Source of the DNA: Myxococcales bacterium
GTDB taxonomy: Bacteria > Myxococcota_A > Polyangia > Haliangiales > Haliangiaceae
Assembly: GCA_016794525.1 (NCBI GenBank)
Contig: JAEUJY010000146.1
Span: 62,001 to 126,000 of the forward strand
Direction of reading: 5' to 3'
DNA: 64,000 nucleotides
Both the position numbers and the translations under genes were made by a program. Under the pieces are notes generated by a model, which saw only the letters and a program-made list of their open reading frames with translations, ran no database searches and was not told the origin of the DNA. This document shows positions 1-64,000 of the stretch, in pieces (position 1 is the first letter of the stretch; each line of letters begins with the position of its first letter).

Positions 1-394
1 GCCGCTCCGGGTCGCGGGTGTAGCCGGGGGTCTCGTCGGCGAGGATCGGGTCGACCAGCTCGAGCACCTGCGTCTTGTCGGCGACCGCGCCGACCACCGC
101 CAGCGCGTACGACAGCTGGGTCGCGCTCTTCATGTAGCGGCCGATCGGCTTGAGCGCGACCACGCCCTTCGACGTCAGCACGTCGACCACCCACGCCTTC
201 TCCTGCTGATCCTCGACCTGGTTGTTGCTGGTGATGCTCCAGCGCTTGCACAGGCCGTACAGCGCGTCGTCGGTGCCGTCCTCCCGCAGCTTCTCCAGCG
301 CGCCCCAGCGATCGGCTTGCTGCGCGAGCTTGTTGGTGGCGCGCTCGATCGTGCGCTGCAGCGACTTCTCTTTGGAGAACAGGCCGAACACCAT
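1..394 (-). CDS. Partial conserved helical protein (HEAT-repeat-like), C-terminus off the window
   Basis: The frame opens at ATG 394 (MVFGLFSKEK) and stays open to the window edge, giving at least 131 residues. There is no signal peptide or membrane segment, so it is probably cytoplasmic. The visible part is helical, with stretches such as ALYGLCKRW and QEKAWVVDVL. From memory this resembles a myxobacterial family of HEAT-repeat proteins that open with a short GLFSKE-like segment, but the repeats themselves would lie outside the window. A TATAGG box sits 8 nt before the ATG, so the transcript may be leaderless, although GGAAG in the gap could serve as a weak ribosome site. It is the last gene visible on this strand, downstream of the anchor-D lipoprotein. 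Confidence 0.7.
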   Translation of the reverse strand, partial: MVFGLFSKEKSLQRTIERATNKLAQQADRWGALEKLREDGTDDALYGLCKRWSITSNNQVEDQQEKAWVVDVLTSKGVVALKPIGRYMKSATQLSYALAVVGAVADKTQVLELVDPILADETPGYTRDPER

Positions 395-408
395 GGCGGC
401 TTCCTATA
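395..408 (-). promoter_or_regulatory. -10 box TATAGG 8 nt before the start at 394
   Basis: On the minus strand TGCTATAGG reads from 411 to 403, and the hexamer TATAGG (408-403) ends 8 nt before ATG 394. The preceding TG gives an extended -10. No convincing -35 was found 16-18 nt upstream. The same TGCTATAG string precedes the EF-G gene and the cytochrome gene that starts at 36485. Confidence 0.45.
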
Positions 409-474
409 GCACCGCCGGGGGCGGCCCACCAGCCGCCCGAACGGGCGGTTCGGGCCCCCGAGCGGGAAGCCGGC

Positions 475-1425
475 TCACTGGCCCGTGCCGGTCAGCTGCA
501 CCGCGACCGGGCCGCCGGGATCGCCGGTGACGGTCAGCGTGCCGGTGACCGCGCCGAGGGCCACCGGCGCGAACCGCACCGTGACGGTGCAGGTGCCGGC
601 GGCCGCGACGGTGGTGCCGTTGCAGCCGTCGGTCTGGATCGCGAACTGCGCGTCGCCGGTGCGCGCGGTCGTCAGCGTGCCGGTGGTGGCGCCGCCGACG
701 TTGGTGAACACCAGCGGCAGGTCGCTCATCCCGTTCACGGTGATGCCGCCGAACGCCAGCGGGCTGGGCGCGGTCAGCGCCGAGGTCCCGGCGCCGGTCA
801 GGTTGATCGACGCCGCGCCGCCGGTGGTCGCGTTGACGCCGGCGACGCCGGTGAACGCCGCCACCGCGTCGGGGGCGAACCGCACGTTGAACGAGCAGGT
901 CGCCATCGCCGCCAGCGTGGCGCCGGTGCAGGTGTCGGTGGCGTCGGCGACCCGGGTGAAGCCGGTGCCGGTCACGGTGACGGTCAGGGCCGAGGTCGCG
1001 GTGCCGCCGCTGTTGCGCACCATCACCGGCAAGGTCGCGGTGGTGGTGTCGACGACGTTGCCGAACGCCACCGGGTTGGCGGTGATGATCGTCAGCATCG
1101 CGTCGGCGGCGTCGGTCGGCGCGTCGGTCGGCGCGTCGGTCGGCGCGTCGATCGCGGCGTCGACGTCGGGCGCGTCGACGTCGGGCGCGTCGATCGCGGC
1201 GTCGACCACCGGCCCGTCGGCCACCGGCGCGTCGACCGTCACGGTCTCGCAGGCGAAGGTCGGGGCGACGTCGTCGCGCTTGCACCAGCCGTCGGCGGCG
1301 CAGGTGTAGCCGTCGGGGCACGCGGTGTTGCCGGTGCACAGGAACGCGCAGTTGGGGCGGGGGGCGTCGTAGCAGCCGGTGGCCAGCAGCGCCGCCAGCG
1401 CCAGCAAGATCGATCGGGTCGTCAT
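475..1425 (-). CDS. Choice-of-anchor D domain lipoprotein
   Basis: 316 residues. A lipoprotein signal ([11 protein letters not shown], Cys near residue 18) should anchor the protein in the outer or inner membrane. A short Cys-rich segment follows ([17 protein letters not shown]), then an Asp/Ala/Pro linker with tandem DAP and TDAP units, typical of myxobacterial surface lipoproteins. The rest is two immunoglobulin-like choice-of-anchor D (ASPM/SPD-2/Hydin-type) repeats, each with an AFG-start strand and an FNVRFAP or VTVRFAP strand. The ATG at 1425 lies 2 nt after the stop of the TPR membrane protein, so the two genes are probably co-transcribed. The role is unknown; surface adhesion or envelope assembly is inference. 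Confidence 0.8.
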
Positions 1426-1427
1426 CG

Positions 1428-2306
1428 TCAGAACTCCCACCCGACCGCGAGGCCACCGCCGTGGCGGTTGACGGTCGGGGCCAGCGTCGTCGCCGACGGC
1501 TCCTTGCCGCCGCTGCGATCCATCACGAACAAGGTGGTCGCGACCACCGCGGTCACGCCGGCGCCGATGAACGCGGCGGTCGCCAGCGTGTCGAAGCGCT
1601 TGCCGTCGGCGTCGAGGCTCTCGTACTGCGCGCGGACCTCCTCGTAGCGGACCGGACGGCCGCCGTTGCGGAAGTCGATCAGCGACTGCAGGTCTTCCTC
1701 GCTGCCCTCGGCCGACATCGCCAGCACGACGCCGGCGGCGGCGAGGCCGACCGTCAGGCCGGTCGCGACCCACGCGCCGGTGCGCTTCCACGAGGTCGGC
1801 TGGTCGATGAACGTCGGTCCGCCCGGCGTCCCGTCGCCGTCGGGCGGGGGCGTGCCGTCGGGCGGGGTGCCGTCGGGCGGGGTGCCGTCGGGCGGGGTGC
1901 CGTCGGGCGGGGGCGTGCCGTCGGGCGGGGGCGTGCCGTCGGGCGGGGTGCCGTCGGGCGGGGGCTTGGACCCGCCCGAGCACACGGCGATCCGCTCCTG
2001 CGTCAGCCGCTTGTACTCCTCGGACGGGTTGCCCTCCTTGAGGTAGCGGTTGTAGTAGGTCAGCGCCACCGGGCACTTGCCCGCCTTGTCGTTGGCCTGG
2101 CCGATCTTGTAGAAGAGGATCGGGTCGCGGGTGATGTCGTAGGCGACGCCGTACTCGAGCGCCGCCGCGCCGAAGTCGCCGCTCGCCATCGCCGCCTCGG
2201 CGGCCTTGTAGTGCTCGGCCGCGGCCTTGTAGTCAGGTTGAGCCCAGGCCAGGCCCGCGGTGGCGGCCACCGCGAGCGCAGCCCCCACCAGGATGCGCAT
2301 CTTCAT
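1428..2306 (-). CDS. Secreted TPR protein with PPPDGT-repeat linker and C-terminal membrane segments
   Basis: 292 residues from ATG 2306 ([13 protein letters not shown]). A cleavable signal peptide ends near GLAWAQ. Residues 25-100 form a TPR-like helical pair ([23 protein letters not shown], then a paired helix). A linker of tandem [11 protein letters not shown] units follows. Two hydrophobic segments come next, one after WKRTGAW (residues ~180-200) and one near [18 protein letters not shown]. The architecture matches the many short myxobacterial TPR-plus-membrane envelope proteins of unknown function. TAGGAT lies 8 nt before the ATG, which favours this start over the longer upstream reading. 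First gene of a two-gene unit with the anchor-D lipoprotein. Confidence 0.75.
1837..1966 (-). repeat. In-frame 12/15-bp tandem repeats encoding (P)PPDGT
   Basis: On the plus strand the block reads as GTCGGGCGGGGTGCC units, some extended by GGC. On the coding strand these encode alternating PPDGT and PPPDGT, about eight units. The mix of 12-bp and 15-bp units suggests slippage. The result is a flexible Pro/Asp/Gly/Thr spacer between the TPR part and the membrane part. Confidence 0.85.
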
Positions 2307-2314
2307 CGCCTCGG

Positions 2315-2320
2315 ATCCTA
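2315..2320 (-). promoter_or_regulatory. -10 box TAGGAT 8 nt before the start at 2306
   Basis: TAGGAT on the minus strand (2320 to 2315) is followed by 8 nt and the ATG at 2306. No strong Shine-Dalgarno lies between (CCGAGGCG only). The placement predicts a start of transcription at or next to the start codon. Confidence 0.45.
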
Positions 2321-2380
2321 CCGCAGATCGCTCGCCGTGGCGCCAGGTTACGACGGCGGACGGGGCCGGTTCGCCCATGC

Positions 2381-2386
2381 TATAGA
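2381..2386 (+). promoter_or_regulatory. -10 box TATAGA 9 nt before the EF-G start
   Basis: TGCTATAGA forms an extended -10, and TATAGA ends 9 nt before ATG 2396. A weak CGGACG sits 18 nt further upstream as a possible -35. The 9-nt gap (GCGCGCGCC) has no Shine-Dalgarno. Confidence 0.5.
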
Positions 2387-2395
2387 GCGCGCGCC

Positions 2396-4426
<2,031 letters not shown>

Positions 4427-4428
4427 GC

Positions 4429-4526
4429 GGGACCGAGATCGGGATCGGGAACGAGATCGAGACCGAGACCGAGACCGAGATCGAGACCGGATCGGGCACG
4501 GGCACGGGCACGGGCACGGGCACGGG
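4429..4526 (+). repeat. G-tract hexanucleotide array A (GAGATC/GAGACC then GGGCAC x5)
   Basis: The array starts 2 nt after the EF-G stop codon. Six-base units run GAGATC, GGGATC, GGGAAC, GAGATC, several GAGACC, then CCGGATC and five copies of GGGCAC. The last part has GGG every 6 nt on the sense strand, which meets the G3N3 pattern for an intramolecular G-quadruplex in the transcript. It belongs to the same family as the arrays at 13459, 50625, 51854 and 63880. Confidence 0.85.
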
Positions 4527-4570
4527 GCAGGTTGACGTCGAACCGCCTCCGGCGGTTCTCGGCAACCTGC
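4527..4570. terminator. Two-stage hairpin, bidirectional terminator between EF-G and CBS genes
   Basis: The outer arms are GCAGGTTG (4527-4534) and CAACCTGC (4563-4570). The inner arms are GAACCGCC (4540-4547) and GGCGGTTC (4551-4558) around a TCC loop. Both stems are perfect. The hairpin lies between convergent genes and its last base is the last base of the CBS-gene stop codon. It lacks a clear T-tract, so intrinsic termination is inferred from position and stem strength. Confidence 0.6.
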
Positions 4571-4974
4571 TAACGCAGGCGGGTGTGCAGCAGGTCGGCG
4601 AGCGCGGTCATGCCGTCGACGGTGGTGAAGATGCCGACCACCTTGTGGTTCTGCTCGATCACCACCGAGCCGGCCTTGCGCTCGGCCATCAGCGTCGCCA
4701 CCTCGTCGAGCGGCGTGTCAGGCCCGACCGTGAGCACGTCGGAGGTCATCGCGTCCTCGACGGTGATCAGCGTCGGGTTGACGTCCTCGAGCGCGGTGAT
4801 GATGGCGACGTCGCGGTCCGAGACCACGCCGACCAGGCGGTTGCCGTGCATCACCGGCAGGTGCCGGATGCCGTACTCACGCATGATCTCGTGCGCCTTC
4901 GCCAGCGGCTGGTCGTTGCCGACCGTGTGCGGCGCGGGGGTCATGTAGCGCTGGACCGGTGGGATCGCCTTCAT
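4570..4974 (-). CDS. Tandem CBS-domain protein
   Basis: 134 residues from ATG 4974 (MKAIPPVQRYMTPAP). It consists of two CBS motifs and nothing else. The first spans roughly residues 8-65, with YMTPAP and GVVSDRDVA; the second spans 70-130, with DAMTSDVLTV and GIFTTVDGM. CBS pairs bind adenosine nucleotides and usually act as regulatory modules, so as a stand-alone protein this is probably a small cytoplasmic energy or ligand sensor. No partner domain is adjacent, and its target cannot be named from the sequence. The stop codon overlaps the two-stage hairpin. Confidence 0.88.
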   Translation of the reverse strand: MKAIPPVQRYMTPAPHTVGNDQPLAKAHEIMREYGIRHLPVMHGNRLVGVVSDRDVAIITALEDVNPTLITVEDAMTSDVLTVGPDTPLDEVATLMAERKAGSVVIEQNHKVVGIFTTVDGMTALADLLHTRLR

Positions 4975-5087
4975 GCCTGCAGCAGATTGCACGCGCGATG
5001 CCGGCCAGGTGCGCGGATCTGCGGGGTGGGCGCGCACGGATTGCGTCGGCGCGCAGGTGGGCGGCACGGCTTGCGCCGCCGCGGTCG

Positions 5088-5342
5088 TCAGTCGCCCTTG
5101 GCCAGGCGCGCCGCCAGCCGGGCCGCGCGGTCGGCGTCGAGCGGGCGCGGCGCCAGGCGCTCGCGCAGGCGGGCGACCAGGCCGCCGTAGGCGCCGCCGA
5201 AGGCCGCGCAGTTCGCGCACGCACCGACGTGCGCCTCGAGCGTGGCGCGGGCGTCGGCCGCCAGCGCGCCGTCCTGGTAGTCGCCGAGCTGGGCCAGCAC
5301 CTCGCGGCAGCTGACGCCGGCGACGCGATCATCGAGCGACAT
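5088..5342 (-). CDS. Zinc-finger anti-sigma factor (zf-HC2)
   Basis: 84 residues. It has the anti-sigma zinc-binding set C12 and H38-x3-C42-x2-C45 (AHVGACANC) and then a short basic helical tail. There is no membrane segment, so it is a soluble ZAS-type anti-sigma that should bind the ECF sigma encoded just upstream and may release it on redox or zinc stress. ATG 5342 is preceded by GGGAGGTGACC, a near-perfect Shine-Dalgarno 5 nt away. That settles the start against the GTG at 5348, which would lie inside this site. The gene overlaps the sigma gene's 3' end by 14 nt, so the two are translationally coupled. Confidence 0.85.
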   Translation of the reverse strand: MSLDDRVAGVSCREVLAQLGDYQDGALAADARATLEAHVGACANCAAFGGAYGGLVARLRERLAPRPLDADRAARLAARLAKGD

Positions 5343-5901
5343 GGTCACCTCCCTGGCGCAGCGACGCCGCCAGCGCCAGCCGCGCGCGGTGGAGGCGGCT
5401 CTTGACCGCCGCCACCGAGCAGCCCAGCACCTTCGCGGTGTCGTCGAACGTCTGATCGAGCACGTGGTGCAGCCACAGCGCGAGCCGATCGTCGTCGGGC
5501 AAGGTCGCCAGCGCCGCCTCGAGCTGCGCCCGATCCTCGCCGCGGGCGACGATCGCCAGCACGTCGGGCTGGCCCCAGCCGGCGGCCGCGCCCAGCGCCT
5601 CGAGGCTGCGGTCGTCGGTGGAGATCTGATCGGCGCGGCGGCCGTGGCGGTGCGCGGCGTGGCGGGCGATCGCGTACAGCCAGCTCGCGACCGCGCCGTC
5701 GCCGCGGTAGCTGGCCGCGGTGCGCCACGCGGCGAGGAAGGTGTCCTGGAGGACGTCCTCGGCGGTGGCGTCGTCGCGCACCAGCGCGCGCGCCAGGTGG
5801 AAGACCTGGCCGCCGTAGCGGTCGACGATCGCGGCGAACGCCGGCCGATCGCCGGCGGCGGCGCGGATCATCAGCTCGCGATCGTCGGCTTGGTCGGGCA
5901 C
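5329..5901 (-). CDS. ECF-family RNA polymerase sigma factor
   Basis: 190 residues from GTG 5901. Sigma-70 region 2 is at residues ~8-75 (GDRPAFAAIVDRYGG, then DATAEDVLQDTFLAAWR). Region 4 is at ~125-180, with an HTH ending in VAAVKSRLHRARLAL. It recruits core polymerase to a small stress regulon, probably held inactive by the ZAS protein that follows. Start choice: GTG 5901 keeps the usual DDREL lead-in to region 2 but overlaps the DUF2892 gene by 31 nt. The alternative ATG 5871 would form a TGATG junction and lose that lead-in. Expression is likely coupled both upstream and downstream. Confidence 0.85.
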   Translation of the reverse strand: MPDQADDRELMIRAAAGDRPAFAAIVDRYGGQVFHLARALVRDDATAEDVLQDTFLAAWRTAASYRGDGAVASWLYAIARHAAHRHGRRADQISTDDRSLEALGAAAGWGQPDVLAIVARGEDRAQLEAALATLPDDDRLALWLHHVLDQTFDDTAKVLGCSVAAVKSRLHRARLALAASLRQGGDHVAR

Positions 5902-6083
5902 GTCGAGATCCCGAACAGAGTGTACGCCGGGCAGCTGCCGATGAGGCCGGTGGCCAGCGGCACCAGCCCGAGCAAGCCCCACGGGGTCTTGGGGCCCACG
6001 ACCACCAGCAGCAAGAGGGCGAGGCCGAGCACGACGCGGACGACGCGCTCGATGGAGTGTTCGTTGCGGGGCAGGATCGACAT
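5871..6083 (-). CDS. DUF2892 (YgaP-type) small membrane protein
   Basis: 70 residues from ATG 6083 (MSILPRNEHSIERVVRVVLG). Two hydrophobic helices, at ~14-30 and ~36-50, flank the family signature TPWGLLGLVPLATGLIG. The conserved C-terminal motif is CPAYTLFGISTC. DUF2892 occurs alone or fused to rhodanese domains and is thought to act with sulfur or thiol chemistry in the inner membrane; its function is unproven. It is the first gene of a tight trio with the ECF sigma and anti-sigma, so it may be part of the sensing unit or a regulon member. A GGGGG stretch just before ATG could act as the ribosome site. Confidence 0.82.
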   Translation of the reverse strand: MSILPRNEHSIERVVRVVLGLALLLLVVVGPKTPWGLLGLVPLATGLIGSCPAYTLFGISTCPTKPTIAS

Positions 6084-6220
6084 GCCCCCAGGAGCCGCGG
6101 CGCCGCCCGGTGATTCGCGCGCCCCGTGTGGCGCATCGTCGCAGCCGCCCGGTGGCGGGGCCGAGGCTGCGAGCCAACCGGGAGGCGCGGGAGCAACGAC
6201 GGTCGCCGAGGAGGAGCTCG

Positions 6221-6275
6221 CGTTTCGGGTGGGGGCCCCACGTCTTGTGGGGGAGGGTCCTTGCGAAAGACCCTC
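6221..6275 (-). terminator. Two-hairpin 3' element, copy 1 (after the HD-GYP gene)
   Basis: Read on the minus strand from 6275. Stem 1 is GAGGGTCTTT / AAGGACCCTC around CGC, with one G-U pair relative to other copies. Stem 2 is CCCCAC / GTGGGG around AAGAC. The conserved tail is CCCCCACCCGAAACG. The element begins 8 nt after the TGA at 6286-6284. Stem 2 differs from the other three copies on both sides and still pairs. Confidence 0.8.
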
Positions 6276-6283
6276 CAAAGGTC

Positions 6284-7849
6284 TCAGCGCGGCCAGATGC
6301 CGAGGTCGCCGCGCTTGGCGGCCTCGGTGCGCTCGTCCTCGAGGCGCCGCACGAACAGCGCCGCCAGCTCGGGGTCGAACTGGGTGCCGGCGCAGCGATC
6401 GATCTCGCCGATCGCGACCTCGTGGGGCAGGGCGCGGCGGTAGGCGCGGTCCGAGGTCATCGCGTCGTAGGCGTCGGCGATCGCGACGATCCGGCCGACC
6501 AGCGGGATGTTGTGCCCCGACAGCCCGCGCGGGTAGCCGCCGCCGTCCCACCACTCGTGGTGGCACCAGCAGCCGTCGATCAGCCCGTGCAGGCACGGCA
6601 CCGGCTCGAGGATCCGCTTGCCCTTCTCGGGGTGCTGGCGGAACACCCGCACCTCCTCGGCCGTCAGCTTGCCCGGCTTGTTGAGCATGTCGTAGCGCAC
6701 GCCGAGCTTGCCGATGTCGTGCATGACGCCGGCCTGGACGATCCGATCGACCTCGTCGTCGGGCAAGGTCAGGCCCCGCGCCAGGAGCTCGGCGTAGGTC
6801 GCGACCCGCTCCGAGTGGCCGCGGGTGTAGAGGTCGGTCTCCTCGAGCGCCTGGGCGAAGCCGGCCACCGTCGAGCGGAAGGTGTCCTCGAGGGTCTGGT
6901 TGGCGGCGCGCAGCTCGGTGTTGCGCAGCCGCAGGTCCTCGTACAGCCGCGCGTTGTCGATCGCGGTGGCGGCCCGCGACGACAGCACCGTCAGCATCTT
7001 GCGGTGGCCCTCGTCGAACTTCTTGCCGCGGGTGAAGCTGTAGACGTTGACGACGCCCTGCACGTAGGCGCCGATCTGCACCGGCACCGACAGGAACGAC
7101 ACCAGCTCCTTGCCGTCGGCGCCGCCCAGCGCGCCGGCGAAGAACCGGCTGGCGCTCTCGCCGTGCGAGACGACGGTCTGGCCGCGATCGAAGCGCTCGG
7201 TGAGCAGGTCGAACGACGGCGTCGGCGCGCGCTGCACCGCGCTGGCGTTGCCGACCATCTTCAGCCGCTCCTCGTACTGCCCCGACTTGCCGTCGCGCAG
7301 GTGCAGCGTGGCGACGTCGGCGCCGGTCTCCTTGACCGCGGCCTTGAGGATCGTGTCGAGGATGTGGTCGAGGTCGAGCGAGGTCGCGAGCGCCTCGCTC
7401 ACCTGGTAGATCGTCAGCGCCTCGCGCAGGCGGATGTTCTCGGCCTGCAGCTGCTGGCGGTACAGCCCGCGCTGGACGACGTGGATGACCTCCTCGACCT
7501 TGAACGGCTTGAGGACGTAGTCGTACGCGCCGCGCTTCATCGCCTCGATCGCGGTCTCGACCGTGCCGAAGCCGGTCATGATCACGGTCAGGACGTTGAG
7601 CCCCTCCTCGGCGATCTTCTCCAGGAGCTGCAGCCCGGACAGCCGCGGCATCTTGAGATCGGAGATGACCAGGTCGTAAGGACGCAGCCGGAGCTCGTCG
7701 AGGGCCTTCTGCCCGTCCTCGCAGGTCGCGACCTGGTACCCCTCGAGCTGCAGGAACTCGGCGAGGATCTCGCGGATCACCTTCTCGTCGTCGACGACGA
7801 GGATCCGGGCGGCGGCCGGTGGGCCGGAGCTGGGGGCCGACGCGTCCAC
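6284..7849 (-). CDS. Response regulator REC-GAF-HD-GYP, cyclic-di-GMP phosphodiesterase
   Basis: 521 residues. The REC domain spans 15-130 with acidic pair D20/D21 and phospho-acceptor D64 (ISDLKMPRL). A coiled linker follows, then a GAF domain at ~150-310. The HD-GYP domain spans ~330-520 and has HDIGKLG, HPEKGKRI and HHEWWDGGGYPRGL, so the catalytic HD and the GYP signature are intact. The predicted activity is hydrolysis of cyclic di-GMP to pGpG or GMP, controlled by an unlinked histidine kinase. It starts at GTG 7849, 10 nt after the lipoprotein stop, and is probably in its operon. The two-hairpin element follows its stop codon. Confidence 0.92.
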   Translation of the reverse strand: MDASAPSSGPPAAARILVVDDEKVIREILAEFLQLEGYQVATCEDGQKALDELRLRPYDLVISDLKMPRLSGLQLLEKIAEEGLNVLTVIMTGFGTVETAIEAMKRGAYDYVLKPFKVEEVIHVVQRGLYRQQLQAENIRLREALTIYQVSEALATSLDLDHILDTILKAAVKETGADVATLHLRDGKSGQYEERLKMVGNASAVQRAPTPSFDLLTERFDRGQTVVSHGESASRFFAGALGGADGKELVSFLSVPVQIGAYVQGVVNVYSFTRGKKFDEGHRKMLTVLSSRAATAIDNARLYEDLRLRNTELRAANQTLEDTFRSTVAGFAQALEETDLYTRGHSERVATYAELLARGLTLPDDEVDRIVQAGVMHDIGKLGVRYDMLNKPGKLTAEEVRVFRQHPEKGKRILEPVPCLHGLIDGCWCHHEWWDGGGYPRGLSGHNIPLVGRIVAIADAYDAMTSDRAYRRALPHEVAIGEIDRCAGTQFDPELAALFVRRLEDERTEAAKRGDLGIWPR

Positions 7850-7859
7850 GCGGGCCGGC

Positions 7860-8723
7860 CTACTGGCCCCCCTCGGGCTGCGGCTGCGGGGTCGGCTGGG
7901 CCGGGTCGTCGGCGGGCGGCGGCGCCTGGCCGTCGCCCGAGCCGCCGATCGTCATGCCGCCGGCGCCCACCGAGGGGTCGGTGCCCGGCGCCTTGTTGCC
8001 CATCGGATCCGGGAACTCGTTCTTCTTGCCCAGCACCTTGTCGGCCTCGCCCTGGATCGCCAGCCACTTCTGGCGGGCCTCGGTGGCCTTGCCCTTGGCC
8101 TCGTCGGCGCGGCCGCGGGCGTCGGCGCCGCGCTTGGCGCGGGTCGACTCCTGCTGGACGAAGTTGTCGTAGTTGAAGCCGGGCGGCGCGATCGACTTCT
8201 TCTGCGCCAGCCGCGCCATCGCCAGCTCGTACTGCGCCTCGCGCCAGTACGCGTTCTCGGTGGTGTAGCGGAGCAGCGACTTCAGCCAGTCGTGGTAGTT
8301 CTGGTAGTACTTGACGCGCTCGTCGGCGGCGTTGCGCGACAGCTGGGCCGCCTGCTGCGCCTTCTCGGCGTCCTTGATGCGGTTCTGATCGGCCGAGGCC
8401 TTGGCCGCCTCGTAGTTCTTGCGCGCCGAGTCCTCGTCGAGCTTGGCCGCCTTGGCCTCGTTCTTGGCGACGTCGAGCGTGTTCTTGGCCTCGCGCAGGT
8501 CGGCCTCGGCCTTGGCCTGCTCGCGCTTGGCGACGTCCCAGGCGCTGTTGGCCGCGACCACGTCGCCCTGCTCGTCGACCGACAGCTGCGCGATGTACGA
8601 CTGCTGGAAGTGGGTCGACAGCGGCTTGGGCCCGCTGTCACCGCCCCCGCACGCGGCGGCGGCCGCGAGGGACAGGGCGAAGACCGCGGCGCGGAGGATG
8701 GCAAATGGACGAGGGCGCGTCAT
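7860..8723 (-). CDS. Coiled-coil lipoprotein
   Basis: 287 residues. The signal peptide ends in LSLAAAAAC, with lipid-modified Cys at residue 25, then GGGDSG. Residues ~50-155 are an Ala/Lys/Glu-rich heptad region, probably a long coiled coil. They are followed by a helical segment with YYQNYHDWLKSLLRY and then a Pro/Gly/Gln-rich low-complexity tail. I do not recognise a named family. The composition suggests an envelope-spanning or periplasmic rod tethered to the membrane. It shares a probable transcript with the HD-GYP regulator and is divergent from coaX, with 51 bp between the two start codons. Confidence 0.8.
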   Translation of the reverse strand: MTRPRPFAILRAAVFALSLAAAAACGGGDSGPKPLSTHFQQSYIAQLSVDEQGDVVAANSAWDVAKREQAKAEADLREAKNTLDVAKNEAKAAKLDEDSARKNYEAAKASADQNRIKDAEKAQQAAQLSRNAADERVKYYQNYHDWLKSLLRYTTENAYWREAQYELAMARLAQKKSIAPPGFNYDNFVQQESTRAKRGADARGRADEAKGKATEARQKWLAIQGEADKVLGKKNEFPDPMGNKAPGTDPSVGAGGMTIGGSGDGQAPPPADDPAQPTPQPQPEGGQ

Positions 8724-8732
8724 CGCCGTCCA

Positions 8733-8765
8733 GACTACTACGGGCCGGCGGTTCGGGGCTACCAT
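8733..8765. promoter_or_regulatory. Divergent -10 boxes for the lipoprotein (minus) and coaX (plus)
   Basis: On the minus strand TAGTCT (8738-8733) ends 9 nt before ATG 8723. On the plus strand TACCAT (8760-8765) ends 9 nt before ATG 8775. Neither has a strong -35 or a Shine-Dalgarno, but both fit the short-spacing pattern seen at other operon heads here. Confidence 0.35.
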
Positions 8766-8774
8766 GCGCCAGCA

Positions 8775-9559
<785 letters not shown>

Positions 9560-9563
<4 letters not shown>

Positions 9564-10699
9564 GCGGGCCCGCGCCGCTCCCCGCCGCCGCGCTGGCCAG
9601 CCTGTCGCCGGCCGCCGCCAAGGCCCTGACCCCCGGGCCGGGCCGGATGATGGCCGCGCGCGGCATGCTGCCGCTGCCGCGGCCCGGCGAGGTCGCGACG
9701 GTGCTGTACCAGATCGCCGCCACCGACCCCGCGCTGGCCGCGACCGCGCAGGCCACCGTCGACGGGCTGCCCGACAAGGTGGTCGAGGGCGCGCTCGCCG
9801 ACGCCGGCGTCGACGGCCAGGTCCTCGACTGGCTGGTGCCGCGGGTCAAGAAGAGCCCGGCCCTGGTCGAGCGGCTGATCCTGGCGCCGGCCGTCGCCGA
9901 CGCGACGATCGTCGCGCTGGCCGAGCGCGCCACCGCGGCGCAGGTCGACGTGATCGTCGCCAACGAGCAGCGGCTCTTGCGCTGCCCCGACATCATCGCG
10001 GCGCTGTACGGCAACGCCAACGCGCGCATGTCGACGGTCGACCGCGCGGTCGAGCTGGCGGCGCGCGCCGGCGTGCGGGTCAACGGCATCTCGGCCTGGG
10101 ACGAGCTGGCCCGGCTGGTGACCTCGGCGCCGGCCGGCGCGTCGAGCGGCGCCGACGACGCCGCGTTCGCCCAGGCGCTGGCCGGCGTGGCCACGGTCGC
10201 CGACGCCAGCGTCATCTCGCCCGACGATCGGGCCGGCGAGGAGGGCGTCGCGATCGCCGCCAGCGAGGACCAGGCGCCGGCGGTCGACGACAAGCAGGTG
10301 CCGATCGCCAAGCTGGGCATCCCGGCCAAGATCCGGCTGGCGACGCTGGGCAACGCCTTCGCCCGGGCGCTCCTGATCCGCGACCCGATGAAGCTGGTGG
10401 CGGTGGCGGCGATCAAGTCGCCGGGCGTGACCGATCTCGAGGCCGCGAAGTACGCCGGTAACCACGCGCTGTGTGACGACGTAATCCGCTTCATCGCGTC
10501 CCGGCGCGACTGGACCCGCCTGTACGGCGTGAAGAAGTCGCTCATCCTCAACCCCAAGACCCCCTTGACCGAGTCGACCAAGTTCCTCATCCACATGCGC
10601 GAGCGCGAGGTGCGGATGATCGCGCAGTCGAAGGGCATCCCGTCGGCGGTGGTGGCCCAGGCGCGCAAGCTCTTGCAGAGCCGCGGCAGCGGCAAGTGA
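9560..10699 (+). CDS. Conserved myxobacterial helical-repeat protein of unknown function
   Basis: 379 residues from GTG 9560, overlapping the coaX stop (GTGA). No signal peptide or transmembrane segment. It has repeated helical pairs with short motifs such as LLRCPDIIAALYGN, LLIRDPMKLVAVAAIKSP and LILNPKTPLTESTKFLIHM. Each contains an N/D-P turn followed by a helix, resembling degenerate HEAT or Leu-rich variant repeats. A non-repeat acidic segment sits at ~195-250. I recall similar proteins annotated as hypothetical in other myxobacteria. The translational coupling to coaX may reflect operon organisation only, and no function can be assigned. Confidence 0.75.
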
Positions 10700-11193
10700 G
10701 CGAGCCGGGCTTCTTCGATCGCTGGGGCGAGGCGCTGGTCGCGCCGCGGCGGGGGCTGGCCCGGGCCGACGCCGCCGAGCTCGGCGGGCGCCCCGGCATC
10801 GATCTGGCGCTGGCGGTGCTGGTCGCGGTGGTGGTCGCCCACACCCGCGCGGTGGTGGGCGCGGCGTGGATCGCGCTCGAGCTCGGGCCGCGGGCGGCGG
10901 TGGCGCCGGCGGTGACGACGCTGACCGCGGCGGCGACGGTGCCGCTGGTGGTGGTCGCGGTCGCGGCGCTGATCATCTGGGCCGCCGCCGGGCGCCGGCG
11001 CGACCTCGGGCGCGACGCCGACCTGGCCTGCGTGGTGGCGCTGCCGCCGATCCTGGTGGCGATGCTGGCCACCGCGGCGGCGGGCTTCGCGCGCGCGCCG
11101 AGCGGCGTGGTGTGGGCCGCCGTCGCGCTGGCGGCGGCCCGGCCGCTGATCGCGGCGATCGCGGTGGCCCGGCAGCGCGGCGGTGCCGCGTGA
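10696..11193 (+). CDS. Small polytopic membrane protein (Yip1-like?)
   Basis: 165 residues from GTG 10696, again overlapping the previous stop codon in GTGA. After a soluble 30-residue N-terminus it has about four hydrophobic helices: ~38-58, 70-96, 112-132 and 138-155. The opening pattern (FFDRWGEALVAPRRGLAR) resembles Yip1/YIF1-type bacterial membrane proteins, but the match is weak. It sits between the repeat protein and a TlpA-like thioredoxin with overlaps on both sides, so it is co-translated with them and may be an integral-membrane partner in envelope redox chemistry. That role is inference. Confidence 0.65.
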   Translation: MSEPGFFDRWGEALVAPRRGLARADAAELGGRPGIDLALAVLVAVVVAHTRAVVGAAWIALELGPRAAVAPAVTTLTAAATVPLVVVAVAALIIWAAAGRRRDLGRDADLACVVALPPILVAMLATAAAGFARAPSGVVWAAVALAAARPLIAAIAVARQRGGAA

Positions 11194-11693
11194 GGATGCG
11201 CTGGGCGATCGCGCCGGTGGTGGCGATGTGCGTCGCGCTCAACGCCGGCTGGATCGCGACCCACCTCGACTGGCTGCGGCCGCTGGTCGCGGGGCGGGCC
11301 GCGCCCGACTTCGCGCTGCCGCGGATCGATGGCGGTGCGCCGGTGGCGCTGCGCGACCTGCGCGGCCAGGTGGTGGTGGTCGAGTTCTGGGCCACCTGGT
11401 GCCGGCCGTGCCTGCAGGCGCTGCCGCACCTCGACGCCGCGACCCGGCGGTGGGGCCCGCGGGTCGCGGTGCTGGCGGTCAACGTCGACGATCGCGAGCG
11501 CGCGGCCGCGCTGTTCGCCGACGCCGGCTACGCGCCGACGCTCCTGGCCGACGATGGCGACACCGCGGATCGCTACGGCGTGCACAGCCTGCCGCACACC
11601 GTGGTGATCGACGCCGGCGGCGTGGTGCGCGCGGTGACCAACCGGCCAGCCGACGCCATCGCGGCGGTCGACCGGCTGCTCGCGCGTCCATAA
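11190..11693 (+). CDS. TlpA/ResA-like membrane-anchored thioredoxin
   Basis: 167 residues from GTG 11190 (ATG 11196 is an equally possible start). An N-terminal anchor lies at ~5-25. An AhpC/TSA-TlpA fold follows, with APDFALPRIDG, FWATWCRPC (active site C71-x2-C74) and the cis-Pro segment GVHSLPHTVVIDAGG. It should work in the periplasm as a thiol-disulfide reductant, for example for apocytochrome c. That would fit the several multiheme cytochromes encoded nearby, but the link is inference. It is the last of four genes coupled from coaX. Confidence 0.9.
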   Translation: MRMRWAIAPVVAMCVALNAGWIATHLDWLRPLVAGRAAPDFALPRIDGGAPVALRDLRGQVVVVEFWATWCRPCLQALPHLDAATRRWGPRVAVLAVNVDDRERAAALFADAGYAPTLLADDGDTADRYGVHSLPHTVVIDAGGVVRAVTNRPADAIAAVDRLLARP

Positions 11694-11744
11694 GCGGATA
11701 TCGAAGCAGCGCATCGGCGCGCGCGTTTGTGCTACCAAGGAGTC

Positions 11745-11936
11745 GTGGCTGCTCCGCTGGTCTGCGCGACGTGTCGGAAGGCGATCGCCGCCGGCGCGAC
11801 CTACGTGCGGTGCAGCGTGGCGTCGTGCAACACCGGCCGGCAGAAGCTCGTGTTCTGCAACGCGAAATGCTGGCAGGCGCACGTGCCGACGGCGCGCCAC
11901 CGCAAGGCCGCGTACGTCGAAGAGAACGGCGCGTAG
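11745..11936 (+). CDS. Small MYND-like zinc-finger protein
   Basis: 63 residues from GTG 11745. Metal ligand candidates are C7/C10, C23/C28, C38/C42, H46 and H52, in the order CATC, CSVASC, FCNAKC, then WQAH. The last part resembles a MYND finger (YC..xCQxxHW). It is too short for anything but the zinc-binding module, and such modules usually mediate protein contacts. AAGGAG lies only 2 nt before GTG, which is too close for ordinary use. TGCTACCAA ends 6 nt before GTG and could be a -10, so a leaderless start is possible. The gene lies upstream of the FAM20-like kinase. The HEAT protein two genes on begins with a related Cys pattern. Confidence 0.7.
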   Translation: MAAPLVCATCRKAIAAGATYVRCSVASCNTGRQKLVFCNAKCWQAHVPTARHRKAAYVEENGA

Positions 11937-12013
11937 GCCGGCGCGCGGGCCACGCCGCGACCCGCGCTGACCTCGGCCGCCGCGCGCGCGGGCCCGGCGC
12001 GACGCGCAGGTTT

Positions 12014-12043
12014 TTGCGGTCGCGCTTCCGCGCTTGATAGAAT
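12014..12043 (+). promoter_or_regulatory. Promoter TTGCGG-N18-TAGAAT for the FAM20-like kinase
   Basis: The -35 TTGCGG is at 12014-12019, the spacer is 18 nt and the -10 TAGAAT is at 12038-12043. Only 7 nt (TTTTTTC) separate it from GTG 12051 and they contain no purine-rich ribosome site, so the transcript is probably leaderless. The region is markedly more AT-rich than its surroundings. Confidence 0.55.
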
Positions 12044-12050
12044 TTTTTTC

Positions 12051-13178
12051 GTGCGACTCGGTTCCTGCATCGCCGTCGAGGCGGTGGCGTTCGTGGTGGT
12101 CCTCGGCGGACTCGCCATCGGCGCCTCGTCGGTGATGGCCGAGCTGCGCGGGCCGGGCGCCGAGCCGCGCCGCGACGTGGCGGTGACGATGCGGGTCGTG
12201 CCGCCGCGGCCGGTCGCGCCGCCGCCGCCGGTGTCGCCGGTCGCGCCGCCGCCGGTGTCGCCGGTCGCGCCGCCGCCGGTGTCGCCGGTCGATCCGCTGG
12301 CGCCGGTGTGGGAGTTCGCCGGTCAGCCCGACGAGCCGCTGCTCGCGCCGCTGCGCGTCGGCACGCCCGTGAAGCTCAAGGTGAACCGCGGCGGCACCTC
12401 GCTGTCGATGCGCATCGACTTCGACAACGGCGCGCGCGCGGCGTTCAAGCCCGATCAGGTGTTCGGCCAGTCGAACCCGCGGCGCGAGGTCGCGGCGTAC
12501 CGGATCGATCGCCTGCTCGGCATCGGCCACGTGCCGCCGGCGATCGCGGTGAGCTACCCGCTCGACACGCTGGTGGCCGCGGCGGAGCGCAACCCCGAGG
12601 CGCGGGCCCGGCTGCGCGACGACACGATCCCGCGGCAGGGGCGCCTGCGCGGCGAGCTGTCGTGGTGGATCCCGGTCCTGACCGACGGCTACATCGGCGC
12701 GGCACGGCTCGACTCCACCGACGGCATCGTCGTGTGGCGGCGCTGGCTCAAGGCCGGCGCGACGATCCCACCCGAGCGACTGGCGCTGTGCCAGCAGCTG
12801 TCGGCGATGGCGCTGTTCGACTTCGTCATCGACAACACCGATCGCTGGACCGGCAACAACGCCAAGATGTCCGAGGACGGCACCGTCCTCTACTTCATGG
12901 ACAACACGCTGGCGTTCGGCAAGAACCCGGCCGGCCACCACAAGACGCTGCTCTACCTGCAGCGGTCGCAGACCTTCTCGCGCCGCCTGGTCGCGCGGCT
13001 GCGCGCGCTCGATCGCGCGCAGCTGGTCGCGGTGCTGTCGACCGACACCGGCGACTTCGACGCGCTGCTCACCGACGCGGAGATCGACGCGGTGCTGGGC
13101 CGGCGCGATCGCGCGCTGGCCTACGTCGACGGGCTGATCGCCACCCACGGCGAGGCCAAGGTGCTGGCCTTCCCATGA
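12051..13178 (+). CDS. FAM20/Four-jointed-like secretory-pathway kinase homologue
   Basis: 375 residues. An N-terminal signal anchor lies at ~7-30. A Pro-rich linker with PPPVSPVA repeats spans 50-85. The rest is a domain that reads like animal FAM20 kinases. AAFKPDQ (K133) matches the ATP-binding FKP motif, REVAAYRIDRLLG (E146) matches the ion-pair helix, FDFVIDNTDR (D264) matches the catalytic DFLIGNxDR motif, and FMDNTLAFG (D284) matches the metal-binding LDNGxxFG motif. The catalytic part should face the periplasm. Its substrate (protein, sugar or lipid) is unknown. HipA/CotH-type kinases are related alternatives. It overlaps the HEAT gene by 4 nt (ATGA). Confidence 0.75.
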   Translation: MRLGSCIAVEAVAFVVVLGGLAIGASSVMAELRGPGAEPRRDVAVTMRVVPPRPVAPPPPVSPVAPPPVSPVAPPPVSPVDPLAPVWEFAGQPDEPLLAPLRVGTPVKLKVNRGGTSLSMRIDFDNGARAAFKPDQVFGQSNPRREVAAYRIDRLLGIGHVPPAIAVSYPLDTLVAAAERNPEARARLRDDTIPRQGRLRGELSWWIPVLTDGYIGAARLDSTDGIVVWRRWLKAGATIPPERLALCQQLSAMALFDFVIDNTDRWTGNNAKMSEDGTVLYFMDNTLAFGKNPAGHHKTLLYLQRSQTFSRRLVARLRALDRAQLVAVLSTDTGDFDALLTDAEIDAVLGRRDRALAYVDGLIATHGEAKVLAFP

Positions 13179-14620
13179 GCGCCGCCAGCTGTCCCGGGTG
13201 CGGCAAGGCGATCGACACCGTGCGCGCGCGCGTGGTGCGCGTCCGCGGTGGCGCGGTGATCGGGTATTGCAGCGTCGCGTGCGCGGATGGGAAGCCGGAG
13301 GCGGCGGTGGCGGTGGTGGCGGCGCCGGTGGCGGTGGTGGCGCCGGTGGCGGTGGTGGCGCCGGTGGCCGTGGCGCCGGTGGCGATCGCGACGCCGCTGG
13401 CGGCGCCGGCGCCGATCGCGGCGCCACTGGTTGCGCCGGCGGTGATCGCGACGGCGGCGGGATCGGGAGCGGGAACCGGAACCGGAACCGGATCGGGCAC
13501 GGGCACGGGCACGGGCACGGGCACGGGCACGGGATCGGGAACCGGATCGGGCACGGGCACGGGCACGGGCACGGGCACGGTGGCGGGCGCGGGAGCCGAG
13601 CGGCCGGCGCGATCGGCGAGCGTCAGCGCGACGGTCGAGGAGACCGAGCGGCCGCTGACGCCGGCGGCGACGGCGGGGCGGCGGCCGTGGGCGCTGGTGG
13701 CGATCGGCGCGGTGGCGGTGGCGGGCGCGGTCGTGGTCATCGGCCGGCGCGGCGGCGAGACGCCGCGCGAGGCGCCGCCGGCGACGCCGCCCGCGGTGGT
13801 GGTGGTCGACGCCGGTCCGCCCGCCGCGATCGATCCGCGCGCGGTGCGCGCCCGGGCGCTGACGATCACGCGCGGGCTGCTGGCGTCGCCGTCGCAGCGG
13901 GTGCAGCGCAGCGCGGCGCTGGTGCTGGGCCGGACCTGCGCGGCCGACGGGCTCGAGGGCCTGGCCACGGCGCTGGCCGACGAGGTCAGCGCGATCGCGC
14001 GCATCGAGGTGGCCGAGGCGCTGGCCCGGTGTGGCGACGCGCGCGGCAAGGCGGCGCTGACCGCCGCCGTGGCCGACCCCGATCGCCGCGACGTCCGCGC
14101 CGACGCGGCGCGGGCGCTGGCCCGGGCTGGCGACCCGGGCGGCGACGCGTTCCTGCGCCAGCTGCTGGGCCTGTCGTCGCACCGGCTCGGCGCCGCCGAG
14201 GTGCTGGTCACGCGCGGCGACGCCGCCGCGGCCAAGCTGCTCGCCGCGATCGTCGCCGACGCCAAGGCCGACCCGGCCGATCGCACGCGCGCGACGATCG
14301 CGCTGGCCGCGACCGGCGCGCCCGAGGCGATGGCCGCGGCCCGGGCCGCGCTCGCCGATCCGCTGTTCCGCCCGGCGGCGGCGCAGGCGCTGGCGCGCGC
14401 CCACGACGACAGCGCCCGGCCGGCGCTGATCGCGATGCTCGACGTCGCCGCGCTGCGCGTCGACGCGGCGCTGGCGCTCGAGGTGCTGGCGCCGGGCCTC
14501 GATCCGGTGCCGCTGTTGCCGCCGCTGGTGGCGGCGCTCGACTCGCCGCGCGACGTCGATCAGCTCACCGCGTGCGAGGCCATCGTCGTGCTGACGGCGC
14601 CGGCCGCGGAGGTGCCCTGA
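13175..14620 (+). CDS. Zinc-finger, membrane-anchored HEAT-repeat protein
   Basis: 481 residues. It starts with CPGCG...YCSVAC (C6, C9, C32, C36), a small zinc module like the protein at 11745. A Val/Ala/Pro linker (~43-94) and a Gly-Thr/Gly-Ser low-complexity stretch (~95-135) follow, the latter encoded by a G-tract hexanucleotide array. One transmembrane helix sits near 169-190 (WALVAIGAVAVAGAVVVIG). From ~230 to the end there are HEAT/PBS-lyase-type helical repeats (VLGRTCAADGLEGLATAL, ALARCGDARGKAAL and similar), a protein-binding solenoid. It is coupled to the kinase (ATGA) and to the MFS gene (TGATG). It may scaffold the kinase or transporter; this is inference. Confidence 0.75.
   Translation: MSAASCPGCGKAIDTVRARVVRVRGGAVIGYCSVACADGKPEAAVAVVAAPVAVVAPVAVVAPVAVAPVAIATPLAAPAPIAAPLVAPAVIATAAGSGAGTGTGTGSGTGTGTGTGTGTGSGTGSGTGTGTGTGTVAGAGAERPARSASVSATVEETERPLTPAATAGRRPWALVAIGAVAVAGAVVVIGRRGGETPREAPPATPPAVVVVDAGPPAAIDPRAVRARALTITRGLLASPSQRVQRSAALVLGRTCAADGLEGLATALADEVSAIARIEVAEALARCGDARGKAALTAAVADPDRRDVRADAARALARAGDPGGDAFLRQLLGLSSHRLGAAEVLVTRGDAAAAKLLAAIVADAKADPADRTRATIALAATGAPEAMAAARAALADPLFRPAAAQALARAHDDSARPALIAMLDVAALRVDAALALEVLAPGLDPVPLLPPLVAALDSPRDVDQLTACEAIVVLTAPAAEVP
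13459..13579 (+). repeat. G-tract hexanucleotide array B, inside a coding sequence
   Basis: Units GGGATC, GGGAGC, GGGAAC and CCGGAACC lead to CCGGATC and six GGGCAC copies. Then GGGATCGGGAA, another CCGGATC and five GGGCAC copies follow. The unit order repeats that of arrays A, C and D. In the frame of the HEAT protein it encodes Gly-Ser and Gly-Thr repeats. Confidence 0.85.
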
Positions 14621-15819
14621 TGGCGCGCGACCTCCGGCTGTTCTACCTGTTCCGGCTGCTCGCGACCTCGTACCTGTGGGTCCCGATCTTCATCCCGTTC
14701 AAGCAGTCGCGGGGGCTGTCGTTCCTCGAGATCATGATCCTCGGCGGCATCTACAGCGCCGTCGTGATCGTCTGCGAGATCCCGACCGGCGCGTTCGCCG
14801 ATCGCATCGGGCGCCGCACCTCGATGATGGCCGGCGCGCTGACGATGGCGCTGTCGTGCCTGATCGCCTACGGCTCGCACGGCATGGCCGGCTTCGCGGT
14901 CAGCGAGGCGCTGGCCGCGGTGTCGATGTCGCTGTGCTCGGGCGCCGACTCGGCCTACCTGTTCGACCTGCTCGACGGCCACGGCGTCGCCCACGAGTAC
15001 GGGCGGCGCGAGAGCACCGCGTCGGCGTGGCACCAGGCCGGCAGCGCGCTGGCCTACGCCGCCGGCGGCGCGCTGGCCGAGCTCGACCTCGGGCTGCCGT
15101 ACCTGGTCACCGCGCTGGTGGCGCTGGCGGCCTTCGCGACCGCGGCGACGATGGCCGACGATCGGCCGGTCGGCGCGCGGGTCGAGCGCGACCGCAGCGC
15201 CGGGCGGGCGTGGCGATCGTGGAGCGCGCACATGCGGCAGGCGCTGGCCGACGTCGCGAGCAGCGGCCGGCTGGCGTGGATGATCGGCTACTCGGCGGTG
15301 GTGTTCGTGCTGCTGCGCGCGACCGAGTACCTCTACCAGCCGCTGCTCAAGAGCCACCACCTGTCGTACGTCGAGATCGGGCTGGTGTTCGCCGCCGTCT
15401 ACCTGGTCGCGGCGTTCGTCGCTCACCGCGGCTGGGCGCTGCGGCAGCGCCTCGGCGACGAGCCGCTCCTGTGGTGCATGCTCGGCGGGCTGGCGCTGTC
15501 GTTCGTGCTGCTGGCCGAGGTGCGCGGGCCGTGGGTGCTGATGCTGCTCGGCGTGCAGGCGATCGCCAACGGCCTGTACTCGCCGCTGGTCAAGCCGCTG
15601 ATCAACCGCGAGATCCCCGACTCGGGGCGGCGCGCCACGGTGCTGTCGATCGAGTCGATCGTGCGTCGCGCGGCGATGGGCGTGTTCGCGCCGATCGCCG
15701 GGCTGTACGGCGCCCACAGCGCGATGCAGCTGTGCGGCGTGGTCGGGCTCGGCGGGATGGCGGTGCTGGCCGCGGTGACGCTGCGCCGGGTCACCTGGCG
15801 CGGCGCGCCGACGCCGTAG
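14620..15819 (+). CDS. Major facilitator superfamily transporter
   Basis: 399 residues with about 12 hydrophobic helices and almost no extramembrane domain. It contains the MFS motif A variant GAFADRIGRR after helix 2. A central cytoplasmic loop at ~180-215 is rich in Arg (RVERDRSAGRAWRSW). The substrate cannot be told; the closest general type is a drug/metabolite efflux-like MFS. It is the third gene in a row with overlapping junctions after the kinase and HEAT genes (TGATG at 14618). Its last 29 nt overlap the 3' end of the convergent octaheme cytochrome gene. Confidence 0.88.
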   Translation: MARDLRLFYLFRLLATSYLWVPIFIPFKQSRGLSFLEIMILGGIYSAVVIVCEIPTGAFADRIGRRTSMMAGALTMALSCLIAYGSHGMAGFAVSEALAAVSMSLCSGADSAYLFDLLDGHGVAHEYGRRESTASAWHQAGSALAYAAGGALAELDLGLPYLVTALVALAAFATAATMADDRPVGARVERDRSAGRAWRSWSAHMRQALADVASSGRLAWMIGYSAVVFVLLRATEYLYQPLLKSHHLSYVEIGLVFAAVYLVAAFVAHRGWALRQRLGDEPLLWCMLGGLALSFVLLAEVRGPWVLMLLGVQAIANGLYSPLVKPLINREIPDSGRRATVLSIESIVRRAAMGVFAPIAGLYGAHSAMQLCGVVGLGGMAVLAAVTLRRVTWRGAPTP

Positions 15820-17536
15820 GACTCGCCGCGGCGGCGGCCCACCCGCGCAGCGCCGGCAGCTGCGCCGCCCGCGCGGCCGGCGGCGCCAGCGGATCGTACT
15901 CGTCGGCGCGCAGCCGGCGCCCGGCCAGCGCCTCGACCGCCAGCAGCATCCACATCCGGGTGTTGGCGCGCGGATCGTCGAGCGCCTCGATCAGCCGCGG
16001 CAGCGCGCCGCGATCGCCGGCGCGGGCGTAGGCGGCGGCCGCGGTCATGCGCACGTACGGCTCGCGGTGGGTCAGCCAGGCCGGCCCGACGGCGCCGTCG
16101 ACGTCGCCGCCGTAGGCCGCGCGCCACGCCGCGGTCGGCCGCCGCCGCGCGCCCCAGCCCGCCAGCGCGCGCGCGGTCCACGCGATCGAGCGATCGAGGT
16201 GGCACAGGTTGCAGGCGTTGGGCGCGCCGGCGGCCAGCATGCGCGCGTCGGTCGGCGACGAGATGTGGTGCGAGCGCACGTAGGTGCCGATGCCCTGCAC
16301 CAGCCGCGGCATGTGGCAGTCGAGGCACGACGCCGCCGCCGGATCGTGGCGAGCGTGGGCGCGGGCCGCGGCGGGATCGGCGAGGTCGGCGTGGCAGCGG
16401 GTGCACGCCGCGACGTGGGCCGGCTGATCGGGCGCCCCCGACGCCGGGCTGGGCGTGTGCGGCTCGTGGCAGTCGACGCAGCGGATCGCGCTCGCGCACG
16501 CGCCGGCGGCCAGCGCCAGCGCTTCGCTGGAGTTGCGCGCGGCGCTGCCGTCGGGGAACCGCGGCGACGGCGTCGAGTGGCACTGCGCGCAGATCGCCAC
16601 CGTCGTGCGCGGGTCGTCGCGATCGGCGGGCGGCAGCGCGCTCCCGGGCGCGGCGACGACGGTCGGCCCGCGCGGCGCGAACACCGGCGGGGTGTCGTCG
16701 GGGTGCGCGGCGTGGGCGCGGCCGCCGAAGTGGCAGCTCTCGCAGCTGATGCCGACGGTGACCAGCCGCTCGATCGGCAGGTGGTTGTCGGTGATCAGCG
16801 GCGGCATCGGCGCCAGGTCGCGCTCGGGGCCGACGCCGACGTCGGGGCGCGCCGCGCGCAGCGCGAACGGGTAGGTGTTGTGGCACCACGCGCAGCGATC
16901 GGCCCAGGCCTCGGTCGGCGGCGCGAACGCGTCGAACCGCGGCGCGCCGGCGGCGTACTCGTCGTCGAACCACGAGTCGTAGTACGGCTGCGGGTACCAG
17001 CCGGCGCGCGCGCGCCACCAGCCGAACGGCAGCCGCACCTCGACCGCGGCGGGGTCGCCCTCGAGGACGCCGACGTACTCCTGCAGCGCGCGGCTGCCGA
17101 TCGTCCGCGTCACCCGGAACCGCCGCGCCGCGCCGCCGGCGTCGACCATCTCCATCACCGGGTGATCGTCGCGCCACGCGAAGCGCACCTGGCCGCCGCC
17201 GTAGGCCAGCGTGCGGCCGTCGAACGCGCCACGAACGGCGGCCCGGGTCGCCGGCTGGGTCATCGTGACGTGCAGCCCGGCGCGCCAGCCGGCGGCCTGC
17301 TCCGCGTGGCACCGCGCGCAGGTCGCGGGGCCGACGTAGTCGGCGTCGGTGACGTTGCTCGGCGCGTCGGCGCCGGTGATCGGCGGCGCGGGTGGCGCCG
17401 GCGGTGCGGGCGGGGGCGCCGGCGCCTGCCACGCCGTCGGCGCCGCGCGGGTCGGCGTCCGGGCGCCGCGGACCGCCGCCACCGCGGCCACCGCCCCGAC
17501 CGCCAGCGCCCCGATCGCCAGCGCGCCCCGGACCAT
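15791..17536 (-). CDS. Octaheme c-type cytochrome with C-terminal HEAT-like tail
   Basis: 581 residues. A signal anchor lies at 1-25, then a Pro-rich linker. Eight CXXCH haem-binding motifs follow in order: CARCH (from residue 73), CAWCH, CESCH, CAQCH, CVDCH, CTRCH, CLDCH and CNLCH. The spacing resembles the cytochrome c554/octaheme nitrite or hydroxylamine oxidoreductase superfamily used for periplasmic electron transfer. The last ~120 residues lack haem motifs and read like HEAT repeats (REPYVRMTAAAAYARAGDRG). It is coupled to the upstream GNAT gene by TGATG. Whether it is catalytic or only an electron carrier cannot be decided here. Confidence 0.87.
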   Translation of the reverse strand: MVRGALAIGALAVGAVAAVAAVRGARTPTRAAPTAWQAPAPPPAPPAPPAPPITGADAPSNVTDADYVGPATCARCHAEQAAGWRAGLHVTMTQPATRAAVRGAFDGRTLAYGGGQVRFAWRDDHPVMEMVDAGGAARRFRVTRTIGSRALQEYVGVLEGDPAAVEVRLPFGWWRARAGWYPQPYYDSWFDDEYAAGAPRFDAFAPPTEAWADRCAWCHNTYPFALRAARPDVGVGPERDLAPMPPLITDNHLPIERLVTVGISCESCHFGGRAHAAHPDDTPPVFAPRGPTVVAAPGSALPPADRDDPRTTVAICAQCHSTPSPRFPDGSAARNSSEALALAAGACASAIRCVDCHEPHTPSPASGAPDQPAHVAACTRCHADLADPAAARAHARHDPAAASCLDCHMPRLVQGIGTYVRSHHISSPTDARMLAAGAPNACNLCHLDRSIAWTARALAGWGARRRPTAAWRAAYGGDVDGAVGPAWLTHREPYVRMTAAAAYARAGDRGALPRLIEALDDPRANTRMWMLLAVEALAGRRLRADEYDPLAPPAARAAQLPALRGWAAAAASPTASARRAR

Positions 17537-18063
17537 CACGACCGCCGGCGCTCGAACACCAGCAGCTCGCCCAGGAACGGGTGCTCGCGCTGGCCGCACG
17601 GGCGCATGCCGCAGCGCTCGATCACCCGCAGCGACGCGGTGTGCCAGGGGAACGTGACCGCGGTGACCGCGACCACGCCGGGCTCGCCCAGCGCCCAGTC
17701 GACGCAGGCGCGGGTGCCCTCGGTGGCGAAGCCCTGGCGCTGCTCGGCGTCGTCGACGCCGTAGCCGACCTCGGCGATGCCGTCGGCCGGTCGGCCGTGG
17801 AACACGACGCTGCCGACCACGCGGCGGCGGCGATCGCGGGTGATCAGCAGCCGGTCGCCCCACAGCCGGGTGTCGGGATCGGCGCGGATCGCCTCGAGCG
17901 ACGGCGTGAACGCGCGCGCCACCAGATCGGCCCCCGGCCACGCCTCGGGCAGCGGCGCGCCACACACCGTCTCGGCGGTCGCGCGATCGCCCGCCATCAC
18001 CGCCTCGACGAACGGCAAGGTGATCGGCCACAGCTCGAGGCGTTCGGTGGTGAGCACCGGCAC
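17536..18063 (-). CDS. GNAT-family N-acetyltransferase (RimJ/RimL-like)
   Basis: 175 residues from GTG 18063 ([15 protein letters not shown]). The opening TTERLELR-type strand, the acetyl-CoA loop region [18 protein letters not shown] and the C-terminal [14 protein letters not shown] place it in the Acetyltransf_3 (RimJ/RimL) group. It transfers acetyl from acetyl-CoA to an N-terminal or side-chain amine, or to a small molecule. The substrate is not predictable. The start is supported by TACCAT 7 nt upstream. It is divergent from sdaA across only 28 bp and coupled to the octaheme cytochrome gene downstream. Confidence 0.87.
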
Positions 18064-18070
18064 GGCGGCG

Positions 18071-18080
18071 ATGGTACCCT
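18071..18080. promoter_or_regulatory. Shared divergent -10 region ATGGTACCCT between GNAT and sdaA
   Basis: In a 28-bp gap, the minus strand reads TACCAT (18076-18071) 7 nt before the GNAT GTG. The plus strand reads TACCCT (18075-18080) 11 nt before the sdaA ATG. The two hexamers share the central TA of the GGTACC palindrome. No Shine-Dalgarno is visible for either gene. Confidence 0.4.
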
Positions 18081-18091
18081 GGCGCGCCCGC

Positions 18092-19462
<1,371 letters not shown>

Positions 19463-19487
19463 CCCCGCGGCGGAGGGGCGGTCGACG

Positions 19488-19504
19488 GACCGTCGCCGAC
19501 GGTC
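19488..19504. terminator. Hairpin between sdaA and the DUF3943 gene
   Basis: GACCGTC (19488-19494) pairs with GACGGTC (19498-19504) around a GCC loop, with no mismatch. It lies between convergent genes and overlaps the stop codon of the minus-strand gene by 2 nt. A second small stem, CGGTC/GACCG, lies just upstream and shares bases with it. No T-tract follows on either strand. Confidence 0.45.
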
Positions 19505-21080
19505 AGAACACCACCTGCGCGCTCACGAGCTGGGTGTGCTCGGTGTCGACGCGGGTGGTGGCCTTGACCCGGCCGGCCCGGCGGCGGGCCTCGACGCCGA
19601 CGCCGAGGCCGAGCGCGATCCCCGGCCGCAGCGTCCGCTCGTAGCTCAGCCAGGCGCGGCCCTCGGTGCGGGTGTCGATCAGGCCGTAGTCGTCGACGAT
19701 GTCCTCCTGGTAGCGGTCGATGCCCTGGATCGAGCGCAGCCAGTTCTGCTGCAGCGCCGCGCCCAGCCGCAGCCCGCGGTAGGTGGCGACCACCTGCGCC
19801 CGCGCGGTGAGCCCGAGGGCGTGGTGGTAGTTGTCGCGCAGGATCGTCGAGCGCACCGGATCCTCGGGGTGCGCCGCGCGGTGGGCGTCGATCGCGTAGC
19901 TGCGGACCAGCCCGACGTCGCCGTAGCCGTCGACCTGCGCGCGCACCCGCAGCGGCCCGCGGTACAGCGTCAGGTCGAGGTTGCCGCCACCGATGTGACC
20001 CAGCGCGATCTGATCGCGGGTGCTGCGCGTGGCGCGCCCGGCGCCGACGTGCTGGCCGTACTCGTACGCGCTGCCGATGCCGACCAGCAGGTTGTAGCCG
20101 CAGCCGGCGTGGAGCGCCTTCTTGTGCCAGCTGGTGATGCCGACCCGCGCCAGGATGCGCAGGTCGGCCATCGTCGCGTCGGCGCGGCTGGCCTCGACCC
20201 GCAGCTCGCTGAACGTCGGCGCGGCGTACAGGCCGCGCGCGGTGCCGGGGCGATCGAAGTCGGGGATCAGGATCAGCTCGGTGGCGATCGACGCGCGCAG
20301 GAGCCCGCGCGCCTCGCCGCCGACCACCCAGCGGCCGCCGGTGACGCTGGCCTCGAAGCGGTGGACCACGTCGGCCGGCAGCCCGAGCGGGCCGACCCGG
20401 GGCCGGATCGGGCGGGTGCCGTCGAGCCAGTCGAGCACGCCCTTGCCGCCGGTCGCGGCGTTGCCGATCACCTGGTACGGCCAGCGGCGCTCGCCGCGCA
20501 GGAAGAACAGCCCGAGCTGCCACGCGGTCTCGCCGAGCACCGAGCCGGCGCGCGGCGTGAGCACGATGTCGTTCACGCTGACGTCCTCGCGGTACTCGCC
20601 GAGCAGCTCCCACACCGCCGACTGCGACAGCGACACCGCGTACGACTCGAGCGCCGAGAACCCGTTGCTGCGCGCGAACAGGTAGTTGACGCCGCCTTGC
20701 ACCGGGTGGCGCCACGCGTTGGTCTCGTAGTGGTTGTCGTCGAGGTGCCACGCCTCGAGCGTGATCAGCCGGGCGCGCACGTTGGCCCAGTCGGCCTCGT
20801 ACGCGAAGTCCACCGAGTTGGCCGCCTCGTCGCTCCAGTACACCGCCTGCATCGTCCCGAAGAACGCCCCGACCTCGACCAGCATGCGCCGCCAGTGGCG
20901 GTCGCGCGGCCCGGCGCCCAGCCAGTCGAGCATCGACGCCGCGGCCTCGGCCTCGCCGATCGGCGGCGCCAGGGTCGGGGGCGTCGGGGCCGGGGCCGGC
21001 GTCGGCGTCGGCTGCGCGCGCGCGGCGCCCGCCACCGCGACGATCACCGCGACCACCAGCGACGAACGACGGGGACCCAC
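19503..21080 (-). CDS. DUF3943 outer-membrane protein
   Basis: 525 residues from GTG 21080. A signal peptide (VGPRRSSLVVAVIVAVAGAARAQ) and a Pro/Thr-rich spacer come first. The family hallmark follows: NAWRHPVQGGVNYLFARSNG, the N-x-x-x-HP-x-x-G-x-Y-x-x-A-R-x-N-G pattern of DUF3943. The second half alternates polar and hydrophobic residues with aromatic strand ends, as expected for a beta barrel. The function is unknown; the barrel is presumably in the outer membrane. TATGCT 8 nt before GTG 21080 supports this start. Confidence 0.82.
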   Translation of the reverse strand: MGPRRSSLVVAVIVAVAGAARAQPTPTPAPAPTPPTLAPPIGEAEAAASMLDWLGAGPRDRHWRRMLVEVGAFFGTMQAVYWSDEAANSVDFAYEADWANVRARLITLEAWHLDDNHYETNAWRHPVQGGVNYLFARSNGFSALESYAVSLSQSAVWELLGEYREDVSVNDIVLTPRAGSVLGETAWQLGLFFLRGERRWPYQVIGNAATGGKGVLDWLDGTRPIRPRVGPLGLPADVVHRFEASVTGGRWVVGGEARGLLRASIATELILIPDFDRPGTARGLYAAPTFSELRVEASRADATMADLRILARVGITSWHKKALHAGCGYNLLVGIGSAYEYGQHVGAGRATRSTRDQIALGHIGGGNLDLTLYRGPLRVRAQVDGYGDVGLVRSYAIDAHRAAHPEDPVRSTILRDNYHHALGLTARAQVVATYRGLRLGAALQQNWLRSIQGIDRYQEDIVDDYGLIDTRTEGRAWLSYERTLRPGIALGLGVGVEARRRAGRVKATTRVDTEHTQLVSAQVVF

Positions 21081-21088
21081 CGCGCTGG

Positions 21089-21114
21089 AGCATACCCACG
21101 ATCGCGCGTAACGT
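21089..21114. promoter_or_regulatory. Divergent -10 boxes for the DUF3943 gene and the barrel gene
   Basis: In a 42-bp gap, the minus strand reads TATGCT (21094-21089) 8 nt before GTG 21080. The plus strand reads TAACGT (21109-21114) 8 nt before ATG 21123. Equal spacing on both sides and no Shine-Dalgarno favour leaderless transcripts in both directions. Confidence 0.45.
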
Positions 21115-21122
21115 CGGCGGCG

Positions 21123-21716
21123 ATGAGGCCCGCGATCGTCGCCGTCGCCGCCGCGCTGACGCTGGCGCCGGTGGCGGCGCGCGCGCAGCCGCCCGACGAC
21201 GAGGTCCACGGCCTGGTCTCGGTGAGCTTCGGCACCCGCGGCAACCAGGGCGGCCTGCTCGAGGGCGGCTTCCGGCTGATGATGGTGGCGGCGCTGCTGA
21301 CGCCGATCGGGGACGTCGGGCTGTCGCTCGATCGCCAGATCGGGGCCGACAACCGCGTCGCCGACGCCGAGGGCGACGCCGCGCGCTGGTCCGAGTGGGT
21401 GGCCGCGCTGCGGGTCGGTCGCCGCCAGCCGCTGACCAAGGGCCTCCGCGCCCAGGCGGTGGCCGGCCTCGCGCTGGTCCACACCCGCGTCACCGGCCCG
21501 GTCGACGTGCCGGTCGCGCTGGTCGACGACGGGCTGAACCTCGCCGCCGACGCCGGGGCCGGCCTGACCTGGCACTCCGGCGCGCTGGTCGTGACGCTGG
21601 CGTTCGGCCTCACGCTGGTGCCGTCGGGGCAGACGCTGGTGGTCGACGACGCCGCCTACGGGCTGCCGGCCCGGATCGAGCCGTGGATGAGCTTGGGTTT
21701 CGGCTACATGCTGTGA
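21123..21716 (+). CDS. Small outer-membrane beta-barrel protein
   Basis: 197 residues. A classic signal peptide is cut near AARAQ (residue 22). The mature part has about eight amphipathic strands and ends with the aromatic SLGFGYML, like barrels assembled by BAM. I recognise no named family. It is divergent from the DUF3943 barrel gene, and the two may act in the same envelope process. ATG 21123 lies 8 nt after TAACGT. The gene is followed by a separate promoter for rimO. Confidence 0.75.
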   Translation: MRPAIVAVAAALTLAPVAARAQPPDDEVHGLVSVSFGTRGNQGGLLEGGFRLMMVAALLTPIGDVGLSLDRQIGADNRVADAEGDAARWSEWVAALRVGRRQPLTKGLRAQAVAGLALVHTRVTGPVDVPVALVDDGLNLAADAGAGLTWHSGALVVTLAFGLTLVPSGQTLVVDDAAYGLPARIEPWMSLGFGYML

Positions 21717-21741
21717 GCGGCGGGCGCCCGGCGTTGTCGAG

Positions 21742-21770
21742 TTGACAGCCCCCGGTCCCGCCGACAGACT
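21742..21770 (+). promoter_or_regulatory. Promoter TTGACA-N17-CAGACT for rimO
   Basis: A perfect -35 TTGACA at 21742-21747, a 17-nt spacer and CAGACT at 21765-21770. The -10 ends 9 nt before GTG 21780, so the leader is at most a few nucleotides. Confidence 0.6.
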
Positions 21771-21779
21771 GCGCCGATC

Positions 21780-23144
21780 GTGACCGCGAGCCAGAACATC
21801 TACTTCGTGTCCCTGGGCTGTCCCAAGAACCAGGTCGACACCGAGATCATGCTCGGGCAGGTCACCGACGCCGGCCACGCGCTGGTCGACGCGCCCGAGG
21901 ACGCCGACGTCATCGTCGTCAACACCTGCGCGTTCATCGACTCGGCCAAGGCCGAGAGCGTCAACACCATCCTCGAGATGGCCGAGTTCAAGAAGGGCCG
22001 GGCCGGCAAGCTGGTCGTGACCGGCTGCCTCGCGCAGCGCTACGCCGACGAGATCGCCAAGGAGATCCCCGAGATCGATCACATCCTCGGCTCGAGCGAC
22101 TTCCCGTCGATCGCCAAGACCCTCGACGCCCCCGCGCCCAAGCCCACCCGCGGCAAGAAGAAGGCGCTGCCGGTGGTGCAGGTCACCGAGGCCCCGGCGT
22201 ACATCTACGATCACGACGCGCCGCGGGTGCGGATCGGCGGCCGCCACACCGCCTACGTCAAGATCGCCGAGGGCTGCGATCGCCCGTGCGCGTTCTGCAT
22301 CATCCCCAAGCTGCGCGGCGCGCAGCGCAGCCGGTCGATCGACGACATCGCCGCCGAGGTCACCGCGCTCGCCGCCGCCGGCACCAAGGAGATCTGCCTG
22401 ATCGCGCAGGATCTCACCCGCTACGGCTGGGACCTCGCCGATCGCCCGACGCTCGCGCAGCTGCTGCACCGGCTGGCGCCGATCCCCGGCGTCCACTGGA
22501 TCCGGCTGCACTACACGTTCCCGTCGGCGTTCACCGACGAGCTGATCGACGCGATCGCGACCTTGCCGACCGTGGCCAAGTACGTCGACGTGCCGCTGCA
22601 GCACATCGACGACGGCATGCTCAAGCTGATGCGGCGCGGCCATAGCAGCCGCGTCACCTACGAGCTGATCGAGCGGCTGCGCGCGAAGGTGCCGGGCATC
22701 GTCATCCGCTCGACGTTCATCAGCGGCCACCCCGGCGAGACCGACGCGATGCACGCGGCGCTGCGCGACTTCCTCACCGAGGCGCAGCTCGATCGGGTCG
22801 GCGTGTTCCCGTACTCGATCGAGCCCGGCACGGTCAGCGGCATGCTGCCCAACCGGGTGCCGGCCAAGGTCGCCGACGCCCGCGCCGCCGAGCTGATGGA
22901 GCTGCAGCGCGGCATCTCGCGGGCCAAGCTCGAGGCGATGGTCGGGCGCGAGCTCGAGGTGCTGGTCGACGGCCTGTCCGAGGAGACCGACCTCCTGCTC
23001 GAGGGCCGCTACTTCGGCCAGGCCCCCGGCATCGACGGCGTGGTCTACCTCGCCGACGGCACCGCGCCGATCGGCGCGCTGGTCCGGGCCCGGGTCACGC
23101 AGGCCGCCGATCACGACCTCGCGGCGTCGCTCGAGCTGGCCTGA
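21780..23144 (+). CDS. rimO: Ribosomal protein S12 methylthiotransferase
   Basis: 454 residues. A radical-SAM enzyme that adds a methylthio group to Asp on ribosomal protein S12. The N-terminal MTTase domain carries cluster ligands C14 (SLGCPKNQVDTE), C50 (VVNTC) and C83 (TGCLAQRY). The radical-SAM triad is C166-x3-C170-x2-C173 (CDRPCAFC). A TRAM-like domain occupies the last ~70 residues. The SLGCPKN start and the IPKLRGAQRSR motif separate RimO from MiaB. A linker with PKPTRGKKKAL near 120-130 is longer than usual. GTG 21780 is supported by the promoter and by the family N-terminus. Confidence 0.94.
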   Translation: MTASQNIYFVSLGCPKNQVDTEIMLGQVTDAGHALVDAPEDADVIVVNTCAFIDSAKAESVNTILEMAEFKKGRAGKLVVTGCLAQRYADEIAKEIPEIDHILGSSDFPSIAKTLDAPAPKPTRGKKKALPVVQVTEAPAYIYDHDAPRVRIGGRHTAYVKIAEGCDRPCAFCIIPKLRGAQRSRSIDDIAAEVTALAAAGTKEICLIAQDLTRYGWDLADRPTLAQLLHRLAPIPGVHWIRLHYTFPSAFTDELIDAIATLPTVAKYVDVPLQHIDDGMLKLMRRGHSSRVTYELIERLRAKVPGIVIRSTFISGHPGETDAMHAALRDFLTEAQLDRVGVFPYSIEPGTVSGMLPNRVPAKVADARAAELMELQRGISRAKLEAMVGRELEVLVDGLSEETDLLLEGRYFGQAPGIDGVVYLADGTAPIGALVRARVTQAADHDLAASLELA

Positions 23145-23156
23145 CTCGGTAGAGTC

Positions 23157-23176
23157 GCGGTGCTGCCCGGCACCGC
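23157..23176 (+). promoter_or_regulatory. Hairpin directly abutting the start codon of the first metallophosphoesterase
   Basis: GCGGTGC (23157-23163) and GCACCGC (23170-23176) pair perfectly around TGCCCG. The ATG at 23177 follows at once. The stem would cover the position where a ribosome site should be, and no Shine-Dalgarno is visible. It could be the rimO terminator, a translational block, or both. Confidence 0.4.
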
Positions 23177-25480
23177 ATGAGCACCGAGCCTCCCGACATC
23201 CCCGACGGCCCGCTCCTGCCGCCGGTGCGCTGGCTGTTCGCGCCGGACCTGATCGCGTACGGCAAGAAGATCGCGCTGCACGCGTTCTACGGCGGCGAGC
23301 TCGATCCGCGCGACTGGATGCGGGTCGCCGACGGCCACGGCCACGTCGAGGACGCCAGCGCCGAGGCCGGCCGCGAGCGCGACCTGCGGGTCGCCGCCGT
23401 CGAGCCGCCGGCGTCGGGCGAGCTGTGGTTCGACTACCTGGCCGACACCGGCGACGGCGGCGCGGCGATGTTCACGACCGCGCTGTGCTGCGGCGGCGAT
23501 CTCACGATCCCCGGCGTCGACGTCGCGGCGCGCCCCGGCGACGCGCTCGGCAAGCCGGCCCGGCTCACCGCCGCCGGCGATCCGGCGACGCTGCCGCGCG
23601 GCCAGTTCCTGTTCGTCGGCGGCGACACCGCCTACCACGTCGCCGACATCGACACGCTGGCGGCGCGGGTGCAGGTGCCGTTCGCCCGCGCCGCGCGCTC
23701 GCTCGCGGCGCGCCAGCCGCACCACGCGCCGCGCCGGCTGTACGGGCTCCCGGGCAACCACGACTACTACGCCGAGCTGGTCGGCTTCAACCGCATGTTC
23801 CGCGCCGGCGCCACCGGCGACGATCAGCCGGGGCCGGGCGGGCGCCGGCCGCCGCTGGCGATGCCCGGCTACACCCGCGCGCAGCAGGCGTCGTACGTCG
23901 CGATCCAGCTGCCGTGGGACTGGCAGCTGCTGGGCCTCGACGTCGACGACTGGCTCGACGCGCGGCAGGAGTGGTACCTGCGCTCGTTGCCGCCGGCGAA
24001 GAAGCGCATCGTCGCGACGCCGTCGCCGCCGATCGTCGCCGGCGCGGTCGTGTGCGACGCCGCGCACCAGGACGCGCTGGCGCGGCTGGGGCTGGCGCCG
24101 CTGTACGCCGGCGGCGCGCCCGAGCCCGGCAGCTGTCGGCTCGATCTGTCGGGCGACACCCACCACTACGCGCGCTACCACCCCGGCCAGGCCGCGGCGC
24201 CGGCGGCGGCGATCGGCGACGGCCAGCGCGCCGCCGGGCCGGTGGCGCCGGTCGCGTACGCCGGCGTGGTGGCGGGCGGCGGCGGCGCGTTCCACCACCC
24301 GAGCTTCGGGCCCACCGGGCCGATCGCGGCGCAGGCGCTGTACCCGCGCGCCGAGCTGTCGCGCCGCGCGGTGTCGCGGCGGCTGCTCAAGCCGTGGTCG
24401 ATCTTCGACGGCGGGCTCGCGTGGATCATGCCGCTGGTGCTGACGCTCACCGGCGCGATCGGCGCCACCCGCAGCGCCGGCACCCGCTGGCTCGGCGATC
24501 ACCTGCTGGCGTGGCTGGGGCTGCACCGCGAGCGCGCCGTCGGTGGCGCCGCGCGGCCGATGGCGGTGGGCGGCCCCGGCGATCTCGGCCCGTCGCTGGC
24601 GTTCCTCGGCTTCGGCGTCGGCGCGCTGGTGCTGGCGTACCTCGCGCTGCGGGTGCACGGCGTCACCTTCACGCCGGCGCAGCGCCGGCGACCGCTGGTG
24701 CGCGCGCTCGGGCCGATCGGCGCGCGCCGGCGCCGCTGGGTCGCGATGGCGATGGCTGGCGTCGCGCTGCTGTTGCCGTTCGCGTCGCCGTGGTTCATCG
24801 CCGCGCCGCTCGCCGACGACCTGTGGTTCGACGCGTGGTGGCTCCTCGCCGGCGTGCTGACGCTGGTGGCCGGCGTGGCGATCGGCGCCGTCGGCGGACG
24901 GCTGCTGCCGCGGCGCGGCCAGCTCGGCATGCTGGCGCTGGGGCTGGTCCACGGCCTCGCGCACCTGATCACGCCGTTCGCGATCGCCCGGATCGCGCTG
25001 GCGGTGTGGTGGATCGTGCCGGCGATGCTGGCGCTGATGGCGGCGGCGCTGGTGATCGGCCAGGCGCTGCTGCGGCGCGACGCGCCGTGGTGGGTGCTGC
25101 TGGCGCTGTGGCTCGGGCCGTGGCTGGCCGGCCTGGCCCTGGCGATCGGCGGCACCGACGGCGTCGCGCTGGCGCCCGCCGGCACCGCGCAGTGGCTCGG
25201 GGTGATCGCGGCCACCGCGGTCGCGGCGATCGCGATCGGCTGCGCGCACATGGGCTGGTACCTGACGGTGGCGGCGGCGCTCGGCGCCCACGGCAACGAG
25301 GTGGGCGGCGCGGCCCGCGTCGACGAGTTCCGCCAGTTCGTGCGCTTCCGCCTCACCGCCGACGCGCTGACCGGGTTCGTCGTCGCGATCGACGCGCCCA
25401 GCGCCGACCCGACGGCGATCCGCCCGTACGTCGTCGACGTGTTCCAGATCGCGCCCGAGGCGCCCGGTGGACCTGCCTGA
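23177..25480 (+). CDS. Membrane-integrated metallophosphoesterase 1
   Basis: 767 residues. The N-terminal half is a calcineurin-like phosphoesterase domain with metal motifs FDYLADTGDG (D86-D93), FVGGDTAYH (D150, H154), GLPGNHDYY (N194, H195) and LSGDTHHYARY. The C-terminal half has about eight transmembrane helices. It ends in a soluble tail with the signature GNEVGGAARVDEFRQFVRFRL, shared with the paralogue at 26370. There is no signal peptide, so the catalytic domain is probably cytoplasmic. The substrate is unknown; a nucleotide, lipid-linked pyrophosphate or cyclic nucleotide is possible. The following gene overlaps its end by 14 nt. Confidence 0.82.
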   Translation: MSTEPPDIPDGPLLPPVRWLFAPDLIAYGKKIALHAFYGGELDPRDWMRVADGHGHVEDASAEAGRERDLRVAAVEPPASGELWFDYLADTGDGGAAMFTTALCCGGDLTIPGVDVAARPGDALGKPARLTAAGDPATLPRGQFLFVGGDTAYHVADIDTLAARVQVPFARAARSLAARQPHHAPRRLYGLPGNHDYYAELVGFNRMFRAGATGDDQPGPGGRRPPLAMPGYTRAQQASYVAIQLPWDWQLLGLDVDDWLDARQEWYLRSLPPAKKRIVATPSPPIVAGAVVCDAAHQDALARLGLAPLYAGGAPEPGSCRLDLSGDTHHYARYHPGQAAAPAAAIGDGQRAAGPVAPVAYAGVVAGGGGAFHHPSFGPTGPIAAQALYPRAELSRRAVSRRLLKPWSIFDGGLAWIMPLVLTLTGAIGATRSAGTRWLGDHLLAWLGLHRERAVGGAARPMAVGGPGDLGPSLAFLGFGVGALVLAYLALRVHGVTFTPAQRRRPLVRALGPIGARRRRWVAMAMAGVALLLPFASPWFIAAPLADDLWFDAWWLLAGVLTLVAGVAIGAVGGRLLPRRGQLGMLALGLVHGLAHLITPFAIARIALAVWWIVPAMLALMAAALVIGQALLRRDAPWWVLLALWLGPWLAGLALAIGGTDGVALAPAGTAQWLGVIAATAVAAIAIGCAHMGWYLTVAAALGAHGNEVGGAARVDEFRQFVRFRLTADALTGFVVAIDAPSADPTAIRPYVVDVFQIAPEAPGGPA

Positions 25481-26324
25481 TCCGTGCGCGCGCTGCGGCG
25501 ACGCGCCGGTCGACGCCGACGCCTGGCCCGATCGCGCGCCGCCGATCGCGCTGCGCGCCGCGCTCGTGGCGTGCGCGCGCTGCCTGACCCACGACGGCGT
25601 CACGATCGATCGCGCCCACGTCGAGGCGGCCCACCTGGCGTTCGGCGCGACCGCCGAGCCGCTCGAGCCGTGGCTGGCCGCGCGCGCGGTGGCGGCGCGC
25701 CCCGCGCTGGCCGGCGCGGCGCTGCTGGTGGCGCCGCCCGACGCGATCCTGGTCGCGGCCGCCGAGAACCACCAGCGGCGGCTCGATCGGCTGATCGAGC
25801 TGGCGGCGCCGGCGGTGATCGTCGAGCTGGCGCGCGCCGAGCTGGCCGACGCCCAGGGCCGGCCCGAGCGGCTGACCTGGGAGCAGGTCACGCCGTGGCC
25901 GGCGCCGGCCGCGTTCCCGGGCACGATCGCGTTCGGGGCGATCGCGCGCCACCTGGCGGAGCTCGCGTTGCCGGCGCTGGTCGCCGACGCCGCGCCGCTG
26001 CTGGCGCGGATCGCCGCCGCGGCCGACGCGCTGGTGCTCGATCCGGCCGCGCTGGCCGATCGCCACGCGCTGGCCGCGGCCAGCGCCGCCGCCGCCGATC
26101 CGGCCATGGCCCGGGGCCTCGAGCTGGCGGTGCGCTTCCTCGACGAGCTCGGCCACACCGGCCTGCGCGACAACCAGGACACGCTCGTCGACGACTGCTA
26201 CTTCACGCTGCGCGCCGCCGGCCGCCCCGCCGTCGCCGACCGCGTCTACCGGGCGTGGCTCGACGAGGCGGTGCCGCTGGCCTGGCGCGCCGTGGCCGCC
26301 GCGATCGCGCCGGCGCCGCGTTGA
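25467..26324 (+). CDS. Unknown protein with N-terminal four-Cys zinc ribbon
   Basis: 285 residues from GTG 25467, which overlaps the upstream metallophosphoesterase gene by 14 nt. Residues C7-x2-C10 and C36-x2-C39 (CARC and CARC) form a probable zinc ribbon. The remaining ~240 residues are Ala/Leu-rich and helical with no transmembrane segment or named motif. It lies between two metallophosphoesterase paralogues and is translationally coupled to the first, so it may be a cytoplasmic partner or regulator of them. I do not recognise a family. Confidence 0.7.
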   Translation: MDLPDPCARCGDAPVDADAWPDRAPPIALRAALVACARCLTHDGVTIDRAHVEAAHLAFGATAEPLEPWLAARAVAARPALAGAALLVAPPDAILVAAAENHQRRLDRLIELAAPAVIVELARAELADAQGRPERLTWEQVTPWPAPAAFPGTIAFGAIARHLAELALPALVADAAPLLARIAAAADALVLDPAALADRHALAAASAAAADPAMARGLELAVRFLDELGHTGLRDNQDTLVDDCYFTLRAAGRPAVADRVYRAWLDEAVPLAWRAVAAAIAPAPR

Positions 26325-26369
26325 CGAGCTTGTGGCGACAGCGGCAAGATCGGTTAAAGGGGGGACTCG

Positions 26370-28898
26370 ATGGACGACGCTGCGTACCTGGCGGAGAAGC
26401 GCGCCCGGATCAAGGCTGCCGTCGGCGACGCGCCGACGTTCGTGCTCAAGCCCGTCGGCTGGATGCTGTCGCCAGAGCTGGTGGCGAACCTGCGCTCGAT
26501 CTTCCGCCGCGTGGTCAACCCCCGGCGCTGGATGTGGCTCGATCGCGGCCACGCCCACGTCGAGGACGGCCAGGCGCAGGGCCGCTGGGCGCTGGTGCGA
26601 TCGCGCCGGCCGGCCGCCGCCGAGGGGCTCGCCGATCACGCCAGCACCGTCGAGGCCAGCGGCGACGGCGGCCACCGGCTGGCGCCGCCGGCGGTCCCGG
26701 CGGGCGGCGCGGTGTGGTTCGACTACGCCGCCGACCTCGGCGACGGCGTCGCCGCGATGTACACGACCGCGTTCGGGCTGCAGGCCGACCTGGCGATGGC
26801 CGACGGCGGGCCGCTGCCGACGCCGGCGCAGGTCGTCGCGGCGCGGTCCGCCGGCACGCGCCTCGGGTTGACGCTGTGCGCGCCGGGGCAGGGCGTCCTG
26901 CCGCGCGGCGAGTTCTTGTTCGTCGGCGGCGACACCGCGTACCACGTCGCCGATCACACCAGCATCGTCAACCGCGTGCAGGCGCCGTTCTTCTGGGCGG
27001 CGCTGGCGCTCGAGCGCGACGGCCAGTGGGATCCGCGCGAGCGCCGCCTCTACGGCATCCCCGGCAACCACGACTGGTACGACGAGCTCGACGGCTTCTC
27101 GCAGCTGTTCCGGCGCGCCGCGCCGCCGACGCTCGAGCAGCCGCCCAGCGACCTGCGCCGCGACCGCTACCAGGCGGCCCAGACCATCGATCTGCTGGGC
27201 TACCAGCGCGCGCAGCACGCCTCGTACGTCGCGCTGGCGCTGCCGTGGGGCTGGCAGCTGTGGGGGCTCGACATCGACAACCCGCTCGACGAGCGCCAGC
27301 GCCGCTACTTCCGCTCGCTGTGCGAGGTCGACGCCGCCGGCCGGGTGCTGCCGCCGGCGAAGCTGGTCGTGTGCACGCCGTCGCCGCCGGTGGTGTTCCA
27401 CGCCGCCCACGCCAGCCCGAACCACAACGACGCGATCACCGCGCTGGGGCTGCCGCGGCTGTACCTGCTCGACGACGAGCCCAACCCGCTGCCGCCGGGC
27501 AGCTGCCGGCTCGATCTCTCCGGCGACGTCCACCACTACGCGCGCTACTCGGCGCCGTGGGATCCGGTCGAGGGCGATCGGGACGCGCGCGACACCTCGT
27601 ACCAGTCGGTGGTGTCGGGGCTGGGCGGCGCGTTCTTGCACCCGACCGACACCGTGCTCGGCACCCGCCGGCCGGTCGCCGCGTCGGTGTTCCCGACCCC
27701 GGCGCTCGCGCGACGCGAGACCGCGCGCGGGACGCGCTTCCTGACGCTCTTGCTCGGCGGCTGGGTGCGCGTCGTGCCGCTGTTGCTGACGATGCTGTTC
27801 ACCTGGGTCTGGCTGCAGGACGGCACCGCGCGGACGATCGGCGATCGCGTGCTGGCGCGGCTCGGCTTCACCGGCCAGCACGGCGTGATCGACCCCGGCA
27901 CCTGGCAGCCGCTCGCCGAGTTCGTCGACGACGGCGCCGCCGCGTTCTGGTGGAAGGCGCTGACGATGGGCGTCGGCTGCGGGTTGCTCGTGGCGGCGTT
28001 CGCGTGGTGGCGGCGCGTCGCCGCGATCCACCTCCGCGAGCCGGCCCGCCGCCGCAACGCCGGCGAGTTCGCCGACGGCCGCGTCGCGCGCGCGCTGCTG
28101 CGGCCGGCGTTCTGGCGCCACGTCTTCGATCCGCACCGCAGCTACTGGGTGGTGACGCTGCTGGCGGCGCTCGGGCTGGGCGTGCTGGCGGTCGGCCCGG
28201 TCGCCGCGCCGCACTACCACCACGGCCTCACCGTCGACACGGTCGTCGTGCTGGCGCTGGCGCTGTTGCCGCCCGCCGCCGGCGTCGCCACCGCGGTGCT
28301 GCTCGGCGACGGCCTGCCGACCGGTCGGCGCGCGCTGGGCGGCGCGGTCGGTGCCCTCCACCTGGCGATCCAGCTGACGACGATGGTCATCCTGGCGCGG
28401 GTCGCGCTCGGCAGCGGCCCGCTCGGGCTGGGCGCGATCGCCGGGTTCCTGCTCGCGAACCACCTGCTCGCGCCGGCGCTGGTGCGCGCGATCGACAGCG
28501 CGCCGGGCCGCGCCGCGGTGCTCGCGCTGGCGTGGCTGGCGCTGGTGGCGGGGCTGTGGATCGCCATCCTCGTCGGCGCCGACCACGAGGCGGTCTACGG
28601 CGATGGCGCCGCCGAGCAGGTGCTGCTGATGGGCGGCTCGGCGCTCCTCGCGATGCTGCTCGGCTGCGCGCACTTCGGCTGGTACCTCGGGCTGATGTCG
28701 GCGCTCGGCTTCCACAACAACGAGCTGGGCGGCGCCGCGCGCGTCGATCGCTTCCGCCAGTTCATCCGGCTGCGGCTCACCGAGACCGGGCTGACCGCGT
28801 ACGTGATCGCGATGGACAAGCTGGCCGATCCGCGCGACCCGAAGGCCCGGCCGCGTCCGTTCTTGATCGACGCCTTCGAGATCAAGCCGCGCGCGTGA
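26370..28898 (+). CDS. Membrane-integrated metallophosphoesterase 2 (paralogue)
   Basis: 842 residues. The layout matches the gene at 23177. The phosphoesterase domain has FDYAADLGDG, FVGGDTAYHVAD, GIPGNHDWYDEL and LSGDVHHYARY. About eight transmembrane helices follow, then the shared C-terminal signature NNELGGAARVDRFRQFIRLRL with a short tail. It is longer in the linker after the first metal motif and in the membrane half. All four metal motifs are intact in both copies, so neither looks like a dead duplicate. ATG 26370 is preceded by GGGGGGA 5 nt away, one of the clearer ribosome sites here. Confidence 0.82.
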   Translation: MDDAAYLAEKRARIKAAVGDAPTFVLKPVGWMLSPELVANLRSIFRRVVNPRRWMWLDRGHAHVEDGQAQGRWALVRSRRPAAAEGLADHASTVEASGDGGHRLAPPAVPAGGAVWFDYAADLGDGVAAMYTTAFGLQADLAMADGGPLPTPAQVVAARSAGTRLGLTLCAPGQGVLPRGEFLFVGGDTAYHVADHTSIVNRVQAPFFWAALALERDGQWDPRERRLYGIPGNHDWYDELDGFSQLFRRAAPPTLEQPPSDLRRDRYQAAQTIDLLGYQRAQHASYVALALPWGWQLWGLDIDNPLDERQRRYFRSLCEVDAAGRVLPPAKLVVCTPSPPVVFHAAHASPNHNDAITALGLPRLYLLDDEPNPLPPGSCRLDLSGDVHHYARYSAPWDPVEGDRDARDTSYQSVVSGLGGAFLHPTDTVLGTRRPVAASVFPTPALARRETARGTRFLTLLLGGWVRVVPLLLTMLFTWVWLQDGTARTIGDRVLARLGFTGQHGVIDPGTWQPLAEFVDDGAAAFWWKALTMGVGCGLLVAAFAWWRRVAAIHLREPARRRNAGEFADGRVARALLRPAFWRHVFDPHRSYWVVTLLAALGLGVLAVGPVAAPHYHHGLTVDTVVVLALALLPPAAGVATAVLLGDGLPTGRRALGGAVGALHLAIQLTTMVILARVALGSGPLGLGAIAGFLLANHLLAPALVRAIDSAPGRAAVLALAWLALVAGLWIAILVGADHEAVYGDGAAEQVLLMGGSALLAMLLGCAHFGWYLGLMSALGFHNNELGGAARVDRFRQFIRLRLTETGLTAYVIAMDKLADPRDPKARPRPFLIDAFEIKPRA

Positions 28899-29044
28899 GC
28901 CGCGTGCATAGACCGTCGGCGCGCTCACATCACCGCTGGCGGGTGAGCTAGCCAGGCCGGTTGACCATCCGGCGCCGGGCCAGCGCATCTGCGGCGTTAC
29001 GCGCTGCGTCATCTGGAACGCCGGTTGCTGTGGCGACGGGGCCT
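28899..29044 (+). other. Intergenic region before the phospholipase D-like gene
   Basis: 146 bp. It contains TTGACC at 28961-28966, but no matching -10 stands 16-18 nt further on. I see no strong hairpin. The promoter of the phospholipase D-like gene may be here, but I cannot place it. Confidence 0.3.
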
Positions 29045-30730
29045 ATGACTCGCGCTTCGCTTCTGCTCCTGACCCTCACCCTCGCCGCGTGCGCCGAGAC
29101 CGAGCTCACCGGCCCCGACGTCGCGGCCGAGCCCGGCGGCAAGGCCGACGGCGTCGCGGCCGGCCTCTCGCCGGTCGGCGACGCGGTGGTCGCCGCGCTC
29201 GACGCCACCGCGCCGGCCGATCGCGGCCGCACCTGGGCGGTCACCACCGACAACCGCCTCGACGCCGGCTGGCTGGTGCAATCGCCGCCGGCCGCGCACT
29301 GGGGCCAGCCCGCGGCGGCGCTGACCCTGCCCGCGCTGTGCACCACCGGCGCCAGCTGCGACGTCGACTTCGGGATCCTCGCGTGCAGCGTCGACGCCGA
29401 CTGCGGCCCGCGCGGCCGCTGCGCGCCGCTGGCCGCCACCGCCAGGGCCCCCAGCCAGGCGCCGCAGCGCCGCTGCGTCGGTCACTCCGACGTCGCGCTG
29501 CTCGACGAGCTGCACGGCCTCATCACCAGCGCGCGCACCACCGTCGACCTCACCAGCCTGCAGCCGCCCGACGGCCGCTTCGAGGCGACCTTGCGCAACG
29601 CGATCACCTGGCTCGGCGCCAGCGGGCGCACCGTCTCGATCCGCCTGCTGTTCGGCGCGTTCCCGGTGCAGGGCGCGGTCGACGCCCGCGCGGTGCTGGC
29701 GCGGCTGACCCGCGATCTGCCGGCCACCGCCAAGGTCACGGTGTCGGTCGGCAACTACCGCTCGAGCAACCTGCCGCCGTCGTGGAACCACTCGAAGATC
29801 GTCGCGGTCGACGGTGCCACCGCGCTGGTCGGCGGCCACAACCTGTGGACCAAGCACTACCTCGACGGCGAGCCGGTCCACGATCTGTCGATGCGGGTCA
29901 GCGGCGCCGCCGCCCGCGACGGCCACCGCTTCGCCGATCTGCAGTGGCGCTGGACCTGCGCCAACCGCAGCTGGATCACCCGCATCACCGGCTCGGTCGC
30001 GGCGTTCACCTGGAGCCGCGGCGCGACGAGCGATCGCTGCCCCGGCGACAGCGTCCTGCCGACGCCCACCGTCGGCACCGGCGCCACCACCGTGATCGCC
30101 GCCGGCCGGCTGGCGCTGATCGATCCGCGCGACGCGTCCAATCCCGCCGACCTCGCGCAGGTGGCGATGGTCGAGGCCGCGGCGCGCACCGTCCGCATCT
30201 CGCAGCAGGACCTCGGCCCGGTGCAGGCGCCGGTGCTGGGCATCCCGCTCGGCGGCTGGAACCAGGAGCTGCTCGACGCGCTGGGCGCGGCGATCCTGCG
30301 CGGCGTCGACGTGAAGATCGTCGTGTCGAGCCCCGAGGCGCGGGTCGGCGGGCTGGGCCCGTCGCAGGCGCCCTACGCCAACGGCTGGTCGCTGGCCGAG
30401 GTCGCCGACGAGATCACCGCCGCGGTCGCGGCCCAGCCCGGCGCCCCGACCGGCGCGGCGCTGCAGGCGCTGGTGTGCGGCAAGCTGGCGGTCGCGCCGA
30501 TCCGGTTCTCGGCCGACGACGCGTTCACCACCGGCGGCGTCCCCGGCAACCACGCCAAGCTGCTGTTCGTCGACGACGCGACGTTCTACATCGGCTCGCA
30601 GAACCTGTACCCGGCCGGCCTCACCGAGTTCGGCTACATCGTCGACAGCGCCGCCGCCGCCGCCGCGCTGCGCGACACCTACTGGGCGCCGCTGTGGCAG
30701 CAGTCGGCGCGGCTCGCGGTCTGCCGCTGA
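29045..30730 (+). CDS. Phospholipase D-like lipoprotein, two HKD motifs
   Basis: 561 residues. Lipoprotein signal LTLAAC with Cys16. An acidic/Gly spacer comes first, then a Cys-containing N-terminal region (~100-145). Two PLD half-domains follow. HKD1 is WNHSKIVAVD (H249, K251, D256) with GGHNLW after it; HKD2 is GNHAKLLFVD (H503, K505, D510) with GSQNLY. Both motifs are complete, so phosphodiesterase or phosphatidyl-transfer activity on phospholipids or nucleic acid outside the inner membrane is likely. Cardiolipin synthase-like chemistry is one option. The ATG at 29045 was chosen because it puts the lipobox at the right distance. The gene is convergent with the ABC operon. Confidence 0.85.
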   Translation: MTRASLLLLTLTLAACAETELTGPDVAAEPGGKADGVAAGLSPVGDAVVAALDATAPADRGRTWAVTTDNRLDAGWLVQSPPAAHWGQPAAALTLPALCTTGASCDVDFGILACSVDADCGPRGRCAPLAATARAPSQAPQRRCVGHSDVALLDELHGLITSARTTVDLTSLQPPDGRFEATLRNAITWLGASGRTVSIRLLFGAFPVQGAVDARAVLARLTRDLPATAKVTVSVGNYRSSNLPPSWNHSKIVAVDGATALVGGHNLWTKHYLDGEPVHDLSMRVSGAAARDGHRFADLQWRWTCANRSWITRITGSVAAFTWSRGATSDRCPGDSVLPTPTVGTGATTVIAAGRLALIDPRDASNPADLAQVAMVEAAARTVRISQQDLGPVQAPVLGIPLGGWNQELLDALGAAILRGVDVKIVVSSPEARVGGLGPSQAPYANGWSLAEVADEITAAVAAQPGAPTGAALQALVCGKLAVAPIRFSADDAFTTGGVPGNHAKLLFVDDATFYIGSQNLYPAGLTEFGYIVDSAAAAAALRDTYWAPLWQQSARLAVCR

Positions 30731-30745
30731 GCCCGCGCGCGGCGG

Positions 30746-31455
30746 CTACTCGATCCGGTCCATCCGCCGGATCGCGATCGCCAGCCCGCCGGCGGTGATC
30801 ACCGCCAGCGAGATCAGCGCGCTGGCCAGCGACGCCTCGCCGCCGAAGCCGGCGACGGTGCGGGCGCCGAACGACGCGGTGATGACGTGCAGGTTGAGAT
30901 CGAGCGCGCCGACCGGCGCGTCGATCAACAGCAGCCAGCACACCGCGCCGGCCACCGCGAACCGCGGCATCACCGTCGCGATCATCGCGGCGATCGCCGA
31001 CGCCGCGATCGTGCCCAGCGCCAGCCCGGCGACCGCGCGCTCGAGGTCGCTGACCGACGCCGCGGCCGAGCCCAGCACGGCGAAGCTGATCGCCACCGCC
31101 ACGATCGGCGCGGCGATCGCGATCGGCACCAGGCCGAGGAACTTGCCCAGCACGATCGACCAGCGCGGCAGCGCCCGCGACCACAGGTAGGCCGAGGTCT
31201 TGTCGTCGATCTCGTCGGCGATCGACGACGCCACCAGGATCGGCGGGATCACCGTCAGCAACAGCGAGGTCATCATGACCGCGCCCTCCCAGCGGTCGGG
31301 GCTGACCCGATCGGCGGCCCGGAACGCGATCGCGTAGAGGGTCGGCACCAGCGACAGCGCCATCGTCACCCACAGCGCCTTGCCGCGGGCGGCGCGCTTG
31401 AGCGACAGGCGGGCGAGGGCGGCGGTGGCCTGCCACCCGGTGAGCGTCGTGGTCG

Positions 31456-31459
<4 letters not shown>
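30746..31459 (-). CDS. ABC-2-type permease subunit (second pair)
   Basis: 237 residues with six hydrophobic helices and short loops; no nucleotide-binding motif. The sequence DEIDDKTSAYLWSRALPRW after helix 2 is the amphipathic signature of ABC-2 exporters. It overlaps the ATPase gene by ATGA, so the two form one transporter. It is last in the six-gene operon. The substrate is unknown; ABC-2 pairs of this kind export lipids, polysaccharides or drugs. Confidence 0.85.
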
Positions 31460-32399
<940 letters not shown>

Positions 32400-32403
<4 letters not shown>

Positions 32404-33322
32404 GAGCTGGCTCCGACCGCGCCGGCCGCCTGGCGGCTGACCCGGTTGTAGAGGAGGCCCACCGCGAGGATGGACTGCGCGGCCAGGCTGATCGCCGCCG
32501 GCGCCACGCCGACCAGCGCGTTCTTGTCGCGGCCCGGCATGTCGATGTCCCACAGCCCGAACGCGAGCGACACCACCGCGTTGGCCGGGTCGATCGCGGC
32601 CAGCGGCTTCCACGTCAGCATGCCGACCACCGACAGCAGGCTGGTGCCCATGACGTAGTAGGCGGCCCACACCGCCAGCGAGATCGTCCGCTTGCCGACC
32701 AGCGCCGACAGCGCCAGCGGCAGCGTCGCGTAGGCCAGCGACGCCAGCACCCCGACGGTGAGCGCCCGCCCCAGCCACGGCAGGAGGTCGATCATCGTCT
32801 TGGTGTCGCCGGCCATGCCGATGCGGAACGCGGCCAGCAGCAGCGGCCCGGCCAGGAGGATCGTCCCCATCACCACCACCATCCCGGCCACCTTGCCGAT
32901 CACGTAGTCGCGCGGCCGCACCGGCCGCGAGAAGTAGAACGCGAACGCGCCGGTCTCCTGGTCGCGCGCCACCACCGCGGCGCCGACGGTCATCGTCATC
33001 AGGAACGCGAACTTGTTGTAGAAGCCGAACGAGTAGGCCAGCGTGCCGTCGATGAACGCCAGCGGCCCGCCGGCGCGGGTGAGCCCGCTGATCCGGCTGG
33101 CGCTCGACACGTACATGATCACGCCGCACACGACGGTGGTGATCACCGCGCCGATGATGGCCGGCTTCCACCGCCACCAGGTCTTCCAGGCGTGGGCGAT
33201 CTGGTGGCGCATGATCACGCGCCACAGCGTCGACGGCGCCCGCCGCTCGCCGGCGTAGCGCGCGTAGCCGATGTCGTGGATGACGCCCTTCTTGACCGGC
33301 GGCGCGGCCTCGGTTGCGTGGG

Positions 33323-33326
<4 letters not shown>
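32400..33326 (-). CDS. ABC-2-type permease subunit (first pair)
   Basis: 308 residues from GTG 33326. A soluble N-terminus (~55 residues) contains HDIGYARYAGERR, a motif I recall in bacterial ABC-2 permeases of this type. Six transmembrane helices follow, with an ARDQETGAFAFYFSRPVRPR loop. Overlaps of 4 nt on both sides link it to the two ATPase genes. Together with the ATPase encoded at 33323 it forms an exporter. The two permeases differ clearly in sequence, so a heteromeric complex of both pairs is possible. Confidence 0.85.
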
Positions 33327-34299
<973 letters not shown>

Positions 34300-34303
<4 letters not shown>

Positions 34304-34793
34304 GGACTCTCCAGGATCTCGATCGTCACGGCGGCGTGCCCTGCATCGATGATGCCGAGCTTCTTCGCCGCCGCCTCGGTCAGGTCGATGATGCGGGTCT
34401 TGTTGCCGAACGGGCCGCGATCGTTGATGCGCACCACCACCGAGCGGCCGGTGGCGTCGGCGGTGACCTTCACCTTGGTGCCGAACGGCAGCGTGCGGTG
34501 CGCGGCGGCCATCGCGTGCTTGTCGAAGCGCTCCCCCGAGGCCGTCATCCGCCCCGAGGCGTACCACACCGCCTGACCGCGCTCGACACCGGGGCGGGCG
34601 TCAGGTGCGACGGTCGCAGTGGTGTCCGGTGCGACGGGCACCGCGGGCGGTGTCGCAGGCTTGGCCGGTCGCGGCTTGGCCGGCCGCGGCTTGGTCGGCC
34701 GGTGGGTGGCGGTCGGCGCCGGCGCCGCGGTCGGGCGCGGGTGGCTGCACGCCACCAGCCCCAGCGCCAGCGTCAGCAGCGCCGCGGCGCGGA

Positions 34794-34797
<4 letters not shown>
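34300..34797 (-). CDS. RlpA-like septal lipoprotein (double-psi beta-barrel)
   Basis: 165 residues from GTG 34797. Lipobox LGLVAC, then a Pro/Lys/Thr linker with [12 protein letters not shown]. The C-terminal ~95 residues are the RlpA DPBB domain: [33 protein letters not shown] and [12 protein letters not shown]. RlpA proteins are lytic transglycosylases acting on denuded glycan strands at septa. The conserved Asp in NDRGPF is present. No SPOR domain follows, so it is a short form. It sits between a cytochrome-like gene and two ABC pairs with 4-nt overlaps on each side. Confidence 0.88.
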
Positions 34798-36485
<1,688 letters not shown>

Positions 36486-36493
36486 GCGCGAGT

Positions 36494-36499
36494 CCTATA
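36494..36499 (-). promoter_or_regulatory. -10 box TATAGG 8 nt before the cytochrome operon
   Basis: TGCTATAGG on the minus strand; TATAGG (36499-36494) ends 8 nt before ATG 36485. It is the only promoter-like site upstream of the six overlapping genes. It lies 6 bp from the -35 of the divergent rpsP promoter, so the two promoters face each other closely. Confidence 0.5.
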
Positions 36500-36505
36500 G
36501 CACGC

Positions 36506-36534
36506 TTGACAGCGCCGGACCCGGCCCGTAGATT
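36506..36534 (+). promoter_or_regulatory. Promoter TTGACA-N17-TAGATT for the rpsP operon
   Basis: Perfect -35 TTGACA (36506-36511), a 17-nt spacer and -10 TAGATT (36529-36534). The leader before ATG 36569 is about 28 nt and contains GAGGA as ribosome site. This is the best consensus promoter in the window, as expected for ribosomal protein genes. Confidence 0.8.
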
Positions 36535-36568
36535 CCGCCGCTCTCACGCCACCCCGTTCGAGGAATCC

Positions 36569-36832
36569 ATGGTCGTCCTCCGCATGTCTCGTCAGGGCTC
36601 GAAGAAGCGCCCGTTCTACCGCATCGTCGCCGCCGACAAGCGTCGCGCCCGCGACGGTCGGTTCATCGATCTGATCGGCACGTTCGATCCGCGCACGAAG
36701 GCCTTCGCCTACGACGCCGAGCGCTACGAGCACTGGGTCAAGGTCGGCGCCCAGCCGTCCGAGACCCTGGCCAGCCTGGTCCGTCGCTTCAAGGCCGGCG
36801 CCGCCGCTCCGGCCAAGACCGCCAAGGCCTGA
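36569..36832 (+). CDS. rpsP: 30S ribosomal protein S16
   Basis: 87 residues. Standard S16: MVVLRMSRQGSKKRPFYRIV start, then DGRFIDLIGTFDP and the YEHWVKVGAQPSETL region. A short Ala/Lys tail replaces the longer tails of some species. It binds 16S rRNA early in 30S assembly. First gene of the rpsP-khpA-rimM-trmD-rplS-yraN operon. ffh, which is often upstream in related bacteria, is absent; the divergent cytochrome operon is there instead. Confidence 0.96.
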   Translation: MVVLRMSRQGSKKRPFYRIVAADKRRARDGRFIDLIGTFDPRTKAFAYDAERYEHWVKVGAQPSETLASLVRRFKAGAAAPAKTAKA

Positions 36833-36834
36833 TC

Positions 36835-37098
36835 GTGACCCGCACCGACGACGGCGCGGCCCTCGACATCGCGGACCTGGTCCGCTACATCGCCAAGGGT
36901 CTGGTCGACAAGCCCGACGAGGTCCACGTGGCCCTCGTCGAGGAGCGCCAGGCCTCGGTGTACGAGCTCGAGGTCGCCGAGAGCGATCTCGGGAAGATCA
37001 TCGGCCGCGGCGGCAAGACCGCTCGCGCGCTCCGCACGCTGGTCACCCAGGTCGCGCCGCGCTCCAAGAAGCGCATCCTGGTCGAGATCCTCGAATAA
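36835..37098 (+). CDS. khpA: KH-domain RNA-binding protein KhpA
   Basis: 87 residues from GTG 36835, 2 nt after the rpsP stop. A single KH domain with the GXXG loop in KIIGRGGKTARALR. KhpA binds RNA, often with KhpB/Jag, and affects cell size and small-RNA function. The position between rpsP and rimM is the usual one for this family. Confidence 0.93.
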   Translation: MTRTDDGAALDIADLVRYIAKGLVDKPDEVHVALVEERQASVYELEVAESDLGKIIGRGGKTARALRTLVTQVAPRSKKRILVEILE

Positions 37099-37109
37099 GA
37101 GCCTGATCC

Positions 37110-37675
37110 GTGCGCACGCCTGGCGAGCCGGCCCCCGAGGCCGCCGACGGTGACGCCGCGACCGATCGGGTCGAGGTCGCCACCATCGCCAAGGCCCACG
37201 GCATCCGCGGCGAGGTGCTCGCGGTGTCGATCGATCCGTCGTCCGAGACCCTGGGCGCGGTCGATCACGTGTGGATCGGCGACCGCCGCTACGCGGTGGC
37301 CGGCGCCCGCCCGGTCGGCGGCGCCTACCTGCTGGCCCTCGACGGGCTGACCGATCGCGACGCCGCCGCGGCGCTGCGCGGCCAGGTGGTCGCGGTCGCC
37401 CGCGATCAGCTCGAGCTCGACGACGACGACGTCCTGTACGCCGACCTGGTCGGCTGCCGCTGCCAGCTCGCCGACGGTCGCCCCTGGGGCACGATCGTCG
37501 CGATCGAGCTGGGCCCGCAGGATCGCCTGGTCATCCACGACGACCAGCACGAGGACGGCAGCCCGGGCGCGGTCGAACGCCTGCTGCCGCTGGTCGACGC
37601 GTTCATCGCCGACGTCGATCGCGACCGGCGGATCGTCGTGGTCACGCCGCCCGACGGGATCCCCGAGGAGCCGCG

Positions 37676-37679
<4 letters not shown>
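37110..37679 (+). CDS. rimM: 16S rRNA processing protein RimM
   Basis: 189 residues from GTG 37110. The N-terminal RimM barrel (EVATIAKAHGIRGEVLAVSID) and a C-terminal PRC-barrel (LLPLVDAFIADVDRDRRIVV) are both present. It assists maturation of the 30S head. A 20-residue Ala/Asp/Glu extension precedes the first barrel. The trmD start codon lies in its stop codon (GTGA). Confidence 0.94.
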
Positions 37680-39010
<1,331 letters not shown>

Positions 39011-39034
39011 CGCCCCCCCGCCTTTCTGGCATCA

Positions 39035-39067
39035 ACACGCGTCCGCGCGCAGACCTTTTCTGCGTGT
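39035..39067 (+). promoter_or_regulatory. Alternative hairpins in the rplS leader
   Basis: CGCAGA (39048-39053) can pair with TCTGCG (39059-39064). ACACGC (39035-39040) can pair with GCGTGT (39062-39067). The two 3' arms share GCG, so the structures exclude each other. They sit in the 75-nt trmD-rplS gap, 18 nt before the L19 start. This could be a terminator/attenuator or an L19 autoregulation site. Confidence 0.3.
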
Positions 39068-39085
39068 CCGCCTCCTGAGGCTCCC

Positions 39086-39568
39086 ATGAGCGCCCATCGC
39101 ATCCTCGAATCCATCGACAAGCAGAACCGCCGCCAGGGTGACTTGCCCGAGTTCCGTCCCGGAGACTCGGTCAAGGTCTGGGCCAAGATCCGCGAGGGCG
39201 AGAAGACGCGCCTTCAGGCCTTCGAAGGCGTCTGCATCCGCCGCGTGCGCAAGGGCGCCCGCTCCACCTTCACCGTGCGGAAGATCTCCTACGGCGTCGG
39301 CGTCGAGCGCGTGTTCCCCGACAACTCGCCGAACATCGACAAGGTCGAGGTGTTGGCGCGCGGTCGCGTCAACCAGGCTCGCCTGTTCTACCTCCGCGAG
39401 CTGTCGGGCAAGGCCGCCCGCATCAAGGAGCGCGCCGCCGCGATCCAGGTCGAGACCGCCGAGGCCGCGCCCGTCGAGGGTGCCGAGCCCGCCGCGCCCA
39501 AGGAGAAGTTCACGGGCCGCGGCAAGCGCCAGAAGAAGAAGGAAGCCAAGGCTGCCGCCGGTGCGTGA
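39086..39568 (+). CDS. rplS: 50S ribosomal protein L19
   Basis: 160 residues, longer than the usual ~115-120. The core is standard L19 ([22 protein letters not shown] split by the usual beta turns, then [20 protein letters not shown] and [17 protein letters not shown]). The extra ~40 residues are a Glu/Ala/Pro stretch followed by a Lys-rich end ([12 protein letters not shown]). Such basic tails probably contact rRNA or are disordered. The yraN reading frame overlaps the stop codon. Confidence 0.95.
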
Positions 39569-39594
39569 TTGACGCCGGTCGTGGGGAGGGATGG

Positions 39595-39960
39595 ATGGGG
39601 GAGGGGAGGCCGGATCGGACACGGGCGGGGAGTGCTGCGGAGCGTCGCGCCGAGTCGGCGCTGATCGCCCGTGGCTATCGCGTCGTCGAGCGCAACTACC
39701 GCGCGCGCGTCGGCGAGCTCGACCTCGTCGCCTACGACGGCGACGTGCTGGTCTTCGTCGAGGTGCGGTCGCGCGCCGACGGCCGCTTCGGCGGCGGCCT
39801 CGCCGCCGTCCCCCACGCCAAGCAGCGCCAGGTCGCGCGCATGGCCGCGCAGTACCTCGCGCACCGCCGGCCCCGCTTCCGCACCTGCCGCTTCGACGTC
39901 GTCGCCATCACTGGCGACTCCCTCGTCGTCGTCCCCGGCGCCTTCCACATCACCTGGTGA
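39595..39960 (+). CDS. yraN: UPF0102 (YraN) endonuclease-like protein
   Basis: 121 residues from ATG 39595, preceded by GGGGAGGG at a 5-nt distance. An in-frame GTG at 39565, inside the rplS stop, is the alternative start. The core is UPF0102: AESALIARGYRVVERNYR, GELDLVAYDG and LVFVEVRSR. This is the E-(x)n-D-(x)n-ExK-like nuclease fold with E51-type and D53-type residues visible and the Lys of ExK replaced by Arg. Its function is uncertain and often linked to DNA repair or Holliday-junction-like folds. Last gene of the rpsP operon. Confidence 0.9.
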   Translation: MGEGRPDRTRAGSAAERRAESALIARGYRVVERNYRARVGELDLVAYDGDVLVFVEVRSRADGRFGGGLAAVPHAKQRQVARMAAQYLAHRRPRFRTCRFDVVAITGDSLVVVPGAFHITW

Positions 39961-40063
39961 CGTCACCGCGATCGCGATCGCGTATAGCGGCCGTCGATCT
40001 CGATCCCTCGCTACGCCACCAACCTTCGTTCATCCCACCATCGTCTGCGGCCACGCTCCGGGC

Positions 40064-40119
40064 CGTTTCGGGTGGGGGCCCCGGCGAATGCCGGGGGAGG
40101 GTCTTTGCGAAAGACCCTC
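40064..40119 (-). terminator. Two-hairpin 3' element, copy 2 (after the Cys-rich lipoprotein)
   Basis: Read on the minus strand from 40119. Stem 1 is GAGGGTCTTT / AAAGACCCTC around CGC, stem 2 is CCCCGGC / GCCGGGG around ATTC, and the tail is CCCCCACCCGAAACG. It begins 8 nt after the TGA at 40130-40128. Similarity to copy 4 continues past the tail (CCCGGAGCGTGGCC). Confidence 0.85.
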
Positions 40120-40127
40120 TACGTATC

Positions 40128-40637
40128 TCAGCCCGGGCAGTTCGGGTACGTCGGGTTGCCGACGCGACCCTCGAGGTTGCAGCAGATGTTCGTCGGGTTG
40201 GTCGCGTCGCACGCCTCCTTCTCGGGCAGCTGACCCGAGTCGGGGAGGACGACGTAGTCCTTGCAGATGCAGAACTTCTGGCAGCAGAACGGGCCCACCG
40301 TCAGCGCGACGCCGCAGGTGAAGCCGGTGACGCACGGCGACTCGGGGACCTTGTCGCAGTCGTCGTCGCTCTCGCAGGTGGCGGTGCACATGCCCTTGTT
40401 GGCCGACAGCGCCTGGAAGTCGTCGGGCGGGACCTTGTTGATGTCCATCGGCACCTTCAAGCAGGTGCGCGTCGGGCAGTCGAGCGAGGGCGAGCCCACC
40501 ACGGCCTGGTTGAGGCCGGGATCGTCGAGGCCGAGGTCGCAGATGCGGCCCACCGGGTTGTCGCTGCAGCCCGCCGCGAGGGCGGCCACGGCGACGGCGA
40601 TCCACATGGGGCGATGCGAACGAGCGGTGGTGTTCAT
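40128..40637 (-). CDS. Cys-rich lipoprotein of unknown function
   Basis: 169 residues. Lipobox AALAAGC with Cys at residue 24. The mature part has more than a dozen cysteines in patterns such as CTATCESDDDCDK, CCQKFCICK and ICCNLEG, suggesting a disulfide-rich surface domain like other myxobacterial lipoproteins. No catalytic motif is visible. It has its own promoter (TTGACT-N16-TATTAT) and a ~50-nt leader with GGAG. The two-hairpin element follows. Divergent from the gliding-motility locus. Confidence 0.78.
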   Translation of the reverse strand: MNTTARSHRPMWIAVAVAALAAGCSDNPVGRICDLGLDDPGLNQAVVGSPSLDCPTRTCLKVPMDINKVPPDDFQALSANKGMCTATCESDDDCDKVPESPCVTGFTCGVALTVGPFCCQKFCICKDYVVLPDSGQLPEKEACDATNPTNICCNLEGRVGNPTYPNCPG

Positions 40638-40695
40638 CGGGTTCCCTGGCTCCGTTGGCAGACGTTGGGCACAAGCTCGCCCGCGTCGAGCGGCG

Positions 40696-40723
40696 ATAAT
40701 AGAAGTCGAGGTGGCGAAGTCAA
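40696..40723 (-). promoter_or_regulatory. Promoter TTGACT-N16-TATTAT for the Cys-rich lipoprotein
   Basis: On the minus strand, TTGACT (40723-40718), a 16-nt spacer and TATTAT (40701-40696). The leader to ATG 40637 is about 50 nt and carries GGAG. Confidence 0.65.
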
Positions 40724-40915
40724 GGCGGGGCGCGATGTTCGATGGGTGCAGCGGGCTCGTCGATCCGTCACCGAAACACGATCGTGGCGAGATGCCACGG
40801 TGCCGTGCAACCGCGCCCGGCACGAGGTGTCCGGGTAGTGATGCTGGGTCTGTCGTCGCGACGGCGCGATCATCGCCGAACCACCGCGCGCGTGGTCCAA
40901 GGTCGCACGGGTGCC

Positions 40916-40945
40916 TTGACAATTCCGCGCGCGCACGTCGATGAT
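40916..40945 (+). promoter_or_regulatory. Promoter TTGACA-N18-GATGAT for the TPR gene at 41050
   Basis: TTGACA at 40916-40921, an 18-nt spacer and GATGAT at 40940-40945, followed by TCCGCCGCC as after the rpsP -10. The leader is about 100 nt and ends with GGAGGA 8 nt before ATG. Confidence 0.55.
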
Positions 40946-41049
40946 TCCGCCGCCCGAGAGGCCCGCGAAAGCGTTGGCGATGTCCCCCGCGCGGGGCGCC
41001 GCGTTGCTCGCTGTGCCGACTGCTCGGGCGCCCGTCTGGAGGAACCCTG

Positions 41050-42639
<1,590 letters not shown>

Positions 42640-42641
42640 GA

Positions 42642-42697
42642 GAGGGTTTTTCGCAAAAACCCTCCCCCGGCATTCGCCGGGGCCCCCACCCGAAACG
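42642..42697 (+). terminator. Two-hairpin 3' element, copy 3 (after the TPR gene)
   Basis: Stem 1 is GAGGGTTTTT / AAAAACCCTC around CGC: compared with copies 2 and 4, C changed to T on one arm and G to A on the other, keeping the pair. Stem 2 is CCCCGGC / GCCGGGG around ATTC. The tail is CCCCCACCCGAAACG. It starts 2 nt after the TAG stop. Confidence 0.85.
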
Positions 42698-42792
42698 GCC
42701 CTGAGCTTCTATCTGACTGTCTCCACCGTTTCATCGCTGACAAGTTGACGTCGACGCGATCGACGCTGAAACGACCCACCGAGGTACACCCG

Positions 42793-46260
<3,468 letters not shown>

Positions 46261-46330
46261 GCGGCGCCCCCGCTCACGCCTCATCCTCGAGCCTTCTTCT
46301 CCGATTCCGCATCTCGCAAAGGCACGCACC

Positions 46331-47671
46331 ATGCGCCTCACCCACGTTCTCGGAACCACGCTCCTCCTCGCCGCCGTCGCCTGCGGCGGCGGCCAGAAGC
46401 CGTCGTCGGGCCTGTCGAAGGGCACCACCGACGTCCCGCCGCCGCCCGACGTCGGCACCGTCAAGCCCGAGCACACCGACGCTCCGCGCGAGGTGTCGAC
46501 CGACGCCAAGGCCGACTACGCCAGCGCGCTCGACTTCTACAACAAGTCGGCCGCCTCGGGCTGGAACGAGTCGAGCTGCCGCTCGGCCGCCGACCAGTTC
46601 GCCGCGGTCGCCCGCGCCCACAGCAACATCGTCGAGGCCCAGTACATGGTGGGCCGCAGCTACCACAACTGCGGCCTGGCCAAGGAGGCCGAGGACGCCT
46701 ACCAGGCCGCGCTGAAGGTGAAGCCCAACCACGGCGCGTCGATCTCCAACCTCGGCGAGCTGTACTTCGCCGCCGGCAAGGTCGACGGCGCCCGCAAGTA
46801 CTGGGAGAGCGCCATCAAGGCCAACCCCAAGCTGACCGCCGCCTACGTCAACCTGGCGTCGCTCAACCTGGCCGAGATGCGCAAGACCAAGGACCAGGCG
46901 GCGTGGGCCAAGCTCGAGGAGGACGCGCGCAAGAAGCTGTCGAACGCGCTCGCCGTCGACAACGAGAACGTCCGCGCCTACACGGTCTACGGCCTGGTCT
47001 ACATGGAGGGCCGGCAGAAGAACCGCAACCGCCTCGACCTCGCCAAGCTCCTCCTCGAGGAGGGCGAGAAGAAGAACGCCAAGTACGCGCCGCTGCAGCA
47101 CGCGCTCGGCCTCCTGTCGCTGGCCAAGAACAACCTGACCGACGCGCTGGCGCGGTTCCAGGCCGCCGCCGAGCTCGACCCGAAGCTGAGCGAGGCGCAC
47201 ATGAACGTGGGCCTGATCCAGCTGGGCACCCGCCGCTACGACGTGGCCAAGGCCGCGTTCGAGAAGGTGCTGTCGCAGCAGCCGAAGAACTACGACGCGG
47301 TGATCGGCCTGGGCATCGCCCAGCGCGGTCTCGGCGATCTCGACGGGGCCGAGGCCTCGTACAAGAAGGCCAAGGACATCGACCCGAAGCGGGGCGAGGC
47401 CTACTTCAACCTCGGCGTGCTCTACAAGGACTTCCGCGCCAACAAGGAGAACGACCTGAAGGCGATGCAGAACACCTCCAAGGTGGCGCGTCAGTTCTTC
47501 CAGGACTTCATGGGCAAGGACGGCTCCCAGGGCGACAAGGACGAGGCCCAGGAGAACATCAAGGCGATCGACAAGCTGGTGAAGCAGCTCGACGAGGCGA
47601 TGAAGATGGCGGCGTCGCAGCCGCCGCCGCCGCCGCCGACCCCGGCGCCCGCCCCGGGCGGCGGCCAGTAG
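46331..47671 (+). CDS. gltE: Gliding-motility TPR lipoprotein GltE (AglT-like)
   Basis: 446 residues. Lipobox LLLAAVAC with Cys at ~19. A Pro-rich spacer, then about eight TPR units follow (YMVGRSYHNCGLAKEAEDAY, ISNLGELYFAAGKVDGARKY, MNVGLIQLGTRRYDVAKAAF, AYFNLGVLYKDF). The C-terminus is a Pro/Ala/Gly tail. GltE is an outer-membrane TPR lipoprotein of the Glt complex; position after gltD and before gltF supports the name. Confidence 0.75.
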   Translation: MRLTHVLGTTLLLAAVACGGGQKPSSGLSKGTTDVPPPPDVGTVKPEHTDAPREVSTDAKADYASALDFYNKSAASGWNESSCRSAADQFAAVARAHSNIVEAQYMVGRSYHNCGLAKEAEDAYQAALKVKPNHGASISNLGELYFAAGKVDGARKYWESAIKANPKLTAAYVNLASLNLAEMRKTKDQAAWAKLEEDARKKLSNALAVDNENVRAYTVYGLVYMEGRQKNRNRLDLAKLLLEEGEKKNAKYAPLQHALGLLSLAKNNLTDALARFQAAAELDPKLSEAHMNVGLIQLGTRRYDVAKAAFEKVLSQQPKNYDAVIGLGIAQRGLGDLDGAEASYKKAKDIDPKRGEAYFNLGVLYKDFRANKENDLKAMQNTSKVARQFFQDFMGKDGSQGDKDEAQENIKAIDKLVKQLDEAMKMAASQPPPPPPTPAPAPGGGQ

Positions 47672-47839
47672 TTTCGCTGAGATAGAATTCGGTTCCAGCC
47701 CGTCCGATCCCCGCTACACTTTTCCTACCGTCGCGAAAAGAAAAACGGAACCGAGTCGAACCCCGTGTGTCAGACGCCCCAGATGCTGGCGCGCCGGACC
47801 CCCGCTTCGACTCGAGCTCCTCGAGCAGAAAGGGACGTC
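47672..47839 (+). promoter_or_regulatory. gltE-gltF intergenic region with stacked inverted repeats
   Basis: An AT-richer stretch. TCGGTTCC (47689-47696) pairs with GGAACCGA (47747-47754), GAGTCGAA (47753-47760) with TTCGACTC (47806-47813), and CTTTTC with GAAAAG lies inside the first pair. The first two pairings share 47753-47754 and exclude each other. This could be an attenuator or a promoter region with operators. Confidence 0.35.
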
Positions 47840-48091
47840 ATGTTCGCTCGCATCTTCGCCGCCGCCACGATTCTCGCGCTCGCCGCGGTTCCTGCCTTGG
47901 CTCAGCCCAAGGACAAGGAGCCGAAGGCGAAGGTCAAGGTCTACGACTTCTCGGGGGACACGATCGAGGGCGACCTCATCAAGCCCGAGGGCACGAACAT
48001 CGACGTCGGCGGCTTCGCCAAGCACTCCAGCCTCATCCGTATCCGCCAGGACTTCATCGCAGAGATCCTCAAGTCGGCCGAAGACTTGTGA
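47840..48091 (+). CDS. gltF: Small secreted motility protein GltF/CglF-like
   Basis: 83 residues. Signal peptide MFARIFAAATILALAAVPALA, then about 60 mature residues with VYDFSGDTIEGDLIKPEGT and SSLIRIRQDFIAEILKSAEDL. These fit my memory of the CglF family (DFx..xIEGEL, then SLIxxRxDF..EL..S..DL). In Myxococcus the gene between gltE and gltG encodes such a small envelope protein. AAAGGGA precedes the ATG as ribosome site. Confidence 0.72.
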   Translation: MFARIFAAATILALAAVPALAQPKDKEPKAKVKVYDFSGDTIEGDLIKPEGTNIDVGGFAKHSSLIRIRQDFIAEILKSAEDL

Positions 48092-48183
48092 TCGCGCGCG
48101 CAGGCTCCCTGCGCGTCGCGTGACCACGCCCCGGCCCTCCCGTTCGACAGCCCAGCGCAGCTGGGCTCCATGGAGACAGCAAC

Positions 48184-50469
48184 ATGGCCGGTGGCAAAGT
48201 TCCTCTGACGTTCCGACTCTACAAGGGCGACGAGTTCCTCCGCGAGGAGAAGCTCACCCTCCCGGTCATCAAGGTCGGCAAGCTGTCGTCGTCGCACCTG
48301 CGGCTCGACGACAAGAACGTCAGCCGGATGCACGCCCTCATCGAGGTGACGGGCCCCGGCGACGTCAGCATCATCGACCTGTCGTCGACCACCGGCACCT
48401 TCGTCAATGGCCAGAAGGTCAACAAGGCGAAGCTGCAGTCCGGTGACTCGGTCGTCATCGGCGAGACCCGCATCGAGGTCACGATCGGTGGCGCCGAGGA
48501 GGACGACGACATCCCGACCCGCGTCCAGCCGCAGATCAGCGAGGCGGCGGAGGCGGTGATCGCGTCGACCCCGCGCCCGTCCGCGCCGCCGCCCCCGGCC
48601 GCCGCGATGGCCGCCCCGATGGCGCCGCCCCCGACGCCGGTCGCGCCGCCGCCGATGGCGGCGCGCGCCCCGGTGCCGCCGCCGATGGCCGCCAGCGCGG
48701 TGCCGGCGCCGTTCGGCATGTACAACGCCCCGGCCCAGGCCGCGCCGACCTTCGGCGCCAGCGGCTTCATGGCCGACCAGATCGACGTCCCGGGCTCGCG
48801 CTCGGTCGAGGTCGCGGCGATGCTCGGCAGCTCGGTGGTGTCGGTCAAGCACGCCATCAACCCGCGCGGCGGCAAGGTGTCGCCGACGACGTGGGCCTTC
48901 GTCGGGCTCGCCGGCCTGTTCCTGGTGGTCGGCCTGATCGGCTTCGGCCGCGGCTACTCGAACGCGTCGTTCAACGCCGGCAAGCGGCACCAGTGGGTCG
49001 AGGTCGAGAAGCGTCCGTCGTGGGCGTTCCGGCCGCGCAAGCTGGGCATCGAGAACGACATCATGATGTTCCTCGGCCTGCCGCTGGGCCTCGGCTTCGC
49101 GATCGCCGGCCTGATGCGCATGCGCGACGAGAAGCAGTCGAACCCGTTCTTCCGCATCGGGCAGGACCCGACCTGCGAGTACCCGACCAGCGACGCGCCG
49201 GCCGGCTCGTTCGCCCTGGTCGCCCCGTCGTCGAACCCGTCCGAGGACTTCGTCTTCAACTTCCTGCCCGGCATGGAGGGTGAGGTCGCGTCCGACGGGC
49301 AGTCGATGAGCCTGGCCGAGCTGCAGTCGCAGGGCCGCGCGCGGCCGTCGTCGACGGCGCCGGGCGGCCTCGAGATGACGATCCCGCAGAAGGCGCGCAT
49401 CCGGGTCAAGGCCGGGCAGACCACCTACCTGGTCACCTCGGTGCCGCAGCCCAAGCGCCAGCCGGTGCCGGTGCTGGCCGGCCTCGAGAGCCAGGTGCTG
49501 CTGTTCTTCCTCGGCTCGGCGGTCGCGCACATCGGCTTCTGGTTCATCCTGAAGAACGTCGACCCCGGCCAGGGCGGTGCGCCCACGGACATGTCGATGT
49601 CGGAGCAGTCGTCGTCGTCGGCCAAGACCGAGTCGATCGATGATCCGCCCCCGCCGGAGCCCGAGGAGACCGAGGAGGACGGCGAGGAGGAGTCGGGCGG
49701 CACCGGCACCGCGATGGCCCTCGAGGAGGGCAAGATGGGCAAGAAGGACTCGGACCGCGCCGAGGGCCAGTACAAGATGAAGAAGAACGCCGACCAGGAG
49801 CAGCTCGCCCGCACCCAGGCGATCGAGCAGGCCCGCACGGCCGGCGTCCTCGGTTCGCAGGTCTTCGCCCAGGGCGGCACGTTCGCGTCGATCACCGGCA
49901 CCGGTGACATCTCGAGCGGCTTCGACGACATGGACATCCAGGGCGGCCTCCTCGGCAACGAGGCGGGCGAGATGAACGGCGGCTTCGGCTTCGGCCGGTC
50001 GGGCTTCGGCCCGGGCGGCGGCGGCACCGGCTGGGGCACCATCGGCACCGGTCGCTACGGCACCATCGGCCACGGCTCGGGCACCGGCTCGGGCTACGGC
50101 GTGGGCAACGGCCGCGGCGGCATGCGCGGTCGTCAGTCGGCGGTCCCGTCGGTCCGCATCGGCCAGCCGCAGTCGGTCGGCGACCTCGACAAGGCCATCA
50201 TCCGCCGCTACATCAAGCGCAACATCCAGAAGATCTCGTACTGCTACGAGAAGCAGCTGCTCGCCTCGCCGAGCCTCGAGGGTACGGTCAACACCCAGTT
50301 CTTCATCAGCCCGAACGGCACCGTGACCACCGCCAACGCCTCGGGCGTCAACGGCGACGTCTCGAGCTGCGTGGCTGGCGTCATCAAGGGCATCGAGTTC
50401 CCGAAGCCGAAGGGCGGCGGCGGCGTGCAGGTCAACTACCCGTTCAACTTCCGCCCGACCGGCGGTTGA
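48184..50469 (+). CDS. gltG: Gliding-motility FHA/TonB-like protein GltG (PglI-like)
   Basis: 761 residues. An N-terminal FHA domain (KLSSSHLRLDDKNVSRMHAL, FVNGQKVNKAKL) binds phospho-Thr partners in the cytoplasm. A Pro/Ala linker spans ~130-180. Hydrophobic segments near 235-258, 295-312 and 435-455 follow, then an acidic stretch and a Gly-rich region (~590-650). The last ~100 residues are the AgmX/PglI C-terminal domain with KISYCYEKQL and VSSCVAGVIKGIEFP, a TonB-like periplasmic module with two conserved Cys. This matches Myxococcus GltG, which links the inner-membrane motor to the outer membrane. Confidence 0.85.
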   Translation: MAGGKVPLTFRLYKGDEFLREEKLTLPVIKVGKLSSSHLRLDDKNVSRMHALIEVTGPGDVSIIDLSSTTGTFVNGQKVNKAKLQSGDSVVIGETRIEVTIGGAEEDDDIPTRVQPQISEAAEAVIASTPRPSAPPPPAAAMAAPMAPPPTPVAPPPMAARAPVPPPMAASAVPAPFGMYNAPAQAAPTFGASGFMADQIDVPGSRSVEVAAMLGSSVVSVKHAINPRGGKVSPTTWAFVGLAGLFLVVGLIGFGRGYSNASFNAGKRHQWVEVEKRPSWAFRPRKLGIENDIMMFLGLPLGLGFAIAGLMRMRDEKQSNPFFRIGQDPTCEYPTSDAPAGSFALVAPSSNPSEDFVFNFLPGMEGEVASDGQSMSLAELQSQGRARPSSTAPGGLEMTIPQKARIRVKAGQTTYLVTSVPQPKRQPVPVLAGLESQVLLFFLGSAVAHIGFWFILKNVDPGQGGAPTDMSMSEQSSSSAKTESIDDPPPPEPEETEEDGEEESGGTGTAMALEEGKMGKKDSDRAEGQYKMKKNADQEQLARTQAIEQARTAGVLGSQVFAQGGTFASITGTGDISSGFDDMDIQGGLLGNEAGEMNGGFGFGRSGFGPGGGGTGWGTIGTGRYGTIGHGSGTGSGYGVGNGRGGMRGRQSAVPSVRIGQPQSVGDLDKAIIRRYIKRNIQKISYCYEKQLLASPSLEGTVNTQFFISPNGTVTTANASGVNGDVSSCVAGVIKGIEFPKPKGGGGVQVNYPFNFRPTGG

Positions 50470-50494
50470 TCGGGAGCGAGGGCGCGAGACCTGA

Positions 50495-50550
50495 GAGGGT
50501 CTTTCACAAAGACCCTCCCCCGGCATTCGCCGGGGCCCCCCCCCGAAACG
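50495..50550 (+). terminator. Two-hairpin 3' element, copy 4 (after gltG)
   Basis: Stem 1 is GAGGGTCTTT / AAAGACCCTC around CAC, stem 2 is CCCCGGC / GCCGGGG around ATTC, and the tail is CCCCCCCCCGAAACG. It begins 25 nt after the gltG stop and is preceded by GAGACCT, which resembles the sequence that overlaps the stop codon of copy 1. Confidence 0.85.
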
Positions 50551-50598
50551 ACCCGGAGCGTGGCCACCATCGCGGGGGGCCACACGGCGTTTCGGGGG
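50540..50598 (+). repeat. Nested inverted repeat continuing from element copy 4
   Basis: CCCCCGAAACG (50540-50550) pairs over 11 bp with CGTTTCGGGGG (50588-50598). Inside it, GTGGCC (50560-50565) pairs with GGCCAC (50578-50583). The outer arm is the conserved tail of the two-hairpin element, so the tail itself can be drawn into a third stem in this copy. Confidence 0.7.
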
Positions 50599-50624
50599 AT
50601 GGTTGCGGGGCCGGATGCGGGGAC

Positions 50625-50730
50625 GGGATCGGGATCGGGATCGGGATCGGGATCGGGATCGGGATCGGGATCGGGATCGGGATCGGGATCGGGATCCGAA
50701 ACCGGATCGGGCACGGGCACGGGCACGGGC
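50625..50730 (+). repeat. G-tract hexanucleotide array C (GGGATC x12, then GGGCAC x3)
   Basis: Twelve perfect GGGATC units (50625-50696) are followed by CGAAACCGGATC and three GGGCAC units with a final GGGCGT. GGG recurs every 6 nt over 70 bases, the longest G3N3 run in the window. It lies 3' of gltG, in the plus orientation. Confidence 0.9.
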
Positions 50731-50841
50731 GTCCGGAGACGTCAGGAGATTTTCGTGAGCCGTGCTTTACCTCACGGGTCGCTCGGTCTACGGTTCGGCC
50801 CACGTCGTCGTCGGTGCGCACGCCGCACCTGGAGGCACTCG

Positions 50842-51789
50842 ATGCGTTCGTTCTTCCGCACTCTGGCTCCGTTTGCGCTGGTGCTCGCCATCGGTTGTGG
50901 CGACGCGGGTCGCAAGGAATCGATCCAGCGCACCAACGCCGGCCACAAGGCCCTTGGCGCCAAGCAGTACGACTCGGCGATCAACGAGTACAAGGACGCG
51001 ATCGCCGCGTACCGCGACAACCACGCGGCCCACTACTACATGGGCGAGGCGTACCGCGGGAAGAAGATGTTCGACAAGGCCGCCGAGGGCTACGCCGAGG
51101 CGGTGCGCATCAAGCCCGACAACGTCATGTACCAGATGATGTACGGCGTCGCGCTCTACGAAGAGGCCGTGCAGAAGGCCCGCGAGGACGCGGCGCGGCT
51201 GCAGAACAAGAAGCCGGCCGAGGTCGACGTCGACTACTCGCTCATCAACTTCGATCAGGCCGAGCAGCACCTGCAGGCCGCGGTCAAGCTCAACGCCGAC
51301 CTGTTCCTCGAGCACGCGTACCTCGGCCGCATCTACCGTGCGACCGGCCGGCCGCGCGAGGCCGCCGAGGAGTTCTCGAAGGCCATCGTCGCCAACCCGC
51401 GCGAGTGGGCGCCGTACGTCGCGCTCAGCGAGCTGTACCGCAAGTGGGACTACCCCAGCGAGGCGATCCAGGTGCTGATCCAGGGCGTCGAGCACGTGCC
51501 CGGCCAGGTCGACAAGGCCGAGCTGCACTACCAGCTCGGCATGGCCTACACCGAGAAGCAGGACGACGCGAAGGCGATCGAGTCCTTCACCGCCGCGATC
51601 GACGCGTCGAAGGACAAGCACATCGCCAAGTTCATGCGCGGCCAGGCGTACCTGCGCAAGGGCGACCTCAAGGCGGCCGACAAGGACCTCGAGGCGTTCG
51701 CCAAGGCCGCCGGCCCGGCCGACGCCACCAACAAGTCGATCGCCCAGAAGATGCGCTTCTCGATCGCCGCGAAGCTGCAAGGCGGCTGA
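50842..51789 (+). CDS. TPR lipoprotein in the gliding-motility locus
   Basis: 315 residues. Lipobox LVLAIGC with Cys at residue 19, then about six TPR units (NAGHKALGAKQYDSAINEY, HYYMGEAYRGKKMFDKAAEG, EHAYLGRIYRATGRPREAAE, LHYQLGMAYTEKQDDAKAIE). Probably an outer-membrane or periplasmic scaffold. It occupies the place where Myxococcus has the barrel gene gltH, but it is not a barrel. GGAGG lies 6 nt before the ATG. A 9-bp hairpin follows its stop codon. Confidence 0.82.
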   Translation: MRSFFRTLAPFALVLAIGCGDAGRKESIQRTNAGHKALGAKQYDSAINEYKDAIAAYRDNHAAHYYMGEAYRGKKMFDKAAEGYAEAVRIKPDNVMYQMMYGVALYEEAVQKAREDAARLQNKKPAEVDVDYSLINFDQAEQHLQAAVKLNADLFLEHAYLGRIYRATGRPREAAEEFSKAIVANPREWAPYVALSELYRKWDYPSEAIQVLIQGVEHVPGQVDKAELHYQLGMAYTEKQDDAKAIESFTAAIDASKDKHIAKFMRGQAYLRKGDLKAADKDLEAFAKAAGPADATNKSIAQKMRFSIAAKLQGG

Positions 51790-51820
51790 GACCCGAGCGA
51801 TCGCGCGCTGGTGTGACTGG

Positions 51821-51843
51821 ACGCCCCGCTCGATGCGGGGCGT
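51821..51843 (+). terminator. Hairpin after the TPR lipoprotein
   Basis: ACGCCCCGC (51821-51829) and GCGGGGCGT (51835-51843) form a perfect 9-bp stem around TCGAT, 31 nt after the stop codon. TCGAGGTTT follows, a weak T-tract. Confidence 0.6.
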
Positions 51844-51853
51844 TCGAGGTTTC

Positions 51854-51941
51854 GGGGGACGGGATCGGGGAGGGGGACGGGGACGGGATCGGGATCCGGA
51901 TCCGGATCCGGGCACGGGCACGGGCACGGGCACGGGCACGG
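51854..51941 (+). repeat. G-tract hexanucleotide array D
   Basis: GGGGGAC, GGGATC, GGGGAG and similar units lead to three GGATCC repeats and then five GGGCAC units. The order (GGGATC-type, then CCGGATC, then GGGCAC) is that of arrays A, B and C. It lies between the TPR lipoprotein gene and the giant TPR gene. Confidence 0.85.
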
Positions 51942-52031
51942 ACCGTCGAGGCGAGGAAAAATCGACGGGGCTGGTGCTTCGCGGCCCGAGGGGGTAGAAG
52001 TTTCCCTGCAAGTGCGGGAGGATGCGCGCAG

Positions 52032-63872
<11,841 letters not shown>

Positions 63873-63879
63873 GGCCAGG

Positions 63880-63962
63880 TCGGGGATCGGGGACGGGGTC
63901 GGGATCGGGGTCGGGGTCGGGGTCGGGATCGGGGTCGGGGACGGGATCGGGATCGGGATCCG
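63880..63962 (+). repeat. G-tract hexanucleotide array E
   Basis: Begins 7 nt after the gltI stop. Units GGGGATC, GGGGAC, GGGGTC (several) and GGGATC with G-runs of three or four every 6 nt. Unlike arrays A-D it has no GGGCAC block. Confidence 0.85.
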
Positions 63963-63964
63963 AT

Positions 63965-63988
63965 GCGCCGGGCCGTTGGGCCCGGCGC
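63965..63988 (+). terminator. Hairpin after array E, probable gltI terminator
   Basis: GCGCCGGGCC (63965-63974) and GGCCCGGCGC (63979-63988) form a perfect 10-bp stem around GTTG. The window ends 12 nt later, so any T-tract would be just outside. Confidence 0.55.
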
Positions 63989-64000
63989 GAGGCGGGCTAG

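Follow-up and report, generated by a model that had tools for sequence, protein, structure and literature searches.

Introduction

The closest described counterparts of the element reported here are REPs. According to the excerpted text of PMC12306157 (citing Liang 2015), REPs of E. coli cause ribosomes to stall if they lie no more than 15 nt from a stop codon. The same excerpt gives two counts for this species: 260 of the 496 REPs in one set are proposed to act in translation near the stop codon, and 446 of the 4,072 REPs in another set lie within 15 nt of one. For P. entomophila and S. wittichi, the excerpted part of PMC3733652 places most REPs between convergent ORFs at less than 20 bp from the 3' ends, and REPs between unidirectional ORFs near the 3' end of the upstream ORF. 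Since the REPs of these three species show it, proximity to gene ends is not new in kind.

The family described here shares with the stop-proximal REPs of E. coli (Liang, Rudd and Deutscher 2015, as cited in the excerpt of PMC12306157) that it consists of high-copy extragenic hairpins. Unlike them, it has two abutting hairpins followed by a C-rich tail, is strongly biased to one orientation in the window genome (G000) and its sister (G006), has its matches to a broad covariance model (R2) confined to one class, and is also found behind tRNA genes. With the GTAG- and CGTC-tagged REP superfamilies, as far as the excerpt of PMC3733652 describes them, it has in common that families are genome-specific and that their members often lie near the 3' end of the preceding ORF. 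In contrast to these superfamilies, a tag precedes hairpin 1 in 0 of 200 copies (the 3' side offers no independent test, as copies were picked for their C-run), the arrays read are direct rather than inverted dimers, and four carrier genomes have no Y1 transposase matches. Intrinsic terminators likewise place a GC-rich hairpin just behind genes, but the copies here have no U-tract and show long sequence identity to one another. As far as these literature searches show, novelty lies in the two-hairpin unit and its C-rich frame, in the orientation that prevails and in the host group; no report of an element of this kind in myxobacteria was found in the open-licence literature at title and abstract level.

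Results

Four copies in the window

The window, that is, the whole 64,000-nt stretch analyzed, comes from a Myxococcales genome of 9.8 Mb (G000). The first-pass annotation had described four copies of a two-hairpin element in it, all in sense orientation and 2-25 nt past a stop codon; the sequence confirmed coordinates, strands and distances (Table 1). The stem changes are also as it had read them. Hairpin 1 has the arms TTTTT/AAAAA in copy 3, compensated relative to TCTTT/AAAGA in the others, and copy 1 has TCTTT/AAGGA with one T.G wobble (G-U in RNA) together with the CCCCAC/GTGGGG stem. The tail, described as nearly fixed, is so in its C-rich part, whereas the GAAACG end is limited to subfamilies within this genus; copy 4 has the tail CCCCCCCCC and also a changed loop. 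A 17-nt tail pattern with up to three mismatches has 4 matches in the window, where shuffles predict 0.53.

Table 1. Copies of the element in the window, the genes in front of them and neighboring features.
Feature	Position	Strand	Description
Copy 1	6221..6275	-	One wobble pair in hairpin 1; CCCCAC/GTGGGG subfamily by its hairpin 2; tail CCCCCACCCGAAACG; covariance-model match G000:C143:68216-68281
Gene before copy 1	6284..7849	-	Response regulator, GAF and HD domains; hairpin 1 follows 8 nt after the stop codon
Copy 2	40064..40119	-	CCCCGGC/GCCGGGG subfamily; model match
ORF before copy 2	40128..41129	-	Hairpin 1 follows 8 nt after the stop codon; start of the ORF uncertain
Copy 3	42642..42697	+	Hairpin 1 TTTTT/AAAAA (compensated), hairpin 2 CCCCGGC/GCCGGGG; model match
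Gene before copy 3	41050..42639	+	Tetratricopeptide repeats; hairpin 1 follows 2 nt after the stop codon
Copy 4	50495..50550	+	Loop A replacing G; tail CCCCCCCCC; model match
Gene before copy 4	48184..50469	+	FHA domain; hairpin 1 follows 25 nt after the stop codon
GGGATC hexamer repeat	50620..50711		15.5 copies, just downstream of copy 4
Overlapping ORFs	50466..63872	+ and -	Plus-strand ORF of 4468 codons overlaps minus-strand ORF of 4101 codons; perhaps one very large gene in GC-rich DNA

The ORF before copy 2 is given about 160 codons by the codon-usage gene caller and has no Pfam match; a homologous gene in G006 likewise carries the element. Six-base repeats similar to the one behind copy 4 were seen, by reading, after several copies elsewhere in the genome.

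Architecture and copy number

The unit consists of hairpin 1 (GAGGG..CCCTC), hairpin 2 (CCCC..GGGG), which abuts it without a linker, and a tail CCCCC[A/T]CCC. Median folding energies are -14.3 and -13.4 kcal/mol. The first-pass annotation had proposed a covariance-model search, and a model built from 33 copies (R1) detected the element in G000 and in G006, with weak matches in one genome of another family. With up to 150 candidates scored per scan, R1 yielded at least 141 matches in G000 (E ≤ 0.01). The broader model R2 yielded at least 150 (E ≤ 0.001), with 28 outside the 141, so that the union amounts to at least 169 matches, including a few array units whose hairpin 1 is incomplete. When hairpin 2 and the tail were combined into an exact pattern, G000 had 68 occurrences, and none of the reversed control.

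Their stems divide the G000 copies into subfamilies, among them CCCCAC/GTGGGG, CCCCGGC/GCCGGGG and a longer one, which contains GAAGGGG and whose tail is CCCCAACCC. Within one genome, the copies of a subfamily are near-identical. A variant at four loci (L288, L294, L296 and L299) has its tail swapped for CCCAGGTGG(A/C)GGCAGG..., perhaps by fusion with another repeat, and in Sandaracinaceae-type genomes (L112, L147, L301 and others) another hairpin of similar kind, around GCGCGGGGCCCCAGCCCC, comes after the element. The idea that the unit generally includes a third hairpin, with the ending CGTTTTCGG, was rejected, as this hairpin is present after 12 of 200 copies only.

Distribution

Within the genus, R1 found carriers in 2 of 7 genomes: besides G000, the sister genome G006 has 109 matches, and G001-G005 have none among the best 145 candidates of each. 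G039, from another family, has 6 weak matches. A generic pattern was present in 5 of 282 genomes of the phylum, its reversed control giving one match in each of 2 other genomes. R2 detected the element in at least 18 of 377 genomes, all in the class of the window genome and spread over five families, with stems that differ in sequence; absences in this survey are weak because 13 candidates (the best) were scored per genome, under strict filters. In a named collection, at least 60 stretches matched, and the titles of the matches listed name myxobacteria in 47 cases, Deltaproteobacteria in 8, a bacterium in 1 and other groups in 4.

Rfam gave no match for the whole window at gathering score. When E-values were relaxed for five loci and the region of copy 3, every match stayed below its gathering score. 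A viral collection contained one exact match, in which hairpin 1 is absent (by reading); a phage origin was rejected on this ground.

Pairing and covariation of the two hairpins

The pattern used for the named collection fixed neither the left arm of hairpin 1 nor the interior of hairpin 2. Even so, a perfect hairpin 1 of at least 7 pairs was present in 54 of 71 distinct matches, as opposed to 0 of 71 with shuffled upstream bases, and a hairpin 2 of at least 6 pairs in 49 of 71, as opposed to 5 of 71 after shuffling. The 17 matches without hairpin 1 comprise 12 in loci of a G006-like MAG, in which inner array units lack the left arm of this hairpin, a near miss (L125) and four outsiders (L123, L133, L151, L159).

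A parsed set of 217 rows, reduced to 200 by removing duplicates and including two chance-like rows (L123, L151), provided 95 distinct arm combinations. Beyond the outer three pairs, 98.3% of positions in hairpin 1 and 96.2% in hairpin 2 are paired, versus 72.7% and 47.3% when arms are shuffled among copies; the two observed rates are partly forced because the parser accepts hairpins with up to one mismatch, and the variety of pair types is not. In a model-fitted alignment of 58 matches, which favors structure by construction, 99.1% of cells pair and 10 of 15 pairs changed on both sides, and none of 500 shuffles reached any of five measures. A MAFFT alignment misplaced the arms and was set aside. 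The excess of compensatory changes that the first-pass annotation had named beforehand is therefore large among the copies, with the arms free in the search or not, and compensatory changes keep the fold across genomes.

Departures from Watson-Crick pairing at inner pairs of distinct arms were G-U in 9 and A-C in 12 cases (p = 0.66). An excess of G-U would be expected if sense-strand RNA were selected, and no such asymmetry is observed. Because both are equally rare, covariation is no proof of RNA and pairing could be a property of DNA, in which a DNA hairpin or arm-correcting copying could be its source. The proposed selection on an RNA structure thus holds as far as a fold-constrained repeat at gene 3' ends in sense orientation is concerned; the selected molecule may be RNA or DNA.

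Placement behind genes

Genes for the placement counts were predicted with a simple codon-usage gene caller. Among the 141 R1 copies of G000, 132 have an upstream neighbor in the sense orientation and none lies inside a predicted gene. The sense stop codon stands -4 to 15 nt before hairpin 1 in 105 copies, 57 of them with a spacing of 6-8 nt. Where both neighbors were called, 100 of 132 copies are in the -4 to 15 nt range; random positions and orientations within the same gaps would be expected to put 18.4 there. Non-random placement with respect to gene ends and strand, also named beforehand, hence holds in G000.

Twenty-six sense copies are farther away, and 20 of them were flagged with an intervening hairpin or unit (two flags, for gaps of 218 and 348 nt, are provisional). 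The remaining 9 of 141 comprise three at contig ends, with no upstream gene called, and six with an antisense upstream neighbor; one of these six stands behind tRNA-Cys, and at three others (L096, L218, L258) a sense ORF that ends at this point was picked up when the ORF search was made more permissive. Among the 28 additional G000 copies, 23 were looked at: 17 fall in the -4 to 15 nt range, another follows tRNA-Gln, and a further one overlaps with a predicted ORF. The element is thus found just behind tRNA-Cys and tRNA-Gln genes of G000; in G108 and G256, it was seen behind genes for tRNA-Gly and tRNA-Leu. At one place in G000, two convergent genes each have a copy in their own sense (C112:25050, plus strand, and C112:25199, minus strand). 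No functional theme was seen among the upstream genes: 99 proteins matched 129 Pfam families (E ≤ 1e-5), the commonest in 4 of the proteins.

In G006, 44 copies (of 109 matches) were parsed; 16 of the G006 stretches had been picked for an array-like look. All have a sense upstream neighbor, 26 of the 44 within 15 nt, and most of those farther off stand behind another unit or hairpin (by reading). In both G000 and G006, the majority of copies (or, for arrays, the first unit) directly follow a gene end in the sense of the gene. For the other genomes, we used 43 copies from 39 of 60 named loci, leaving out the G006-like MAG and four chance-like records. Here, 17 of 43 copies are within 15 nt in sense, 12 have an antisense upstream neighbor, one is inside a predicted gene and 5 have no upstream gene called. 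Placement is loose in Prado145 (2 of 10) and nzgw260 (0 of 4) and tight in NCgw80 (3 of 3) and SSF7 (8 of 15).

Shared gene ends and arrays

Occupancy is partly shared between the two carriers of the genus. Twelve of 36 sampled element-bearing G006 genes have a G000 homolog with an element, where about 2% would be expected for independent placement (our own estimate from 141 copies and roughly 8000 genes). The hairpin-2 arms differ in 9 of these 12 shared gene ends (by reading).

The ssb gene is an example. G000 and G006 carry elements of different subfamilies behind it, and by reading there is no element in the next 200 nt in G001-G005; the end being bare in five congeners, the element is not needed there. 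The sequence after the stop codon differs among the congeners (by reading), and no aligned empty site was found from which the terminal inverted repeats and target-site duplications of a MITE could be read.

Tandem arrays are direct, not inverted, in all cases read. At one G006 locus (L062, 858-1503), four copies follow a single gene with a period of 156 bp and with hairpin 2 and tail in each unit; in G006 arrays, later units are often without the left arm of hairpin 1.

Y1 transposase matches number 17 in G000, 1 in G173 and 1 to 10 in the non-carriers G001-G005, and 0 in the carriers G006, G039, G215 and G224. Mobilization by RAYTs is not supported, as these four carrier genomes are without such matches. 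Integron-like sites were considered and provisionally dropped, the copies being dispersed.

Discussion

Among the options raised in the first-pass annotation, a REP-like repeat fits best. In the broad sense of many extragenic palindromic copies per genome, the family is REP-like. We consider it about an even call that these dispersed repeats, where they stand at gene ends, act like the stop-proximal REPs of E. coli, a function suggested by analogy. A copy would then form the first part of the 3' untranslated RNA. As with REPs, a rigid obstacle immediately behind the final codon, or behind the end of the tRNA, might hold off 3'-to-5' exonucleases, so that the RNA end would be marked or protected, and on mRNA it might possibly slow terminating ribosomes. 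The copies behind tRNA genes do not fit a purely ribosome-stalling role. The family may have spread by some copying process, with gene-end copies being retained or gene ends being preferred as targets.

A bolder version, which we regard as rather unlikely, is a class-wide RNA 3'-end element that would form or fix the ends of mRNAs and tRNAs without a U-tract, through a factor reading CCCTC-CCCC..GGGG-CCCCC[A/U]CCC, and that would be swapped at the same gene ends by rival subfamilies.

An ordinary family of intrinsic terminators is not supported, as there is no U-tract: 0 of 141 copies have TTTT in the stretch that runs from the end of hairpin 1 to 5 nt beyond the element (a parallel count of 0 of 200 is partly forced, as copies were picked for their C-run). 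An unusual terminator, in which hairpin 1 or 2 and the C-rich tail would stop RNA polymerase or recruit a termination factor without a U-tract, would agree with the strong hairpins, with the position right behind stop codons and tRNA genes, and with the convergent genes that each have a copy in their own sense. It is difficult to reconcile with a separate stretch containing CGTTTTCGG or CGTTTCGG after 12 of 200 copies (controls 0 and 0), with a G363 copy (L323) that follows a canonical-looking terminator (by reading), and with an element that stands behind about 2% of genes by our own estimate and was not found in congeners. We therefore think such a terminator improbable.

It is similarly doubtful that the family is a selfish insertion repeat, which would target gene ends one way round without benefit to the host and would owe its covariation to hairpin-mediated copying or arm correction of DNA. 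The patchy distribution (2 of 7 genomes of the genus with R1, at least 18 of 377 with R2), the near-identical subfamilies within a genome, the tandem arrays, the empty ssb ends of five congeners, the lack of a G-U excess and the loose placement in some other genomes are all in its favor. However, the occupancy common to G006 and G000, far above the chance level and mostly with differing hairpin-2 arms, and the stem design kept across families speak against it, and no mobilizing enzyme was identified in a search that covered Y1 transposases.

The least probable alternative, and a quite improbable one, is that transcribed genes need a DNA site downstream of them, double-stranded or cruciform, to which a topoisomerase or some other protein might bind: arms without an excess of G-U over A-C are compatible with it, and REPs have been hypothesized to act in DNA supercoiling (PMC3733652, excerpted text), but the sense orientation and the spacing of mostly 6-8 nt from the stop codon would not be expected.

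To return to the REP-like reading, the function of REPs is still debated, and the present family, from another phylum, has one orientation that prevails and a stop spacing of mostly 6-8 nt. With copies behind tRNA genes, differing subfamilies at shared gene ends and bare ssb ends in congeners, it offers a natural comparison system for the effect of hairpins just behind the stop codon on RNA and protein output. The two covariance models could also serve annotation.
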